Assembly: GCF_004346845.1 (NCBI RefSeq)
Contig: NZ_SMGI01000001.1
Span: 777,116-841,115 of the forward strand
Source: Winogradskyella wandonensis
Lineage (GTDB): Bacteria > Bacteroidota > Bacteroidia > Flavobacteriales > Flavobacteriaceae
Length of the DNA: 64,000 nt
Direction of reading: 5' to 3'
The position numbers were made by a program, and so were the translations under genes. A model generated the notes under the pieces. The model was given only the letters and a program-made list of their open reading frames with translations. It searched no databases and was not told the origin of the DNA. Each line of letters starts with the position of its first letter. Within the stretch, counting starts at the first letter, position 1. Shown here piece by piece: positions 1-64,000 of the stretch.

Positions 1-2
1 AA

Positions 3-455
3 AAGTTTATTTCAAAAAAAATAAACATACCTTTTAACAATATTTCAATTGTAGGAAGTGCGAAAACTAGATATAGTTTTTCACCAAGTAAAGAATTGAA
101 AGAGTTTCACGAAAACTCTGATTTTGATTTAATTATAGTTTCAAGACGGCTTTTTTATGATATATGGACTGCATATAGAGCAATTGCTCAAACACAATAC
201 CTAGAAAACTACATTAAAAAATGCGGAAATATTTTTGGAGGATTCATTAGTATTCGTGATAATGATAAAACTTATGGAAATCAGACTTTAGAAAATTGGC
301 AAAAAAAGGTACTTTCATTTAAAGCAGAACTTCAATTAACTTTTAATATTCAACATGATATTAATTATAGGATTTATTCTGATTGGGAGTCTGTTCAGGA
401 ATATCATCTAAAAGGAATTACAAAACTAAAAAATATTATAAATGAAATTAATTGA
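3..455 (+). CDS. Nucleotidyltransferase-like protein, N-terminus outside the window (partial)
   Basis: The reading frame is open from base 3, so the first in-frame TTG at position 96 is not the start and the gene begins before the window. The visible 150 codons include a Gly-Ser pair (GSAKTRYSF, codons about 19-27) followed by SDFDLIIVS (codons about 43-51). This is the G-S and D-x-D pattern of minimal nucleotidyltransferase folds, with an insert between the two motifs. The rest is helical, ends with NYRIYSDWESVQEYH and has no other motif I recognise. Its stop overlaps the next gene by 14 bases, so the two are translationally coupled. The substrate is unknown. The fold assignment is inferred from the motifs; a defence or toxin-antitoxin role is suggested only by the DUF262 partner. 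Confidence 0.6.
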   Translation, partial: KFISKKINIPFNNISIVGSAKTRYSFSPSKELKEFHENSDFDLIIVSRRLFYDIWTAYRAIAQTQYLENYIKKCGNIFGGFISIRDNDKTYGNQTLENWQKKVLSFKAELQLTFNIQHDINYRIYSDWESVQEYHLKGITKLKNIINEIN

Positions 456-1509
456 ACAAATAGACATACAACCTCAAACAGCCAAATGGCTTTATGATTT
501 AAGTCAAAAAGGTTTATTGGAAGTTGATAATTCATTTCAAAGAAATTATGTGTGGACTGAGAAAAATCAAATTCAACTTATCGAATCAATACTAATTGGA
601 TACCCAATTCCAGAGATTTATCTCTGGAATACAGGCACTGATGGAGATACTGGCGACACAAAATATTCTATTATTGATGGTCAGCAAAGATGTGGCGCTG
701 TCTTTCAGTATATAGCAAACAATTTCAAATTAAAAGCTTCAAGTTTAGATGCTAATAATCCTATTAAAGGAAGAATTCAAGACAGATTATTCAAGGATTT
801 AGAAGCCGATGATAAAAAGTCCATTTGGAGTTATCTTTTTTCAATTAGGTTAGTACGAAATCAGGTAGAACGAGTGTCTATTGTCAATATGTTTTTAAGG
901 CTGAATAGCAATAATATGACATTAAATCCTCAAGAATTACGCAATGCAGAATTTGAGGGTGAATTCATGCTTCTGTCTTCGAAGCTAGCTGAACTCGATT
1001 TTTGGGAAGACAATAATATTTTTGGTGTAGCTGATAGAAGAAGAATGAGAGATATATCTTTTGTAAGTACTTTATTAGTGTTTTTAAAGAAAGGAATTGA
1101 AGAAGATATAGGAAATACCAATTTAAATCAAATATATGATTTGTATAACGACGACTATCCAGACAAGGATAAAGATGAAAATAAATTCAAAGAGATTTTA
1201 AGCGAAATAAACAAGGTAATCGAAAATAATAAAGAGAGAATTAAAATTCTCAAAAGGCAAGTTCATTTTTATACACTTTTCACAGTAATCTTTGATATTC
1301 TAAATAATCAAAAGACATTGACTGAAAATCAAATTTCAAACTATAGAAATTTCATTGACAACTACGACAATGATGCACTATTAGAAAAATATTATGCGGA
1401 TCAGCTTTCAAGTATTTATAGTTATAAATCACTTGTAAAAGAAGGTACAAGACAAAAAAGCAATAGATTTGAGAGGCATCGCCACCTGAAAAGGATAATT
1501 AACAAATGA
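442..1509 (+). CDS. DUF262 domain protein
   Basis: This 355-residue protein has the DUF262 hallmarks: NSFQRNYVW near residues 31-39, a hydrophobic YPIPEIYLW strand, and the diagnostic IIDGQQR near residue 80. DUF262 is a ParB-like fold found in the N-terminal half of GmrSD-type restriction enzymes and in SspE and other phage-defence proteins, where it binds or hydrolyses nucleotides. No DUF1524 HNH motif is visible in the C-terminal half, so this is the shorter, nuclease-less form. It overlaps the upstream nucleotidyltransferase-like gene by 14 bases, and its partner probably supplies a second activity. The ATG at 442 is the natural start because the DUF262 core follows directly. The family call is firm; the function is not. 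Confidence 0.8.
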   Translation: MKLIEQIDIQPQTAKWLYDLSQKGLLEVDNSFQRNYVWTEKNQIQLIESILIGYPIPEIYLWNTGTDGDTGDTKYSIIDGQQRCGAVFQYIANNFKLKASSLDANNPIKGRIQDRLFKDLEADDKKSIWSYLFSIRLVRNQVERVSIVNMFLRLNSNNMTLNPQELRNAEFEGEFMLLSSKLAELDFWEDNNIFGVADRRRMRDISFVSTLLVFLKKGIEEDIGNTNLNQIYDLYNDDYPDKDKDENKFKEILSEINKVIENNKERIKILKRQVHFYTLFTVIFDILNNQKTLTENQISNYRNFIDNYDNDALLEKYYADQLSSIYSYKSLVKEGTRQKSNRFERHRHLKRIINK

Positions 1510-1555
1510 CGATTAAAATAATGAATCAGTAACATTTGGTTCTCGCTTAATTCTA

Positions 1556-3097
1556 TTAATCAAACTTAACTTTAATAAATCGTTGGTTCTTTAGGTTATC
1601 TACATCTTGCCCAAATAAAACTAGTGTGTTCTCGTCTTCCCAATTGTATAAGCCTGGGCGTATCGTAACACCGCCTAAACCATCTTTGGTAAATAGCTTT
1701 TGCCGTTGGTAGCTGCCGTCAGAGCCAATCATTGTGCACATAAACGCCATATTCTGAGTATTAAAAGCATTTGCTGGTTTTCCTTTTCTTAGACCTACAT
1801 TATCTGCATTGCCATTGTAAAATAGTAGCACCTTATCATCGCGTTTTGTAGAATAGAATGAGCTGTAAATTGGTACGTTACCACGAGTTTGGTTTTTGGC
1901 AATTTTGTTGGCCCAAATAAGTTTTCCGTCGTTACCAATGCGCATGGCTGCAACATTCTCGTGATAATAGGTAATAGAGTAGTTATACGAGTAGGTTCTG
2001 GTTTGTTCTGCTAACACCAAAAGCTCGTTATTGTCCATTACCTTAACGCTCTTTAAAATGTAGTTTTGGTTGTCTCTTTTCCCTTCGTTAAACTTCTTTA
2101 CCAAGCGGTCTTTCTTTTTGCCATCTTCTAGCAACTGCGCAAAGAATGCTGCAGATAGTTTGTTGTAGTTGGTATAGGCAACTTCTGAGGTTTCAAGGTT
2201 AATTTTAGCAGTAAAAATACCCGACATGGCGTATAAATCGGTTTCGGAATAAATACCTGTAAGTAGCAAATTATTATCTGCAATGGTTGGGTATAAGTAG
2301 CGTAAATGCACATCGCGAGGTCTAATGGTGGTGATAAGCTTTAAACTATCACCTTCAATCTTATGAAACAGATATTCGTAACCAAAGTCCATGGCTTCTC
2401 TGCCAATTTTATCACTATCAAATTTTTTACTGATAAAAAAGATATCGTCCGATTCGCTTGTAAAAATATTCCTTAGTACAAATACCTCATTAGCATAAGG
2501 AAACTCATAGGTTGTAGAGGATTGCTCGTTAAAAAAGACATCAAAGGTTTTTAACTGAAAGGTGGTGTTATCCTCATCGTCATTTGGCAGCGTGTAGATA
2601 AGTTTAATCGTGGACTCGTCTTCGCTAATTATAAATCGGCTCACAGATTCTGAAGCGTCTTTATCGCCATGTTCTATGTTTAAAATTTCCTTTTCTTCAG
2701 AGAGTACAAATTGGTCTAAATCTACGGTTTGGTAATAGTAGGTTTTTCCTGTTTTGGTTAGGACATAAAAGATATGGATAATCCGATTTTTAATTTTTCG
2801 TAGACCTAGAGAATTAAATTTACCAGCATATTGCTTACTTTTTAAGTTAATTTCCATGCCAGATGGCGTTAAATCGAGATGAAATTTTCGGATATTAAGC
2901 TCATCGCCCTGTCCAAAGCGCCCTTCGGAATACAACATGTAATAGCCAAACTCGTCTTTACCGATAATATCTATGGGTATTTCTCTTTTATCGTTTTTAA
3001 AAAGGCTTCCGTATTCTACTGTAAGTTTTGGCGTGTCTTGAGCCGTTGTGGAGAGGAAACAAAGGCATATAGCAAAAAGTGAAAAAACGTATTTCAT
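1556..3097 (-). CDS. Secreted protein of unknown function
   Basis: The 513-residue product starts with a clear signal peptide (MKYVFSLFAICLCFLSTTAQ, cleavage after about residue 19). I recognise no catalytic motif. The body is a succession of beta-strand-rich segments with repeated dipeptides such as GKL and DD, compatible with a beta-propeller or another all-beta periplasmic or surface fold, but that is inference. It stands alone, with the DUF262 gene converging from one side and a repeat-rich spacer separating it from the VWA lipoprotein upstream. No TAnnTTTG box is obvious close to its start. Confidence 0.6.
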   Translation of the reverse strand: MKYVFSLFAICLCFLSTTAQDTPKLTVEYGSLFKNDKREIPIDIIGKDEFGYYMLYSEGRFGQGDELNIRKFHLDLTPSGMEINLKSKQYAGKFNSLGLRKIKNRIIHIFYVLTKTGKTYYYQTVDLDQFVLSEEKEILNIEHGDKDASESVSRFIISEDESTIKLIYTLPNDDEDNTTFQLKTFDVFFNEQSSTTYEFPYANEVFVLRNIFTSESDDIFFISKKFDSDKIGREAMDFGYEYLFHKIEGDSLKLITTIRPRDVHLRYLYPTIADNNLLLTGIYSETDLYAMSGIFTAKINLETSEVAYTNYNKLSAAFFAQLLEDGKKKDRLVKKFNEGKRDNQNYILKSVKVMDNNELLVLAEQTRTYSYNYSITYYHENVAAMRIGNDGKLIWANKIAKNQTRGNVPIYSSFYSTKRDDKVLLFYNGNADNVGLRKGKPANAFNTQNMAFMCTMIGSDGSYQRQKLFTKDGLGGVTIRPGLYNWEDENTLVLFGQDVDNLKNQRFIKVKFD

Positions 3098-3398
3098 TAT
3101 AAGTGTTTTATTATGTCACAATTATAATGGTTTTACCTATCAATTTAAAATGAAAAAAAAGAAACTGTGTAAAAATTTCTGTAAACCGAAATCTGTCACT
3201 TCCGAACCCTCGGAAGAGCGCAGTCGAAATGTTATGAAACTAAACGCCTTAGTTTTCTCGACTGTCGCTCGAAATGACAGAAAAGGTTTCTTTTACTTGA
3301 TTTTTCAAGTTGAGCTTGTCGAAACTGATATTCATTATATTATGTTGAATTTCTCGACAAGCTCGATAAGACAGTGTTTTTTTTGACAGCTTTATCAA
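3098..3398. repeat. Repeat-rich intergenic spacer with paired inverted elements
   Basis: This 301-base spacer holds no credible gene. It contains two pairs of facing elements. The first pair is a GCGCAGTCGAAATG string near 3221-3234 and a TCGACTGTCGCTCGAAATGA string near 3258-3278, which are degenerate reverse complements. The second pair is GAGCTTGTCGA at 3312-3322 and its exact reverse complement TCGACAAGCTC at 3354-3364. Similar strings are scattered between genes in many flavobacterial genomes. Related degenerate elements lie near 35131, 35850 and 36381 in this window. Function unknown; they may act as transcript-end hairpins. Confidence 0.6.
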
Positions 3399-4571
3399 TT
3401 AACTATCCGTTTTACGGGCTTGTTTCTTCATCACCTCTAAAACTTCTTTACTAAAAGACGGTTGGCTTGACCCTTCGGATGCCTTTTGCTTTAAGTAGTC
3501 GCGTTTTTTCTTCAGAAGTTCCTTTAGTTTCTGGTTATCTGCCTTTCGCTTGTTGCTCATAGCTTTAACCAGACGTTCTTTTTCTTCAAGAGATTTTCCT
3601 TTTAGATTTTCAGGGAGTTTGTCGTTTTCAATCTCGTTAAGTTTTAGTTTTCCGTTGTCGTAATCGCTAATAATTTCCTGGCTTCCGTAAGCAACTTTTT
3701 GTCCCGCTTTGCTTTGTTTGTATTCGGCACGAGCACTATTTGCTGTTGTAGAACCACTATCGTAAACCGCCATAGACATGGCTTTTTTAGAGTAGTTAGC
3801 TTCGCGTAGTTTTTTATCGCCATAGTACATTCTGGTATCATCTATATTGCGGGATAAGCGATTAATATCATCGTCGTAAGGTGTTGCTACCACGTAATCT
3901 TGTGCGTTTTGGTCTAGCATTAAAAATTCACCATTAGTACAAGCGGCCATGCTTTTAAAATGCGGAATGGCTTCACGGCAAGCGTTGCCTAGCTTTATAG
4001 TATTAATTGTAATGCCTTTTTTAGCAGCGAGTTTGCAGCTTTCGGTATATTTTACATCATCTTGATAATCCATATGTGGCGGACAATCGCCAACTACAAA
4101 TATGGTTCTGTAGGTTTTTTTATCGGATGACCATTGCATACGTGTAATAGATTCGTGCAAGGCTTGGTTAACACTCTCAGGAGAATCACCACCACCAGCC
4201 GCATTAATATCTAAAAGTTCGGTATAGGCCTCATCTAAATCCGTAGTTAAGTCAATACGCTTAGTAATAAACGCATCGCCTTTATCGCGATAAAACACCA
4301 TACCCATTCGTAGCGTATCGATATCACCATCTTGTGCGAGTTCGCTAACAATATCCCAGATTTTTTCTTTTGCTGTACCTATAAGTCCGCCCATACTGCC
4401 TGTGGCGTCTAAGCAAAATACAATTTCAGCATTTTTTGTAGGATGCCTATCTGCAGATTTCACTAAAGGTTTGTTCGGATTGTGGTTTAGTGCTTGAACT
4501 TCGTTGGTGTTTCTACAATTAAAAAGTAGAATGGTTAGTACGATAATGGAAATTTGTGTTTTCAGTTTCAT
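3399..4571 (-). CDS. VWA-domain lipoprotein
   Basis: A 390-residue protein with a lipoprotein signal peptide ending in the lipobox LLFNC (Cys at about residue 19). A von Willebrand factor A domain follows, roughly residues 48-240. Its MIDAS start is FCLDATGSMGG (the DxTGS variant of DxSxS), with a later GGGDSPESV segment and a VVGDCPPH segment. The C-terminal 130 residues are lysine- and glutamate-rich and probably coiled coil. VWA lipoproteins of this type act as metal-dependent adhesion or scaffold modules in the periplasm or at the outer membrane; the partner is unknown. It stands alone on the minus strand. Confidence 0.7.
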   Translation of the reverse strand: MKLKTQISIIVLTILLFNCRNTNEVQALNHNPNKPLVKSADRHPTKNAEIVFCLDATGSMGGLIGTAKEKIWDIVSELAQDGDIDTLRMGMVFYRDKGDAFITKRIDLTTDLDEAYTELLDINAAGGGDSPESVNQALHESITRMQWSSDKKTYRTIFVVGDCPPHMDYQDDVKYTESCKLAAKKGITINTIKLGNACREAIPHFKSMAACTNGEFLMLDQNAQDYVVATPYDDDINRLSRNIDDTRMYYGDKKLREANYSKKAMSMAVYDSGSTTANSARAEYKQSKAGQKVAYGSQEIISDYDNGKLKLNEIENDKLPENLKGKSLEEKERLVKAMSNKRKADNQKLKELLKKKRDYLKQKASEGSSQPSFSKEVLEVMKKQARKTDS

Positions 4572-4729
4572 AATATTTTGATTTGATGAATAATAGGCTA
4601 AACTAAATCTGTGGTAGCATCTTTACAATCTAAAACACGTCAAAACCTATTTTTAATGAGTAAAACCAACATTTCATTGAGTGATGCTATTATTCATAAC
4701 ATTCTGGACTAAATTTTATTCGAATTAGT

Positions 4730-4737
4730 TACATTTG
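4730..4737 (+). promoter_or_regulatory. Candidate -7 box upstream of ychF
   Basis: TACATTTG fits the Bacteroidota sigma consensus TAnnTTTG exactly. It lies about 90 bases before the ychF start, implying an 80-base leader that ends in a hairpin. No good TTTG -33 element is visible. Confidence 0.5.
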
Positions 4738-4802
4738 CACTCGCTTTTTTGGTGATTGAGGTTATCGAATTCATCAAAAAATATAATGTTTAACTAATAA
4801 TA

Positions 4803-4820
4803 TTCCCGTCTGTTCGGGAA
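4803..4820 (+). promoter_or_regulatory. ychF: Hairpin abutting the ychF start region
   Basis: TTCCCG (4803-4808) and CGGGAA (4815-4820) form a perfect 6-bp stem with a 6-base loop. The stem ends one base before the first in-frame ATG (4821) and six bases before the ATG at 4827 that gives the conserved N-terminus. Its position suggests an effect on ribosome entry, but it could also be a short dispersed repeat. Confidence 0.4.
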
Positions 4821-4826
4821 ATGAAT

Positions 4827-5921
4827 ATGAAAGCCGGAATAGTAGGATTACCAAACGTAGGAAAATCGACTTTGTTTAACTGTTTATCTAATGCCAAGGC
4901 GCAAAGTGCAAACTTTCCGTTTTGTACAATAGAGCCCAATATTGGTGTGGTTAACGTACCAGACCCAAGATTGGCAAAGTTGGAAGAATTGGTTAATCCA
5001 GAAAAAGTAATCCCTGCAACTGTAGAGATTGTAGATATTGCTGGTTTGGTAAAAGGCGCAAGTAAAGGCGAAGGTTTAGGAAATCAGTTTTTAGCTAACA
5101 TTCGCGAAACCGATGCGATTTTACATGTATTGCGTTGTTTTGATAACGATAATATTGTACATGTCGATGGTTCTGTTGACCCTATTCGTGACAAAGAAAC
5201 CATTGATATGGAATTACAGTTAAAAGACCTTGAAACTGTAGAGAAGAAACTTGATAAAGTAAAGCGTGCTGCCAAAACCGGTAATAAAGAAGCACAAGCT
5301 GAAGAAGCTGTTTTACTAAAGATAAAAGAAGGTTTAGAGTCTGGAAAGTCTGTTCGTGCCTTAGAATTTTCTGATGAAGACTATGCAGATTATGTAAAGC
5401 CATCACAGTTTATTACGGACAAGCCAGTGATGTACGTTTGTAATGTAGATGAAGGTGCTGCTACTACTGGAAATGCTTATGTAGAGCAGGTTAGAGAAGC
5501 TGTAAAAGACGAAAATGCCGAAGTTTTGGTATTAGCTGTTGGTACAGAAGCCGATATCAATGAATTGGACGATTATGAAGAGCGCCAAATGTTTTTAGCC
5601 GATATAGGCTTAGATGAACCTGGTTCTGCAAAGTTAATTCGTGCGGCTTACAAACTATTAAATCAGCAAACTTATTTTACTGCTGGAGTTAAAGAGGTGC
5701 GTGCGTGGACTGTCACAGTGGGCTCTACGGCACCACAGGCTGCTGGTGTTATTCATACCGATTTTGAAAAAGGCTTTATCCGAGCAGAAGTTATTGCTTA
5801 CGATGATTATGTGTCTTACGGCAGTGAAGCAAAAGTGAAAGAAGCTGGTAAAATGCGTGTCGAAGGAAAGAATTACATCGTCAAAGATGGTGATGTGATG
5901 CATTTCTTGTTTAATGTGTAG
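4827..5921 (+). CDS. ychF: Redox-regulated ATPase/GTPase YchF (Obg family)
   Basis: From the ATG at 4827 the product is 364 residues, matching the usual YchF length, and begins with the conserved [15 protein letters not shown], whose P-loop is residues 7-15. An in-frame ATG two codons upstream is less likely. The switch region [16 protein letters not shown] lies near residue 68. The G4-equivalent NVDE near residue 207 deviates from NKxD, as known for YchF, which prefers ATP. The C-terminal 90 residues are the TGS domain. YchF binds the ribosome and modulates oxidative stress responses. A DUF481 gene follows after 37 bases and may be co-transcribed. Confidence 0.95.
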
Positions 5922-5958
5922 ATATTAGTCACATTTTAAACTTTTAAGTAGGAATACA

Positions 5959-6717
5959 ATGAAAAACTATATTCTCTATTTTTTAGTTTTTCCAATTTTT
6001 GGTTTTTCTCAAATTAATGAGAGCGATACGCTGAAGCTTAAAGCCAGTTTATCGTTTACGGGCTTATGGCAATCTGGAAATGTTGAAACGCTAATTCTAA
6101 GAGGACGCACAGATTTTAGTATTCGCCCATGGAAAAAATGGGTCTATAAATCAACTAACTCTTATGTTTATCAGGCTTTTGACAAAACCAAGGCAGATTC
6201 CGATTTTCTGAGTCTTAACTTTCTGTATTTTAATCCCGAAAAACGATTTTATCCTCAAGTTTTAGGCTTTATAAGTACTAATTTTAGACGTGAAATTGCG
6301 CAACGTTATTTGGTTGGTGCTGGCGGCACATATCAAATTATTCAAGGCGATAAAAATTGGCTTAAGGCTTCACTTACGTTGGAATATGAAGAAACGGACT
6401 TTAGAAGAGCCTTGTTTAACAAAATGGAGTTTAATGGCGATAAATCTATAAATACGCTTCGCGGTACAATTTGGGTTAGTGGCAAGTACGAGCTATTTAA
6501 AAAGAAAGTAGTGTTGAAGCACGAAAGTTATTTTCAACCTTCATTAGAAAATGAAGACAATTACCGCTGGAGTGCGGACCTTTCGGCAGAATTTCCTATC
6601 TGGAAGTTTTTGAGTTTTAAAATCAATTACCTTAGAACTTTTGAAAGTATAGTTATTGAAAATCAAGAAGAAGAAGACCAGTTCCTAACCTTTGGGTTTA
6701 CTTTAAAGAATTTTTAA
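5959..6717 (+). CDS. DUF481 outer-membrane beta-barrel protein
   Basis: A 252-residue protein with a signal peptide (MKNYILYFLVFPIFGFSQ) and a body of alternating aromatic and polar strands. It includes LSFTGLWQSGNVETLILRG, typical of DUF481 (YdiY-like, salt-induced outer-membrane protein), and ends in a strand with terminal Phe (FTLKNF), as expected for barrel insertion by BamA. Its role in the family is not established. It follows ychF by 37 bases, and a terminator-like hairpin lies about 100 bases downstream. Confidence 0.75.
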   Translation: MKNYILYFLVFPIFGFSQINESDTLKLKASLSFTGLWQSGNVETLILRGRTDFSIRPWKKWVYKSTNSYVYQAFDKTKADSDFLSLNFLYFNPEKRFYPQVLGFISTNFRREIAQRYLVGAGGTYQIIQGDKNWLKASLTLEYEETDFRRALFNKMEFNGDKSINTLRGTIWVSGKYELFKKKVVLKHESYFQPSLENEDNYRWSADLSAEFPIWKFLSFKINYLRTFESIVIENQEEEDQFLTFGFTLKNF

Positions 6718-6774
6718 AATAAGAAGCTTAACAGAAGTTAACGCTTATTAACGCAAACGAGCAATCTAGTGGTG

Positions 6775-6782
6775 TATATTTG
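6775..6782 (+). promoter_or_regulatory. Candidate -7 box upstream of a short hairpin
   Basis: TATATTTG matches TAnnTTTG. It sits only 33 bases before a terminator-like hairpin rather than directly before parE, so transcription from here would either give an RNA of about 60 nucleotides or read through into parE. Confidence 0.4.
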
Positions 6783-6814
6783 AATATCATCAATCAATTA
6801 TTTGACCAATCCAT

Positions 6815-6847
6815 AAAAGCCAATGTTCTCAACAACTTTGGCTTTTT
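6815..6847 (+). terminator. Terminator-like hairpin between DUF481 and parE
   Basis: AAAAGCCAA (6815-6823) pairs perfectly with TTGGCTTTT (6838-6846), with a 14-base loop and a T run closing the stem. It probably ends the ychF-DUF481 transcript or attenuates transcription toward parE. Confidence 0.6.
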
Positions 6848-6932
6848 ATTGTTAATTACTTTACTTCATCCGTATTTCTTTTTTTGAGGTATAATATTAT
6901 ATTTAGCCTTTCATCCAAGTTTCCTCATTTCT

Positions 6933-8786
6933 ATGTCCGAACAAACAAAATATACCGAAGATAATATACGCTCGCTTGATTGGAAAGAACACATCCGTAT
7001 GCGTCCTGGTATGTATATCGGTAAGTTAGGCGATGGGTCTTCTCCAGATGACGGTATTTATATCCTTTTAAAAGAAGTCCTCGACAATTCTATTGACGAA
7101 TTTGTAATGGGTGCAGGAAAGACTATTGAGATTTCGATTAATGGCGACAAAGTTATAGTGCGCGATTATGGTCGTGGTATTCCCTTAGGCAAAGTAGTAG
7201 ATGTGGTCTCTAAAATGAATACCGGAGGTAAGTATGACTCTAAAGCTTTTAAAAAGTCTGTTGGATTGAATGGTGTAGGTACAAAAGCTGTAAACGCACT
7301 ATCAACCTATTTCCGAGTGGAATCTACAAGAGATGGAAAATCTGCTTCAGCCGAATTTGAGCAAGGAAATTTGACCAATCAAGAATTGTTAGATGATACC
7401 TCGCGTCGTAAAGGAACTAAGGTCTCTTTTATTCCAGATGAATCCATCTTTAAGAATTACAAATTCCGTAGTGAATATGTCGTTAAAATGTTGAAGAACT
7501 ATGTGTACCTAAATCCTGGGTTGACAATAGTCTTCAATGGCGAAAAATACTTTAGTGAGAATGGTCTGAAGGATTTATTGGCCGAAAATATAAACGACAG
7601 TGATTTACTATATCCTGTTATTCACTTACGTGGTGATGACATCGAAATCGCATTAACGCATAGCAAAACGCAGTATAGCGAGGAGTACCACTCCTTTGTC
7701 AATGGGCAAAATACAACTCAAGGTGGTACGCATTTGGCTGCGTTTCGTGAAGCTTTAGTCAAAACCGTGAGAGAATTCTACGGAAAGAATTACGATGCCT
7801 CCGATGTTAGAAAGTCCGTAGTTTCAGCTATCGCGATTAAGGTTATGGAGCCTGTATTCGAGAGTCAGACCAAAACTAAGTTAGGGTCTACCGATATGGG
7901 TGGTGACCTGCCAACGGTGAGAACGTATATTAACGATTTTGTAAAAACCTATCTCGATAACTACTTACACAAAAATCCAGAAACGGCAGAAAAACTACAA
8001 CGAAAGATTCTTCAAGCAGAGCGCGAGCGTAAGGAATTGTCCGGAATTAGAAAACTGGCCAAAGACCGTGCTAAAAAAGCCAGTCTACATAACAAAAAAT
8101 TACGGGATTGTCGTGTGCATTTTGGAGATACCAAGCACGAACGCAATTTAGAATCGACGTTGTTTATTACAGAAGGAGATTCAGCATCAGGTAGTATTAC
8201 AAAATCTAGAGATGTCAATACACAAGCCGTTTTTAGTTTAAAAGGTAAGCCTTTAAATTCTTATGGTTTATCAAAAAAGATTGTTTACGAAAACGAAGAA
8301 TTTAATCTATTACAAGCGGCTCTAAACATTGAAGAATCACTCGAAGATTTACGCTACAACAACATTGTTATTGCAACGGATGCCGATGTTGATGGTATGC
8401 ACATTCGTTTGTTACTCATTACATTCTTCTTGCAGTTTTTTCCAGAAGTGATAAAAGAAGGGCACTTGTATATTTTACAAACACCATTATTTAGAGTCCG
8501 AAACAAGAAAGAAACTATCTATTGTTATTCTGAAGAAGAACGAAGAGATGCCATAGAAAAACTAAAACCGAAACCTGAGATTACACGATTTAAAGGTTTG
8601 GGTGAAATATCACCAGATGAGTTTAAGCATTTTATAGGTAGAGATATGCGCTTAGATCCAGTGATGCTAGACAAGGATATGTCTATTGAAGAGTTGTTGT
8701 CATTCTATATGGGCAAAAACACACCATCACGACAAGAATTCATTATCGATAACCTGAAAGTGGAATTGGATGTTGTTGAAGAGTAA
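6933..8786 (+). CDS. parE: DNA topoisomerase IV subunit B (ParE)
   Basis: This 617-residue type IIA topoisomerase B subunit carries a GHKL ATPase domain at the N-terminus. It shows MRPGMYIG (residues 23-30), the Asn-containing [16 protein letters not shown] and the ATP-lid [15 protein letters not shown] transducer domain follows, then a TOPRIM domain with [10 protein letters not shown] near residue 410 and the metal-binding [10 protein letters not shown] near residue 482. Together with ParC it decatenates daughter chromosomes using ATP. The size and direct linkage to parC favour ParE over GyrB. The gap to parC is 132 bases and contains an SD-rich hairpin. Nothing is missing from the catalytic set. 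Confidence 0.95.
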
Positions 8787-8891
8787 AAGGCTCATCCTAA
8801 CCTTCACTAAGGAAAGGAATTCTAAACATGAAGTGATAAGTTTTAAAATGAATTATAAAATTTAATAATTAATTAAGTGATAAACTGAAAG

Positions 8892-8915
8892 TCCTCCTTT
8901 GGAGGATTTAGGAGG
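8892..8915 (+). promoter_or_regulatory. parC: Hairpin with duplicated Shine-Dalgarno before parC
   Basis: TCCTCC (8892-8897) can pair with GGAGGA (8901-8906) across a 3-base loop. It can alternatively pair with the second AGGAGG at 8910-8915, which lies four bases before the ATG at 8919. Strong SD sequences are uncommon in this window, so a sequester-or-release arrangement is notable. It could also be a copy of a dispersed flavobacterial repeat. Confidence 0.45.
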
Positions 8916-8918
8916 CTT

Positions 8919-11639
8919 ATGAGCGAAGAAATTAACGAACACGAAAACGAAGAAGAGTTACAGTCTAAAGACACTACTGAACCCCAAGAAACCATAACTA
9001 AGGTTACGGGCATGTACAAGGATTGGTTTTTGGATTACGCCTCTTACGTAATCTTAGAGCGCGCCGTACCCGCTATCGAAGATGGTTTTAAGCCTGTTCA
9101 GCGTCGTATTATGCATTCCATGAAAGATTTGGATGATGGACGTTACAATAAAGTAGCAAACATTGTAGGACACACCATGCAATACCATCCGCATGGCGAT
9201 GCGAGTATTGCAGATGCTATGGTACAGATAGGGCAAAAGGATTTGTTAATCGATACCCAAGGAAATTGGGGAAATATTCTTACCGGTGATAGAGCAGCGG
9301 CTTCAAGATATATAGAAGCGCGTTTATCCAAGTTTGCTCTAGACGTTGTTTATAACCCAAAGATTACAGAATGGCAAGCCTCTTACGACGGTCGCCGTAA
9401 AGAGCCAATCAATTTGCCTGTCATGTTTCCGCTGTTGTTAGCGCAAGGAGGAGAAGGTATTGCTGTAGGGCTTTCCACAAAAATATTACCCCATAATTTT
9501 ATAGAACTTATCGATGCTTCTGTTAAGCATTTAAAAGGAAAACGCTTTACGATAGTTCCAGATTTTCCAACAGCTGGAATTGCTGATTTCACCAATTACA
9601 ATGACGGAAATCGAGGAGGAAAAGTCCGTGTGCGTGCAAAAATCTCTCAGCATAGTAAGAATACGCTTGTAATTACAGAGATTCCGTTTAGTACAACCAC
9701 TCAGTCGCTTATAGATTCTATTCTTAAAGCTAATGATAAAGGCAAAATTAAGATTAAGAAGATTGAGGACAACACAGCAGCTGAGGTAGAAATCTTAGTA
9801 CATTTACCTTCTGGTATTTCACCAGATAAAACCATTGATGCACTTTACGCATTTACGAGTTGTGAAGTGTCAATTTCGCCATTAGGTTGTGTAATCGAAG
9901 ATAATAAGCCTTTGTTTATTGGTGTTTCCGAGATATTACGTCGTTCTACAGACAACACGGTACAACTCTTAAAAAGTGAACTAGAAATAAAACTAGGCGA
10001 GCTCGAAGAACAGTGGCACTTTGCATCCTTAGAACGTATTTTTATAGAAAACCGAATATACCGAGACATCGAAGAGGAAGAAACTTGGGATGGCGTTATT
10101 AATGCTATCGATAAAGGTTTAAAACCACATATCAAGCATCTTAAACGTGAAATCACAGTTGAAGACATTACGCGCTTGACTGAAATCCGAATCAAGCGTA
10201 TTTCAAAATTTGATATTGATAAAGCACAGCAAAAAATTGATGCTTTAGAGGAGCAAATTGCTGAAGTTAAGCATCACTTAGCTAATCTTATCGACTATGC
10301 TATCTCTTATTTCGAAAGATTAAAGAAAGAATACGGCGAAGGAAAAGAGCGCAAAACGGAAATCCGCATATTTGATGATGTAGATGCAACTAAGGTGGTT
10401 ATACGTAATACCAAATTGTATGTCAATAGAGAAGAAGGGTTTATAGGTACATCACTGCGAAAAGACGAATATGTTTGCGATTGTAGTGACATTGACGATA
10501 TTATTGCTTTTACCAAAGATGGTAAAATGATGGTCACCAAGGTGGATTCTAAAACCTTTATAGGTAAGGATATTATTCATGTTGCGGTCTTTAAAAAGAA
10601 AGATAAGCGTACGATTTATAACATGATTTATCGTGATGGTAAAGGTGGACCATCTTACGTTAAACGTTTTGCTGTTACCTCTATAACGCGTGACCGTGAG
10701 TACGATTTAACTAATGGAAATAAAGGTTCCGTGGTTTGGTATTTTTCTGCCAATCCAAATGGTGAAGCAGAAGTAGTTTCAGTCTTACTTCGTCAAGTAG
10801 GAAGTATTAAAAAGCTTAAATGGGATTTAGACTTTTCGGATGTATTAATAAAAGGAAGAGCATCGAAAGGTAATCTTGTTACTAAATACGCGATTAAACG
10901 TGTAGAACTTAAGGAAAAAGGTGTTTCAACTTTAAAACCACGTAAAATTTGGTTTGATGATACTGTGCAACGCCTTAATGTCGATGGTAGAGGTGAATTG
11001 ATTGGTGAGTTTAGAGGCGAAGACCGCTTGTTAATTATCAATCAGTCTGGAGTAGTAAAAACCATTATTCCAGAATTGACAACGCATTTCGATAGTGATA
11101 TGATTGTTCTAGAAAAATGGATTCCTAAAAAACCAATTTCAGCAATTTATTATAATGGCGAAAAAGAGCTGTATTACGTTAAACGTTTTCTAATTGAAAA
11201 TGAAGGAAAAGAAGAGTCGTTTATTTCGGACCATCCAAACTCTCAATTAGAAGTCGTTTCTACAGATTGGCGACCCGTTGCTGAGGTTGAGTTTACCAAA
11301 GAACGTGGTAAAGACCGAAAGCCAAATATGGAAGTCAACTTTGAAGAGTTTATCGATGTTAAGGGCATTACCGCAATGGGAAATCAGTTGACTAAGGATA
11401 AAGTGAATCAAATAGATTTAATAGAATCACTTCCGTTTGATGCACCAGAAGAAGTACATGCAGAGGATTTAGAGGTTGTTGATGAAGAGCAAGTTACCGC
11501 CGAGTCTTATAAAGTCACAGATAACGAAGTTAAGGTAAATCTAGATGTTGAATCAAAGACTGAAAAATCAAAACCAAATGATAGTAAAAACGATAATGAC
11601 TTGGATGTAGATGACTCTGGACAAGTAACATTGTTTTAA
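8919..11639 (+). CDS. parC: DNA topoisomerase IV subunit A (ParC)
   Basis: A 906-residue A subunit. The winged-helix breakage-reunion domain has VQRRIMHSM near residue 60, the quinolone-pocket segment YHPHGDAS (residues 89-96), and AAASRYIEARL with the catalytic tyrosine at residue 131. A long coiled-coil segment (about residues 350-490) precedes a C-terminal DNA-wrapping region. The last 60 residues are acidic and low in complexity. The residue matching GyrA Ser83 of E. coli is Ala95, with Asp99 at the Asp87 position. The ATG at 8919 has a good AGGAGG ribosome site. The pirin gene begins seven bases after the stop, so it is probably co-transcribed. Confidence 0.95.
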   Translation: MSEEINEHENEEELQSKDTTEPQETITKVTGMYKDWFLDYASYVILERAVPAIEDGFKPVQRRIMHSMKDLDDGRYNKVANIVGHTMQYHPHGDASIADAMVQIGQKDLLIDTQGNWGNILTGDRAAASRYIEARLSKFALDVVYNPKITEWQASYDGRRKEPINLPVMFPLLLAQGGEGIAVGLSTKILPHNFIELIDASVKHLKGKRFTIVPDFPTAGIADFTNYNDGNRGGKVRVRAKISQHSKNTLVITEIPFSTTTQSLIDSILKANDKGKIKIKKIEDNTAAEVEILVHLPSGISPDKTIDALYAFTSCEVSISPLGCVIEDNKPLFIGVSEILRRSTDNTVQLLKSELEIKLGELEEQWHFASLERIFIENRIYRDIEEEETWDGVINAIDKGLKPHIKHLKREITVEDITRLTEIRIKRISKFDIDKAQQKIDALEEQIAEVKHHLANLIDYAISYFERLKKEYGEGKERKTEIRIFDDVDATKVVIRNTKLYVNREEGFIGTSLRKDEYVCDCSDIDDIIAFTKDGKMMVTKVDSKTFIGKDIIHVAVFKKKDKRTIYNMIYRDGKGGPSYVKRFAVTSITRDREYDLTNGNKGSVVWYFSANPNGEAEVVSVLLRQVGSIKKLKWDLDFSDVLIKGRASKGNLVTKYAIKRVELKEKGVSTLKPRKIWFDDTVQRLNVDGRGELIGEFRGEDRLLIINQSGVVKTIIPELTTHFDSDMIVLEKWIPKKPISAIYYNGEKELYYVKRFLIENEGKEESFISDHPNSQLEVVSTDWRPVAEVEFTKERGKDRKPNMEVNFEEFIDVKGITAMGNQLTKDKVNQIDLIESLPFDAPEEVHAEDLEVVDEEQVTAESYKVTDNEVKVNLDVESKTEKSKPNDSKNDNDLDVDDSGQVTLF

Positions 11640-11646
11640 ACAAAAC

Positions 11647-12528
11647 ATGGCTAATAATAAACTTTTAGTAAACGAAAGACAGGCTGATTTAGGACAATTT
11701 TTGGTTGGTCGCTTATTGCCATTTCGTAAAAAGCGGCAAGTTGGGCCTTTTACATTCATAGACCACATGGGACCAGCAACTTTGGGTAATGGCAAATATG
11801 TAGATGTTGACCAGCATCCACATATTGGTTTAAGTACACTTACCTATTTATTTGAAGGTGAAATAGAACATAAAGATAGCTTGGGGAGCCACAAAATTAT
11901 CTCACCTGGTGATGTGGGTTTTATGACCTCTGGTCACGGTGTTACACATACAGAGCGTACACCAGAATTTCGAAGAACTCCTGAAAATTTTACAATGCAC
12001 GGTTACCAAATTTGGGTGGCGCTTCCAAAAGATAAAGAGGATATAGATCCTAACTTTAAATTTTATTCGAGTTCAGAGATTCCTTCATGGGAAAATGATG
12101 GCCTAAAGCTTAGATTGGTCGCTGGTAATGCTTTTGGAAAAACTTCGCCACTTCAAGGCTATTCGTCTATGTTTATGGTGGATATACTGGCAGAAGAAGA
12201 GACGACACTTAATCTAGCTAACCAGCTTAAAGGTGAAGTTGCTTTTGTTATCGTTAAGGGCGAAATTACCGAAAAAGACCATAAGGTTGAAGCTGGACAA
12301 ATGTTAATAAGTAAAACAGATGAGCAGTGCAGTATCTGCCTTGATAAAGGAACACGCCTTTTATTGTTCGGAGGAGAACCGCTACAGGAAGAGCATTTCT
12401 TGCTGTGGAATTTTGTTTCAAGTAGTAAAGAGAAACTTCAAGAAGCAAAAGAAAGATGGAAAAACAAACAATTTCCTAAAGTCCCTGGCGACAACACCTA
12501 TATCCCAATTCCTGAATTGAAGCCTTAG
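11647..12528 (+). CDS. Pirin family protein
   Basis: A 293-residue bicupin. The N-terminal cupin has the pirin signature VGPFTFIDHMGP, and the metal ligands are visible as His57 and His59 (DQHPHIG), His101 and Glu103 (GVTHTE), the same set as in human pirin. The family binds Fe(II); some members are quercetin dioxygenases and others have regulatory roles, so the activity here is open. It lies seven bases downstream of parC and converges with terC. Confidence 0.9.
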   Translation: MANNKLLVNERQADLGQFLVGRLLPFRKKRQVGPFTFIDHMGPATLGNGKYVDVDQHPHIGLSTLTYLFEGEIEHKDSLGSHKIISPGDVGFMTSGHGVTHTERTPEFRRTPENFTMHGYQIWVALPKDKEDIDPNFKFYSSSEIPSWENDGLKLRLVAGNAFGKTSPLQGYSSMFMVDILAEEETTLNLANQLKGEVAFVIVKGEITEKDHKVEAGQMLISKTDEQCSICLDKGTRLLLFGGEPLQEEHFLLWNFVSSSKEKLQEAKERWKNKQFPKVPGDNTYIPIPELKP

Positions 12529-12542
12529 ATTTTCAGTAATCT

Positions 12543-13328
12543 CTACTTCTTTCGTGCTGTTTTTTGATTCAAAAACTCTACAAACAAAGAGAATGCTATA
12601 GCAAAGTACAAGTAGCCTTTTGGTATGGCGCCAACTTCATTGCCAAAGAATTTGGTATCAGAAAGGTGTGCGGCTTCCGTAATTAGCATAAAACCAATCA
12701 AAATTAAAAATGCTAATCCTAGCACTTGCATACTTGGATGTTTGTCTATAAATTTTCTTATCGGGTTTGCAAACCCAATCATTATAATAATAGAAATTAC
12801 CACGGCTATAATCATTAATATAAGGCTGTAACTTGCATTTGGATGCAAGCCATTAGTCATACCAATTGCCGTTAGAATAGAGTCCACAGAAAATATAAAA
12901 TCAATAATTAATATTTGTACAATAGCCTGAGATAGAGAGCTAATAATTTTACCTTTAATATTATCTTCATCGTGTGTGGGCGTTTCGACTTTCTCTCTAA
13001 TTTCCGATGTACTTTTGTATATTAAGAATAACCCACCAGCAAAAAGAATAATAGCTTGCCAACTAAGATGAAGTTCTAACCATGAATTCTCAAATTCGTA
13101 AAACGGCTCTTTTAACCCAACTAAAAACGAAACAAAGAATAATAATACAATACGCTGAACCATTGCGAGTATTAGACCAATATTAGTAGCCTTGCCTCTT
13201 TGATGTTCTGGGAGCTTATTGGCAGCAATAGAAATAAAAACAATGTTATCTATACCTAAAATAATTTCTAGGAAAGTAAGCGTTAATAGGGCGATAATAG
13301 CGTCGCCAGAAAGTAAAAATTCTATCAT
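12543..13328 (-). CDS. TerC/YkoY family integral membrane protein
   Basis: A 261-residue protein with about seven hydrophobic helices and acidic residues within membrane segments (LEIILGIDNIVFIS near residues 20-33 and IDFIFSVDSILTAIG near 145-159). These repeated Asp-containing motifs mark the TerC family, whose characterised members export manganese or support metal loading of secreted enzymes. Its ATG directly abuts the stop of the upstream lipoprotein gene with no spacer, so the two are probably translated from one message. The exported substrate cannot be read from sequence. Confidence 0.85.
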   Translation of the reverse strand: MIEFLLSGDAIIALLTLTFLEIILGIDNIVFISIAANKLPEHQRGKATNIGLILAMVQRIVLLFFVSFLVGLKEPFYEFENSWLELHLSWQAIILFAGGLFLIYKSTSEIREKVETPTHDEDNIKGKIISSLSQAIVQILIIDFIFSVDSILTAIGMTNGLHPNASYSLILMIIAVVISIIIMIGFANPIRKFIDKHPSMQVLGLAFLILIGFMLITEAAHLSDTKFFGNEVGAIPKGYLYFAIAFSLFVEFLNQKTARKK

Positions 13329-13742
13329 TTAATTTTTTGTATTGTAAATTTTAAAACTACTGTCTCTAAAGGCAACGCCTCGTTCTACACGTAAAGGTCT
13401 ATTTGATTTTTTTATGGCTAATTTATACTCAAAGGTGTATGAAGAATCTGTAGTCGATAAAATTTTCATGTGTATAGCGTCATCTTCAGATGTGTTTTGC
13501 GGATTTATTTTTTTTAAGATAAACTCGCAATCATTTATCCATCGCACAGAAGACGAATCTATTTTACCATCAAAATAGTCAATACTATAGTTTTCATCCC
13601 TAATAAAATGCCCAGTTTTTTCTTCACCATTAACAGTGTAGGAGAATTTAAACGTTCCCGTTTTGTAGTCTAAGCAATTACGTTCTACGTTATAACAGCT
13701 AAAAAAAGTTATGCAAATCAGAAAAATAAAGCAACGCCTCAT
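13329..13742 (-). CDS. Small lipoprotein of unknown function
   Basis: The 137-residue product has a short lipoprotein signal ending in ITFFSC (Cys about residue 16), immediately followed by YNVERNCLDYKTGTFKF. I recall this CYNVERNC pattern from short flavobacterial proteins that are sometimes mislabelled as topoisomerase-related. Nothing here supports an enzyme function; the rest is a short beta-rich domain. It abuts terC and is preceded by its own TATTTTTG box. Confidence 0.6.
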   Translation of the reverse strand: MRRCFIFLICITFFSCYNVERNCLDYKTGTFKFSYTVNGEEKTGHFIRDENYSIDYFDGKIDSSSVRWINDCEFILKKINPQNTSEDDAIHMKILSTTDSSYTFEYKLAIKKSNRPLRVERGVAFRDSSFKIYNTKN

Positions 13743-13762
13743 AGGTATAATAAAAATTTTTA

Positions 13763-13770
13763 CAAAAATA
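13763..13770 (-). promoter_or_regulatory. Candidate -7 box for the lipoprotein-terC pair
   Basis: On the minus strand the sequence reads TATTTTTG, an exact TAnnTTTG match, 21 bases before the start at 13742. It lies between the XRE gene stop and the lipoprotein start, so the pair can be expressed independently of the regulator. Confidence 0.55.
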
Positions 13771-13785
13771 AGAATTATGTATGGC

Positions 13786-14163
13786 TTAATTCTGATAGCT
13801 CTTAAAACTTCCGTCTTTATAAATAATAATAATCTTATCTATTTCTGAAGAATTTGAAGGTTTTGAAATTTGCGTAGAAGCCTCGGGATGCGAATCAGAA
13901 AATTTAAGCTCCGACGATTTTATTTCATTTTTTGCAGACATAGGAAATTCACCTTTACCATTCATTAGCCAATATAAATCGACCTCAGAGTAGGCATGTA
14001 AAACCTTCATTACAAAATCTAAACTTGGTTTATTTCTACCAGAAAGAATATGCGAAATACTAGAACGTTGCACGCCAATTTTTTCTGCAAAACTAGATGC
14101 CGTTTCATCGTAAAAATTTATGATTTTTTGCAAGCGTTCGGTAAATTCTGTCATGTTTATCAT
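13786..14163 (-). CDS. XRE-family helix-turn-helix regulator
   Basis: A 125-residue protein with an N-terminal Cro/C1-type helix-turn-helix (about residues 8-65, including SFAEKIGVQRSSISHILSG). A variable linker follows, then a C-terminal strand pair (KIIIIYKDGSFKSYQN). ATG codons at 14163 and 14154 are both possible starts. It is transcribed divergently from the M14 peptidase gene. Its own -7 box lies inside the palindrome at 14191-14204, and a second copy of that palindrome lies before the peptidase, so autoregulation and control of the peptidase are plausible inferences. Confidence 0.8.
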   Translation of the reverse strand: MINMTEFTERLQKIINFYDETASSFAEKIGVQRSSISHILSGRNKPSLDFVMKVLHAYSEVDLYWLMNGKGEFPMSAKNEIKSSELKFSDSHPEASTQISKPSNSSEIDKIIIIYKDGSFKSYQN

Positions 14164-14190
14164 TGTAAACTTAACTTTCTTATAATATAC

Positions 14191-14204
14191 GTTACAAATG
14201 TAAC
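14191..14204. promoter_or_regulatory. Palindromic operator candidate overlapping the XRE promoter
   Basis: GTTACAAATGTAAC is a perfect 6-2-6 palindrome. Read on the minus strand it contains TACATTTG (14195-14202), a -7 box 32 bases before the XRE start. The same 12-base core TTACAAATGTAA recurs at 14416-14427. Confidence 0.55.
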
Positions 14205-14414
14205 AATAGTTGCTTTGATTAACTAAATAAAAACGATATTATAAATTTAATATATAAATTAAAACTTCATATAAAATGTTTTAAAATACTGAAAATAAAT
14301 AATTTAGTTTTTTAAATATGATTTTATTGAATTATTTTCATTCTCATGGTGTATCTCGAGTTATAATTGTAATAGTTCTGTATACATTAGTAACAAATTT
14401 TGATTAAAATCATG

Positions 14415-14428
14415 TTTACAAATGTAAA
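14415..14428. promoter_or_regulatory. Second palindromic operator candidate, before the M14 peptidase
   Basis: TTTACAAATGTAAA repeats the TTACAAATGTAA core of 14191-14204. It lies 12 bases upstream of the peptidase -7 box, where a bound repressor would block polymerase. The perfect palindrome TACAATTGTA (14431-14440) follows directly. Confidence 0.5.
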
Positions 14429-14440
14429 TTTACAATTGTA

Positions 14441-14448
14441 TACCTTTG
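14441..14448 (+). promoter_or_regulatory. -7 box for the M14 peptidase gene
   Basis: TACCTTTG is a textbook TAnnTTTG match. It ends only eight bases before the ATG at 14457, so transcription would begin at or within a few bases of that ATG. This implies a nearly leaderless message or use of the second ATG at 14466. Confidence 0.6.
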
Positions 14449-14456
14449 CAAACTAA

Positions 14457-15614
14457 ATGACTTTTATGGAACCTAGTCGGTTAACAGAATTACATAAAAT
14501 CCATAAAGAAAATTCTCTTTTAGGACGATATATTACGCTTGAAAAAATTGAACCATTAGTAAAAAAAATGGGTTCTGTTTTCGAAGTTACTACGATCGGA
14601 TTATCTGTGAATGACAAGCCAATTTATACTATTAAGGTTGGACATGGAAAGAGTAAAATTCTACTCTGGTCCCAAATGCATGGAAATGAATCTACAACAA
14701 CAAAAGCACTATTTGATTTATTAAATTGGTTTTTAACAGTCGATTCTGAGGTCAAAGCATTGTTAGAGCAATGTACATTACTAATTCTACCAATGCTAAA
14801 TCCTGATGGAGCAGAAAACTACACTCGGGTAAATGCAAATATTGTAGATTTAAATAGGGATGCACAAAACCTAACGCAGCCAGAAAGTATAGTTTTACGA
14901 AAATGTTTCGACACATTCATGCCAGATTATTGTTTTAATCTTCATGGGCAGCGTACCATATTTGGAGCTGGAAATACGGGGAATTCGGCTACACTTTCTT
15001 TTTTATCACCTGCGCAGAATATCGAAAGAACGGTGACTTTTACCAGGAAGAAGGCTATGGCTATAATTTCGTTTATATATAAAGCCCTTCAAGCAGAGCT
15101 TCCGATGTCGATAGGACGGTATGACGATGGTTTTAATCTAAACTGTGTTGGTGATACATTTCAATCCTTAGGTGCGCCAACTGTGCTTTATGAGGCAGGC
15201 CATTATAAAAATGATTACGATAGGGAAGTAACACGACTTTACGCATTTAAGGCTCTCTATTTTGGAATAAAAGCGATTTCTGATGGCATTAATCCAGCGG
15301 CACATAAAGATTACTTCTCCATCCCAGAAAATGAAAAGAACTTTTACGATATAATAATCAGAGATGTCCGTGTTTCTAAGAACGATGAAATTCCGGTAGA
15401 TATTGCTATTCAGTTTAAAGAAGTTTTAGAAAACAAAAGCATTAATTTTGTGCCTATAGTTGAGAAAATTGGACGCCTAAATAACTATTATGCGCATAAA
15501 GAAATTTTTGGAAACGGAGAACTCGTATTAAATGAGAAAAATCAGCCGTTAGAAATTACTAACGAAATCGTTTTCGTAATGTTAAATAATCGAAAAATCT
15601 TGATAAAATCTTAA
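14457..15614 (+). CDS. M14-family zinc carboxypeptidase-like protein
   Basis: A 385-residue protein without a signal peptide, hence probably cytoplasmic. It shows the M14 zinc site: His75 and Glu78 in QMHGNES, then His163 in NLHGQ. The substrate-site Asn-Arg is in DLNRDAQ (Arg134), and a probable catalytic Glu246 is in LYEAGHY. The last 110 residues form an extra domain of unknown function. M14 enzymes remove C-terminal residues from peptides or cell-wall fragments; the substrate is unknown here. It is divergent from the XRE regulator, with operator-like palindromes between them. The second ATG at 14466 may be the real start given the very close promoter. Confidence 0.85.
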   Translation: MTFMEPSRLTELHKIHKENSLLGRYITLEKIEPLVKKMGSVFEVTTIGLSVNDKPIYTIKVGHGKSKILLWSQMHGNESTTTKALFDLLNWFLTVDSEVKALLEQCTLLILPMLNPDGAENYTRVNANIVDLNRDAQNLTQPESIVLRKCFDTFMPDYCFNLHGQRTIFGAGNTGNSATLSFLSPAQNIERTVTFTRKKAMAIISFIYKALQAELPMSIGRYDDGFNLNCVGDTFQSLGAPTVLYEAGHYKNDYDREVTRLYAFKALYFGIKAISDGINPAAHKDYFSIPENEKNFYDIIIRDVRVSKNDEIPVDIAIQFKEVLENKSINFVPIVEKIGRLNNYYAHKEIFGNGELVLNEKNQPLEITNEIVFVMLNNRKILIKS

Positions 15615-15655
15615 ATATTACTCGATTTAGCTTCTTTTTATCAAAGAAAATGTCT

Positions 15656-15663
15656 TATTTTTG
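15656..15663 (+). promoter_or_regulatory. -7 box for the Lrp-type regulator
   Basis: TATTTTTG matches TAnnTTTG. It overlaps the in-frame TTG at 15661, which rules that codon out as a start and places the transcript start near 15670, before the ATG at 15688. Confidence 0.65.
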
Positions 15664-15687
15664 CATATAATTCAACAAAATTATACC

Positions 15688-16167
15688 ATGGCAAAGTTTA
15701 AATTAGACGAAATCGACCACCAAATTTTGGATATGCTTATCGATAATACGCGTATTCCTTTTACAGATATTGCAAAAAAATTATTGATTTCAGCGGGTAC
15801 TGTACATGTGCGTGTTAAGAAAATGGAAGAGGCGGGAATTATTAAAGGTTCTTCGTTGACTTTAGACTACAAAAAGTTAGGTTATTCTTTTATTGCATAC
15901 GTTGGTGTATTTTTGCAAAACACATCACAAACTAAATTTGTTTTAGAACGTATAAATCAAATTCCTTATGTCACCGTGGCTCATATTACAACTGGTAAGT
16001 TTAATATCTTCTGTAAAATAAGAGCTAAAGACACGATGCACGCTAAGGATATTATCTTTATGTTAGATGATATCGAAGGTGTTTACAGAACAGAGACTAT
16101 GATTTCGTTAGAAGAAAGTATTAACGACAAAAAGCGTTTAATGCACACTATTTTTAATGAATTATAA
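15688..16167 (+). CDS. Lrp/AsnC family transcriptional regulator
   Basis: From the ATG at 15688 the product is 159 residues. It has an N-terminal winged helix-turn-helix (EIDHQILDMLIDNTRIPFTD, then ISAGTVHVRVKKMEEAG, roughly residues 8-60). The C-terminal ligand-binding RAM domain (about 70-150) includes VTVAHITTGKFNIFCKI. Family members sense amino acids and form octamers. An in-frame TTG nine codons upstream lies inside the promoter box and is rejected. A strong terminator follows the stop, so this is a single-gene unit. Confidence 0.9.
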   Translation: MAKFKLDEIDHQILDMLIDNTRIPFTDIAKKLLISAGTVHVRVKKMEEAGIIKGSSLTLDYKKLGYSFIAYVGVFLQNTSQTKFVLERINQIPYVTVAHITTGKFNIFCKIRAKDTMHAKDIIFMLDDIEGVYRTETMISLEESINDKKRLMHTIFNEL

Positions 16168-16188
16168 ATAAAATGCAAAACAATCTGA

Positions 16189-16218
16189 AGCCTTAGCCAT
16201 ATTGCTAGGGCTTTTTTT
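16189..16218 (+). terminator. Rho-independent terminator after the Lrp gene
   Basis: AGCCTTAGC (16189-16197) pairs with GCTAGGGCT (16204-16212) with one G-T wobble and a 6-base loop, followed by a run of seven T. Confidence 0.8.
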
Positions 16219-16247
16219 ATCTTCAAGATTTAATAAAACAAGTGCTT

Positions 16248-16754
16248 ATGGATTTACTTAAAGAGGAATACAATGCTTATTATCAACCTTATATTAATTT
16301 GACTACAAATAAAGATGTAATCACAGGTTTAAAAGATAATTTAGATGCTGTGGTTCGGTTTTACAAGAGCTTACCAAAAGCAAAAGAGGAGTACGCTTAT
16401 GCCGAAGGTAAATGGACGCCAAAAGATATTTTGCTTCATATTATTGATACAGAGCGCATCTTTAGTTACCGTGCTTTGCGCATTGCTAGAGGCGATAAAA
16501 CGGAGATGGCAGGTTTTGAGCAAGACGACTACGTTTTGTCTGGAGAAGCTAATAAAAGAGATTTAAAAAGTTTAATCAAAGAGTATATAGCTGTGCGTAA
16601 TTCCACTATAACTTTATTTAATTCCTTTAATGATGAAGCGTTAAAGGCTTTAGGTAAGGCGAGTGGTTCTAATATTTCTGTTAGGGCTATAGGCTACATT
16701 ATTACTGGTCATGAGAACCACCATAACAAAGTGATACAAGAGCGGTATTTATAA
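16248..16754 (+). CDS. DinB-like (DinB_2) protein
   Basis: A 168-residue four-helix protein starting at the ATG at 16248; a GTG two codons upstream is less likely. It has the metal-site pattern of the DinB/YfiT superfamily: a His in DILLHIIDTERIFSYRALR and the pair in GHENHHNKVIQERYL near the C-terminus. Many members are thiol transferases using bacillithiol or mycothiol; bshA at 49.5 kb makes a bacillithiol link possible but unproven. Its stop meets the uvrA stop in a convergent end-to-end arrangement with no spacer. Confidence 0.8.
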   Translation: MDLLKEEYNAYYQPYINLTTNKDVITGLKDNLDAVVRFYKSLPKAKEEYAYAEGKWTPKDILLHIIDTERIFSYRALRIARGDKTEMAGFEQDDYVLSGEANKRDLKSLIKEYIAVRNSTITLFNSFNDEALKALGKASGSNISVRAIGYIITGHENHHNKVIQERYL

Positions 16755-19538
16755 TTTTTCCTTTAAATATTTACCAGTAACAGAATTAGGATTAGCAATA
16801 ATTTCTTCTGGAGTTCCATACGCCACAAGTTGACCACCATTTTTACCGCCTTCAGGACCTAAATCTATGATATAGTCCGCACATTTAATAACATCGATAT
16901 TATGTTCTATAACTATTATTGAATGTCCGATGTCTATTAAAGCTTGAAATGATTTCAGTAATTTTTTAATATCATGAAAATGAAGTCCAGTAGAAGGCTC
17001 ATCAAATATAAAAAGGGTTGTATCTCCCTTAGAGCCTTTACCTAAAAATGAAGCTAACTTAATACGCTGTGCTTCGCCACCAGAAAGGGTAGAAGAGGAT
17101 TGTCCTAATGTTACATAACCCAAACCAACATCTTTAAGCGGTTGTAGTTTACGCTCAATTTTTGACTCTCCATACTTTTCAAAAAACGCAACGGCATCAT
17201 CTATGGTCATGTTTAGTACATCGTCAATGGATTTTCCTTCAAATGTCACTTCTAAAACCTCCTTTTTAAAACGCTTTCCGCCACAGGTTTCACAAGTTAA
17301 ATGTACATCCGCCATAAACTGCATTTCTATAGTAACTTCGCCTTCGCCTTTGCAGGTTTCGCATCGACCACCATCGACATTAAAGCTAAAATGCTTAGCC
17401 TGATAATTTCTAATTTTACTTAGTTTTTGTGAAGCAAAAAGCGCTCTAATATCGTCGTAGGCTTTAATGTAGGTTACCGGATTAGAGCGTGAGGAACGCC
17501 CAATAGGATTTTGGTCTACAAACTCTACATTTTCGATATTGGAGAAGTTTCCTTTTAACTCGGTAAATTGCCCTGCTTTGTCTCCAAAGCCAGTAAGTTT
17601 CTTCTGTAATGCAGGATAGAGCAGTTTTTTTACTAGCGTACTTTTTCCGCTACCAGACACGCCCGTTATTACAGTAAGCATGTTTAAAGGAAAGGATACA
17701 TCTATGTTTTTTAAATTGTTCTCCCGAGCACCAATCACATCGATATAATATTTAACTGCTCGGCGCTTTTTGGGAATTTCAATCTCTAATTTTCCATTTA
17801 GATAATTGGCAGTTAAGGTGTCGGAAACTAAAATATCTTTAAATGTTCCGGTAGCAACTATTTCTCCGCCAAACGTACCAGCTTCTGGCCCAATATCAAT
17901 GATTTCGTCAGCGGCTTTCATAATATCCTCGTCATGCTCTACAACAATGACGGTATTTCCTAAATCACGTAATGATTTTAGAACGTTAATTAAGCGCTCG
18001 GTATCTTTAGGGTGAAGACCTATACTTGGCTCATCTAATATATACATAGAGCCTACCAAACTACTACCAAGTGATGTTGCTAAATTAATTCGTTGGCTTT
18101 CTCCACCAGATAAGGTATTAGATTTTCGGTTTAGTGTTAAATAATTAAGTCCGACATTAGATAAAAACTCAAGTCTTGTGTTAATTTCTTTTAGTAGACG
18201 TTTTGCAATTTTAGCATCATGGTCGTTAAGCTCCAAATTTTTAAAGAAAAGAGTGAGTTCCTCTAATGGTAAATCCACCAAGTCGGTAATTGTTTTTCCA
18301 GCAATCTTTACAAAGTTGGCTTCTTCGCGTAACCGTTTTCCTTTACAAACGTTACACTTGGTTTTTCCGCGATAGCGCGATAACATAACGCGGTTCTGAA
18401 TTTTGTAAGCCTTGGATTCTAATTCCGAAAAGAAGCTGTCTAAACCTTCAAAATACGTGTTTCCAGACCAGATTAATGCTTTTTGCTCTTCAGAAAGTTC
18501 GAAATAAGGCTTGTGTATAGGAAAATCGAACTTATGCGAATTATTAACCAATTGGTCGCGATACCAACTCATACTTTCACCTCGCCAAGGAAAAATTGCA
18601 TTTTCGTAAATGGATAAAGAGGTATTTGGGATTACTAAATCTTCATCGATGCCAATGACATCACCATAACCTTCACATTTTGGGCAGGCACCATAAGGAT
18701 TATTAAAACTGAATAAATGGGCATTTGGTTCTAAAAATGTCATCCCATCTAGCTCAAACTTATTATTAAACAGTTTTTGCTTGTTATTGGATAAAGATTC
18801 GATAATACAGGCACCAACACCTTCAAAAAAAGCGGTTTCTACAGCATCTGCCAACCGATTTAAGAAATCTTCATCGTCTTTGTAAACAATACGGTCAACA
18901 ACTAAAAAAAGGTTTGTTTTAGGATTAATCTCAGTTTTTAATGCATCATCTATTCTCAGAACTTCGTCTTTTACTTTAATTCGTGCATAGCCTTGTTGCA
19001 ATAGCGTTTGCAGTTTATTTTCTATGGTACGGCCTTCTTCTAGTATTATCGGAGATAGAAGCAATAATTTTGAACCTTCTTCAACGGTTTTTATGTAATC
19101 TATAACATCTCTTGTGCGATGTTTTTTTACTAAATCTCCAGATATAGGCGAGTAAGTTTTGCCAATTCTAGCGAATAATAGTTTTAGATAATCGTAAATC
19201 TCTGTAGTTGTGCCAACTGTAGAGCGTGGATTAGTAGAATTTACTTTCTGTTCTATGGCAATAGCAGGAGCAATACCTTTTATGTAATCGACCATAGGTT
19301 TGTTCAGTCGACCTAAAAATTGGCGCGCATAACTACTTAAACTCTCGACATACCGGCGCTGTCCTTCTGCGTATAAGGTGTCGAATGCTAAACTCGATTT
19401 ACCTGAGCCAGAAAGACCTGTAATAACAACCAGTTTATTTCTTGGTATAACAACGTCAATATTCTTAAGATTATGAAGTTTTGCACCTTTAATAATGATA
19501 TTTTCTTTTGGATTGACGTCTAAAACCGTGTTGCTCAT
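16749..19538 (-). CDS. uvrA: Excinuclease ABC subunit A (UvrA)
   Basis: The 929-residue damage sensor of nucleotide excision repair. It shows two ABC ATPase modules with Walker A motifs GLSGSGKSS (residues 41-49) and GVSGSGKST (about 629-637), and signatures LSGGESQRINLA and LSGGEAQRIKLA. The Cys pairs of the zinc modules (CPKC, CNVC, CETC and CETC) are all present. Length is normal. UvrA dimers load UvrB on lesions. It is expressed alone from a TATCTTTG box upstream. Confidence 0.97.
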   Translation of the reverse strand: MSNTVLDVNPKENIIIKGAKLHNLKNIDVVIPRNKLVVITGLSGSGKSSLAFDTLYAEGQRRYVESLSSYARQFLGRLNKPMVDYIKGIAPAIAIEQKVNSTNPRSTVGTTTEIYDYLKLLFARIGKTYSPISGDLVKKHRTRDVIDYIKTVEEGSKLLLLSPIILEEGRTIENKLQTLLQQGYARIKVKDEVLRIDDALKTEINPKTNLFLVVDRIVYKDDEDFLNRLADAVETAFFEGVGACIIESLSNNKQKLFNNKFELDGMTFLEPNAHLFSFNNPYGACPKCEGYGDVIGIDEDLVIPNTSLSIYENAIFPWRGESMSWYRDQLVNNSHKFDFPIHKPYFELSEEQKALIWSGNTYFEGLDSFFSELESKAYKIQNRVMLSRYRGKTKCNVCKGKRLREEANFVKIAGKTITDLVDLPLEELTLFFKNLELNDHDAKIAKRLLKEINTRLEFLSNVGLNYLTLNRKSNTLSGGESQRINLATSLGSSLVGSMYILDEPSIGLHPKDTERLINVLKSLRDLGNTVIVVEHDEDIMKAADEIIDIGPEAGTFGGEIVATGTFKDILVSDTLTANYLNGKLEIEIPKKRRAVKYYIDVIGARENNLKNIDVSFPLNMLTVITGVSGSGKSTLVKKLLYPALQKKLTGFGDKAGQFTELKGNFSNIENVEFVDQNPIGRSSRSNPVTYIKAYDDIRALFASQKLSKIRNYQAKHFSFNVDGGRCETCKGEGEVTIEMQFMADVHLTCETCGGKRFKKEVLEVTFEGKSIDDVLNMTIDDAVAFFEKYGESKIERKLQPLKDVGLGYVTLGQSSSTLSGGEAQRIKLASFLGKGSKGDTTLFIFDEPSTGLHFHDIKKLLKSFQALIDIGHSIIVIEHNIDVIKCADYIIDLGPEGGKNGGQLVAYGTPEEIIANPNSVTGKYLKEKL

Positions 19539-19562
19539 ACAGATATTTTGCTAAAAGTTTTG

Positions 19563-19570
19563 CAAAGATA
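19563..19570 (-). promoter_or_regulatory. uvrA: -7 box for uvrA
   Basis: The minus strand reads TATCTTTG, an exact TAnnTTTG match, 25 bases before the uvrA ATG at 19538. I see no LexA-type palindrome next to it. Confidence 0.6.
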
Positions 19571-19708
19571 CCATAACTATTTTACAGCTAAAAGTGATGA
19601 TATGTTAGATTAAATGTTAAAATTTGGGTTGAAATTTTGTTTTTTCGGAATGATTCTTGTTATTTGAAGCATTAATTCATCAAAAACAACTGCGTATAGC
19701 ATAATATT

Positions 19709-19761
19709 ACTTTAAGAAAAAGCTAAAACCCCGAACAAAGCCAGTCTTTGTTGCTTAAAGT
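19709..19761 (+). promoter_or_regulatory. Two-part hairpin in the sigma-factor leader
   Basis: ACTTTAAG (19709-19716) pairs with CTTAAAGT (19754-19761). Inside it AACAAAG (19734-19740) pairs with CTTTGTT (19746-19752). The structure ends seven bases before the ATG at 19769, where a ribosome would bind, and a 17-base internal loop sits on its 5' side. It may control translation of the sigma factor. Confidence 0.45.
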
Positions 19762-19768
19762 ACTTATT

Positions 19769-20353
19769 ATGAAAAGAAAACTTATCGACGACGCAGTCCT
19801 TGTCAAAAATTATATTAACGGTGATGAAAATGCATTATCTATTTTAATTAATAGGCATCAGCAAAAAATATATAGTTTTATATATTCTAAAGTCTTTGAT
19901 AGAGATATCACAGAAGACGTATTCCAAGATACTTTTATTAAAGTAATAAAAACGCTTAAAAGAGGTAAGTATAACGAAGAGGGAAAGTTTTTACCTTGGG
20001 TAATGCGGATTGCTCATAACTTAGTTATAGACCATTTTAGACGAAATAGTAGAATGCCAAAGTTTGATAATTCTGGCGAGTTTAGTATTTTTTCTGTATT
20101 AAGCGATTCTTCTTTAAATGCTGAAAAATCTATCATTAAAGACCAAGTAGAGTCTGATGTAAGACGTATTATTGAAGAGTTACCAGAAGACCAAAAGCAA
20201 GTGTTATTAATGCGTATGTATCAAGATATGAGCTTTAAAGAAATTTCGGAAAGGACAGGTGTAAGTATTAATACAGCCTTAGGAAGAATGCGTTATGCTC
20301 TAATTAATTTACGCAAGGTTATAGACCAGCATAATATAATTTTAACAAATTGA
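19769..20353 (+). CDS. ECF-like RNA polymerase sigma-70 family factor
   Basis: The ATG at 19769 gives 194 residues. The in-frame TTG at 19748 lies inside the leader hairpin and is rejected. Region 2 spans about residues 20-90 (QQKIYSFIYSKVFDRDITED and FLPWVMRIAHNLVIDHFRR). Region 4 spans about 135-190 with the helix-turn-helix MSFKEISERTGVSINTALG. No region 1 or 3 is evident. It has no neighbouring anti-sigma gene, which is unusual for ECF factors and suggests control at another level, possibly the leader hairpin. A 47-codon ORF follows 57 bases later. Confidence 0.85.
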   Translation: MKRKLIDDAVLVKNYINGDENALSILINRHQQKIYSFIYSKVFDRDITEDVFQDTFIKVIKTLKRGKYNEEGKFLPWVMRIAHNLVIDHFRRNSRMPKFDNSGEFSIFSVLSDSSLNAEKSIIKDQVESDVRRIIEELPEDQKQVLLMRMYQDMSFKEISERTGVSINTALGRMRYALINLRKVIDQHNIILTN

Positions 20354-20410
20354 TATAATAAAGTAATATTTTTTGCGTTTTCTGTGTAATATGAACACAA
20401 AATTACGCAA

Positions 20411-20554
20411 ATGGCAAAAATTTACTCTCAAGACACCTCAAAACACATTAAACTTAACCCAAAAAAAGAAACAGTAGATTTTCTGCTGAATTATTCAAAG
20501 GCTTTACGTGTTAATTGTTATAAAAAAATGAAGTTTGAAGCGCTTCTGAATTAG
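20411..20554 (+). CDS. Small basic protein downstream of the sigma factor
   Basis: This 47-codon ORF starts MAKIYSQDTSKHIKLNPKK and ends KMKFEALLN. It has a full ATG-to-TAG frame, is lysine-rich, and ends just before a strong terminator that would close a sigma-factor transcript. The composition looks coding rather than random, with a TVDFLLNYSKAL amphipathic helix. Function unknown. Co-transcription with the sigma factor is inferred from orientation and the shared terminator. Confidence 0.6.
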   Translation: MAKIYSQDTSKHIKLNPKKETVDFLLNYSKALRVNCYKKMKFEALLN

Positions 20555-20557
20555 TTG

Positions 20558-20590
20558 AAAAAACCCTGATTGAGTAAATCAGGGTTTTTT
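20558..20590. terminator. Bidirectional terminator between the small ORF and nth
   Basis: Fourteen bases (20558-20571, starting AAAAAACCCTG) pair perfectly with 20577-20590, with a 5-base loop. The A run on one side and the T run on the other allow termination from both directions. Confidence 0.85.
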
Positions 20591-20630
20591 ATTGTAAGGT
20601 ACATATGATAATGAATTTTATTCCAGAGAT

Positions 20631-21287
20631 TTATTTTTTCTTCTTGTAATAATCGTCTAAAACAGATTTGCGTCCAATGGTTTTGGTAATAATATCTTTA
20701 TCTAAATCCCAACCACGCGCAGGAGAGTATTCACGTCCATACCAAATAATTTGAAGATGTAAATCATTCCATAATTCTTTCGGAAACAGTCGTTTGGCAT
20801 CTTTTTCGGTCTGGACTACGTTTTTACCATTGGTTAAATTCCAGCGATACATTAAACGATGGATGTGTGTATCTACAGGAAAGGCAGGAATACCAAACGC
20901 TTGGGATAAGACAACGGCCGCAGTTTTGTGACCAACAGCAGGCAAAGCCTCGAGTTCTTCGTAAGTTTGGGGTACTTTTCCGTTATGTTTTTCTATTAAA
21001 ATATGAGATAGCCCATAAATCCCTTTACTTTTCATCGGCGATAGCCCCACAGGTTTTATAATCTCTCTAATTTCCTCAACTGAGAGTTTAATCATATCGT
21101 ACGGATTCTCAGCTCTTTCGAATAACAGCGGAGTAATTTGGTTAACACGCACATCTGTGCTTTGTGCAGACATTAAAACCGCAATTAATAGCGTGTAAGG
21201 GTCTTTATGGTCTAGAGGAACCGGTATTTCTGGATAAAGCTGTTTTAACGTAGTTATAACAAAATCAACCTTTTCTTGCTTAGTCAT
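20631..21287 (-). CDS. nth: Endonuclease III-like DNA glycosylase lacking the Fe-S cluster
   Basis: A 218-residue HhH-GPD protein with the helix-hairpin-helix LPAVGHKTA holding the catalytic Lys121 and the conserved Asp139 in FPVDTHIHRL, aligned with Lys120 and Asp138 of E. coli Nth. It should cleave oxidised pyrimidines in base excision repair. The C-terminal loop that normally holds four Cys for a 4Fe-4S cluster is instead YSPARGWDLDKDIITKTIG, and I count no cysteine anywhere in the protein. The Lys keeps the bifunctional lyase mechanism plausible. A TAAATTTG box precedes it. Confidence 0.9.
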   Translation of the reverse strand: MTKQEKVDFVITTLKQLYPEIPVPLDHKDPYTLLIAVLMSAQSTDVRVNQITPLLFERAENPYDMIKLSVEEIREIIKPVGLSPMKSKGIYGLSHILIEKHNGKVPQTYEELEALPAVGHKTAAVVLSQAFGIPAFPVDTHIHRLMYRWNLTNGKNVVQTEKDAKRLFPKELWNDLHLQIIWYGREYSPARGWDLDKDIITKTIGRKSVLDDYYKKKK

Positions 21288-21308
21288 TCATTGTATTTTT
21301 ACAAAAAA

Positions 21309-21316
21309 CAAATTTA
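21309..21316 (-). promoter_or_regulatory. nth: -7 box for nth
   Basis: The minus strand reads TAAATTTG (TAnnTTTG), 22 bases before the nth ATG at 21287, in the spacer shared with divergent bcp. Confidence 0.5.
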
Positions 21317-21322
21317 ATCATT

Positions 21323-21778
21323 ATGACGCACTTAAAAGTAGGAGATAAGGCTCCAAATTTTGAAGCCTTAGACCAAGATGGAAATACTATTAAATTATCT
21401 GATTATAAAGGTAAGAAGCTTGTTTTATTCTTTTACCCAAAAGCAAGTACGCCAGGTTGTACTGCAGAGGCTTGCAATCTTAGCGACAACTATAAACGTT
21501 TTGAAGCTGAAGGTTACGCTATATTAGGTGTAAGCGCAGATAGCCAAAAGCGTCAATCTAATTTTAAAGATAAATACGGATTTCCTTATCCTTTATTAGC
21601 AGATGAGGACAAGACCGTAATAGAAGCGTTTGGCGTTTGGGGACTAAAAAAGTTTATGGGAAAAGAATACGACGGAATTCACAGAACCACTTTTGTAATT
21701 GACGAAAACGGAATAATAGAAAACGTTATTACGAAGGTTAAAACTAAAGCACACGCAGAGCAGATACTAGATGCTTAG
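21323..21778 (+). CDS. bcp: Thioredoxin-dependent thiol peroxidase (Bcp/PrxQ)
   Basis: A 151-residue peroxiredoxin of the Bcp subfamily. The motif STPGCTAEACNLSD holds the peroxidatic Cys46 and the resolving Cys51 five residues later, the atypical 2-Cys arrangement. It reduces peroxides using thioredoxin in the cytoplasm. It is divergent from nth, placing two oxidative-damage genes side by side with about 35 bases between them. A strong terminator follows. Confidence 0.95.
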   Translation: MTHLKVGDKAPNFEALDQDGNTIKLSDYKGKKLVLFFYPKASTPGCTAEACNLSDNYKRFEAEGYAILGVSADSQKRQSNFKDKYGFPYPLLADEDKTVIEAFGVWGLKKFMGKEYDGIHRTTFVIDENGIIENVITKVKTKAHAEQILDA

Positions 21779-21800
21779 TTTTCTCTTTTTATATAAAATT

Positions 21801-21831
21801 AAAAAGCTTCAGAATAACTGAAGCTTTTTTT
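21801..21831. terminator. Bidirectional terminator after bcp
   Basis: AAAAAGCTTCAG (21801-21812) pairs perfectly with CTGAAGCTTTTT (21818-21829), with a 5-base loop and flanking A and T runs. It separates bcp from the converging gene that ends at 21845. Confidence 0.85.
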
Positions 21832-21844
21832 ATTCTAGTTGCAT

Positions 21845-23296
21845 TTATTTATGCATTACCTCTTCAGATTCGCAACCAAATAGACTCTTTTCTTTAATGA
21901 GTTTTGCAACACCTTCCGGAAGCATCTCTTCCCAGCCAGATTCTCCTGCTGCAATTTTTGCTAATACTTTTCTAGAGAAAATCGATAGGATAGATGGGTC
22001 GTAATCGTTAATATCTACAACTTTACCATTGTATTTAAAGAACTTGTAAAGTTCTTTCATTCGTGGGTGAACCTTTAGGTTTTCGCTAGTCGTTATACTT
22101 CCATCTTCATTTTCCATTGGATATAAATATACGCGTAAGTCCTTGTAGAATAGTTTACCAAAGGCTTCAAGAATTCCTCCGCTTAAATGGCGATAGTATT
22201 TTTCATCAAAAATATCAACCAAGTTGTTAACGCCCATTGCAAGTCCCATTCTGTTCTTAGAATATTGCGAGAAGTATTCAACAAGACGATAATACTCTTT
22301 AAAATTGGAAATTAATACAGTTTGACCAAGAGAGCAAAGTAGCCTTGCTCTGTCCATAAAATCTTGCTCATCTATTTCACCTTCTGCTCTAAGGTTAGAT
22401 AGCGTAATTTCGAAAATAACCTGAGTTTTCTCTTTTTCTACTTTATTCTCTTTTATGAACATTTCGTAGGATTTCTCGAACATGTCCATATTTACCTTAG
22501 TAACAGGTCTAAAACTTCCTCTTAAAGCTAAGATATTTTTCTTGTAAAGAACACGAGCAGGTAGTACGTTATTACCATCGGGTGCAAACATTACGGCATC
22601 TGTCATTCCGTTTTTTACAAGTTGTAAACTCATTAATCGATTGTCGATATTACTAAAAACAGGTCCAGAAAAATTAATGGTGTCAATTTCTAATTGGTCT
22701 TTGTCTAGATGGTCGTATAAATAACGTAATAACTTTTTTGGTTCGTTATACTTATAAAACGCGCCATAAATTAAATTTGTTCCTAAAACACCAAGTGTTT
22801 CTTGCTGTAATCGGGCGTCATTTTCTTTAAAGCGTATATGTAGTACAATTTCGTTGTAATCTTCATCTGGTTTTACCTGATATTTAATGCCAACCCATCC
22901 ATGACCTTTATATTTTTTTGCAAAGTCAATTGTTGCAACTGTATTTGCATACGAAAAGAATAATTTGTCGGGATGCTTATCACGCGTAATTCTTTGTTCA
23001 ATTAGATTCATTTCGTGATCTAACATTTTACGTAAACGCGCCTCAGTTACATAGCGTTTATCGCTTTCTATACCGTAAATGGCATCACTAAAATCTTTGT
23101 CGTATGCAGACATTGTTTTTGCAATTGTTCCAGAGGCGCCACCAGCTCTAAAAAACTGTCTAACAGTTTCTTGTCCTGCACCAATTTCGGCAAACGACCC
23201 ATAAATATCCGCGTTTAAGTTAATACGCAAGCACTTATCTCTAAGTGATGGAATGTTATCGAATTCCTTATCTGCCTTATACGTGATTTCGTTCAT
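21845..23296 (-). CDS. Conserved protein of unknown function (483 residues)
   Basis: The start is placed at the ATG at 23296 because a promoter with both elements lies at 23320-23349; a longer frame to 23416 would begin upstream of it and overlap the divergent gene. The protein begins MNEITYKADKEFDNIPSLRDK and has no signal peptide or membrane segment. Visible landmarks are GSFAEIGAGQETVRQFFRAG near residue 33, an IKYQVKPDEDYNEIVLHIRF segment and a C-terminal PEGVAKLIKEK. I recall homologues annotated in conflicting ways, including as TonB receptors, which the cytoplasmic sequence does not support. No catalytic motif is recognised. Confidence 0.7.
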   Translation of the reverse strand: MNEITYKADKEFDNIPSLRDKCLRINLNADIYGSFAEIGAGQETVRQFFRAGGASGTIAKTMSAYDKDFSDAIYGIESDKRYVTEARLRKMLDHEMNLIEQRITRDKHPDKLFFSYANTVATIDFAKKYKGHGWVGIKYQVKPDEDYNEIVLHIRFKENDARLQQETLGVLGTNLIYGAFYKYNEPKKLLRYLYDHLDKDQLEIDTINFSGPVFSNIDNRLMSLQLVKNGMTDAVMFAPDGNNVLPARVLYKKNILALRGSFRPVTKVNMDMFEKSYEMFIKENKVEKEKTQVIFEITLSNLRAEGEIDEQDFMDRARLLCSLGQTVLISNFKEYYRLVEYFSQYSKNRMGLAMGVNNLVDIFDEKYYRHLSGGILEAFGKLFYKDLRVYLYPMENEDGSITTSENLKVHPRMKELYKFFKYNGKVVDINDYDPSILSIFSRKVLAKIAAGESGWEEMLPEGVAKLIKEKSLFGCESEEVMHK

Positions 23297-23319
23297 TATA
23301 GTTGAATTTTCAAGCAATA

Positions 23320-23349
23320 CAAAGGTACTGTTTTGTATGAGCAAACAAA
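23320..23349 (-). promoter_or_regulatory. Promoter with -33 and -7 elements for the unknown 483-residue protein
   Basis: On the minus strand a TTTG (23349-23346) is followed after 18 bases by TACCTTTG (23327-23320). This is the clearest full Bacteroidota promoter in the window. It decides the start of the gene at 23296. Confidence 0.7.
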
Positions 23350-23359
23350 AAAATAACCT

Positions 23360-23367
23360 TATTTTTG
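23360..23367 (+). promoter_or_regulatory. -7 box for the metallo-beta-lactamase-fold gene
   Basis: TATTTTTG (TAnnTTTG) lies 18 bases before the TTG start at 23386, back to back with the minus-strand promoter. Confidence 0.55.
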
Positions 23368-23385
23368 TTTTAAACTTAACACATT

Positions 23386-24147
23386 TTGAAAGTAACATTT
23401 CTTGGTACCGGAACATCGCAAGGAATTCCTGTTATAGGAAGTAGACATCCAGTTTGTTTAAGCTCTAATCCTAAGGATAAACGTTTAAGAGTTTCCGTCC
23501 TTGTTGAGTGGGAAAATTACAGTTATGTTATTGATTGTGGTCCTGATTTTAGACAACAAATGCTTAGGGCAAAATGTACTAAGATTGATGGTATTTTATT
23601 TACTCACGAGCATGCTGATCATGTGATGGGCCTAGATGACATCCGACCATTTTTCTTTAGACAGGGTAATATAGATATTTATGGACATAAGCGAGTTATC
23701 CAAGCACTTGAACGAACATTCTCTTATATTTTTGAAACTGAAAACAAATACCCTGGCGCACCTAGTGTTAACGAGCAATACATAGATGGTTCCCCATTTA
23801 AAATTGGAGGTTTGGAGGTAATTCCAATCAATGGTTTACATAATCAGCTTCAGGTTTATGGATTTCGTTTCGATAGATTTGCCTATCTCACAGATATGAA
23901 GACGGTCGAAGATTCAGAAATTAAAAAACTTCAACATCTTGATGTGTTGGTGGTTAACGCTTTGAGAGAAGAACCGCATATTTCGCATTTCAATTTAGAA
24001 GAAGCACTTAATTTTATAGATAAAGTAAAACCAAAGAAAGCGTTTTTAACCCATATAAGTCACCACATGGGATTCCATGACGAGGTACAACAAAAACTTC
24101 CGCAGAACGTTTATTTAGCTTACGATAACCTTCAAATCACCATATAA
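23386..24147 (+). CDS. MBL-fold metallohydrolase, TTG start
   Basis: A 253-residue metallo-beta-lactamase-fold protein starting MKVTFLGTGTSQGIPVIGS. It contains the metal motif THEHADHVMGLDD near residue 74, a later THISHHMGFHDE segment and an Asp in YLTDMK. The pattern resembles PhnP/RNase Z-type phosphodiesterases. The start codon is TTG: the frame has a stop three codons upstream and the conserved N-terminus begins there. Substrate unknown; a cyclic phosphodiester is a reasonable guess. A small membrane-anchored protein follows after two bases. Confidence 0.9.
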   Translation: MKVTFLGTGTSQGIPVIGSRHPVCLSSNPKDKRLRVSVLVEWENYSYVIDCGPDFRQQMLRAKCTKIDGILFTHEHADHVMGLDDIRPFFFRQGNIDIYGHKRVIQALERTFSYIFETENKYPGAPSVNEQYIDGSPFKIGGLEVIPINGLHNQLQVYGFRFDRFAYLTDMKTVEDSEIKKLQHLDVLVVNALREEPHISHFNLEEALNFIDKVKPKKAFLTHISHHMGFHDEVQQKLPQNVYLAYDNLQITI

Positions 24148-24149
24148 TT

Positions 24150-24653
24150 ATGAGAAGTAGACTCTTTATGTACTTATTTATTTTTGCTGTATTGGCTATA
24201 ATTTTTCAGTATTCGAATTCAAAAAATATAATTGATAAGTACGAGAAGGATATCAATACATTTAAAGAGAAAATTTCTAAACTTGAAGACGATAAAAAAG
24301 CATTAAATGATAAAATTTATGATTTATCATATTTCACTGTTGATGGCAATGAAGAAGCCTTAACTTATTTTGAAGACAAAGGTTTAGATACAGAAGAGTT
24401 ACTACCCAAGCTTAAAGATGGTCTGCTAGAAATGAATGTTTACGACGGTGTTGACCATCCAATCATTTCTTATGCGTCTATGACGGACTCTAAAATAATG
24501 ATTGATCAGATTAAGATTTTAAACCACAAATGGATTTTGGCTAATTTTACAGATGGTAAGCATTGGGGTGAGCTTTTTATAAATTATGACGTTTCTGATG
24601 AAGGCGAAATAACTTATAAGTTAAGTGACTATTTCTTGTACCCAATTAATTAA
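24150..24653 (+). CDS. Membrane-anchored coiled-coil protein of unknown function
   Basis: A 167-residue protein with an N-terminal membrane segment (LFMYLFIFAVLAIIFQY), then a predicted coiled coil over about residues 30-58 and a C-terminal beta-rich domain ending YFLYPIN. No catalytic residues are recognisable. It begins two bases after the MBL-fold gene, so the two are co-translated, and its stop overlaps the stop of the converging esterase gene by four bases. Homologues labelled hydrolase probably inherit the name from this neighbour. Confidence 0.65.
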   Translation: MRSRLFMYLFIFAVLAIIFQYSNSKNIIDKYEKDINTFKEKISKLEDDKKALNDKIYDLSYFTVDGNEEALTYFEDKGLDTEELLPKLKDGLLEMNVYDGVDHPIISYASMTDSKIMIDQIKILNHKWILANFTDGKHWGELFINYDVSDEGEITYKLSDYFLYPIN

Positions 24654-25297
24654 ATCCGTTGACGTAACCAGTCTTTAAATTCATAAAAATTTTGAGGAGC
24701 CACACCATGACCAACTGGGAATTCGCTATATGTGTTTTTTATACCTAGACTATCTAAAAACGGTTTAGATTGTCTGGCCCAATCTACAGGAATAACTTGG
24801 TCCACACTTCCGTGAGAACAATAAAAATCTAGATGATATAGGTCTTCCTTATTTATGTGTTCTGGTAAAATATCTTTGTTAATATAGCCACTTAGGGCAA
24901 TTACATTTTTAATCTTATTTGGGTAGGTAAGTGCAACAGAATAGCTTAAGATAGTGCCTTGGCTGAATCCCAACAAGCTCACGTTATCTTTATTCACTGG
25001 ATACGTACTAATAGCGTAATCTACAAAGCCCGCAATTAAATCTCTAGATAATTTGGCCTGTTCGTTATCGCTCCATTTACCTTGTTCTGCATCAAAGTTA
25101 ATGGCATACCATGCATTTCCGTATGGTTGTAAACGGTATGGTGCTTTTAAAGAAATGATATATAATTCTTCTGGTAACTCTTGTGAGAACGAAAACAAAT
25201 CGTTTTCGTCACTACCATAACCATGGCACATAAGTAATAGTGGTGCATTGCTTTTTAAGGACGATGGCCTTTTGATGTATTCTAATGGAGAAGGCAT
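24650..25297 (-). CDS. Phospholipase/carboxylesterase (alpha/beta hydrolase)
   Basis: A 215-residue protein of the YpfH/carboxylesterase type. The oxyanion segment is MCHGYGSDENDLFSF. The nucleophile is Ser112 in LGFSQGT, the acid is Asp166 in HGSVDQVIP, and the base is His197 in VGHGVAP. No signal peptide is present. It is the last gene of a minus-strand run: its ATG overlaps the DUF4870 stop by one base (TAATG), and the dihydroorotase-like and BatA-like genes lie upstream. Confidence 0.88.
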   Translation of the reverse strand: MPSPLEYIKRPSSLKSNAPLLLMCHGYGSDENDLFSFSQELPEELYIISLKAPYRLQPYGNAWYAINFDAEQGKWSDNEQAKLSRDLIAGFVDYAISTYPVNKDNVSLLGFSQGTILSYSVALTYPNKIKNVIALSGYINKDILPEHINKEDLYHLDFYCSHGSVDQVIPVDWARQSKPFLDSLGIKNTYSEFPVGHGVAPQNFYEFKDWLRQRI

Positions 25298-25626
25298 TAG
25301 TTTAAGGCTTTAAATATGTTTTGAAAAAAATCGCCAACCAAGGGTAATTTATGAAGTTTTCCGGTTGCAGCACCTATGATTCCGTAGGTAAACAACACTA
25401 AAAAGAAAACCCAAAAAGAGGTGCTGAGCATAATATTGTCAAACCCACTGACCATATAGCCTATAATAAAATAGAGCAGCCATAAACCTAGACCTTGTCT
25501 AACATGAAAGGCGGTAAACGCATTTTTTTTGTCTTGAGTCATATAAAATGCAACTAAGGTGCCTATAATGGTAATGTAGGCTACTATAGCATAAGTCTTA
25601 CCTTCTTTTATAGTATTTTCAGTCAT
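25297..25626 (-). CDS. DUF4870-type small membrane protein
   Basis: A 109-residue protein with three or four hydrophobic segments and the segment AFTAFHVRQGLGLWLLY typical of the DUF4870/Tic20-like family, with short charged termini. Function unknown. It is packed between the dihydroorotase-like gene and the esterase with one-base overlaps on both sides, so all three are translated from one message. Confidence 0.75.
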   Translation of the reverse strand: MTENTIKEGKTYAIVAYITIIGTLVAFYMTQDKKNAFTAFHVRQGLGLWLLYFIIGYMVSGFDNIMLSTSFWVFFLVLFTYGIIGAATGKLHKLPLVGDFFQNIFKALN

Positions 25627-26879
25627 TAGCGAATTTCAATTTTGTTGTTTGCAATAATACCGTAAGCTTTTCCTTTTAATTCCGAATCTAAAAAACAACT
25701 GTTTTTCGATGTTGACCTAATTTCAGGAATAGAGAAATTGTATTTAGTATCTGGATTAAACAGCGTAAGATTTGCTATTTCGCCTTCGGAAATTATATAA
25801 GATTTAACTCCAAATCGTTCTTTTCCTTTGGTTAAAAATCCAACAGCTTTTTTTGTTGAAAATAATTGCTGCAAGGCTCCAAGCGCAGATTCTAAGCCAA
25901 TAGTACCATATGCTGCATGGTCGAATTCTACTTTTTTATGCTCTATATCAATAGGGTTATGGTCAGAGGTTACCATGTCTATAGTACCATCTTTTAGGCC
26001 TTCGATAAGTGCAACTCTGTCGTTCTCTGTTCTTAGAGGTGGCATCACTTTAAAATTGCTATTAAAATCTAATAGCTTATCGTCTGTAAAACAAATATTA
26101 TGAATTGCAACAGAACAGGTGATATCAAGTTTTTTGGCTTTTGCAGCTCTAATAAGTTCAACCGATTTTGCACTGCTTATTGTTGGTATATGAAGCTTTC
26201 CGCCAGTATATTCTAGTAAAAAAAGGTCTCTAGCAACTTGTAATTCTTCGGCTAAACTTGGGATACCCTTTAAGCCTAAATTTGTACTATTTATGTCTTC
26301 GTTCATTACACCTTTACCAGCAATTTTATTTTCTTGAGGAAAGGATAGTACCAAACCATTAAAATTACTAGCGTATAACAAGGCAATTTTTAAAAGATTG
26401 GGGTTGTCTATTGGTTTTTTATAATCGTAAAACGCTACAGCACCAGCACTAGACATATCGTACAATTCTGCTAAATCTGTACCTTCTGAGCTTTTAGTTA
26501 ACGCACCGATTGGCTTTAATGTTACGGCATTTGCATTTGCCTTGGATAACACATACGAAATATCAGCATTACTGTCTAGTACTGGATTTGTATTTGGGTT
26601 AAGCGCAAGGCTTGTAAATCCTGAAATCGCAGCAACTTTAAGTCCATTTGCAAGTGTCTCTCTTTCTTCATATCCTGGTTCTCCAAAAGACACAGAACTA
26701 TCAAACCATCCTTGCGATACATGCAGGTTGTCTAATTTTATTTCTTGATAATTATTAGGATTAGAAATACGTTTTGAAATCTTGGTTATAACACCTCTTT
26801 CAATTAAAATATCTACAACTTGATTATGGAAATCACTTTTAGAATCGACTATGGTTGCAGATTTTAGGAGTGCATTCAT
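25626..26879 (-). CDS. Dihydroorotase-like protein lacking the metal site
   Basis: A 417-residue amidohydrolase-fold protein that aligns with type I dihydroorotase (PyrC). It keeps the NPNTNPV strand, GAVAFYDY and GKGVMNE. The catalytic ligands are gone: the DxHxHxREPG motif is DSSVSFGEPG (residues 60-69), so both His are Ser and the substrate Arg is Gly. The HxED segment reads LSFPQE, HICHVST reads HIPTISS, and DHAPH reads DHNPI. It should therefore be inactive in the known reaction. By analogy to the inactive dihydroorotases that stabilise aspartate transcarbamoylase in Pseudomonas, it may be structural. It overlaps the BatA-like gene by four bases. Confidence 0.85.
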   Translation of the reverse strand: MNALLKSATIVDSKSDFHNQVVDILIERGVITKISKRISNPNNYQEIKLDNLHVSQGWFDSSVSFGEPGYEERETLANGLKVAAISGFTSLALNPNTNPVLDSNADISYVLSKANANAVTLKPIGALTKSSEGTDLAELYDMSSAGAVAFYDYKKPIDNPNLLKIALLYASNFNGLVLSFPQENKIAGKGVMNEDINSTNLGLKGIPSLAEELQVARDLFLLEYTGGKLHIPTISSAKSVELIRAAKAKKLDITCSVAIHNICFTDDKLLDFNSNFKVMPPLRTENDRVALIEGLKDGTIDMVTSDHNPIDIEHKKVEFDHAAYGTIGLESALGALQQLFSTKKAVGFLTKGKERFGVKSYIISEGEIANLTLFNPDTKYNFSIPEIRSTSKNSCFLDSELKGKAYGIIANNKIEIR

Positions 26880-28798
26880 TTAAGATATTTTAGAATTAGC
26901 ATTTCTATAATTAGAAAGCATAGTGCAAAAATAACAAACCATTTCCATAGCGCATTAATACTCGCATTACTTTTTATGGTTTCTATTGCAGAAACTAAAG
27001 ATGTTTCTACGGCGTAAGTTCTATTATTTTTTAAGTTATAATACACTAGTTGACTTTCCTCACGAGGGTAATTGAAGCTTAGCTTTTTTAGTATTTCATT
27101 TTTATTCGTGACATCCAAAATGCCTGCTGTTTTTGGAAATTCGTTGGTAAACAGACTCACTTTTTTACTAAAGGTTTGCTGTAAAGGTATTATGTCGCTA
27201 TTGCCATTTGTTAGTGTTAATATGTCGTTAGGTGGCAACTGTATATTAATATCTATGATATTGTCAGTCTCGGTTTGGTAATAAAGTTTAGGAATTTCCA
27301 GGCTTTTTTTAGCCATGTTGTATAGCACAGGCACAATTAAAGGAGATTTCTTAAAATTTCCATTGTCTTCGTTTAGAGCAGCCGTAAATGTGTAGGTCTT
27401 CCCAGAATTGAGTAAAAATGGTGAGCCATCACTAAAACGATATACGGCATTTGAAATACTACTGAAACCAAATGATGTGTTAACTATTGGGTATTGAAAA
27501 TTAGCCACTCGGTTATAAAAAGCATCATTGATTAAAGGATGGTCATAATTTATGGTTGTCAGTCTTTTTTCAGTAGTTATCTTCTCATTAAATTCAGGAA
27601 TAGAGATAGATGTAAAAAGCTGATTATAAGCATTTAAATTAGCATCATTGGAAGGAATTATTGCAATGCTTCCGCCGTCATTCTTAAAAGCTTTAAGTGC
27701 TAAAACTAGTGCATTCGGAATGGTCTTAAGTTCGTTTAAAATTATAAGATTTTGTGATTCTATTTGACTGTAATCTATGGCGTTATAATTTACAGAAGCA
27801 TAAACAAATTCGTCTGGTGTATATAGTTTTTTTAGAAAAGCATCAGATGCTTCGTTTATGCTTAATACCTTTATCTTATTGTTTGCATTAATATTAAAAT
27901 AAAAGACATTATCGTATTGTAAGCTGGTGTCTTCCACAACAACGGAGCCATTAAATACAGTATTATTAGGTATAGAAAATGTTGTAGAGGCCTCTTGATT
28001 TAAATCTACAGCTGTTTTAGCCACCAAAACATCATCATTGTTTAAGGCAACAGAGACATTACTTAACGAGGTTCCAGAATTTAATAAATCTACGCCGATA
28101 TCTATGGTTTCAGGGTTGAGTTTTAGCACATAGATACTGTCTATGCTTATGTTATTGGTGTAAATCGCTTTTGGCTGAACCAGTTTTAATGATATCGTAC
28201 TATCACCTTCAAATTCTAAAGGCTCTTCTTTTTGCTGAAAATCGGAAACTAAAATGAGATTTTTTGTCGAAGATTTGTCTTTAGAAAAGTATTGTTTTCC
28301 TTTTAAATATGCCGAGTTATAGGATAACTGTTGTGTAGAATGTTTTAGTTTTATTAAGTCGTTTGTAATTGCCTTGACAGACGTGTTTCTAAAGGTTTCC
28401 GTATTAGTGAAAATGGTTAATTCTTCGGCATCGGAATAACTTTTTATAATATCTTGAATTGCTTCATTAAGCAAACTTCCGTTGTTACCTTTTGCTTCCA
28501 TGCTAAAGGAATTATCCAGATAAATAACGGTTTCATTTTTAGTATTAAATGTATCAGAATTAGTTGTGAATGGTTGTGCAAAGGCAAGTATAATACAGGC
28601 TAGGAGTAATAATCGTGTTATTAAGGTGAACCATTTTTTTATTTGAGAACTTTTACGTGTTTGTAGTTCTACATTCTTTAGAAATTTAACGTTGGTAAAG
28701 GCGACTTTTTGGAAGCGACGTAATTGAAATAAATGAACGATAATTGGTATAAGCAGTAGGAGTAGAGCCCAAAGTAATTCTGGATGTTTAAACTGCAT
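26876..28798 (-). CDS. BatA-like membrane protein with VWA-like domain
   Basis: A 640-residue protein starting with the BatA N-terminal double-transmembrane region (FKHPELLWALLLLLIPIIVH and the RLLLLACIILAFAQPF helix). A VWA-like domain follows with YLDNSFSMEA near residue 92, and a long periplasmic part precedes a C-terminal membrane helix near 615-637. Members of this group lie in aerotolerance-type (Bat) clusters, but here the usual MoxR ATPase and DUF58 genes are absent. It heads the run into the dihydroorotase-like, DUF4870 and esterase genes, with a four-base overlap to the next. Confidence 0.8.
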   Translation of the reverse strand: MQFKHPELLWALLLLLIPIIVHLFQLRRFQKVAFTNVKFLKNVELQTRKSSQIKKWFTLITRLLLLACIILAFAQPFTTNSDTFNTKNETVIYLDNSFSMEAKGNNGSLLNEAIQDIIKSYSDAEELTIFTNTETFRNTSVKAITNDLIKLKHSTQQLSYNSAYLKGKQYFSKDKSSTKNLILVSDFQQKEEPLEFEGDSTISLKLVQPKAIYTNNISIDSIYVLKLNPETIDIGVDLLNSGTSLSNVSVALNNDDVLVAKTAVDLNQEASTTFSIPNNTVFNGSVVVEDTSLQYDNVFYFNINANNKIKVLSINEASDAFLKKLYTPDEFVYASVNYNAIDYSQIESQNLIILNELKTIPNALVLALKAFKNDGGSIAIIPSNDANLNAYNQLFTSISIPEFNEKITTEKRLTTINYDHPLINDAFYNRVANFQYPIVNTSFGFSSISNAVYRFSDGSPFLLNSGKTYTFTAALNEDNGNFKKSPLIVPVLYNMAKKSLEIPKLYYQTETDNIIDINIQLPPNDILTLTNGNSDIIPLQQTFSKKVSLFTNEFPKTAGILDVTNKNEILKKLSFNYPREESQLVYYNLKNNRTYAVETSLVSAIETIKSNASINALWKWFVIFALCFLIIEMLILKYLK

Positions 28799-28827
28799 TC
28801 GCTTTTTTGTCTGTTATTTATTGATTT

Positions 28828-28835
28828 CAAATATA
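28828..28835 (-). promoter_or_regulatory. -7 box for the BatA-to-esterase operon
   Basis: The minus strand reads TATATTTG (TAnnTTTG), 30 bases before the ATG at 28798. The four downstream genes overlap one another, so this is probably their common promoter. Confidence 0.55.
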
Positions 28836-28875
28836 GCAATTGGATAATGATTAAGGCCTTCCGATTTTGAGAAAT

Positions 28876-29883
28876 TTAACAGAAAAAGAAATAGTCTGTC
28901 ATGGCCAACATGTTCAGCTTTTTAAAATAAGAAATAATATCGTTTTGTTCTTTTGAATTTGCAACAGTAACGATGGTTTGCGGGTGGTCTATGTTTTTTA
29001 AATCCTCGAAAGGTTGAAGCTTAACACCATAGATAGATTTACCAATTTTTTTTTCGTTATCGCATATCCAATAAAACGGAATATCCTTTTCTACCAAAGT
29101 CTTGGCGATAGTTTTACCTTTAAAACCTGCACCCCAAATGGTAAGTGGTCTAGATGCGTCATAATCGAGTTTAAGAAAATAATGAAGCTTTATATCTAGA
29201 AAATAATTCTGGGCGTAATGTTCGTGCGTTCTAGATGTCCGCGTCCTATAATCACGCCAATAATGAAGGATTTGATTATTAGGAATGCATCGATAACCCT
29301 GCTCGTAAAACCGAAATGTTAAGTCATAATCTTCTGGATAACGGTTGGGATTAAAAGCATTACAGTTAATTAAATCACTTTTATAAACCATCCAACATGG
29401 CGAAGCAATAACACATTCTTTATAAATTTCGGAGTAGTTAGCACCTTTTAACGTCAGTCTATTCAACCAAGCTTCATATTTTGCATAACCGTCACTAATA
29501 CCATCGCTGCTAAAATATTTTACTAATCCAGTAGCAATATGCTGTTTTCCAAAGTGTTTTAGTTGGTCAACCATTACCTCGAGTTTAGTTGATACCATGA
29601 TGTCGTCACTGTCCATTCTGGTAATAAATGTACCAGAACTTGCATTAAAGGCCAGTCTTAGAGCTTCGATAATACCATTTCCATCGTTTGTTAAGAGCTT
29701 AATTCGCTGGTCTTTCTTAGCATAAGCTTCAACTTTTTTATAAGAATCGTCCGTGGAGTTGTCATCAACAATTATTAACTCCCAATGCTCATAGGTTTGA
29801 TTTAGAATAGAATCCAAGCAGGCTTCGATATAAGCAGAAACATTTTTAAATGGGGTTAATATGCTAACTAGGTCATTTGCCAC
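28876..29883 (-). CDS. Family 2 glycosyltransferase
   Basis: A 335-residue GT-A enzyme: SILTPFKNVSAYIEACLDS, IIVDDNSTDDS and the metal-binding TRMDSDDIM near residue 94. The C-terminal 90 residues form a separate Rossmann-like segment (LTIWGAGFKGKTIAKTL near 242-258) like those seen in sugar-modifying proteins. Donor and acceptor sugars are unknown. It stands alone, with no other glycan genes around it. A near-consensus TATATTCG lies upstream. Confidence 0.88.
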   Translation of the reverse strand: MANDLVSILTPFKNVSAYIEACLDSILNQTYEHWELIIVDDNSTDDSYKKVEAYAKKDQRIKLLTNDGNGIIEALRLAFNASSGTFITRMDSDDIMVSTKLEVMVDQLKHFGKQHIATGLVKYFSSDGISDGYAKYEAWLNRLTLKGANYSEIYKECVIASPCWMVYKSDLINCNAFNPNRYPEDYDLTFRFYEQGYRCIPNNQILHYWRDYRTRTSRTHEHYAQNYFLDIKLHYFLKLDYDASRPLTIWGAGFKGKTIAKTLVEKDIPFYWICDNEKKIGKSIYGVKLQPFEDLKNIDHPQTIVTVANSKEQNDIISYFKKLNMLAMTDYFFFC

Positions 29884-29944
29884 AGCACGAATATAGCAAC
29901 TTCATTTTAACATATCCTTTGGTTTAATAAATCAATAAGTAGTT

Positions 29945-29952
29945 TAGATTTG
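29945..29952 (+). promoter_or_regulatory. -7 box for the M61 peptidase gene
   Basis: TAGATTTG (TAnnTTTG) lies 26 bases before the ATG at 29979. A TTTG at 29918-29921 is 23 bases upstream, within the range for a -33 element. Confidence 0.6.
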
Positions 29953-29978
29953 TCCATTAACAAAATTTCAATATAAAC

Positions 29979-31868
29979 ATGAAGAATTACATTGCAATCA
30001 TGGTCCTTTCAGGACTTTTATTAGGTTGTGGTGCTGCTAAACCAAAAGTCGATGACTTGGCAGTAAACAACCCAATTGTTACAGCATTAGATTTAACAAA
30101 TATCGATAATGATAGAGTTCCTGTTACAATAAACCCAGGTCGATTTACAGTAGAAACAGTGACCTATCGTCTTCCAAAAGTAGTGCAAGGCACATATTCT
30201 GTTGCAGACTACGGGCGCTACGTAGATGATTTAAAAGCTTTGGATTACGACGGAAATGAATTAGAGGTAAACAAAGTAGACGAAAATACTTGGACCATAA
30301 CAAACGCTGTACAACTCGATAAAATCGTTTATCTGGTAAATGATACCTTCGATACCGAAAAACAAGGCGGCATAGGAGGCGAAGATATTTTCTCGCCTGC
30401 GGGAACTAATATAGAACCAGAAAATTATGTTTTAAATCTTCATGGATTCATTGGGTATTTTGATAGTTTAAAGAACAATCAATACACTTTGGATGTTACG
30501 GCTCCAGCCGATTTTGTAAGAACTTCTGCTTTACAAGATAATGGTTCCGAAACTTCTGAAGACGGAAAGATAATTACTAGTAAATACGTTGCTCAACGTT
30601 ATTTTGACATCACAGATAACCCAATGATGTACGGAAAATTAGATGTCGAAGAGTTTATGGTCGGCGATATAAAAATTGTATTAAGCGTTTATTCGCCAAA
30701 CAAAGTTCATAGTGCCGCAAGTTTAAAACAAACCATATACGACATGATGAAGGCCCAAAAAACCTATTTGGGCGATGTTAACAGTACACCACGTTACGAT
30801 GTGTATTTGTATTTATCTGATGGCGATGCCGATGCTCCTAAAGGATTTGGTGCGTTAGAGCATCATACATCTACAGTGGTTGTTTTACCAGAAGCATCTT
30901 CTAAAGAAGGATTGGCAAAATCAATGATAGATGTGGTTGCTCATGAGTTTTTTCATATCGTAACACCATTGTCTGTACATTCCGAAGATGTGCATTATTT
31001 CGATTATTACGAGCCGTCATTCTCAAAACATCTGTGGATGTACGAAGGCGTAACAGAGTACTTTGCTCAGCATTTTCAAGTGTATGAAGGCTTAGTAACA
31101 CCAGAGGATTTTTATAATGTTATACAAGGTAAAATAGCATTTTCTAAGCGTTATGCCGATGATATGAGTTTTACCGTAATGAGTGAGAATATTTTAAAGT
31201 CGCCTTATAAAGAAAACTATGTCAATGTGTACCAAAAGGGAGCGCTAATAGGTATGTGTATTGATATTTTAATGCGAAAGGAAAGTAAAGGTACGCGCAG
31301 CATGTTGTCTTTAATGAAGGAACTTTCGGCCAAATACGGTAAAAATAAACCATTTGAAGACGATAACTTAATTGCCGAATTATCTGAAATGACCTATCCG
31401 AGTGTTGCAGATTTTCTAAAAACACATGTAGAAGGTGATTTACCCATTAATTATAACGAATTTTTTGAAATGGTTGGATTAATAGAAGGTGAAACCGAAG
31501 TAGAAACCAATTTCATATTTGCAGGTGGACAAAATATCATTTTCAGTGGTGCACCAGATGTTGGTATTTTCTTTACTGAAGTGGCATTAAAAAATTCGTT
31601 CTGGAAATCTCAAGGCATTCAAGCTAATGATGTTATTAAGTCTGTCAATGGTGAAGAATTAACCTTACAAAATGCACAACAAGTTATTACTGGTATGTTC
31701 TCTTGGCAAGAAGGTCAAGAGATTGAAATGCTTATTGAGCGTAATGGCGAAAAGATAGATATTAAAACAACGTTGACAAAGCCTATGGCTGTGACTAACG
31801 GCTTAATAGAAAACCCTAATGCTTCTGAAGCGCAAATTGCATTGCGTAAGGCTTGGTTAAAAGGATAA
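29979..31868 (+). CDS. M61 family metallopeptidase lipoprotein
   Basis: A 629-residue lipoprotein (lipobox LLLGC at about residues 13-17). The catalytic domain has the zinc motif AHEFFHIVTPL near residue 320 and the third ligand in LWMYEGVTEYFAQHF near 351. A C-terminal PDZ domain (about residues 515-600, GIQANDVIKSVNGEEL) follows. The M61 family is named for glycyl aminopeptidase and members act on exported peptides. It has its own promoter and terminator. Confidence 0.92.
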   Translation: MKNYIAIMVLSGLLLGCGAAKPKVDDLAVNNPIVTALDLTNIDNDRVPVTINPGRFTVETVTYRLPKVVQGTYSVADYGRYVDDLKALDYDGNELEVNKVDENTWTITNAVQLDKIVYLVNDTFDTEKQGGIGGEDIFSPAGTNIEPENYVLNLHGFIGYFDSLKNNQYTLDVTAPADFVRTSALQDNGSETSEDGKIITSKYVAQRYFDITDNPMMYGKLDVEEFMVGDIKIVLSVYSPNKVHSAASLKQTIYDMMKAQKTYLGDVNSTPRYDVYLYLSDGDADAPKGFGALEHHTSTVVVLPEASSKEGLAKSMIDVVAHEFFHIVTPLSVHSEDVHYFDYYEPSFSKHLWMYEGVTEYFAQHFQVYEGLVTPEDFYNVIQGKIAFSKRYADDMSFTVMSENILKSPYKENYVNVYQKGALIGMCIDILMRKESKGTRSMLSLMKELSAKYGKNKPFEDDNLIAELSEMTYPSVADFLKTHVEGDLPINYNEFFEMVGLIEGETEVETNFIFAGGQNIIFSGAPDVGIFFTEVALKNSFWKSQGIQANDVIKSVNGEELTLQNAQQVITGMFSWQEGQEIEMLIERNGEKIDIKTTLTKPMAVTNGLIENPNASEAQIALRKAWLKG

Positions 31869-31890
31869 TTATAATGTTTTAGGTTTAAGA

Positions 31891-31919
31891 AAGGCTTCCT
31901 AGTTTAGGAAGCCTTTTTT
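31891..31919 (+). terminator. Terminator after the M61 peptidase gene
   Basis: AAGGCTTCCTA (31891-31901) pairs perfectly with TAGGAAGCCTT (31905-31915), with a 3-base loop and six T in a row. Confidence 0.85.
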
Positions 31920-31930
31920 GTCTTTAATCG

Positions 31931-32011
31931 ATTCTGAAACAAGTTCAGAATGACGCTCGTTTTTATAAAAAATAATTACTATAATTTGTCATGCTGAATT
32001 TATTTCAGCAT
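31931..32011. repeat. Two inverted copies of a CTGAA...TTCAG dispersed repeat
   Basis: ATTCTGAA (31931-31938) with TTCAGAAT (31944-31951), and ATGCTGAA (31991-31998) with TTCAGCAT (32004-32011), are two 8-bp hairpins with 5-base loops. Their flanks (a GTCAT on the outer side of each) show they are the same element in opposite orientations. Such repeats are common between genes in flavobacteria. Confidence 0.7.
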
Positions 32012-32029
32012 CTCATCTTACAATAATTT

Positions 32030-33517
32030 TTAATATTTAGCCGCTTTGCCATTAGCCGATGAGTTTTTAATAAACTCCCTTAAATCATCATTAGCTTTGA
32101 TTAAATCTTCATTACGTAAGTACATCATGTGCCCACTTCTATAGCCTTTAAAATACATACGGTCTTTTAGCTTTCCACTTGGGTCAATTTGCCATTGGCT
32201 ATACTTGGCTTGAAAATAAGTTGTTGCACCGTCGTAATAACCTGATTGTGTTAAGATTTTTAAGTAAGGGTTTTGCGCCATAGCTTGGCGTAAATTATCA
32301 CGTACGTTATCATTACTTCTGTCCCAATTGCCAACATTTCCAAAGACGTTGTATTTAAGGTCGGTTTTAAAACCTAATTCATTTTGGATATAGTAATTTA
32401 TAGCTGGTGTAAACGAATGCAGCCACGAGGTTAATTCGGCACTATAATCTGGTGCATCTCCAGTTTCAACTTTATCAATACCTAAATAACGACTGTCTAA
32501 TCTTCCGATAGTCTGCCCTGTTTTATCACGTAATAATTCTTTCCAGAAAAAGCGATTTGGGACATCGAGGTTTTGTTTAAGAATAACGTCTTCAGATAGG
32601 CCAGAGTAGTAGCTCATTTTTTTTGCGATAGCATTTCGCTCATCATCAGATATAAAGCCTCCTTTGGCAATAGCAGGCATTAGTTCATTAACTGCGAAAT
32701 CTTCGGCTTTAGGAAGAATGTCTAATAAGTCTTTATTTTGAAGCTCAGTTGGTAACATCTTATGATACCATGCTGCTGCTGTGTAATATGGTAAATTCAA
32801 ACTTGAAGACACAGGTCCACCAACGCGCAACACTTTGTAATCTGCAGGAGATACCATGATTACACCATTGAGATACATCCATTGGCTATTTTGCAACTCT
32901 AATGCTAAGCCCATAACTCGTGTTCCGCCATAACTTTCGCCAATAATATATTTAGGCGATTCCCAACGATTGTATCTGGTAACAAACGTATTTATCCAAC
33001 TGGCTAAATATTTTACATCTGCGTTTATACCAAAGAAGGTTTTATCGTCTTCGTATTTGCCATTTTTCAGCATTACCTTGCGCGAGTAACCTGTATTTAC
33101 AGGATTTACAAATACGATATCTGCAACATCTAAAATGGAATTTGGATTCGTCTTTACGCCATAAGGTTGTACAGGATAACCTTCGTCATCTACATTCAAA
33201 ACTTTTGGTCCAGTATAGGCAATATGCATCCAAACCGATGCAGAGCCTGGTCCACCATTAAAAGATATAATTAAAGGACGTTTATTGCCTTTGGTGTCAT
33301 TGGTGCGTTTGTAGTACGTGTAATACAAAGACGCCATGACTTCACCGTCGTTGTTCCAAACGGGTTGAAAACCAGTCATAGCTTTGTAGTTGACTGTTTG
33401 CCCTTTTATTTTGGTGGTATGCGTCGTTGTGACTACTGTATCTATAGGTGTTTCTAGGTTTTGTGAAAAACTAAAAATTGAAATTAAAGCAAAAAGGATT
33501 GTAAATCTATAAGACAT
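32030..33517 (-). CDS. S10 family serine carboxypeptidase-like protein
   Basis: A peptidase of about 495 residues. The start is taken at the ATG at 33517, which gives a clean signal peptide (MSYRFTILFALISIFSFSQ); a TTG 12 codons upstream overlaps the next gene. Landmarks are NGGPGSASVWMH (oxyanion), the nucleophile Ser in GESYGGTR, Asp in GYYDGATTYF and His in YRSGHMMYL. Family members remove C-terminal residues; this one is exported. The TIGR02757 gene ends just upstream in the same direction. Confidence 0.9.
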   Translation of the reverse strand: MSYRFTILFALISIFSFSQNLETPIDTVVTTTHTTKIKGQTVNYKAMTGFQPVWNNDGEVMASLYYTYYKRTNDTKGNKRPLIISFNGGPGSASVWMHIAYTGPKVLNVDDEGYPVQPYGVKTNPNSILDVADIVFVNPVNTGYSRKVMLKNGKYEDDKTFFGINADVKYLASWINTFVTRYNRWESPKYIIGESYGGTRVMGLALELQNSQWMYLNGVIMVSPADYKVLRVGGPVSSSLNLPYYTAAAWYHKMLPTELQNKDLLDILPKAEDFAVNELMPAIAKGGFISDDERNAIAKKMSYYSGLSEDVILKQNLDVPNRFFWKELLRDKTGQTIGRLDSRYLGIDKVETGDAPDYSAELTSWLHSFTPAINYYIQNELGFKTDLKYNVFGNVGNWDRSNDNVRDNLRQAMAQNPYLKILTQSGYYDGATTYFQAKYSQWQIDPSGKLKDRMYFKGYRSGHMMYLRNEDLIKANDDLREFIKNSSANGKAAKY

Positions 33518-33549
33518 GTTTCGTTTGTTTTTTTGAAGTCTAAATATAC

Positions 33550-34320
33550 TCAAAACCCTTCAAAAACACCGAGACCAAAAAGAGCAAAATCGTATTTAAC
33601 TGGGTCGGTAGCATCGAGCTTTCGTAGGTTTTTATCTAATTCGGCTAATGCCTTCCCATCGTTTTGTTTACGCTTTAGCAACCCCAATTTACGAGCCACA
33701 TTACCAGAGTGAACATCGAGAGGACAACTTAACTGAGCAGGAGAGAGGCTTTTCCAGATACCGAAATCTACACCAGTATTGTCATTTCGGACCATCCAAC
33801 GTAAAAACATATTAATACGCTTTGCTGCTGAATTTTTAAGCGGGTCACTCACATGTTTTTTACTACGCTCTAAATGCGTAATCTCAAAAAAGTGTTTTTT
33901 GAACTGATGAATTGAATTCTGAAGCGAATTAGCTTCGGCATATTTAGCAAAAACAGCTTCTAATCCATCGTGATAATTATATATATGCTTTAAGCTAGTC
34001 ACAAACTGAATAAAATCAGAGCCATTAAACGTGCGATGCACAAAAGGCAAAAGCTTCTTTAAATCTTGCTCCTGATGTTGCATGATGAATTCGTAAGGCG
34101 AATTATCTAAAAGCGTAACCATACGCTTTGCGTTGATGATAATACTTTTTCGATTTCCCCAAGCAATGGTCGCTGTTAGAAACCCAATAATCTCAATATC
34201 TTCTTTTTTAGAGAATAAATGCGGAATTTGTATAGGGTCACTCTCAATAAACTGTGGGTTGTTGTATTCTACAACTTTGCTGTCTAAGAAGTCTTTGAGT
34301 TCTGCTTTTTTGAGTTTCAA
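33550..34320 (-). CDS. TIGR02757/DUF2400 family protein
   Basis: A 256-residue protein of the TIGR02757 family, recognised from IIGFLTATIAWGNRKSI near residue 44, LPFVHRTFNGSDF near 91, and the C-terminal CPLDVHSGNVARKLGLLKRK and DPVKYDFALFGLGVFEGF. The PLDVH...VARKLGL stretch resembles the D-containing loop of HhH-GPD glycosylases, so a DNA-repair-like fold is possible, but the catalytic Lys motif is not seen. The activity is not established. It lies 32 bases upstream of the S10 peptidase start. Confidence 0.8.
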   Translation of the reverse strand: MKLKKAELKDFLDSKVVEYNNPQFIESDPIQIPHLFSKKEDIEIIGFLTATIAWGNRKSIIINAKRMVTLLDNSPYEFIMQHQEQDLKKLLPFVHRTFNGSDFIQFVTSLKHIYNYHDGLEAVFAKYAEANSLQNSIHQFKKHFFEITHLERSKKHVSDPLKNSAAKRINMFLRWMVRNDNTGVDFGIWKSLSPAQLSCPLDVHSGNVARKLGLLKRKQNDGKALAELDKNLRKLDATDPVKYDFALFGLGVFEGF

Positions 34321-34379
34321 TTTGTGTTCATTTTAAAAAACGAAGTTAACATCCGTTTATGAATAAATGTAATTATCTG

Positions 34380-34421
34380 CTCTTGAAGTTGTGTAAATAA
34401 AAAAACTAACTTTGTTTATCG
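34380..34421 (+). repeat. Repeat copy A (promoter-like half)
   Basis: CTCTTGAAGTTGTGTAAATA followed by a CTAACTTTG element matches the 5' halves of copies B (35086) and C (35805). This copy contains TAACTTTG, a -7 box, and lacks the second half with the GTCGAC palindrome. Confidence 0.5.
34407..34414 (+). promoter_or_regulatory. -7 box within repeat copy A
   Basis: TAACTTTG matches TAnnTTTG, and a TTG lies 21 bases upstream (34383). It is 50 bases before the start of the small membrane protein at 34464. Confidence 0.5.
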
Positions 34422-34463
34422 ATTGTTATTTTGAATTTAATAACAATGCGTAGTTGAATAAAA

Positions 34464-35051
34464 ATGAAGTTAAATTTGAAAAATTTTAGTATACCAAAAA
34501 CGGAATTAAGGTCTTTTATTTTAACACTGATTGCAACTCTGGTCGGTGTCTTTATCGCTATATCATTGACTAATTCGGAGATGCGAAAGAAAGAGAAAGA
34601 AGATACTATTAAACTACTTAATACGTCAAGATTAATATTAATCAATACAAAATCATATAGTCAAGGGCTAAAAAGAACGGTTAAGAACCTCGAAAAAGAT
34701 TCTACGAGCAGTATAGAGATGATTACCCAAATGAAAAAGGATAACCCAATTCCTTTTCCCTATTTGTTAGAAACTGTGATAACAAACGAAATTGTCTCTA
34801 AAAATATATCTACCTATTCTCATAGTCAAATTTATACTGGATTGTTAAATCTAAAAAAACTAGCGGATTATCAAACGGCTGAAACATACGAGCAAGCCTT
34901 GTCGGAATTAATTGTCTTAATGGATTTGGAAATACAATTCCAAAAAGGAAAATTAGATGTAGATGAAATTGAAAATAGACTGAAAACAGAACGCGAGGAA
35001 CTGAAAAAAAAGTACAAAAACAAAAATGTTTTGGAAATTAGCTCAGAATAA
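34464..35051 (+). CDS. Single-pass membrane protein of unknown function
   Basis: A 195-residue protein with one membrane helix (FILTLIATLVGVFIAISL, about residues 18-35) near the N-terminus, then a helical, Lys- and Glu-rich domain whose last 40 residues (DVDEIENRLKTEREELKKKY) are coiled coil. No family is recognised. It is flanked by repeat copies A and B and lies in a small accessory patch between core genes. Confidence 0.6.
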   Translation: MKLNLKNFSIPKTELRSFILTLIATLVGVFIAISLTNSEMRKKEKEDTIKLLNTSRLILINTKSYSQGLKRTVKNLEKDSTSSIEMITQMKKDNPIPFPYLLETVITNEIVSKNISTYSHSQIYTGLLNLKKLADYQTAETYEQALSELIVLMDLEIQFQKGKLDVDEIENRLKTEREELKKKYKNKNVLEISSE

Positions 35052-35085
35052 AACATCTACATACAATTGATTAGTGCGGTTTTCC

Positions 35086-35169
35086 TTTCTTGAAATTATT
35101 TGAAAAAAAACTAACTTCTCTTACATGTGTTGAACTTGTCAGTCTTGTCGACTAGACAGATTTCAGTAT
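35086..35169 (+). repeat. Repeat copy B
   Basis: It has both halves: a TTTCTTGAAATTATTTG then CTAACTT segment, and TGAACTTGTCAGTC followed by the near-palindrome GTCTTGTCGACTAGAC (35142-35157) and AGATTTCAGTAT. The right half is nearly identical to copy C. Confidence 0.7.
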
Positions 35170-35230
35170 CAGAAGATATACCAACTAAGATTGAGCTTAT
35201 CTTAACATTGTGTGTAATAAATAAAGAAAT

Positions 35231-35770
35231 ATGAAAAAAATTTACTTACTAATTCTACTTGCGGTAGTTGGTTGCTCAAAAAACCACAATGATGACCAAG
35301 AAATCATGACTGCAGATATAATAGAATTATTTGAAACTGACCAAAATGACAGGAAATCTGATTTAAGATGGACTAGACTTTCTAAAAGAGATGAACTAAG
35401 GAGAAACCGAGCAAACCAATTAATAGATTCGGGCATGGTAGTCTCTGCGAAAGAACATCAAATGATAGCATATATTTTTCAGCATGGTAATGATTCTAGT
35501 GATTATGCCAAAGCTATAAGTCTTATGAAAAAAGCAATTGAATTAGACTCAACAATTGATAAAAGATTGTATGCTGCTGCCACAGATAGATACCTCTTAA
35601 GTCTTGACAAACCACAAATTTATGGGACTCAATATACCAAAACCAAATTCAAACCTTGGGTTATGAAAAATTACGACACAACAAAAGTCTCTGATAAGGA
35701 AAGGTTAAAATATGGAGTTGACACATTGGCACAACAAAAAGAAAAGCTTGAAAAGCTAAATAATGAATAA
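35231..35770 (+). CDS. Lipoprotein resembling DUF6624 proteins
   Basis: A 179-residue product with the lipobox AVVGC (Cys about residue 15). The mature part has EMTADIIELF-type helical segments, a TDQNDRKSD stretch, a HGNDSSDYAKAISLMKKAIE helix, and a C-terminal KPQIYGTQYTKTKFKPW element. The last of these recalls DUF6624 proteins, which are widespread and uncharacterised in Bacteroidota. It is flanked by repeat copies B and C. The family link is from memory and tentative. Confidence 0.55.
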   Translation: MKKIYLLILLAVVGCSKNHNDDQEIMTADIIELFETDQNDRKSDLRWTRLSKRDELRRNRANQLIDSGMVVSAKEHQMIAYIFQHGNDSSDYAKAISLMKKAIELDSTIDKRLYAAATDRYLLSLDKPQIYGTQYTKTKFKPWVMKNYDTTKVSDKERLKYGVDTLAQQKEKLEKLNNE

Positions 35771-35781
35771 AGAGAACTACT

Positions 35782-35802
35782 GGAAATTCCCCAGGAATTT
35801 CC
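35782..35802 (+). terminator. Perfect 9-bp hairpin after the lipoprotein gene
   Basis: GGAAATTCC (35782-35790) and GGAATTTCC (35794-35802) form a perfect stem with a 3-base loop 11 bases after the stop. No clean T run follows, so a transcript-end or processing role is possible rather than certain. Confidence 0.4.
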
Positions 35803-35804
35803 TA

Positions 35805-35888
35805 CTCTTGAAGTTTTGTAAATAAAGAGCTAACTTCGTATACCTGCGCTGAACCTGTCAGTCTTGTCGACTAGACAGATTTCAGTAT
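35805..35888 (+). repeat. Repeat copy C
   Basis: CTCTTGAAGTTTTGTAAATA with a GCTAACTTCG segment is followed by TGAACCTGTCAGTC, the GTCTTGTCGACTAGAC near-palindrome and AGATTTCAGTAT. The last 39 bases match copy B with a single difference. Confidence 0.7.
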
Positions 35889-35967
35889 TATATGATAAAG
35901 TTATGTTGTTGAACTAGCCGAAGTATTGTTAGCGAACCATACCTTAACGATGAGCGTAACCCCAAAA

Positions 35968-36348
35968 TCACTTCACCGCAATCATACTAATCTCTACATT
36001 TACAAACTTTGGGAGGTTTGCGACTTCTACGGTTTCTCGAGCAGGAGCAGTGGCTTCGTCAAAATAACTACCATACACTTCATTAATTTGTGAGAAATTA
36101 TTCATATCGCTAATAAATATAGAGGTTTTAATAACGTTTTCAAAAGTCATATCCGCTGCTTTTAAAACGGCTTTCATGTTTTCCATCACTTGTTTGGTTT
36201 CGGTTTTAATATCGTCTAAAACCAATTCCATAGTTTCAGGATGTAAGGCAATTTGTCCAGATGTATAGAGTGTATTTCCAGATAAAACAGCTTGGTTGTA
36301 AGGTCCTATTGGTGCTGGAGCATGAGTGGTATTGATGATTTTTTTCAT
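35968..36348 (-). CDS. ridA: RidA family reactive-intermediate deaminase
   Basis: A 126-residue trimeric RidA/YjgF protein. Landmarks are APAPIGPYNQAV near residue 10, LYTSGQIALHPE, and APARETVEV with Arg104, which corresponds to the substrate-binding Arg105 of family enzymes. It should hydrolyse reactive enamines and imines formed by PLP enzymes such as threonine dehydratase. It lies next to lptD on the same strand with a repeat-bearing spacer between them. Confidence 0.93.
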   Translation of the reverse strand: MKKIINTTHAPAPIGPYNQAVLSGNTLYTSGQIALHPETMELVLDDIKTETKQVMENMKAVLKAADMTFENVIKTSIFISDMNNFSQINEVYGSYFDEATAPARETVEVANLPKFVNVEISMIAVK

Positions 36349-36380
36349 TTATACTGAACTTATTTAATTATTTGTCCGTT

Positions 36381-36413
36381 GAGAGGTCTCGACTGCGCTC
36401 GACCTGACAAGCT
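36381..36413. repeat. Degenerate GACTGCGCTCGA repeat copy
   Basis: GTCTCGACTGCGCTCGACCT followed by GACAAGCT combines the two element types seen in the 3098-3398 spacer. It lies in the ridA-lptD spacer. Confidence 0.45.
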
Positions 36414-36515
36414 AAGTTTATTCAAAATTAAGAATTAAATATTAGTTAGTTTATCTTAGCTTACACTTGGTGTGACGAGCTAATATTGACAGACAAATAG
36501 TCTTCAAAACAAGTT

Positions 36516-39305
36516 TTATAAACGTTGGTCTGGTTGACGACGCTGCTCGTACTTAAGGTCTTGTAAGAAGTTAGATTTAATACCAATAAAGAAATTCCAA
36601 GAGGATAAGTTACTAAACGGCACCCAAGAGAAATTCATTCGCCAACTTAATAAATCGCGCTCAAAACGTAATTGTGTAAACGAAAATCCTTTGTTTAAAA
36701 AGTCATAACCAGATGATGCGCCAACTGTCCATTTTGGAGATATTTCTATGTCTCCAGAGAACATTAAAGAGTGCGATGCTATTCTGTCTTCGCGCCTTGT
36801 ATTATTATAATTAACCGCGTAAGCCAATCGTAAATTCCAAGGAATTTTGTAGTTGTAATTACTTAGGTTGGCTTCTTTTTCTTTTTGGCGTTCTCTGTCT
36901 TCGTCGGTGTAGATTCGGGTAGAAAAATCTTCTGTACGACCAAATAAATCGTCTGTACGACCATTGGCTCTGATCGCCTCGTCTTGGCGCCTTTGGTCAT
37001 TTTCTGGTTCACCTTTTTTGCTAAATGTTTCGTTACTTAAAGCATAACTCATATTTACATTTGCGGAGGTTAATCTAAAGAGGCTTCCACCGTTATCAAT
37101 ATTAAAGGTGTTAATTTTATTATTGTTATTGTCTAAAGCATATGGGTCTAATGTAGCTCCGAAGTTAACGCTCATTTTATCTTTAAATAATTTTAAACCA
37201 CCGTTTAAACGTACAGGAGCTAAGGCCAGAGAGTCTGCAGCTAAATCGTAACGTGTGCTAACGCTTAAGTTATTAATTAAGGTGATTTTTTTAGGTTCTG
37301 CATCTGTAGAATCTTTAGAGCGTACTTTGGCTTCAAAATTATTTCCAATATCAATACCAATAGAGCTTGAATAGCGATTTCCTGGTGCACCAAAAATAGA
37401 ACGCTCAAAACGAGTATATTCTACGGTGTCTGTTGTATTTCCGTTAGCATCAATTACGTCATAGGTTTCATAAAACTGGTCAAAAGCAGGCTGAATGGTA
37501 TAACTTATAGATGGCCGCATGACATGACGAATGGCTTGAATCTTTGGATTGTTTTTGTCGTTTTTAAAATTAAACATACCGTATAATGTTGTACCTATAT
37601 TAGCACTAAAATTATAGGTTCTAAAACTATCAAAACCATTTATGTCTGTAGTTACAACGGATTGCGTATTTTCATCAAAACGTCTATTAATGGTATTAAG
37701 CGTCCAATTTTCTTGAAAATTTGTACTAGCACTTACACTAAAATAATCGAAGACTTTAAAATTTGTAGAAATCGGAATGGAATGTTGCATGCCTGCTAAA
37801 GCATCATCAAACATCTCGGATTTTCCAAATAAACTATCCGTGGTTGTAATTCTATATTCTGCCCTCGAGTTGTATTGAAAGTTGATATTCTGAAAAATAC
37901 CTTTCTTAGCGCCAGACTTTGGCGCGAAAGGAAAAATACGGCCAACTGAAGCTTGTAGTGTTGGCAAGGTTAAGTTAATTGTTTCGGTTTGGGTATTTTG
38001 CGAGTGGGTCGCTGTTAAATTTAAGTTTACCTGAGGTTCTCCTGGAAACGTTTTAGAATATGAAACGGAAGATGCCAAGGTGTTATTCTGAGAGTTAACG
38101 ATGTTATTTTGGTTGATGGACTGTCTAAAAAACTGACTACTACCTAAATTTACAGAAGCAGAAAATCTCGAATTTGGATTGGCTTTGGCATCTTGTGTAT
38201 GAGACCATCTTATATTGTAAATGGTGTTTTGCGTAAAATCTGGAAAGGCGCGTTCGCTGGTTAATAGATTTTCGTAGCGTATCGCCACATTACCACTATA
38301 TCTGTAGCGCTTTGCATAATTGCTTTCAACTCTAACACCATAACTTCCGTTGGTGTAATAATCACCTAAAACAGCCAAATCTAAATAGTCGCTAATGGCA
38401 AAATAATACCCACCATTTTGGATAAAATAACCACGGTCGCTTCCTGTATCTTCTCCAAATGTTGGAAAAATGATTCCTGATTTTTGGTCTTTATTAAGCG
38501 GAAAATATGCAAAAGGAAGGGCAATAGGTGTTGGTACACCATAGATTTCCATATATGTTGGGCCTACAACAATTTTTTTTCCTGGAACAAGTTTTATTTT
38601 ATCTGATATAAACTGGTATTCTGGGTCATCTAAATTTTCTGCCGTAGTAAACCTAGCATCTTTCATAAATAAGGTCGAGTCATTTTCACGCTTTGTTACT
38701 GGCGCAAAAATATTCATACCAGAATCTTCAGTCCTAGAATTGTAAATAATTGCCTTTTTGTTATCCTTATTAAATATTATAGAATCTGGTTCTACCTTAT
38801 TTTGTGCTTGGGTAAATACGGGTCGTTGCGAATAACCAGTAGAATCTTTAACACGACCAGCATAAATTAATCCAGTATTATTATCAATTACAATGACACC
38901 AGCTGTTATCTCCATATCTTGGTATTTAACAACAGCATTATCGTATAAATAGATTTTTTTCTCTTTGTTATTTAGGGACACATAGCCATCGGCACTGTAA
39001 GTCACTACATCTTCGAGAAACTCCTTCGGCTTTTTTATAGAATCGTTTTTTACAGAATCGACTTCTTTAATATTTAAAGGCGGTTTAATTATTGAATCAA
39101 TAGAAGCTTTTGTTGTATCCTTAATTATTGGTTTTGGTGTTTCTTTTGGACGAATAGGCTCTTGTTTAGGCGGAATATCCTGTGAATAGCCAAAAGTGTT
39201 AATAAACACTGTAAAACTAAGGGCAAAAAGTAATTTTAGGCTATTTGTACGCAAACCTTTAAATAGTATTTTTGTAAAATTATGGCTCGGTTTTTGAAAC
39301 CTCAA
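36516..39305 (-). CDS. lptD: LPS-assembly outer-membrane protein LptD
   Basis: A 929-residue protein with a signal peptide ending FINTFGYSQ near residue 41 and a Pro-rich linker. An OstA/LptA-like beta-jellyroll follows (YSADGYVSLNNKEKKIYLYD near 93-112, NTGLIYAGRVKD), then a long 26-strand-type barrel. It inserts lipopolysaccharide into the outer leaflet. Only a TTG (39305) is available as the first start, yet a TAATTTTG box overlaps that codon. If this box is the promoter, the TTG at 39254 (giving MRTNSLKLLFALSF) would be the start. The gene is divergent from the amidase. Confidence 0.88.
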   Translation of the reverse strand: MRFQKPSHNFTKILFKGLRTNSLKLLFALSFTVFINTFGYSQDIPPKQEPIRPKETPKPIIKDTTKASIDSIIKPPLNIKEVDSVKNDSIKKPKEFLEDVVTYSADGYVSLNNKEKKIYLYDNAVVKYQDMEITAGVIVIDNNTGLIYAGRVKDSTGYSQRPVFTQAQNKVEPDSIIFNKDNKKAIIYNSRTEDSGMNIFAPVTKRENDSTLFMKDARFTTAENLDDPEYQFISDKIKLVPGKKIVVGPTYMEIYGVPTPIALPFAYFPLNKDQKSGIIFPTFGEDTGSDRGYFIQNGGYYFAISDYLDLAVLGDYYTNGSYGVRVESNYAKRYRYSGNVAIRYENLLTSERAFPDFTQNTIYNIRWSHTQDAKANPNSRFSASVNLGSSQFFRQSINQNNIVNSQNNTLASSVSYSKTFPGEPQVNLNLTATHSQNTQTETINLTLPTLQASVGRIFPFAPKSGAKKGIFQNINFQYNSRAEYRITTTDSLFGKSEMFDDALAGMQHSIPISTNFKVFDYFSVSASTNFQENWTLNTINRRFDENTQSVVTTDINGFDSFRTYNFSANIGTTLYGMFNFKNDKNNPKIQAIRHVMRPSISYTIQPAFDQFYETYDVIDANGNTTDTVEYTRFERSIFGAPGNRYSSSIGIDIGNNFEAKVRSKDSTDAEPKKITLINNLSVSTRYDLAADSLALAPVRLNGGLKLFKDKMSVNFGATLDPYALDNNNNKINTFNIDNGGSLFRLTSANVNMSYALSNETFSKKGEPENDQRRQDEAIRANGRTDDLFGRTEDFSTRIYTDEDRERQKEKEANLSNYNYKIPWNLRLAYAVNYNNTRREDRIASHSLMFSGDIEISPKWTVGASSGYDFLNKGFSFTQLRFERDLLSWRMNFSWVPFSNLSSWNFFIGIKSNFLQDLKYEQRRQPDQRL

Positions 39306-39310
39306 AATTA
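39303..39310 (-). promoter_or_regulatory. lptD: -7-like box overlapping the lptD TTG
   Basis: The minus strand reads TAATTTTG (TAnnTTTG) and its last three bases are the TTG used as the upstream start. Either the box or that start is wrong. Confidence 0.35.
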
Positions 39311-39418
39311 CATTAATTTTTTTGTGATTGATTTAATATTGCAATTAAAGTTTTTAATAACATAGCGCCAAATAAATTAGAGTAATAAACACCATAACAT
39401 TGCCGTTGTAAAACTGAA

Positions 39419-40525
39419 ATGAAAACGAACACACCTAACATATTAGTATTACTTCTTGTAGTATTTATAACATCTTTAACGTTTGCCCAGCCACGAGAAA
39501 ATCAATTTGTTGTGGTATTAGATGCCGGTCATGGCGGTAAAGACCATGGTAATTTGGGTAACGGACATAAGGAAAAAGAAATTGCATTAAAGGTTGTCTT
39601 AGAATTAGGAAAGGAATTAGAAAAACTAGATGGTGTAAAAGTAATTTATACAAGAAAAAAAGATGTTTTTATTCCTCTATACAAAAGAGCCGATATTGCC
39701 AATAAGGCAGATGCAGACTTGTTTGTGTCTATCCATTGCAATTCTGTGGCAAATCCAAAACCATACGGTACAGAAACCTGGGTTTTAGGTGAAAAAAATA
39801 CAGAACGTAATTTCGAGTTTGCAAAACGTGAAAATGAGGTAATTTTTCTAGAAGAGGATTACGAAAAGAATTATGCAGGTTTTGATCCAAGCTCTCCTGA
39901 GTCTACAATTGCTATAGGAATAGAGCAAGAGGTTTATGTAGAGCAAAGTATACTTTTAGCCCAAAAAATTGAAGATGCGTTTAAAAATAAAGTAAAACGA
40001 AAGAGTAGAGGTCTTAAGCAAAAAAGCTTGTTAGTTATACGTAATACGTACATGCCAAGTGTTTTAGTAGAATTAGGGTTTTTAACCAATAAAAAAGAAG
40101 GCGCATTTTTGAATACCAAAACAGGACAATCTAAAATGGCAAAAGCCATTAAAGATGCCGTTATCGATTATAAAAAAGAATTAGAAGCTAATATTGGTGA
40201 AAATCTTTCAGTTGATTTAGATAATTCATCTTCAGAAACAAACAACGCATCATCACAGATAATTAAAGACGTTACATTTAAAGTGCAAATTGCCGCAAGC
40301 TCACGTAAACTAGAACCAAAGTCTTATAATTTTAATGGCTTAACAGACATAAGCCGGGAAAGTAACGGTAACATGTATAAGTATTATTTCGGGTCAACTT
40401 CAGATTACACAGAAGCCCAAATACTTCAAGAGAAAGCTAAATCTAAGGGATACGGTTCTTGCTTTATTGTGGCTTATAAAAACGGAAAGAAAATCTCAGT
40501 AACGGAGGCGCTTAAAAGGAGATAA
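39419..40525 (+). CDS. N-acetylmuramoyl-L-alanine amidase with SPOR-like domain
   Basis: A 368-residue exported protein (signal peptide ending LTFAQ). It has an Amidase_3 domain: the zinc His38 in LDAGHGGKDHG, EKEIAL, FVSIHCNS near residue 104 and the catalytic Glu in VLVELGFLTN near 221. A C-terminal SPOR-like region follows (FKVQIAASSRKL near 291 to the end), which would target it to denuded septal glycan. It cleaves stem peptides from peptidoglycan at division. It is divergent from lptD and followed after 59 bases by the MlaD-type gene, forming an envelope block. Confidence 0.92.
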   Translation: MKTNTPNILVLLLVVFITSLTFAQPRENQFVVVLDAGHGGKDHGNLGNGHKEKEIALKVVLELGKELEKLDGVKVIYTRKKDVFIPLYKRADIANKADADLFVSIHCNSVANPKPYGTETWVLGEKNTERNFEFAKRENEVIFLEEDYEKNYAGFDPSSPESTIAIGIEQEVYVEQSILLAQKIEDAFKNKVKRKSRGLKQKSLLVIRNTYMPSVLVELGFLTNKKEGAFLNTKTGQSKMAKAIKDAVIDYKKELEANIGENLSVDLDNSSSETNNASSQIIKDVTFKVQIAASSRKLEPKSYNFNGLTDISRESNGNMYKYYFGSTSDYTEAQILQEKAKSKGYGSCFIVAYKNGKKISVTEALKRR

Positions 40526-40554
40526 ATTAAAAGGCTTCTTAATTTTTTTATTCC

Positions 40555-40562
40555 TAATTTTG
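40555..40562 (+). promoter_or_regulatory. -7 box for the MlaD-type gene
   Basis: TAATTTTG (TAnnTTTG) lies 23 bases before the TTG start at 40585. It allows expression separate from the amidase. Confidence 0.55.
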
Positions 40563-40584
40563 CTAATAACCAAACAAAAGACCA

Positions 40585-41532
40585 TTGAAGATTTCTAGAG
40601 AAATTAAAACAGCAGTACTTGTTATATCAGGCGTACTACTTTTTATATACTTATTTAACTACCTAAAAGGACAAGATTTATTCTCTGACGAAGTTCAATT
40701 TTATACGGAATTCGAATACAATGCCTTAACCATGTCTTCTCCTGTAACTATAAAAGGAAATGTGGTAGGCAAAGTAGAGGATATTAAATACGATTTTAAA
40801 TCTGGAATGACACGTGTCGAGTTTTCGGTAGACCCAAGGTTATCGTTTTCTAAATCATCAAAAATTAGACTTTACGAAACAGGAATCATGGGTGGCAATG
40901 CCTTGGCTGTAATCGACTCCTATGAAGGCGAAAAAGCAAAAAAGGGAGATTTTATAAAATCCGAAATTCAACCTGGCCTAATAAGCTCTTTAAAAGATAA
41001 TTTTTCAGGATTAAGCACTAATCTAGATAAAACTTTACGCTCTGCGGATACGCTGATGGTAAGTCTTAACGATTTTGTTTCAGATGAAACAGATGCTGGT
41101 TTAAAAGCTACTATAGCAGAGTTAAATGCAACATTAAAGGCGTTTAAAAATTTGTCTTTTTCTATTCAAAACGTTGTGAAGGCGAATGACGAAAAAATTT
41201 CCGAAACTTTGGAGAGTTTTAAAACGGCTAGTGCTAATCTTTCAATATTATCAGAGGATTTAAAGAAAGCAGAATTGTCAAAGACTATTGGCGATTTCGA
41301 TAAAACCTTGTTAAGTATTAATGGGTTATTAGATAGTTTTGAAAAAGGTGAAGGCTCTTTAGGAAAACTTCTTAAAGACGATAAGCTATATAATAATTTA
41401 GAAGCAGCGAGCAAAGAAATGGAATTACTCCTTTTAGACATAAAATTACATCCTGCACGATATAGACGTATTTTATCTAAAAAAGAAATTCCTTACGAAG
41501 CCCCAACAGAAGACCAATTACAAAAGAACTAA
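40585..41532 (+). CDS. MlaD/MCE family lipid-transport protein, TTG start
   Basis: A 315-residue protein with one N-terminal membrane helix (AVLVISGVLLFIYLF) and an MCE domain at about residues 38-115 (PVTIKGNVVGKVEDIKY, ETGIMGGNALAVID). A long helical C-terminal region follows that would form the channel needle. MCE proteins carry phospholipids between the membranes. The usual MlaE permease and MlaF ATPase genes are not adjacent. The start is TTG, fixed by the conserved MKISREIKTAVL. The Fe-S protein gene follows after six bases. Confidence 0.9.
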   Translation: MKISREIKTAVLVISGVLLFIYLFNYLKGQDLFSDEVQFYTEFEYNALTMSSPVTIKGNVVGKVEDIKYDFKSGMTRVEFSVDPRLSFSKSSKIRLYETGIMGGNALAVIDSYEGEKAKKGDFIKSEIQPGLISSLKDNFSGLSTNLDKTLRSADTLMVSLNDFVSDETDAGLKATIAELNATLKAFKNLSFSIQNVVKANDEKISETLESFKTASANLSILSEDLKKAELSKTIGDFDKTLLSINGLLDSFEKGEGSLGKLLKDDKLYNNLEAASKEMELLLLDIKLHPARYRRILSKKEIPYEAPTEDQLQKN

Positions 41533-41538
41533 CGTTAT

Positions 41539-42846
41539 ATGATGCAATATTTACCAAATATCGCTTTTGCAATAATCCTAGCAGCTGGTGTAGGCTATTT
41601 TGCAAGAAACATAAAAAAACTAATTCGTAATATAAAGCTTGGACGAGATGTCGATGCTAGTGACAATAAGCCAGAACGCTGGAAGAATATGGCTAGAATT
41701 GCGCTTGGACAGAGTAAAATGGTGGTTAGACCAATAGCCGGTATATTACATATTATAGTTTATGTTGGTTTTATAATTATTAATATCGAAGTCTTAGAAA
41801 TTATTATCGATGGACTCTTCGGAACACATCGTGTAGGACTAAGCGTATTGCCAGAATCAGTTTATGGATTTTTAATAGGAAGTTTTGAAATACTGGCTGT
41901 TTTGGTATTAGTCGCTGTCGTCGTCTTCTGGTTAAGACGAAATGTGATAAACCTTAAACGTTTTAAAAGTTTAAAAGGTTGGCCAAAAAATGATGGTAAC
42001 ATTATCCTGTATTTCGAAGTCGTTTTAATGTGTCTGTTTTTGACGATGAATGCAACGGATGTCTCGTTTCAAGAAATGGGAGCAGGCAACGTTGTATCGC
42101 AATTTATCGCACCTTGGTTTGGTGATAATGCTGAAACACTGCACATAATAGAGAGAACGGCTTGGTGGCTGCATATCATTGGAATTTTAATCTTCTTAAA
42201 TTATTTATATTTCTCTAAGCATTTACATATTCTCTTAGCTTTTCCAAACACTTTTTACGGTAAGTTAACACCAAAAGGACAGTTTAATAATCTTGAAGCT
42301 GTAACAAAAGAAGTTAAACTAATGATGGACCCAAATGCTGACCCTTTTGCAGCACCTGCCGAAGATGATAATGCAGAAGAGCCAGCAAAGTTTGGTGCTA
42401 GTGATGTTATGGATTTAAATCGTATTCAGTTACTTAATGCGTATACCTGTACGGAGTGCGGACGTTGTACAAGTGAGTGTCCGGCAAATCAAACAGGAAA
42501 AAAACTATCGCCACGTAAGATTATGATGGATACCCGCGACCGATTGGTGGAAGTTGGTAAAAATATCGACGCTAATGGTGGCGAGTTTAAGGATGATGGA
42601 AAACAACTTTTAGGTGATTATATCACACACGAAGAATTATGGGCGTGCACAACCTGTAATGCTTGTGTAGAAGCTTGCCCTGTTAGTATAGACCCATTAT
42701 CTATTATTATGGACATGCGTCGCTATTTGGTTATGGAAGAAAGTGCTGCGCCAATGGAATTAAATAATATGATGACCAATATCGAAAACAACGGCGCACC
42801 TTGGCCTTACAATCAACAAGACCGCTTAAATTGGGTTAACGAATAA
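41539..42846 (+). CDS. Membrane Fe-S oxidoreductase subunit (HdrC/GlpC-like)
   Basis: A 435-residue protein with about five membrane helices in the first 240 residues, with membrane His such as GILHIIVYVGF and WWLHIIGILIF that could bind heme as in NarI-type subunits. A cytoplasmic domain follows with two 4Fe-4S motifs, CTECGRCTSECP near residue 302 and CTTCNACVEACP near 372. It would pass electrons between the quinone pool and the CCG-domain protein at 43489. The secreted protein at 42850 is placed between them with three-base gaps. The electron donor is unknown. Confidence 0.87.
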   Translation: MMQYLPNIAFAIILAAGVGYFARNIKKLIRNIKLGRDVDASDNKPERWKNMARIALGQSKMVVRPIAGILHIIVYVGFIIINIEVLEIIIDGLFGTHRVGLSVLPESVYGFLIGSFEILAVLVLVAVVVFWLRRNVINLKRFKSLKGWPKNDGNIILYFEVVLMCLFLTMNATDVSFQEMGAGNVVSQFIAPWFGDNAETLHIIERTAWWLHIIGILIFLNYLYFSKHLHILLAFPNTFYGKLTPKGQFNNLEAVTKEVKLMMDPNADPFAAPAEDDNAEEPAKFGASDVMDLNRIQLLNAYTCTECGRCTSECPANQTGKKLSPRKIMMDTRDRLVEVGKNIDANGGEFKDDGKQLLGDYITHEELWACTTCNACVEACPVSIDPLSIIMDMRRYLVMEESAAPMELNNMMTNIENNGAPWPYNQQDRLNWVNE

Positions 42847-42849
42847 ATT

Positions 42850-43485
42850 ATGAAAAAGAATTTTAAGATTTTATTGCTTTTACTGGCATTTTCTTCAGTA
42901 GTAGCAAACTCATTTGCTCAGACAAATAACTCGGAGCTTAAAGAATTGTCGGACAAAATGTTTCAGTACACTAACGACCGTGATTTCGATGCTTTGTTGG
43001 ATATGACCTATCCTAAAATTTTTGAGCTTGTCCCAAAAGAGACAATGAAAACGGTTTTTGTTTCTATGTTTCAAGGAACCGAAGAGATGTCTGTAGATCT
43101 CCCGAAGCAAAATCCAGAATATGTTTTATCAGATATTTATAAGACCGAAAATGATAGCACCGATTTTGCTTTTTTGAGTTATGACATGTTTATGTCTATG
43201 ACATTTAAAAAGCAAGAGTTTGACGACGAAGGCAAAGACATGATGATTAAAATGATGAAGCTCCAAGGCATGGAAGCCTCTTTCGAAAACAATAGTAAGG
43301 TCAACGTAAAAGCACCTAACCGTCTAGTAATTTTCATTAAAAATGAGGATACCAAGGATGAATGGAAAATGCTTAACTATGACCCAAATTCACCAATTTT
43401 CGCAGATTTGTTACCAGTAGATGTTTTGGAGAAGTCTATGGACTATTATCAGAAACTTCAGTTAGAATCTAAAAAAAAGAATTAA
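42850..43485 (+). CDS. Secreted protein of unknown function inside a redox operon
   Basis: A 211-residue protein with a signal peptide (cleavage after NSFAQ, about residue 25). The mature part is rich in Met and Lys, with segments such as FDALLDMTYPKIFELVPK and DEWKMLNYDPNS. It has no Cys and no recognised motif. It lies three bases after the membrane Fe-S gene and three bases before the CCG gene, so it belongs to the same transcript even though its product is exported. Confidence 0.65.
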   Translation: MKKNFKILLLLLAFSSVVANSFAQTNNSELKELSDKMFQYTNDRDFDALLDMTYPKIFELVPKETMKTVFVSMFQGTEEMSVDLPKQNPEYVLSDIYKTENDSTDFAFLSYDMFMSMTFKKQEFDDEGKDMMIKMMKLQGMEASFENNSKVNVKAPNRLVIFIKNEDTKDEWKMLNYDPNSPIFADLLPVDVLEKSMDYYQKLQLESKKKN

Positions 43486-43488
43486 GCT

Positions 43489-44274
43489 ATGAGTGAGCAA
43501 TTAAAAGTGCCAACAATGGCAGAATATATGGCAGAAGGCAAACAACCAGAAATTTTATTTTGGGTGGGTTCTGCTGGTAGTTACGATGATAGAGCAAAAA
43601 AAATCACAAGGGCGTTTGTAAAGCTTCTAAACAATGCAGGCGTAGATTTTGCGGTTCTAGGCGCAGAAGAAAGTAATACTGGCGACGTCGCAAAACGTGC
43701 TGGGAATGAATTTCTTTTTCAGATGCAAGCCATGATGAATATTGAGGTTTTAAATGCTTACGAAATAAAACGAATTGTAACCTGCGACCCACATTCCTTT
43801 AATTGTATTAAAAATGAATATCCGAGTTTAGGTGGCGCTTACGATGTTATCCATCATACCCAATACATTAAAGAGTTAATAGACAAAGGACGATTATCTG
43901 TAAAAGGAGATACATACAAAGGCAAACGAATAACGTTTCACGACCCATGTTACTTGGGACGTGCAAATAGTGAGTTCGATGCGCCACGAAATGTCCTTTC
44001 TAAATCTAATGCCAATTTGGTGGAGATGAAAAAAAGTAAACGTTTTGCGTTATGCTGTGGTGCTGGTGGCGCACAAATGTTTAAGGAACCAGAAAAAGGA
44101 GATAAAGATGTTAATATCTTAAGGACTGAACAAGCTTTAGAAACTACGCCAGATATAATTGCAACAGGCTGTCCGTATTGTAATACAATGATGACGGATG
44201 GTATTAAAGCAAAAGAAAAAGAAGATAGCATAGTAGTTCTAGATGTGGCAGAAGTGATTGCAAATTCTTTATAG
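43489..44274 (+). CDS. CCG-domain Fe-S oxidoreductase (HdrB/LutA-like)
   Basis: A 261-residue cytoplasmic protein with the paired cysteine-rich CCG motifs of HdrB/GlpC proteins: FHDPCYLGRANSE near residue 148 and FALCCGAGGAQMF near 184, plus CDPHSFNCIKNEY earlier and ATGCPYCNTMM near 222. These bind non-cubane or 4Fe-4S clusters. It is the likely catalytic or electron-transfer partner of the membrane Fe-S protein at 41539. The substrate cannot be deduced. Confidence 0.88.
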   Translation: MSEQLKVPTMAEYMAEGKQPEILFWVGSAGSYDDRAKKITRAFVKLLNNAGVDFAVLGAEESNTGDVAKRAGNEFLFQMQAMMNIEVLNAYEIKRIVTCDPHSFNCIKNEYPSLGGAYDVIHHTQYIKELIDKGRLSVKGDTYKGKRITFHDPCYLGRANSEFDAPRNVLSKSNANLVEMKKSKRFALCCGAGGAQMFKEPEKGDKDVNILRTEQALETTPDIIATGCPYCNTMMTDGIKAKEKEDSIVVLDVAEVIANSL

Positions 44275-44322
44275 ATTTTTCTTTTGATTAGTGTTAATTA
44301 GTGAAATTCGTATCAAATAAAA

Positions 44323-44514
44323 ATGAATCGTTCTGAAAAGCAAATGCTTAAGATAGCTTTACGCAATGGTGTACTATTTACGTTAGTCCTTTTGGTTATT
44401 AGCTATTTTAAAAACGGAATGATTTATTACAATTGGATTCCTATTTGGTTTTTATTTTTTGCAGCTACTGGTGCGCTTCGTTATTATTACATGAATAAAA
44501 AATCTAAAGATTAA
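44323..44514 (+). CDS. Small two-helix membrane protein
   Basis: A 63-residue protein with two hydrophobic segments (GVLFTLVLLVISYF and WFLFFAATGALRYYY) and positively charged ends. No known family. It lies between the CCG gene and the 160-residue protein on the same strand, with an 8-base gap to the latter, so it looks like a real member of this transcript. Confidence 0.6.
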   Translation: MNRSEKQMLKIALRNGVLFTLVLLVISYFKNGMIYYNWIPIWFLFFAATGALRYYYMNKKSKD

Positions 44515-44521
44515 GAAACCT

Positions 44522-45004
44522 ATGCTAGTAGATTTTGATACACTTCCTGAAGAATCACGCATTTGGATATACCAAGCTAATCGTTCATTCTCAGAAGTAG
44601 AAATTCAAGAAATAGCGGAGAAGCTTCAAGCCTTTATTACCGCTTGGACAGCTCATGGACAAGATTTGCAAGCAGGCTTTAAAGTGGTTTATAAGCGTTT
44701 TATTGTCATAGCGCTTAATCAAAATTTAAATGCAGCAACAGGTTGTTCTATTGACGCTTCTGTTCATTTTATTCAACAATTAGAAAAAGACTACAATGTG
44801 GATTTAATGGACAAAATGAATGTGTCCTACAAGCAAGGCGATTATATTGCCCACAAGTCACTAATTGATTTTAAAAAAATGGCTAAAGACAAGGCAGTCT
44901 CTAAAAACACTATAGTTTTTAATAATTTAGTAACTAATATAGCTGAGTTTAAAGAAAACTGGGAGGTTCCAGCCAGCGAGAGTTGGCATAGTCGTTTTCT
45001 TTAG
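44522..45004 (+). CDS. Conserved cytoplasmic protein of unknown function
   Basis: A 160-residue soluble protein: SRIWIYQANRSFSEVEIQEI, AFITAWTAHGQDL and GCSIDASVHFIQQLEKDY are the most distinctive segments. I recall homologues annotated as ABC transporter ATPase, but there is no Walker A or signature motif here, so that label is unsupported. A Cys-containing ATGCSIDAS segment could be functional. Confidence 0.65.
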   Translation: MLVDFDTLPEESRIWIYQANRSFSEVEIQEIAEKLQAFITAWTAHGQDLQAGFKVVYKRFIVIALNQNLNAATGCSIDASVHFIQQLEKDYNVDLMDKMNVSYKQGDYIAHKSLIDFKKMAKDKAVSKNTIVFNNLVTNIAEFKENWEVPASESWHSRFL

Positions 45005-45122
45005 TTTAGAAAATGTTTATCATTTCGGCTTTATTTTTATCAATATAGCAGTCGGTTTTATTTTACTATTTCAAAGAGATTAAGCATATTTACAACGTCT
45101 AAATTCTAAACCCTTAGTTTAC

Positions 45123-46346
45123 TTGAAAACCGATATTTTTCTACTTAACATTTCTGGCCAAGATAAGCCTGGGCTAACGTCGAGTTTAACTAGTGTTTTA
45201 GCACAATACGGTGCAAAGATTTTAGATATAGGGCAAGCCAACATCCACGATACGCTGTCTTTGGGAATGCTATTCGAAATTGAATCTGGAAGTCAATCCT
45301 CGGCCGTTCAAAAAGACTTATTGTTTAAAGCGTATGAGTTGGGGATTACAGCAAAGTTTACACCCATCTCTTTAGAAGATTATGAGAAGTGGGTTAATCT
45401 TCAAGGAAAAGACCGATACATTGTTACTATTCTCGGGGAAAAATTGGCGGCGGAACAAATTTCGAAGGTGACAAGTGTTATTTCTGAAAAAGGCTTGAAT
45501 ATCGATAATATAAAACGGCTTACAGGCCGATTATCCTTAATAAGAGAAGAAGAGTATCCACGCGCATCAATTCAATTATCAATCAGAGGAAAAATTGAAA
45601 ATAAATCAGACTTAACTGAAAAATTCATTGAAATTTCTAAGGATTTAGATGTTGATATTGCATTTCAGGAAGATAATATTTTTAGGAGGAACAGGCGCTT
45701 GGTTTGTTTTGATATGGATTCGACATTAATTCAAACAGAAGTTATAGACGAGTTGGCAGAGTTAGCGGGTGTTGGTGACGAAGTTAGAGCAATTACGGAG
45801 TCAGCCATGCAAGGCGAAATAGATTTTAATGAAAGTTTTGAAAGACGCATGAAGCTTCTAAAAGGTTTATCCGAAGACGTTTTACAATCTGTTGCAGAGC
45901 GATTACCAATTACAAAAGGCGCCAGACGTCTTGTAGATACGCTGCATAGTTATGGTTTTAAAACTGCAATACTTTCTGGAGGCTTTACATATTTTGGAAA
46001 TTATCTGAAAGAAAAATTAGACATAGATTATGTTTATGCCAACGAATTAGAGATTAAAGATGGCGTTCTCACCGGTGGTTATATTGGCGAAATAGTAGAT
46101 GGCAACAAAAAAGCAGAGTATCTAAAAGAATTAGCAATTAAGGAAGGCATTGATATAAGTCAAACTATAGCTGTGGGCGATGGTGCCAATGATTTACCCA
46201 TGTTAAATTTAGCTGGTTTAGGTATCGCTTTTCACGCAAAACCTAAAGTAAAAGATAATGCTCAAAGTTCAATTTCTAGCATAGGCTTAGATGGCGTTTT
46301 GTATTTACTAGGTTATCACGATAGACATATTGATTTGGTGGATTAA
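45123..46346 (+). CDS. serB: Phosphoserine phosphatase with N-terminal ACT domains, TTG start
   Basis: A 407-residue protein. Two ACT-like domains occupy about residues 1-180 (MKTDIFLLNISGQDKPGLTS; RYIVTILGEKLAAEQISKV). A HAD phosphatase follows with CFDMDSTLIQTEVIDELA near residue 194, LSGGF near 285, and GDGANDLPML near 355. It makes serine from phosphoserine and the ACT domains probably bind serine. The start is TTG; the upstream frame has no better codon before its stop and the conserved N-terminus begins there. Confidence 0.93.
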   Translation: MKTDIFLLNISGQDKPGLTSSLTSVLAQYGAKILDIGQANIHDTLSLGMLFEIESGSQSSAVQKDLLFKAYELGITAKFTPISLEDYEKWVNLQGKDRYIVTILGEKLAAEQISKVTSVISEKGLNIDNIKRLTGRLSLIREEEYPRASIQLSIRGKIENKSDLTEKFIEISKDLDVDIAFQEDNIFRRNRRLVCFDMDSTLIQTEVIDELAELAGVGDEVRAITESAMQGEIDFNESFERRMKLLKGLSEDVLQSVAERLPITKGARRLVDTLHSYGFKTAILSGGFTYFGNYLKEKLDIDYVYANELEIKDGVLTGGYIGEIVDGNKKAEYLKELAIKEGIDISQTIAVGDGANDLPMLNLAGLGIAFHAKPKVKDNAQSSISSIGLDGVLYLLGYHDRHIDLVD

Positions 46347-46469
46347 ATTGAAGTCATAGATGTTAATTAATTCCTTTATAAATCTATCTTAAAGTCTTTT
46401 TACTTGTTTTTAATTATGCTAATTTGGCATAGTATTCGTTATAAGAATAGTTTAGAAAAAAACAAGTGT

Positions 46470-49427
46470 ATGCAGCGTATTGCTTTTATTATATTTTTAC
46501 TTTTTACTTCCTTTTGTAAAGCCCAAAACCAAACTCCTAACCCCTTATTAGCAGAAGATATTGAAGCTCAGGCTAAATGGGTTGATAGCATTTATAATAC
46601 CATGAGTATTCAAGAGCGTGTTGGACAATTATTTATGGTACAAGCATTTTCTAATAAAGGCTATAAACACGAAAACGAAATTTCGGCATTAATTACCAAT
46701 TACCATATCGGCGGTATTATTTATTCTAAAGGTGGCCCTAGCCGACAAATACGGATGGATAACAATTTACAATCACTTGCTAAAGTACCGCTTTTAATAG
46801 GTATGGATGCCGAATGGGGATTAAATATGCGACTAGATTCCACCTACGCTTTTCCTTGGAATATGACGCTTGGTGCAGTTTCTAATAATCAACTTATAGA
46901 ACAAACAGGCTATCAAATAGGAGAGCACTGTAAACGAGTTGGCGTTCATTTTAATTTTGCGCCAGTTGTAGACATAAATACAAACCCAAAAAATCCAATT
47001 ATCGGTAATCGCTCGTTCGGAGAAGACAAGATTAATGTTACAGAAAAAGCAGCTGCATTTATGAAAGGTATGCAGGCTGCTGGTGTTTTAGCCAACGCAA
47101 AACATTTCCCTGGACATGGCGATACAGATGCAGACTCCCATATAACCTTACCAACAGTAAACTTTAATAAACAGCGCATAGATTCTATAGAATTATATCC
47201 TTACAGGAAACTTATAAAAGACGGTCTGTCGAGTGTTATGGTGGCGCATTTAAATATTCCTGGATTAAATATTCAAAACGGATTACCGACGTCATTATCT
47301 AAATATGTGGTAACAGATATATTGAAAAATGAATTAGGATTTAAAGGTTTAATTTTTACAGACGCGCTTACCATGAAAGGTGCTGCCGATTTCATTAAAG
47401 CTTCAGTCGATGGCGCGTCGAGTGCATCGTTTGATACATCTGGTGAAATAGACCTCATGGCTTTTAAAGCAGGAAATGATGTAATGTTAATGTCAGAAAA
47501 CGTTCCAAAAGGCATTGAGAAGATTATTGGGGCTATTGAAAAAGGAGAAATTACAGAAGAGCGATTGGCACACTCGGTAAAGAAGATTTTAATGGCTAAA
47601 TATAAGGTTGGTCTTCATAATTACAAACCCCTCATTGAGCGTGGCGTCCATAGTGATATTAATAGAATTAAGGATGATGTTTTATACGGAAGGCTACTAG
47701 AAGAAGCAATAACAGTATTAAAAAACAAAAACGACTTATTACCATTACGAGATTTAGAAACTAAAAAAATAGCTTATGTAAGTCTTGGTGATGATGTAGG
47801 AACCACTTTTTATTCTGAATTAAAGAAATACACAAAAATTCATAGAGTTTCGGCTGATAATTTGGGAGATTTAATCGAGAAATTAAAAAATTATAATACT
47901 GTAGTTGTTGGTTTTCATAAATCAAATGAAAATCCATGGAAATCATACAAATTCTCTAGCAAAGAATTGACATGGCTCTACGAAATAGCAAGAACTAATA
48001 CTGTTGTTTTAGATGTTTTTGCTAGACCATATGCCTTAATGGATTTTAAAACTATAGAAAATATAGAGTCTATTGTAATGAGCTATCAGAATAGCGATAT
48101 ATCACAACAAAAATCAGCACAACTTATTTTTGGAGCAATTGGAGCTAAAGGTAAATTGCCTGTTTCGGCTGGTCCTGATTTTAATGTAGGTCAGGGTATT
48201 TCTTATAATGCACTTAATAACTTATCATATGGATTACCAGAGGATGTAGGTATGAGTTCGGAGAGACTTAAAAAACTAGATTCAATTGCAAATTACGCAG
48301 TTAATGAGCAGATGACGCCAGGTATACAGCTTTTGGTAGCAAGGAAAGGAAAGGTGATTTACAATAAAAACTTTGGATTTCATACTTACAATAAAACCAA
48401 TAAAGTTGACTTTGATGATGTCTATGATGTTGCATCTTTAACTAAGATTTTAGCTACTCTGCCATTAATAATGGAGCTAAAAGAGAAGAATATCATTTCT
48501 CTAAACACTAAGCTATCAAAACTTTTACCAGAATATAAAGGCACCAACAAAGAGAATATTACCATAAAACAAATGCTCTCTCACTACGCTAGATTAAAAC
48601 CATGGGTGCCCTTTTATGCAAAAACATTAGATACTGTTACAGGGAAACCTTTAAAGAAGTGGTATCGTAATAGTAAAGGAAAGTCTTATGATGTAGAAGT
48701 TACAGATAAGCTCTTTATGCGAAATGACTACAAAGATTCCATAAATCAAATTATTAAAGACACAGATTTGTTATCTACATTACGTTACAGATATAGCGAT
48801 TTACCATATTATATTCTTAAACAGTATTTAGAAAAATATTATAACAAAGGTTTAGACGAATTAGTACAAGACCACTTCTATCAGTCCATCGGAGCCAACT
48901 ACACAACATATAGACCTAGAGAGAAATTTAGTCTAAAAGACATTGTCCCTACAGAAATAGATGAGTACTTTAGATATCAAAAAGTCCATGGTTATGTGCA
49001 TGATATGGGAGCAGCTATGCAAGATGGTGTAGGTGGTCATGCTGGAGTTTTTAGTAATGCTAACGATGTAGCTAAACTGATGCAGATGTATTTGCAAAAA
49101 GGCTTTTATGGTGGTAAACGTTATTTTAAAACTACAACGCTAGAAGAATTTAATAAGTGCCATTTCTGCCATAAAGACAACAGAAGAGGTGTGGGTTTCG
49201 ATAAACCACAGCTAGGAGAAGAAGGACCAACTTGTGGTTGTATTTCCATGACTAGTTTTGGACATTCTGGTTTTACTGGCACCTATGCTTGGGCAGATCC
49301 AGAAGAGGAAATTGTTTATATATTTTTAGCCAATAGAACTTACCCTAAGGCTGGTAAAAATCGATTACTTCGCGAAAATATTAGAACAGAAATTCAGCGT
49401 TTAATTTATGAGGCCATCATCGACTAG
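46470..49427 (+). CDS. GH3 beta-N-acetylhexosaminidase fused to a serine beta-lactamase-like domain
   Basis: From the ATG at 46470 the product is 985 residues with a signal peptide (MQRIAFIIFLLFTSFCKAQ); a longer frame from 46404 would hide it. Residues about 30-570 are a GH3 domain with the NagZ-type motif KHFPGHGDTDADSH near 210 and the nucleophile Asp in IFTDALTMKG near 297. The rest is a class C beta-lactamase/esterase fold with SLTK near 656, YSD near 768 and HSGFTGT near 930. The GH3 part should remove GlcNAc from wall fragments; the second may cleave a peptide or ester. The two-domain fusion is known from Bacteroidota. Confidence 0.9.
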   Translation: MQRIAFIIFLLFTSFCKAQNQTPNPLLAEDIEAQAKWVDSIYNTMSIQERVGQLFMVQAFSNKGYKHENEISALITNYHIGGIIYSKGGPSRQIRMDNNLQSLAKVPLLIGMDAEWGLNMRLDSTYAFPWNMTLGAVSNNQLIEQTGYQIGEHCKRVGVHFNFAPVVDINTNPKNPIIGNRSFGEDKINVTEKAAAFMKGMQAAGVLANAKHFPGHGDTDADSHITLPTVNFNKQRIDSIELYPYRKLIKDGLSSVMVAHLNIPGLNIQNGLPTSLSKYVVTDILKNELGFKGLIFTDALTMKGAADFIKASVDGASSASFDTSGEIDLMAFKAGNDVMLMSENVPKGIEKIIGAIEKGEITEERLAHSVKKILMAKYKVGLHNYKPLIERGVHSDINRIKDDVLYGRLLEEAITVLKNKNDLLPLRDLETKKIAYVSLGDDVGTTFYSELKKYTKIHRVSADNLGDLIEKLKNYNTVVVGFHKSNENPWKSYKFSSKELTWLYEIARTNTVVLDVFARPYALMDFKTIENIESIVMSYQNSDISQQKSAQLIFGAIGAKGKLPVSAGPDFNVGQGISYNALNNLSYGLPEDVGMSSERLKKLDSIANYAVNEQMTPGIQLLVARKGKVIYNKNFGFHTYNKTNKVDFDDVYDVASLTKILATLPLIMELKEKNIISLNTKLSKLLPEYKGTNKENITIKQMLSHYARLKPWVPFYAKTLDTVTGKPLKKWYRNSKGKSYDVEVTDKLFMRNDYKDSINQIIKDTDLLSTLRYRYSDLPYYILKQYLEKYYNKGLDELVQDHFYQSIGANYTTYRPREKFSLKDIVPTEIDEYFRYQKVHGYVHDMGAAMQDGVGGHAGVFSNANDVAKLMQMYLQKGFYGGKRYFKTTTLEEFNKCHFCHKDNRRGVGFDKPQLGEEGPTCGCISMTSFGHSGFTGTYAWADPEEEIVYIFLANRTYPKAGKNRLLRENIRTEIQRLIYEAIID

Positions 49428-49512
49428 TAAGTTCTAATTATAAGTTAAAACTTGTATTCATTCAATAACAATTAGTCAAAACCTTTAAATTAGCTATCGT
49501 AAATTATTATTA

Positions 49513-50649
49513 ATGAAGATAGGAATTGTTTGTTATCCCACATTTGGAGGAAGCGGTGTTGTAGCTACAGAACTAGGTTTAGAACTGTCTAAACGTGGCC
49601 ATGATATTCATTTTATAACATATAAACAGCCAGTACGTTTAGAGTTGTTAAGTAAGAATGTTCATTTTCACGAAGTTCATGTGCCTGAATATCCTTTATT
49701 TCATTATCAGCCTTACGAATTAGCGTTGTCTAGCAAATTGGTTGATATGGTAAAACTCCATGGAATCGAATTGCTACACGTTCATTATGCCATACCTCAT
49801 GCTTATGCCGCTTATATGGCACAACAGATGTTAAAAGACGAAGGCATTTATGTGCCTATCGTAACCACGCTGCATGGTACCGATATCACCCTTGTAGGAA
49901 GCCACCCATTTTACAAGCCTGCTGTGACGTTTAGTATAAATAAATCCAATGCAGTGACATCAGTTTCAGAAAGTTTAAAGCAAGATACTCTTCGTCTTTT
50001 TAATATTAAAAAGGAAATTGAAGTCGTTCCTAATTTCATAGATTTAGAAAAGCATCAACCAAACTTTACGGATTGTCAGCGCAGTATGATGGCTTTAGAG
50101 GAAGAGCGTATAGTTACACACATAAGTAATTTTAGAGAAGTAAAGAACATCCCAGATGTCATAAAGGTTTTTTACAATATTCAGAGAGAGATTCCTGCCA
50201 AGTTAATGATGGTTGGGGAAGGTCCTGAGAAAGAGCCGGCAGAAATTCTAGTTGAAGAATTAGGAATAAGTGATAAGGTTGTTTTCTTAGGCAATAGTAA
50301 CGAAATTGATAGGATACTTTGCTTTAGCGATTTATTCTTATTACCATCGGAAACCGAGAGTTTTGGTTTAGCAGCGTTAGAAGCTATGGCTTCAAGTGTT
50401 CCTGTAATATCCTCTGATAGAGGCGGTTTACCAGAGGTTAATAAAAATGGTTTTTCGGGGTATCTAAGTCCTGTGGGTAATATAAAAGAGATGACAAAAA
50501 ATGCTTTAGAAATTTTAAAAGATGATGACGTTTTAGCACAATTCAAAATTAACGCACAGAAACAGTCTTTAAATTTCGATTTACATAAAATTGTTCCAAA
50601 ATATGAAGCCATATACAAAGAAACATTGGCTGATTGTTTTGTAAAATAA
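49513..50649 (+). CDS. bshA: N-acetyl-alpha-D-glucosaminyl L-malate synthase (BshA)
   Basis: A 378-residue GT4 glycosyltransferase with the BshA N-terminus KIGIVCYPTFGGSGVVATEL, HFITYKQPVRL, LHVHYAIPHA and TTLHGTDITLVG, and the donor-site ESFGLAALEAMA. It joins GlcNAc to L-malate, the first step of bacillithiol synthesis. The BshB and BshC genes are not in the window. The finding implies that the low-molecular-weight thiol is bacillithiol, which bears on the DinB-like protein and on the ATP-grasp protein at 58.4 kb. A terminator follows. Confidence 0.93.
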   Translation: MKIGIVCYPTFGGSGVVATELGLELSKRGHDIHFITYKQPVRLELLSKNVHFHEVHVPEYPLFHYQPYELALSSKLVDMVKLHGIELLHVHYAIPHAYAAYMAQQMLKDEGIYVPIVTTLHGTDITLVGSHPFYKPAVTFSINKSNAVTSVSESLKQDTLRLFNIKKEIEVVPNFIDLEKHQPNFTDCQRSMMALEEERIVTHISNFREVKNIPDVIKVFYNIQREIPAKLMMVGEGPEKEPAEILVEELGISDKVVFLGNSNEIDRILCFSDLFLLPSETESFGLAALEAMASSVPVISSDRGGLPEVNKNGFSGYLSPVGNIKEMTKNALEILKDDDVLAQFKINAQKQSLNFDLHKIVPKYEAIYKETLADCFVK

Positions 50650-50677
50650 AAAAGTCATCCAAGTGGATGACTTTTTT
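50648..50677. terminator. Bidirectional terminator after bshA
   Basis: AAAAAGTCATCC (50649-50660) pairs perfectly with GGATGACTTTTT (50665-50676), with a 4-base loop and flanking A and T runs. Confidence 0.85.
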
Positions 50678-50693
50678 ATTTATCGATTGATAT

Positions 50694-51170
50694 TTAGAAT
50701 TGATAACGTATGCCTAGCGCAATATCAAAATCCAAATCGTCATTAAAATCACCAAAACCAATTTCTGGTCTAAAGTCTAATGATAATAACAGCGGGATAT
50801 CAAAATTATATTCTATCCCAATATCACCAGCAGCAAAGAAAAAGGTTTCACTATCATTAATAGGAGCATCAAAATCATAGGACCCAACACCACCACCTGC
50901 ACCAGCGTACCAGTTAAAGTTACCATCTAAATTCCATACCCATTGGTACAAACCAGCGAGCTTAAAACCGTCAAAGCTATTTCCAGTTCGCCAACCTAAA
51001 TCTACTTCCAATCGGTTGTTATCCCCAAGATATCTTTGATAAGAAACCTCCGCTCCGAGACCATCACTATCGCCTAATCTTAAACCTATGGCGTTATCTG
51101 CTATTTCTTGTGCATTGGTAAAAAATAAACAGCCTATAGCTGCAAAAACTGTTAAAAATAATTTTTTCAT
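50694..51170 (-). CDS. Small outer-membrane beta-barrel protein
   Basis: A 158-residue protein with a signal peptide (FFTNAQ cleavage near residue 21). It consists of about eight amphipathic strands such as NRLEVDLGWRTG, NFNWYAGAGGGVGSYDF and LLSLDFRPEIGFG, and ends in the barrel-type GIRYQF. Many acidic residues lie in the loops. Function unknown. It stands alone between bshA and the FAD dehydrogenase. Confidence 0.75.
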   Translation of the reverse strand: MKKLFLTVFAAIGCLFFTNAQEIADNAIGLRLGDSDGLGAEVSYQRYLGDNNRLEVDLGWRTGNSFDGFKLAGLYQWVWNLDGNFNWYAGAGGGVGSYDFDAPINDSETFFFAAGDIGIEYNFDIPLLLSLDFRPEIGFGDFNDDLDFDIALGIRYQF

Positions 51171-51205
51171 AATGTATCGTTTTTTAATGATTTTAGTTCT
51201 TTATT

Positions 51206-51213
51206 CAAAAATA
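51206..51213 (-). promoter_or_regulatory. -7 box for the small barrel protein
   Basis: The minus strand reads TATTTTTG (TAnnTTTG), 35 bases before the ATG at 51170. Confidence 0.5.
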
Positions 51214-51281
51214 ACGCCAAAACTTAATTTATATTAGCTATTAAGAATTTTTTATAAACAGAATTTCTGACATAAGTTATA

Positions 51282-54176
51282 ATGATAGAAGGTTTAAAAG
51301 ACTTAAAATCAAACTTTAAAGGCGAACTTTTTACGGACGACTTAATACGTCGCATTTACGCTACGGATGCATCCGTCTATAAAATAATACCACTTGCCGT
51401 AGCTTTACCAAAAGATACTGAAGACATAAAACGCCTTATTCATTTTGCTGCCACTAATAACACCTCTTTAATACCCAGAACAGCAGGAACTTCTCTCGCT
51501 GGGCAATGTGTAGGAGATGGTATTATTGTCGATGTTTCGAAATATTTCAATAAAATTATTAATCTAGATGTGGCAAAAAAAACAGTTACTGTACAGCCAG
51601 GTGTTGTAAGAGACGAGCTAAATAATTATTTAAAGCCATACGGTTTGTTTTTTGGGCCTAACACTTCTACATCCAATCGCTGCATGATTGGCGGGATGGT
51701 CGGTAATAATTCTTCTGGCACAACATCTATAAAATATGGAGTTACACGAGATAAAGTTTTTAAGCTAAAGACCATTCTGAGTGATGGTTCTGATGCCGAA
51801 TTTTCGCCAATAACAAAAGACGAGTTTTTTAAGAAAACCCAACAAAACAATCTAGAAGGTTCTATATATAAGACCATTTATGAAGAATTGTCGCTGGCAG
51901 ACGTTCACGATACTATTAGAAAAGAATTCCCAAAGCCAGAAATACATCGTAGAAACACAGGTTATGCCATTGACGAATTAATAAATACAGATGTCTTTAC
52001 CGAAAACGATTCTGCAGATTTTAACATGTGTAAGCTATTGGCAGGAAGTGAAGGAACGCTAGCATTTACAACCGAAATCACACTGCAATTAGACGATTTG
52101 CCACCGACGGATAATGTTATGATTGCACTTCATTATAAAAGTATAGAGGACTGCATGTCTTCGGTTAAGGCTTTAATGAAGCACAATTTGCACACCTGTG
52201 AGATGATGGATAACACCATATTAAATCTTACCAAACACAATAAAACACAACAGAAAAATAGAATCTTTATTGAAGGTGAACCTGTTGCCATTTTAATGTG
52301 TGAATTAAAGGCAAACGAAGGTTTAGAGCATCTTATAAATGAATTTTTAGATACCGTAAAATCGCAAAATTTGGCTTATGCTTATCCAATCCTCAAAGGC
52401 GCGGACATAACCAAGGCTATGGAACTTCGTAAAGCTGGATTAGGCCTTTTAGGTAACATGATAGGTGATAAAAAAGCAGTGGCTTGTATAGAAGATACTG
52501 CTGTTACATTAGATGATTTAAGCGATTTTATATCGGAGTTTACTGCCATTATGAAATCCTATAAGCAAAATGCTGTGTACTACGCGCATGCAGGTGCCGG
52601 CGAAATTCATTTACGTCCTATCTTAAATTTAAAAACTTCAGAGGATGTTTCTTTATTCCGAAAAATAACGACGGATGTAGCGCACTTAGTTAAAAAATAT
52701 AAGGGTTCCATGTCTGGAGAGCATGGCGATGGCATTGTGCGTGCGGAATTTATTCCTTTAATGATTGGCGAACAAAACTATCAGATTTTAAAACGAATTA
52801 AAACTGCTTTCGACCCTAACACTATTTTTAATCCAGGTAAAATAGTTAATGCTTTACCAATGGATAAAAATTTGAGATATGAAGTTGATAGAAAGGAGCC
52901 AGTAATAGGTACAATGCTAGATTTTTCAGCATCACAAGGGATTCTTCGTGAAGCTGAAAAATGTAATGGCTCTGGAGATTGTAGAAAACTTCCTGAGTTT
53001 GGAGGAACAATGTGTCCAAGTTATAGAGCAACACAAAATGAAAAAGACACCACAAGAGCTCGCGCAAATGCATTAAGAGAGTTTCTTACCACATCAGAAA
53101 AAGAGAATAAATTCAATCATAAAGAATTAAAAGAGGTTTTTGACTTATGTCTAAGCTGCAAAGCTTGTGCTAGCGAGTGTCCGAGTAGTGTAGATGTTGC
53201 AAGTTTAAAAGCAGAGTTTCAATACCAATACCAAAAAGCTAATGGGTTTTCTGTTAAAGATAAGTTCTTTGCCAGTGCCACGAAGTATAACAAATTGGGC
53301 TCTAAAATGCCTAGTCTAGCTAATGCCGTTTTTCAAAGCAATTTTGCCTCTAGTATAATAAAAAGATTTCTTGGTGTACATACTAAGCGAAGTCTACCCA
53401 AGTTTACAAGACCTTTCAATCAAACCAGTTATAAGTCACTGGCTTTGGGTATAAAAACGGTGTATGTCTTTATTGATGAGTTTATTAATCATCTAGAATC
53501 TCATATTGCTAATGATGCAATAATTCTACTTAAAAAACTGAATTATAATGTGCAGTTTGTTAATCATTTAGAAAGTGGGCGAAGCCATTTATCCAAAGGT
53601 TTTTTAGAAGAAGCCAAAGAATTAGCTAATAAGAATGTATCGGTTTTCAAAGATTTAGTTTCAACAGAGACACCCTTAGTTGGTATAGAACCTTCAGCTA
53701 TATTAACCTTTCGTGACGAGTATATAAAACTTGCTGATGATAAAGAGGCGGCTAAATCCATTGCAAAAAACACCTTTTTGATTGAAGAATTTATTCAGCA
53801 AGAAATCGAACTTGGACGTATCAATTCCGAACAATTTACAAAAGAAGCCAGAACAATTAAATTTCACGGACATTGCCACCAGAAAGCATTAGCTAATCAA
53901 AAGTCTAGTTTCGATGTTCTTAATCTACCCGAAAACTACAACGTTACAATTATACCAAGTGGATGTTGCGGTATGGCCGGCAGCTTTGGTTACGAAAAGG
54001 ATAAATACGACATTAGCATGCAAATAGGCGAACAAACTTTGTTCCCAGCAGTGCGAAAAGCTTCAGGAGAGACCTTAATCGCGGCAAATGGCACAAGTTG
54101 TCGTCACCAAATAAAAGATGGTACTGGAGTTATTGCAAAGCATCCAATTACAATTCTTAAAGAAGCATTACTATAG
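51282..54176 (+). CDS. FAD-linked dehydrogenase with Fe-S and CCG domains (YdiJ/D2HGDH-like)
   Basis: A 964-residue fusion. An FAD-binding_4 domain lies at about 30-210 (PRTAGTSLAGQCVGDG; GPNTSTSNRCMIGGMVGNNS) and an FAD-oxidase C domain at about 250-530 (GEHGDGIVRAEF). Two Fe-S motifs follow (CNGSGDCRKL near 562 and CLSCKACASECPSSVDV near 624), then a CCG domain (HGHCHQKAL near 862, GCCGMAGSFG near 894). The layout matches YdiJ-type enzymes that oxidise D-2-hydroxyacids such as D-lactate or D-2-hydroxyglutarate. The exact substrate is inferred only. It abuts the converging phosphatase gene. Confidence 0.9.
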   Translation: MIEGLKDLKSNFKGELFTDDLIRRIYATDASVYKIIPLAVALPKDTEDIKRLIHFAATNNTSLIPRTAGTSLAGQCVGDGIIVDVSKYFNKIINLDVAKKTVTVQPGVVRDELNNYLKPYGLFFGPNTSTSNRCMIGGMVGNNSSGTTSIKYGVTRDKVFKLKTILSDGSDAEFSPITKDEFFKKTQQNNLEGSIYKTIYEELSLADVHDTIRKEFPKPEIHRRNTGYAIDELINTDVFTENDSADFNMCKLLAGSEGTLAFTTEITLQLDDLPPTDNVMIALHYKSIEDCMSSVKALMKHNLHTCEMMDNTILNLTKHNKTQQKNRIFIEGEPVAILMCELKANEGLEHLINEFLDTVKSQNLAYAYPILKGADITKAMELRKAGLGLLGNMIGDKKAVACIEDTAVTLDDLSDFISEFTAIMKSYKQNAVYYAHAGAGEIHLRPILNLKTSEDVSLFRKITTDVAHLVKKYKGSMSGEHGDGIVRAEFIPLMIGEQNYQILKRIKTAFDPNTIFNPGKIVNALPMDKNLRYEVDRKEPVIGTMLDFSASQGILREAEKCNGSGDCRKLPEFGGTMCPSYRATQNEKDTTRARANALREFLTTSEKENKFNHKELKEVFDLCLSCKACASECPSSVDVASLKAEFQYQYQKANGFSVKDKFFASATKYNKLGSKMPSLANAVFQSNFASSIIKRFLGVHTKRSLPKFTRPFNQTSYKSLALGIKTVYVFIDEFINHLESHIANDAIILLKKLNYNVQFVNHLESGRSHLSKGFLEEAKELANKNVSVFKDLVSTETPLVGIEPSAILTFRDEYIKLADDKEAAKSIAKNTFLIEEFIQQEIELGRINSEQFTKEARTIKFHGHCHQKALANQKSSFDVLNLPENYNVTIIPSGCCGMAGSFGYEKDKYDISMQIGEQTLFPAVRKASGETLIAANGTSCRHQIKDGTGVIAKHPITILKEALL

Positions 54177-55016
54177 TTACTCTTCCTCGTTTTTCACGAT
54201 GGTAATTGCTGCTATTAAATCTTTAACGCTCATTTCTTTAAGCTCCTCGTCTGGAGCAAAAGGCAATAGTTTATCTTTAGAATAATAATATAATTTCCAT
54301 CGTTTCAATCTATATTCTAGTGCGGTAAAATTTTCTACCCAATCTCCAGAATTCAAATAAGTAACACTGCCTTTTTTGTTCGATTTAACTTCAATAGAAG
54401 GCTGATGGATATGTCCACAAATCACATAATTGTAATTATTCTCTATAGCTAAATCGGATGCTGTTTTTTCAAAATCCGAGATGTATTTAACAGCGCCTTT
54501 TATATTACTCTTAATTTTTTTTGAAAAAGAATAACGCTCTTTTCCACGTTTTTGCAAATACCAATTTACAAGGCGGTTTAAGACAATTAAAAAATCATAA
54601 CCCCAACCACCAAGTTTGGCTAACCACTTTGCTCTCTGAATAGAAATATCGAATACATCGCCATGAAAAATCCAAGTCTTTTTTCCGTCTAAATCAAGTA
54701 ACAATTTGTTAACAATAGAAATATTACCTATCTGGGTATTTGTAAATTTCCTTAGCATTTCGTCATGGTTTCCTGTCACGTAACTTACTTTAGTACCGTT
54801 GGCAGAAAAACTCATTATTTTCTTAATAACTTTAAGGTGCGACTTAGGGAAATAGCGTTTTTTAAATTGCCATATATCAATAATATCACCATTTAAAACA
54901 ATATGCTTGGGTTCAATGCTATTTAGATAATTCAGTAGTTTTTTGGCATTACATCCGAAAGTTCCCAAATGAACATCCGAAATAACAACAACATCTAGTT
55001 TTCGTTTTAGATTCAA
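54177..55016 (-). CDS. UDP-2,3-diacylglucosamine diphosphatase-like metallophosphoesterase
   Basis: A 279-residue calcineurin-like phosphoesterase with all metal motifs: SDVHLGTFG (residues 13-21), NGDIIDIW near 42, GNHDEML near 81 and CGHIHQPSIE near 203, plus His in IFHGDVFD. The size and motif spacing fit the LpxH-type enzyme that removes UMP to give lipid X in lipid A synthesis, agreeing with lptD nearby. Other phosphodiester substrates are possible. Its end abuts the FAD dehydrogenase stop. Confidence 0.85.
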   Translation of the reverse strand: MNLKRKLDVVVISDVHLGTFGCNAKKLLNYLNSIEPKHIVLNGDIIDIWQFKKRYFPKSHLKVIKKIMSFSANGTKVSYVTGNHDEMLRKFTNTQIGNISIVNKLLLDLDGKKTWIFHGDVFDISIQRAKWLAKLGGWGYDFLIVLNRLVNWYLQKRGKERYSFSKKIKSNIKGAVKYISDFEKTASDLAIENNYNYVICGHIHQPSIEVKSNKKGSVTYLNSGDWVENFTALEYRLKRWKLYYYSKDKLLPFAPDEELKEMSVKDLIAAITIVKNEEE

Positions 55017-55059
55017 ATCAATCGATTTTTATAGATGCAAATAACATACACCAATGTAT

Positions 55060-55093
55060 CTTAACCGTTAATCCATAATTAACTCTGGTTAAG
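55060..55093. promoter_or_regulatory. Long hairpin between the LpxH-like gene and aroC
   Basis: CTTAACC (55060-55066) pairs with GGTTAAG (55087-55093), and GTTAAT (55067-55072) with ATTAAC (55078-55083). This gives 13 bp with a 3-base bulge and a 5-base loop. It lies in the 188-base divergent spacer, 112 bases before aroC. No T run follows, so it is more likely an operator or leader element than a terminator. Confidence 0.4.
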
Positions 55094-55204
55094 GGAATTG
55101 TTATTAAAAAGTTACCAGTTAAAACTTAAACCGATTTGTAAAATTGATCTATGCATTTTAAATTGTATTCATAAAGAATTACATTAGCGTAAAATAAATT
55201 TTTA

Positions 55205-56275
55205 ATGGCAGGAAATTCCTTCGGAAAGTTATTTAAACTCACCACGTTTGGTGAATCGCATGGTAAAGCAATTGGTGGTGTTATAGACGGTTGTCCCGCT
55301 GGAATAACGCTCGATTTCGAAGCTATTCAGCACGAAATGAACCGTCGAAAACCAGGACAATCTAAAATTGTAACACAACGAAAGGAAGCGGACGAAGTTG
55401 AGTTTTATTCGGGTATTTTTGAAGGCAAAACAACAGGAACGCCTATAGGGTTTTTGATACATAATACAAACCAAAAGTCAAAAGACTATTCGCATATAAA
55501 AGATGTGTATCGCCCAAGCCATGCCGACTACACCTACGATAAAAAATATGGTGTGCGCGATTATCGCGGTGGCGGACGTAGTTCCGCACGAGAAACTGCC
55601 TGTAGAGTAGTGGCTGGTGCCATTGCAAAACAGTTTTTAAAGCACGTTAAGATAAACGCATTCACATCTTCGGTGGGTGATATTTTTATTGATAAGCCGT
55701 ATCAAGACTTAGATTTTTCTAAAATTGAATCTAATGACATTCGTTGTCCTGATGCAGCTACTGCTGAGAAAATGATTGCAAAAGTTTCCGAAGTAAAAAA
55801 ACAAGGGGATACGATTGGTGGTACTATTATGTGTGTCATTCAGAATGTTCCGGCAGGAATAGGCGAACCAGTTTTTGATAAACTCCATGCCGAATTAGGC
55901 AAGGCAATGTTATCTATAAATGCTGTAAAAGGTTTTGAATATGGCAGTGGTTTTTGTGGTGCTAAAATGAAAGGTAGCGAGCATAACGACAAGTTTAACG
56001 AAGATGGAAGCACGCAAACCAACTTATCTGGCGGTGTGCAAGGTGGCATAAGTAATGGCATGGATATCTATTTTAGAGTGGCATTTAAGCCAGTTGCCAC
56101 AACCTTGCAAAAGCAAGAAACTATAAATAGCTCAGGCGAAACTGTAGAGATGCAAGGTAAAGGACGTCACGACCCATGTGTCGTACCTCGTGCAGTACCT
56201 ATTGTCGAAGCTATGGCGGCATTGGTTATTGCAGATTATATGTTACTCAGACGACAAGAAACTAAGGATTGGTAG
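55205..56275 (+). CDS. aroC: Chorismate synthase
   Basis: A 356-residue enzyme, full length, starting [20 protein letters not shown] with the catalytic His in GESHG. It also shows [36 protein letters not shown] near residue 119 and [20 protein letters not shown] near the C-terminus. It converts EPSP to chorismate using reduced FMN. No other aro gene is adjacent. A lipoprotein gene follows five bases after the stop. Confidence 0.97.
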
Positions 56276-56280
56276 TGTTT

Positions 56281-56871
56281 ATGCGTTTTTTTTTAATATT
56301 TTCTTTTATTTTTTTTCTAACATCTTGTGAGTCGGAAAAAGCAGATATGAATATTAATCTTCAAAAGATTAAATTTTTGAATAGAAATTTCCCAATTCCA
56401 AAAAGCTATAAGAGAATTTCAGTTGATGATTATATAAAAAAGATAAAAGATTCCTTGGGAAGAGATGCCTATACAGAAAGAGAAATTCAAAGATTCAAAG
56501 GTTTAAATCGTATTGGAGGACTTGTCGAAATATTTGCTGATACTTTAAATCACGAAAACAGTATTACTTTTCATCCCAATAATTATTTTAAAATGTCTAA
56601 AGAAATGCAACATATTTATACAAGTATGTTGGAAGATGCATTTGATGTAGATTATGAAACCTATGGTATAAAATATGAAAAAATTGAGAGTACCTTTTTA
56701 GATTACGGATTAGCTGAAATTATTAAAGTTAAGTTTAAAAAAGACTTCAACGAATTTAGTCATTATTTCACTCATTATGTAGTAAGTCACAACTTAAGGT
56801 CTTTTGGAGTAATAGTAAATAATAAAGAAAATATAGATTATCAAAGCATCTTTGACACTTATAAGTTATAA
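56281..56871 (+). CDS. Lipoprotein of unknown function
   Basis: The ATG at 56281 gives about 196 residues with a lipobox (FLTSC, Cys about residue 17); the longer TTG frame inside aroC is less likely. The mature part contains NFPIPKSYKRISVDDYI, an AYTEREIQRFKGL helix and FNEFSHYFTHYVVSHN. No family is recognised. Base composition is more AT-rich than aroC. It follows aroC by five bases and may only share its transcript. Confidence 0.65.
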   Translation: MRFFLIFSFIFFLTSCESEKADMNINLQKIKFLNRNFPIPKSYKRISVDDYIKKIKDSLGRDAYTEREIQRFKGLNRIGGLVEIFADTLNHENSITFHPNNYFKMSKEMQHIYTSMLEDAFDVDYETYGIKYEKIESTFLDYGLAEIIKVKFKKDFNEFSHYFTHYVVSHNLRSFGVIVNNKENIDYQSIFDTYKL

Positions 56872-56905
56872 TTTATTTAAAAAAGTTAAGCATTAGAAGG
56901 AAAAT

Positions 56906-58231
56906 ATGAAAAAACTAGCATTACACTGGAGGATTATTATAGGAATGGTTCTCGGAATCATTTTTGGTTTTATTATGAATAGCGTCAACGGACAGCAATT
57001 TGTAACCGATTGGATTGCGCCGTTTGGTACGATATTTATTAATCTTCTCAAGTTAATTGCAGTACCTTTAATATTAGCGTCTTTAATAAAAGGGATTTCA
57101 GATTTAAAAGACATTTCTAAGATTAAGGCTATGGGCTTACGTACCATCCTAATTTATGTAGGGACAACTTTGGTAGCTATTGTTATTGGTCTATCAATCG
57201 TAAATATTGTAAAACCAGGAACTGGGATGCCTCAAGACACCATCGAGAACATTAAATTAAAATATGAGAACGATGCCGGAGTTACAGATAAATTAGTAAA
57301 GGCGAGTGCACAAAAAGATGCAGGTCCGTTGCAGGCTTTGGTAGATATTTTTCCAAGTAATATTTTTCAATCTATGGCAGATGCAAGCATGTTACAAGTC
57401 ATTTTCTTTGCCTTATTTGTTGGAATTTGTCTTTTACTCATAGGCGAAAAGAAAGCGAAACCCATGATTGATATTTTTGATTCCTTAAACGAGGTCGTCA
57501 TGAAAATGGTCGACTTAATCATGCTTTTTGCACCTTATGCTGTATTTGCGCTTATGGCTAATGTTATTATCGCTTTTGATGATACCACCATCTTAGTTAA
57601 ACTGCTACAATATGCGTTCTGTGTTGTTGGCGGATTAGTACTTATGATTGGCTTTTATATGCTTTTGGTTAAAGTTTATGGCAAAAAATCCCCGATGTGG
57701 TTTTTAAGTAAAATTAGTCCAGCACAGCTATTGGCTTTTTCTACAAGTAGTAGTGCGGCAACCTTACCCGTAACTATGGAACGTGTGGAGGAGCATGTTG
57801 GCGTAGACAAAGAGGTTTCGGGCTTTGTACTTCCAGTAGGCGCTACCGTTAATATGGATGGCACAAGTTTGTATCAAGGCATTGCAGCTGTATTTATTAT
57901 GCAGGTTATTTGGCCAGAAGGACTATCATTTACCAATCAGTTGGTTATTGTTTTTACCGCATTATTAGCGTCTATCGGTTCTGCGGCTGTACCAAGTGCT
58001 GGTATGGTAATGTTAGTTATAGTCTTAGAATCTATAAATTTCCCGTCAGAATTGTTACCGATAGGTTTAGCATTGATTTTTGCTGTAGACAGGCCTTTAG
58101 ATATGTGTAGAACCGTAGTTAATGTTACAGGAGACGCTACAGTGTCGCTGCTCGTTGCAAAATCTTTAGGAAAACTCCATGATAATCCAAAACCCAAGGA
58201 ATGGGATGATAATTATGAGGCTGTAAAATAA
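56906..58231 (+). CDS. Dicarboxylate/amino acid:cation symporter (DAACS family)
   Basis: A 441-residue transporter with about eight membrane segments and two re-entrant loops. It carries the serine-rich motif FSTSSSAATLPVTM near residue 277 and NMDGTSLYQGIAAVF near 315, and ends with PLDMCRTVVNVTGDAT, which holds the substrate Asp and Asn of the GltP/GltPh family. It imports glutamate, aspartate or C4-dicarboxylates with protons or sodium. It lies 34 bases after the lipoprotein gene. Which substrate it takes is not decided by the sequence seen. Confidence 0.93.
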   Translation: MKKLALHWRIIIGMVLGIIFGFIMNSVNGQQFVTDWIAPFGTIFINLLKLIAVPLILASLIKGISDLKDISKIKAMGLRTILIYVGTTLVAIVIGLSIVNIVKPGTGMPQDTIENIKLKYENDAGVTDKLVKASAQKDAGPLQALVDIFPSNIFQSMADASMLQVIFFALFVGICLLLIGEKKAKPMIDIFDSLNEVVMKMVDLIMLFAPYAVFALMANVIIAFDDTTILVKLLQYAFCVVGGLVLMIGFYMLLVKVYGKKSPMWFLSKISPAQLLAFSTSSSAATLPVTMERVEEHVGVDKEVSGFVLPVGATVNMDGTSLYQGIAAVFIMQVIWPEGLSFTNQLVIVFTALLASIGSAAVPSAGMVMLVIVLESINFPSELLPIGLALIFAVDRPLDMCRTVVNVTGDATVSLLVAKSLGKLHDNPKPKEWDDNYEAVK

Positions 58232-58269
58232 GCAGAGAACACATTTTTTCCTAAGAAAATATATTGAAT

Positions 58270-58349
58270 CGCTTTACGCTAGGTGACGTCGAAGCGTTCT
58301 AAAAAACACCAGTTTGAATTTTTAAGTGAAAAACGCTAGGGATTTTCAC
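58270..58349 (+). promoter_or_regulatory. Leader with two hairpins sharing the loop motif ACGCTAGG
   Basis: The motif ACGCTAGG occurs at 58276-58283 and 58333-58340. The first lies in the loop of CGCTT/AAGCG (58270-58274 with 58292-58296), a weak 5-bp stem. The second lies in the loop of GTGAAAA/TTTTCAC (58326-58332 with 58343-58349), a 7-bp stem. Both lie in the 187-base spacer before the ATP-grasp operon and could be protein or RNA binding sites. Confidence 0.4.
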
Positions 58350-58418
58350 ATTCAGTTTTACCAACTAAATAAAAGTTAGTATCTTTTCCTTTCATTTTTT
58401 AAAAACCAACCAAATACT

Positions 58419-59456
58419 ATGAATATTTGCTTTATAATGTATCCTTGGGAAAAAATAGACCCTGAAAACGATACCAGCTTAGCGCTTATAAAAGAATGTG
58501 TAAAACGAGGCCATGGCGTCGCTACTTGTACACCTGCCAATTTAACGATACGTGATAGCGTGACTAATGCTTTTTGTACTGTTGTTGGTCGTATGGATAA
58601 GGTTCCTACTTCACTTAAAGCATTTTATAATAAAGCAAAATTACGTGAAGAAATGTTGCCTTTGGCTGGTTTTGATGCCATATTTTTTAGAGCAAATCCA
58701 CCGCTAGACCCGTTAATGCTTAACTTTTTAGATTCTGTAAAAGATGATGTTTTTATCGTTAATTCATTGCAGGGTATGCGGGAAGCCAACAATAAATTAT
58801 ATACGGCAGCTTTTGGTGATGCGCATAGCAATATTATTCCAAATACCCACGTATCAAAGAATAAGGAGTATTTAATAAAGCAGATTAAAGAATCAAAGTC
58901 AGATAAAATGATTCTAAAGCCATTAAACGGATTTGGTGGTTCAGGCGTAATTCTAATAGAAAAATCAGCGATGAACAATATTAATTCGCTATTGGATTTT
59001 TACATCAGTGCTGGCGAAGGTGAATCTAATTATGTTATTCTTCAAGATTATATCGAAGGTGCCGATAAGGGCGATGTTAGAATTTTAATGCTTAATGGTG
59101 AAGCCGTTGGTGCAATGAAACGTGTTCCTGGTAATGATGACCACCGCTCAAATGTTTCTGCTGGCGGTTCTGTGCAGCGACATACTTTAACAAAAGAAGA
59201 AAAGGCCTTGTGCAGACAAATAGGACCTAAGCTTGTAAAAGATGGCTTGTATTTTGTTGGAATAGATGTTATTGGTGGAAAGTTGGTAGAAGTAAATGTA
59301 ATGTCTCCTGGCGGTATTACTTACATCAATAAAGTTTATAAAAACAAACGAAAAGTAGAGGAGAAGGTTATCGATTTTCTTGAAAGTAAAGTCTTAGATA
59401 ATCTTGAAGCATTTAATAGACGTACCCGATTACGGAAGACTGTAGAAGATGCTTAG
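58419..59456 (+). CDS. ATP-grasp ligase (RimK/glutathione synthetase-like)
   Basis: A 345-residue ATP-grasp enzyme. The N-terminal domain starts MNICFIMYPWEKIDPENDTS. The ATP-binding part has MILKPLNGFGGSGVILIEKS near residue 164, VILQDYIEGADKGDVRILML near 205 and the metal-binding EVNVMSPGGITYINKVY near 291. It should form an amide bond between a carboxylate and an amine using ATP. Homologues are often named glutathione synthetase, but BshA in this window suggests bacillithiol as the thiol, and the downstream FGase and DUF1704 genes point to a peptide-modifying pathway. It heads the cluster; the next gene starts 124 bases later. Confidence 0.85.
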   Translation: MNICFIMYPWEKIDPENDTSLALIKECVKRGHGVATCTPANLTIRDSVTNAFCTVVGRMDKVPTSLKAFYNKAKLREEMLPLAGFDAIFFRANPPLDPLMLNFLDSVKDDVFIVNSLQGMREANNKLYTAAFGDAHSNIIPNTHVSKNKEYLIKQIKESKSDKMILKPLNGFGGSGVILIEKSAMNNINSLLDFYISAGEGESNYVILQDYIEGADKGDVRILMLNGEAVGAMKRVPGNDDHRSNVSAGGSVQRHTLTKEEKALCRQIGPKLVKDGLYFVGIDVIGGKLVEVNVMSPGGITYINKVYKNKRKVEEKVIDFLESKVLDNLEAFNRRTRLRKTVEDA

Positions 59457-59462
59457 AGAGTA

Positions 59463-59488
59463 AGCAGTATTCAGTAGCAGTATTCAGA
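59463..59488 (+). repeat. Tandem 13-base repeat
   Basis: AGCAGTATTCAGT is followed directly by AGCAGTATTCAGA just after the ATP-grasp stop. It is a simple duplication of no obvious function. Confidence 0.6.
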
Positions 59489-59579
59489 AAAATACCGTGG
59501 TTATTAGTAATTTGTAAAATCGACTTGCCGTCAAGATGCAACTGAAGCTCAAAGTTTTAATTTTTTTATCTGTTTCCAT

Positions 59580-60410
59580 ATGAAAGGCATTAATCTTAAT
59601 TCTTCTTTAGTTTCAGTTGAATGGCTTAATGCTAACATTGAAGCGGAAAATCTCGTTGTTCTTGATGCTACAATTCCTAAAGTGTCTGGTTCTGGTGTAG
59701 AAAACACGATTGGTTACATTCCAAAATCTCGGTTTTTTGATATTAAAAATAAATTCAGTGCAGTTGATGCCCAGTTTCCGAATACGATTCCAAGTAAAAA
59801 TCAATTTCAAACTGAAGCTAGAAATTTAGGAGTTAATTCTAGTTCTTGTATTGTTATTTACGACCAACACGGTATATATTCTAGCGCTCGCGCTTGGTGG
59901 CTTTTTAGATATTTTGGTCATAAAAACGTGGCTGTTTTAAATGGTGGTTTACCAGAATGGCATAAGATGGGATTTTTAACGGTTAAGCATTATTCGGATG
60001 CTACAGACAAAGGCGATTTTAACCCAAAATTAAACGCTTCATTGTTTACAGATTTTAATGGCGTATCAAATTTTTCAAAATGTGCCGATGTCCAGATTAT
60101 AGATGCGCGCCCAAAAAAACGATTTTCTGGTGAAATTCCAGAACCTAGAGCAGGATTAAGAAGCGGAACAATTCCTAATTCCGTAAATTTACCTTACACC
60201 GAATTGCTAGATGGTCACAAGCTTAAATCGAAAAAAGAATTGAAAGGACTGTTCAATTCAATTTCAGACAAAAATAAAACGCTAGTCTTTAGCTGCGGCT
60301 CTGGTATTACAGCTTGTAATTTAGCCTTAGGCGCTACAATCGCTGATTATAACGATATCGTTGTTTACGACGGTTCATGGACGGAATACGGAACACTAAC
60401 AGAACAATAA
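59580..60410 (+). CDS. Rhodanese-type sulfurtransferase
   Basis: A 276-residue two-domain rhodanese: SVEWLNANIEAENLVVLDAT, CIVIYDQHGIYSSARAWW and PLHG-type substrate regions, with the active loop CGSGITA (Cys near residue 239). This is the mercaptopyruvate sulfurtransferase form (CGSGVTA type) rather than the thiosulfate form (CRKGVT). It could supply sulfane sulfur from mercaptopyruvate. The stop overlaps the next ATG by one base (TAATG), linking it to the FGase/DUF1704 operon. Confidence 0.88.
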   Translation: MKGINLNSSLVSVEWLNANIEAENLVVLDATIPKVSGSGVENTIGYIPKSRFFDIKNKFSAVDAQFPNTIPSKNQFQTEARNLGVNSSSCIVIYDQHGIYSSARAWWLFRYFGHKNVAVLNGGLPEWHKMGFLTVKHYSDATDKGDFNPKLNASLFTDFNGVSNFSKCADVQIIDARPKKRFSGEIPEPRAGLRSGTIPNSVNLPYTELLDGHKLKSKKELKGLFNSISDKNKTLVFSCGSGITACNLALGATIADYNDIVVYDGSWTEYGTLTEQ

Positions 60411-60739
60411 TGGAAGCACCTAATTGGACAAAAGAAGAACTTATTGCATATACTTTACTATATGCAGCGCACTCCGATTTTAAAGAAGATAATAAGGAGC
60501 GAAATGTTATTATTTCTAAAGTAGATATGCAAACCTTTCAAAAAATTCATGATGAGTTTTCGAAGGATAATGACTTTCAGAGTATTCAAAAGATATTAGC
60601 TTCTGTCGAGAAGCATAACTACTCCAAGGATGCTCTTGAACAAATGTTGGCTGACATCAAAGGTTTATTTTTTGCTGATGGTGATTTTGATATCAGAGAA
60701 CATTCAATGCTATTATTTCTAAAACGTATTTTAAAATAA
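60410..60739 (+). CDS. Small acidic helical protein, possibly TerB-like
   Basis: From the ATG at 60410 the product is 109 residues (MEAPNWTKEELIAYTLLYAA), all-helical, ending with FFADGDFDIREHSMLLFLKR, a DG-containing stretch reminiscent of TerB-fold proteins. The resemblance is by eye and weak. It begins in the stop of the sulfurtransferase and its stop directly abuts the FGase start, so it is translationally coupled on both sides. Its constant place in the operon suggests an accessory subunit. Confidence 0.55.
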   Translation: MEAPNWTKEELIAYTLLYAAHSDFKEDNKERNVIISKVDMQTFQKIHDEFSKDNDFQSIQKILASVEKHNYSKDALEQMLADIKGLFFADGDFDIREHSMLLFLKRILK

Positions 60740-61570
60740 ATGGAAAGACTTTCAGTTTCAAAAATCATCGAAAACATTAATAATGAGGTGTGTTTTCATG
60801 CAGTAGCGGATGATTATTCGTTTACCTTAAAAATTGATAAGTATGTACATTATGCCTGTGGCGCGGTACATGACGGACATCAATTCCGAAAGGAATTATG
60901 GGACAATTGCTTGCATACAGAATATGAGCGTTGGTACGAAGAAGACCCAGAAACTAAGGCCATGATTGCTTCACATCCTATTGTAATTGCAGGATGTGAC
61001 TCTCGTTTTGAGTATGATTTGAATCGTACACCAGAAGAGGCCGTTTTTGAAACGGCTTGGGGCAAACAGCTCTGGAAAACGCCACTTCCTGATACTCAAA
61101 AAAAAGTAAGTCAGCAAAAGCACGCCAATTTTTACAAGGTCGTTGCTGCTTTAATATCTAAACTCGAAGAAAAGTTTGGTATTTGTATTGTTTACGATAT
61201 GCACAGCTACAATTGGCAGCGTTGGGATAGAGAAGTACCTACTTGGAATTTGGGCACCTCTAATGTCGATAACGAGCGCTTTGGTACTTGCATCGAAGAT
61301 TGGAGGAAAGCGCTAGCAACAATACATTTGCCACATGGTATTAAGCAAACATCCGCTATAAATAATACGTTTTATGGAAATGGGTATTTCTTAAAATTTA
61401 TTACGCAGAACTTTAAAAATACACTAGTTTTGGCAACCGAAATCGCAAAAGTGTATTGCGATGAATATAACCAAATCATATATCCAGAAGTTGTGTCTGC
61501 TGTAGAAAAACAACTAAAAGTTATTTTACCTAAGCACGCTTCGGATTTTTACAATGCGTTTTCTAGCTAA
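60740..61570 (+). CDS. N-formylglutamate amidohydrolase-like enzyme
   Basis: A 276-residue protein of the FGase fold with VHDGHQFRKELW near residue 44, IAGCDSRFEYDLNRTPEEA near 82-100, IVYDMHSYNWQR near 149-160 and a late NGYFLKFITQN. The metal and substrate residues (His, Asp, Arg) are kept. The classical enzyme cleaves N-formylglutamate in histidine breakdown, but no hut genes are present. With ATP-grasp and DUF1704 neighbours it more likely acts on a related glutamyl or acyl-amide bond. It abuts both neighbours with zero spacing. Confidence 0.85.
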   Translation: MERLSVSKIIENINNEVCFHAVADDYSFTLKIDKYVHYACGAVHDGHQFRKELWDNCLHTEYERWYEEDPETKAMIASHPIVIAGCDSRFEYDLNRTPEEAVFETAWGKQLWKTPLPDTQKKVSQQKHANFYKVVAALISKLEEKFGICIVYDMHSYNWQRWDREVPTWNLGTSNVDNERFGTCIEDWRKALATIHLPHGIKQTSAINNTFYGNGYFLKFITQNFKNTLVLATEIAKVYCDEYNQIIYPEVVSAVEKQLKVILPKHASDFYNAFSS

Positions 61571-62728
61571 ATGGCACAAATAAAAACCACATCAGAGTTT
61601 CAAGAGCTATTTGATATCGATGCCAATCTAGATAGATTGGTAAAGAATATCGAATTACTTAATTATATAAATCCCTTAAATATAACTGCGGAAAAAAAGA
61701 AGTTTTTCTCGTCTAAATATACTTACGAGCCAGAATTTAAGTATCCTAAGATTAAATTTAATGGGTATAAACTTCATCGTTTATTCTTTTCACAGCGTTT
61801 AGAGCGCATAGAAGATGATGATATCCGGCAGCTGTACGAAGACATTATTTACGAATATTCAGGATTGATAGAATGCATAGAAACTATAGGTCAAGGCCGA
61901 AAATTCTATTACAACAGTCTAAAAAGTTTTGGAACGCCAACAGAGAATGACATCGAAAACGCCAAATTTATTCTACGTTTTGATGATGTAGAGGACGCCG
62001 ATTTAGAGCCTGTTCACGATGTAGATTACGCCAAGTCCTATTTCGAGGACTACGCTAAGCGTTATGATTTTAATTATAATTTAAAGATAAGTAATAACAT
62101 TTCTGCAGCTGCAATGGTTCTGAATAATACGCAGACTTTAGTATTACGGAAAAATCATAAGTTTAGTAATAATCAGCTTAAGGTTTTAGCAAATCATGAA
62201 ATAGGTGTGCACATGGTAACAACATTTAATGGTTTATCTCAGCCACTAAAAGTATTTTCGAATGGTTTTCCTAATAATGTAGAAACTCAAGAAGGCTTGG
62301 CTGTTTATGCAGAGTATATGAGTGGTTCTTTAACCATGTTTCGCCTAAGAGAATTGGCATTTAGAGTGATAGCAGCGGATAGTTTAAGTAAAGGTTATAG
62401 CTTTGCCGATACGTTCGATTTGTTACATAGGCATCATAAGTTAGAACGTAATAAAGCCTTTAGTATTACACAACGCATTCATCGTGGAGGTGGTTTTACT
62501 AAAGATTTTTTGTACTTAACAGGACTGCGAAACGTCTTTAAATATGCTAACGAACACCACGACTTAGGTAAGCTATTAATGGGAAAAGTAAGTATGTCTT
62601 ACCTGCCGACAATAGAAAAACTTCTAGATTTAGGTTTAGCAATACCACCGATACATCTTACAGATGCTTATAAAATAAATAACAATACTAATACTAATTT
62701 AGATTTTATCCTTAGCGGCTTAAAATAA
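61571..62728 (+). CDS. DUF1704/QEGLA-motif metallopeptidase-like protein
   Basis: A 385-residue protein with the zincin motif NHEIGVHMVTTFNGL (HExxH near residue 208) and NVETQEGLAVYAEYMSGS (QEGLA near 239), the hallmark of the family annotated as flavohemoglobin-expression-modulating. The eukaryotic DUF1704 member MATCAP is a metallocarboxypeptidase that removes the C-terminal tyrosine of tubulin. Here it may trim the C-terminus of a protein or peptide made by the ATP-grasp ligase. It abuts the FGase stop. Its own stop lies next to the structured RNA region. Confidence 0.88.
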   Translation: MAQIKTTSEFQELFDIDANLDRLVKNIELLNYINPLNITAEKKKFFSSKYTYEPEFKYPKIKFNGYKLHRLFFSQRLERIEDDDIRQLYEDIIYEYSGLIECIETIGQGRKFYYNSLKSFGTPTENDIENAKFILRFDDVEDADLEPVHDVDYAKSYFEDYAKRYDFNYNLKISNNISAAAMVLNNTQTLVLRKNHKFSNNQLKVLANHEIGVHMVTTFNGLSQPLKVFSNGFPNNVETQEGLAVYAEYMSGSLTMFRLRELAFRVIAADSLSKGYSFADTFDLLHRHHKLERNKAFSITQRIHRGGGFTKDFLYLTGLRNVFKYANEHHDLGKLLMGKVSMSYLPTIEKLLDLGLAIPPIHLTDAYKINNNTNTNLDFILSGLK

Positions 62729-62876
62729 GAAAACCTCAAAGCCAGATAGTATTGTCTACCATTTTTCAATGATACTTACGATAGGGTAGACTTGCCATAT
62801 TGAAAGAGCTTGATTCGTTCCTATCTAACTGAAGATAGGCTCAAGCTAACATTATCTAGCTTTGAGGTTTGTTACT
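62719..62876 (-). ncRNA. Candidate structured non-coding RNA with a pseudoknot
   Basis: This lies in a 286-base spacer between convergent genes. The closing stem pairs 62731-62748 with 62853-62870: 17 Watson-Crick pairs plus one C/A mismatch on the plus strand, which becomes a U-G wobble on the minus strand. Inside are GTCTACC/GGTAGAC (62754-62760 with 62785-62791), a pseudoknot TTTCAAT/ATTGAAA (62764-62770 with 62799-62805), and a hairpin AGCTTGA/TCAAGCT (62807-62813 with 62841-62847) continued by CCTATCT/AGATAGG (62820-62826 with 62833-62839). A minus-strand near-consensus TACTTTTTG lies at 62891-62883 and a T-rich tail follows the stem. I cannot match it to a known RNA family. Confidence 0.55.
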
Positions 62877-63014
62877 TGGCTACAAAAAGTAACCAATCAT
62901 CAACCATCAACCTTAAACTCTACCTAAAAGTAGGATTAATAATAGGGCTATGAAACTAAAACTGAGTTAACCAGGTAGATTTAGGAGTAAATGGGTCTTT
63001 TTAATGAGTAAATG
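62877..63014. other. Rest of the convergent spacer
   Basis: GTTACTT (62871-62877) pairs with AAGTAAC (62887-62893), and TCTACCT (62919-62925) with AGGTAGA (62973-62979). No ORF is credible. These stems overlap or flank the proposed minus-strand promoter and may belong to a longer RNA or simply be its control region. Confidence 0.35.
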
Positions 63015-63437
63015 CTAATCTAAGAATTTTGCTTTTAATTCTGGAGTTGGAATCATACAAGACTCTCGTTTGCCATACCATTTATAGCGATTTTTCGCAA
63101 TATAATTATAGAACCAGTTTCTAAGTACTGATGGAAATACTAAAAATACAGAAAGAAGTTTTATAGGAAACGTTAAGTCTTTAGCAATTTTTAGCGCAGC
63201 GGTAGATTTGCTGAAAATTTTTTGCTCTGAAGGATTGTAAAGTAATATAGAATCTGTCTGATTGGTGTCTATATTAAATTCATTAATGATGGCTTCTCCT
63301 ATAGCACTTTGTAAAGGCGCGAAAAGAAACTTATTATTCTTATCTCTTTTAATTACGTATAATACGCTGCTATTACAGAGATTGCAAATCCCATCAAACA
63401 GTATTAATTGTTTGTCTTTTGGTACACGTTCTATCAC
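63015..63437 (-). CDS. DCC-family thiol-disulfide oxidoreductase-like protein (DUF393)
   Basis: A 140-residue protein with the DxxCxxC motif DGICNLC (Asp15, Cys18, Cys21) that defines the DCC family, and C-terminal RNWFYNYIAKNRYKWYGK typical of the same group. It has a thioredoxin-like fold and a presumed disulfide exchange role, but the physiological partner is not known. It stands alone on the minus strand. Confidence 0.88.
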   Translation of the reverse strand: MIERVPKDKQLILFDGICNLCNSSVLYVIKRDKNNKFLFAPLQSAIGEAIINEFNIDTNQTDSILLYNPSEQKIFSKSTAALKIAKDLTFPIKLLSVFLVFPSVLRNWFYNYIAKNRYKWYGKRESCMIPTPELKAKFLD

Positions 63438-63459
63438 AATACAAAGATAGAATACAGTG

Positions 63460-64000
63460 TTATATTGAGTTTAAAAATTGCGTTAAATCATCATCCTTTC
63501 CTAAAGATAACTTAGTCTTCAGTCTATATTTAGATTTTTTTACGCTATCTGGCTGAACATTAAGCATTGATGCGATTTCTTTAGTTGTTAAATTCATTCG
63601 TAAAAACGAAGCGAGACGTATTTCTTTTTCAGAGATATCGTTAGAAATTTCTTTAATTTTTATATCAAAGTTATTGTGAACTTCAGAGAAATAAGATTTA
63701 AAAACTTCCCAATCTTTGTCTTCTGCGCTTTCTTTTTTCAGTAACATAACTAGTCGTCTAAATTCTACTTTAAAAAGTTCTGGTGATTTTTTTATTTTTT
63801 CTAAGTTTTCCTTTAGCTCTTGAATAAATGAATTTTTCTGAACCAGATGTAATGTTTGTGAAGCCAATTCTTTCTTTTTAAATTCAATTTCTTGTTTGTA
63901 AATGGCCTCTTGTTTCTCTCTAGCAATTCTATTCTTTTTTATTCGTTGTTTAAACCCAAAGTAGAGAAGTCCTGCTATCGTTAGAAAAGAAAACATACCT
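63460..64000 (-). CDS. Membrane-anchored LuxR-type regulator, N-terminus outside the window (partial)
   Basis: The frame is open to the window edge; the ATG at 63996 begins in a membrane helix (FLTIAGLLYFGF), so the protein very probably continues upstream. After the helix come a basic stretch, a coiled coil of about 90 residues, and a C-terminal LuxR-type helix-turn-helix (SEKEIRLASFLRMNLTTKEIASMLNVQPDSV). In flavobacteria this tail is usually preceded by an N-terminal sensor of TPR repeats or a propeller. The target genes are unknown. Confidence 0.8.
   Translation of the reverse strand, partial: GMFSFLTIAGLLYFGFKQRIKKNRIAREKQEAIYKQEIEFKKKELASQTLHLVQKNSFIQELKENLEKIKKSPELFKVEFRRLVMLLKKESAEDKDWEVFKSYFSEVHNNFDIKIKEISNDISEKEIRLASFLRMNLTTKEIASMLNVQPDSVKKSKYRLKTKLSLGKDDDLTQFLNSI

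Follow-up and report, generated by a model that had tools for sequence, protein, structure and literature searches.

The window, a stretch of 64,000 nucleotides of the Winogradskyella wandonensis genome, contains an intergenic segment (62719–62893) that a preliminary description had picked out as densely paired and RNA-like. Convergent to it, on the plus strand, lies an operon-like run (56906–62728) that by eye encodes a symporter, an ATP-grasp enzyme and a sulfurtransferase-like protein, and continues with an N-formylglutamate amidohydrolase (PF05013) and a MATCAP-family protein (PF08014). Comparison with relatives identifies the segment as a putative gene for a conserved structured RNA, encoded on the minus strand with its core running from 62871 to 62726 (Table 1). 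As first described, the RNA leads into no gene: the next gene downstream is convergent and ends at 62728, and the RNA is thus not placed in the 5′ leader of a same-strand gene, as a riboswitch or other cis-regulator would be.

Table 1. Features of the RNA locus and of a second activator-site pair, in window coordinates.
Feature	Position	Strand	Remarks
Conserved RNA core	62726..62871	-	match to models R1/R2, model positions 1-144
P1 closing helix, 5′ arm	62853..62870	-	pairs with 62731-62748 (62870-62853 with 62748-62731 in minus-strand reading)
P1 closing helix, 3′ arm	62731..62748	-	with the T-rich run to 62726, a probable intrinsic terminator (predicted role)
P2/P3 hairpin	62807..62847	-	P2, 62847-62841 with 62813-62807; P3, 62839-62833 with 62826-62820
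Conserved parts of P2/P3 hairpin	62807..62847	-	loop (UCNGUU), bulge (AAYGA)
P4 hairpin	62775..62806	-	near-invariant GUCUA in loop (62791-62787)
P6 variable hairpin	62757..62774	-	
Possible P5 pseudoknot arm	62754..62760	-	would pair with 62785-62791; not universal; overlaps P6
-7 box TACTTTTA (TANNTTTG type)	62925..62932	-	30 nt after last activator site; start predicted near 62918-62920
Activator site 3 (TTAACTCA)	62963..62970	-	
Activator site 2 (TTTACTCC)	62984..62991	-	
Activator site 1 (TTTACTCA)	63005..63012	-	
Second activator-site pair in window	4657..4685	-	upstream of gene 3399-4571 (-) for a VWA-domain protein; lacks a clear -7 box at offset 30

The segment 62719–62893 folded with a minimum free energy of −52.7 kcal/mol (z −5.6) on the plus strand and −56.7 kcal/mol (z −6.8) on the minus strand, and 200 dinucleotide shuffles gave no equally good fold on either strand, which bears out the early impression that the pairing exceeds chance. 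Every pairing then described was found as letters. The 18-bp closing helix (P1) and the hairpin of two stems (P2/P3) are both conserved in relatives, and the single plus-strand mismatch in the closing helix is indeed a wobble on the minus strand.

No known family accounts for the RNA, in agreement with the preliminary description. A search of the 64-kb window with the 4227 families of Rfam 15 yielded no match at the gathering threshold; with relaxed settings, the region gave three matches, the best with an E of 1.2 and all far under the gathering scores. The family 6S-Flavo (RF01685) did not match at the place of the RNA; it is present elsewhere in the same genome, with 93.3 bits and over its cut-off. 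The earlier reading of a structured minus-strand RNA, paired beyond chance and outside Rfam, is therefore supported.

The W. wandonensis genome holds one copy. Plain DNA searches found the RNA in 18 of 37 genomes of the genus, its own included, the other 17 copies being 69–84% identical, and gave one marginal 32-base match in 23 genomes beyond the genus. From those 18 sequences we built a covariance model (R1), which matched 35 of 397 genomes of the family, from 25 of 237 genera and with W. wandonensis counted in; three of the 35 (G088, G189 and G064) have two copies. A second model (R2), built from 55 members, matched 54 of 68 Winogradskyella genomes, once in each, and of 296 genomes at order level and 395 at phylum level it matched only the genome of origin; these large searches used strict filters and scored few candidates per genome, and the counts are therefore lower bounds. 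An exact core pattern matched 63 named contigs, mainly from Winogradskyella and also from Bizionia, Psychroserpens, Aquaticitalea, Meridianimaribacter, Mangrovimonas, Algicola and other Flavobacteriaceae/Bacteroidetes; no record named Flavobacterium was among them. R2 also matched 59 of the 63, and the four that fail it (L090, L091, L094 and L108) were dropped as chance. After removal of 24 of the 59 as duplicates of loci already in the set, the remaining 35 and the previous 55 made up 90 members, which are related, so that the counts given below are not independent.

In 14 of the 68 Winogradskyella genomes, two of them only about 83% complete, R2 found no match, and a relaxed search of these 14 gave nothing better than E 0.02, indicating that the RNA is dispensable, not essential. 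The convergent MATCAP/DUF1704 gene has a close orthologue (75–77%) in four of the 14 and none in the other ten, four of which show matches of 30–32% only; we do not claim co-loss with the RNA, because the RNA-positive genomes were not counted in the same way. At the syntenic place in one genome (G480, locus L139), we saw by eye only a P1-like terminator hairpin, without the internal domain of the RNA and with a weak model match (E 0.15), which has the appearance, again by eye, of a natural loss of that domain. The RNA, absent from Rfam, is conserved in Winogradskyella and related marine bacteria.

RNAalifold predicted 41 base pairs from the 18-member alignment, 20 of them with changes on both sides. 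In an alignment of the 90 distinct members that was itself fitted to the structure, 37 of the 41 pairs showed changes on both sides, 94.8% of the paired cells could pair, as compared with 76.8% after shuffling and at most 55.0% after sliding, and the covariation score was 0.557 versus 0.218. For an independent test, a simplified version of our own of the idea behind R-scape, the 90 sequences were realigned by sequence only (MAFFT L-INS-i), and all column pairs were ranked against 12 null alignments simulated with a tree. Seventeen column pairs from this sequence-only alignment beat every null score; 16 are pairs of P1–P4, and the remaining one (32–58) directly extends P2 and forms a standard pair in 53 of the 90 members. 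Six of the next seven pairs (E 0.08 to 0.33) also belong to helices, and one (15–127) does not. The preliminary description had proposed a search for relatives with compensatory changes; such homologues exist, and compensatory changes are abundant in them. Across the 90 members, G-U combinations occupied 234 cells and A-C combinations only 35, which assigns the RNA to the minus strand.

From 5′ to 3′, the conserved architecture consists of P1, the P2/P3 hairpin, the P4 hairpin, the P6 hairpin and the 3′ arm of P1, which runs into a T-rich tail. Three unpaired elements are near-invariant: the P3 loop UCNGUU, the bulge AAYGA and the P4 loop GUCUA, the last being present in 80 of 90 members, with variants in seven and not found by our search expression in three. 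P6 is variable in sequence; a stem of at least 5 bp stands close behind P4 in 76 of the 90 relatives, against 605 of 1800 shuffles.

The preliminary description had also proposed a hairpin GTCTACC/GGTAGAC whose loop would form a 7-bp pseudoknot, TTTCAAT/ATTGAAA. Both are present as letters, but the pseudoknot is not the conserved pairing: across the 90 relatives, the partner of the linker CUUUCAAUAUGG is CCUAUCGUAAG, with which it forms P4 (covarying, with 91.5% of cells paired), and not AUUGAAA. We thus rejected that pseudoknot, as the linker covaries with another strand. The hairpin may itself possibly be seen as a pseudoknot (P5), in which GUCUA would pair with a UAGAC-like sequence on its 3′ side; a 5-bp partner of this kind occurs in 40 of 87 members, as compared with 13.8 in shuffles (a comparison not corrected for the tree), a frequency that does not prove a universal pseudoknot. 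Two other candidates were dropped by eye, namely a kissing interaction between the P3 loop (GUUAG) and the P4 loop (CUAAC), because the window has CUACC there, and a small ORF from a leader ATG, because frames and lengths differ among relatives.

Upstream of the RNA, in up to 400 nt from each of the 90 loci, there were 144 TTYACTCA sites with at most one mismatch, as compared with 41.1 ± 7.5 in mononucleotide shuffles. Sites were 21 bp apart in 29 of the 90 loci and 42 bp apart in 21, and any other distance between 10 and 60 occurred in at most two. Of the 48 RNA loci with a site pair (at least 13/16, which left out the other 42 of the 90), 31 have a -7 box (TANNTTTG, at least 5/6) at an offset of exactly 30 nt downstream of the last site, the next commonest offset being found in six. 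The same offset occurred in 33 of 65 protein-type loci, many of them orthologous and hence not independent (32 of 64 without L238, an RNA locus that was kept; next commonest offset in nine); L173 and L174, which are the RNA itself, and L191, L194 and L198 had been excluded beforehand. These counts show a predicted promoter architecture that is common to the RNA and to envelope-type protein genes, with tandem direct repeats of a 21-bp period upstream of the promoter, as in LytTR-regulated RNAs of the VR-RNA/RNAIII kind. The fixed-distance box (62932–62925) falls outside the segment originally described. A near-consensus -7 box also lies immediately 5′ of the closing helix, and we take it to be the one meant there; in relatives its position is not fixed, as 47 of 90 loci have a box in the final 40 nt, versus 38.6 in shuffles, with at most six loci sharing any single position.

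With at most one mismatch, the site pair occurs at three places in the W. wandonensis genome: at the RNA, at the VWA-domain gene in the window, which is possibly a second regulon member there, and at the promoter of a gene for a 203-residue protein without a Pfam match, whose next ORF shows plug-type domains by eye. We dropped matches with up to two mismatches as noise, since the genome contained 18, versus 16 for a reversed control. In 31 chosen genomes we found 156 site pairs, as compared with 29 for the reversed pattern, and 13 of the 14 Winogradskyella genomes without the RNA retain at least one, indicating that the operator predates the RNA or is more widely distributed.

In 27 of the 90 loci, a DUF4139-type ORF closely precedes the RNA, with 7–19 nt between its last sense codon and the start of the core. 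One such ORF was run against Pfam, matching DUF4139, DUF4140, CarboxypepD_reg and Plug, and BLAST connects the others with it. The early view of a free-standing RNA thus holds for the window, in which the RNA is a separate unit, but not for these 27 relatives, in which it would be a 3′UTR and resembles 3′UTR-derived sRNAs of the CpxQ kind by position only. None of the 27 RNAs within 60 nt behind DUF4139 has a site-pair-plus-box promoter of its own (joint scores of 10–12/22), a result that is partly forced, since a promoter outside the ORF would not fit into 7–19 nt. Conversely, such a promoter (at least 17/22) precedes 46 of the other 63 RNA loci, and ten of the 17 under the cut-off score 15–16/22. 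An operator and box at 17/22 or better precede the DUF4139 gene itself in 17 of the 20 loci examined, namely in ten of 13 with an adjacent RNA and in all seven with a detached one, and for each of the 17 none of 300 shuffles was as good; the failures are L246, in which the longest ORF is not DUF4139, L251, at a contig end, and L055 (14/22, with 58 of 300 shuffles as good). Most RNA copies could therefore share their control, either by putative read-through from DUF4139 or from their own promoter of the same type.

Two RNA copies in two-copy genomes (L026 and L035) lie beside an lspA-like gene, signal-peptidase-II-like by eye; they are under the promoter cut-off and are perhaps subject to other control. 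In L009 and L010, by eye, a terminator-like hairpin (CCAATAC-ACTCA-GTATTGG-T run) upstream of the RNA and behind the DUF4139 gene has an activator site in its loop, so that terminator and operator overlap.

Genes downstream of the operator loci, a few of which were run against Pfam and the remainder named by eye, encode VWA/plug, CarboxypepD_reg-domain, SIMPL-domain, DUF4139 and other exported proteins. One operator-bearing SIMPL-type gene is divergent to a two-gene unit consisting of a TPR/His_kinase (722–723 residues) and a receiver-LytTR response regulator (244 residues), with the operator between the SIMPL-type gene and the kinase/LytTR pair in all five loci retrieved as longer stretches; these five were picked after the first had been seen, and two more SIMPL-type loci (L229 and L232) were short stretches only. 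From the site spacing and this gene neighbourhood we infer that the candidate regulator is a LytTR protein, although the operator half-site differs from what we take to be the textbook LytTR consensus. There are ten LytTR proteins in the W. wandonensis genome, one of which, at 82% identity to the SIMPL-linked regulator, is its orthologue. Unlike in relatives, its kinase/LytTR locus (L157, C2:378294) has no SIMPL-like ORF, and only degenerate sites (TTCACACA twice) lie upstream of the kinase gene.

We favour, with a probability of about 0.6, the reading that the minus strand of the locus encodes a small, structured non-coding RNA that would be the RNA member of a cell-envelope regulon, an sRNA under kinase/LytTR control and acting in trans. 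Transcription, start position, regulator identity and action in trans are all conditional parts of this scheme. A TPR/LytS-type histidine kinase would pass an envelope signal to the LytTR response regulator, which would bind the TTYACTCA tandem with its 21-bp period and switch on a promoter with a -7 box exactly 30 nt further downstream. The predicted transcript would be about 195 nt long, from near 62919 to 62726 on the minus strand, ending at the T-rich P1 terminator, and it would be made alongside envelope proteins, from its own promoter copy or by read-through from the DUF4139/plug-domain gene. It would fold into P1–P4, and usually P6, exposing the P3 loop, the bulge and the P4 loop; most likely, these conserved loops would then base-pair with mRNAs in trans.

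Other readings of the same fold were weighed. The three near-invariant elements occupy unpaired places of one compact structure, part of which P5 could lock in the members that have it, and they might thus form a single binding surface for a protein or a ligand instead of antisense seeds. We consider this rather unlikely; for such an RNA to act in cis, there is no same-strand downstream gene. A near-symmetrical P1 could also end transcripts on either strand, 27 of 90 copies directly follow an ORF, and the G480 locus retains by eye a P1-like hairpin only, as might be expected if the element were only an elaborate bidirectional terminator, or a stabiliser of 3′ ends between convergent genes, with internal hairpins that block exonucleases. 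However, near-invariant loops and covarying internal helices would be needless for a terminator, as would the activator-type promoter of most copies not directly behind DUF4139, and we hold this explanation to be improbable.

A mobile-element end or MITE-like inverted repeat, already raised in the preliminary description, would fit the 18-bp terminal inverted repeat and the two copies seen in three family genomes. Such elements should occur in multiple copies at unrelated sites, whereas this RNA is single in its own genome and in all 54 genus genomes that have it, and its neighbours recur; furthermore, no viral contig matched the core pattern, plasmids gave no match, and phages gave only one 31-base match at chance level (E 0.7). 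We therefore assign almost no probability to this origin.

Beyond the favoured reading of a trans-acting envelope sRNA, we tentatively entertain a broader and doubtful one, in which the new family would be the non-coding output of an envelope-sensing two-component system of Bacteroidetes, would have switched repeatedly between 3′UTR and separate gene under the same regulator, and would act through a compact core with three near-invariant unpaired elements, not through a simple seed. To our knowledge, few regulatory RNAs of marine Bacteroidetes have been described. For this one, the fold can be tested, a promoter is defined and a regulator is proposed. It links an RNA with a regulon of envelope type (DUF4139, VWA, plug-domain and SIMPL proteins), and its apparent switching between 3′UTR and stand-alone gene under one promoter type opens the birth of an sRNA gene to direct tests. 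Among the matches listed in the open-access literature, no title or abstract opening described the control of this regulon, nor did those on LytTR, Winogradskyella small RNAs or DUF4139 in flavobacteria describe this RNA or its operator; in the one match on tandem LytTR binding sites in Bacteroidetes, the LytTR passages concern other systems.

We compared the RNA with known systems. VirR is a LytTR-type regulator. The VirR-controlled VR-RNA of Clostridium perfringens has the motif CCAnTT-N15-CCAGTT, which repeats every 21 bp and is common to protein genes, and it thus resembles the Winogradskyella RNA in its tandem sites of 21-bp period that also precede protein genes (PMC4963840). It belongs, however, to another phylum, is 386 nt long and has another site sequence, the two being set side by side by description and not by sequence; moreover, VR-RNA controls virulence and metabolism genes, while the regulon here comprises envelope-type proteins. 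RNAIII is about 514 nt long and encodes a peptide, whereas the Winogradskyella RNA is shorter and has no conserved ORF by eye. In Staphylococcus aureus, RNAIII is activated by the LytTR regulator AgrA at direct repeats centred near −60 (PMC4227749). The promoter-proximal site pair of our RNA would similarly be centred near −58 if the predicted start holds.

CpxQ is an Hfq-bound, processed RNA. In enterobacteria, this regulatory RNA resides in the 3′UTR of cpxP, an envelope mRNA induced by a two-component system (PMC4817254). By putative read-through, the DUF4139 mRNA would likewise carry our RNA as its 3′UTR, but our RNA has a much more complex fold than CpxQ, and its detached copies have a DUF4139-type promoter of their own. 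Finally, the Rfp sRNAs of Flavobacterium psychrophilum are described as independent, partly structured and outside Rfam (PMC9723704), and by that description, not by sequence, they are the flavobacterial RNAs to which the Winogradskyella RNA can be likened.
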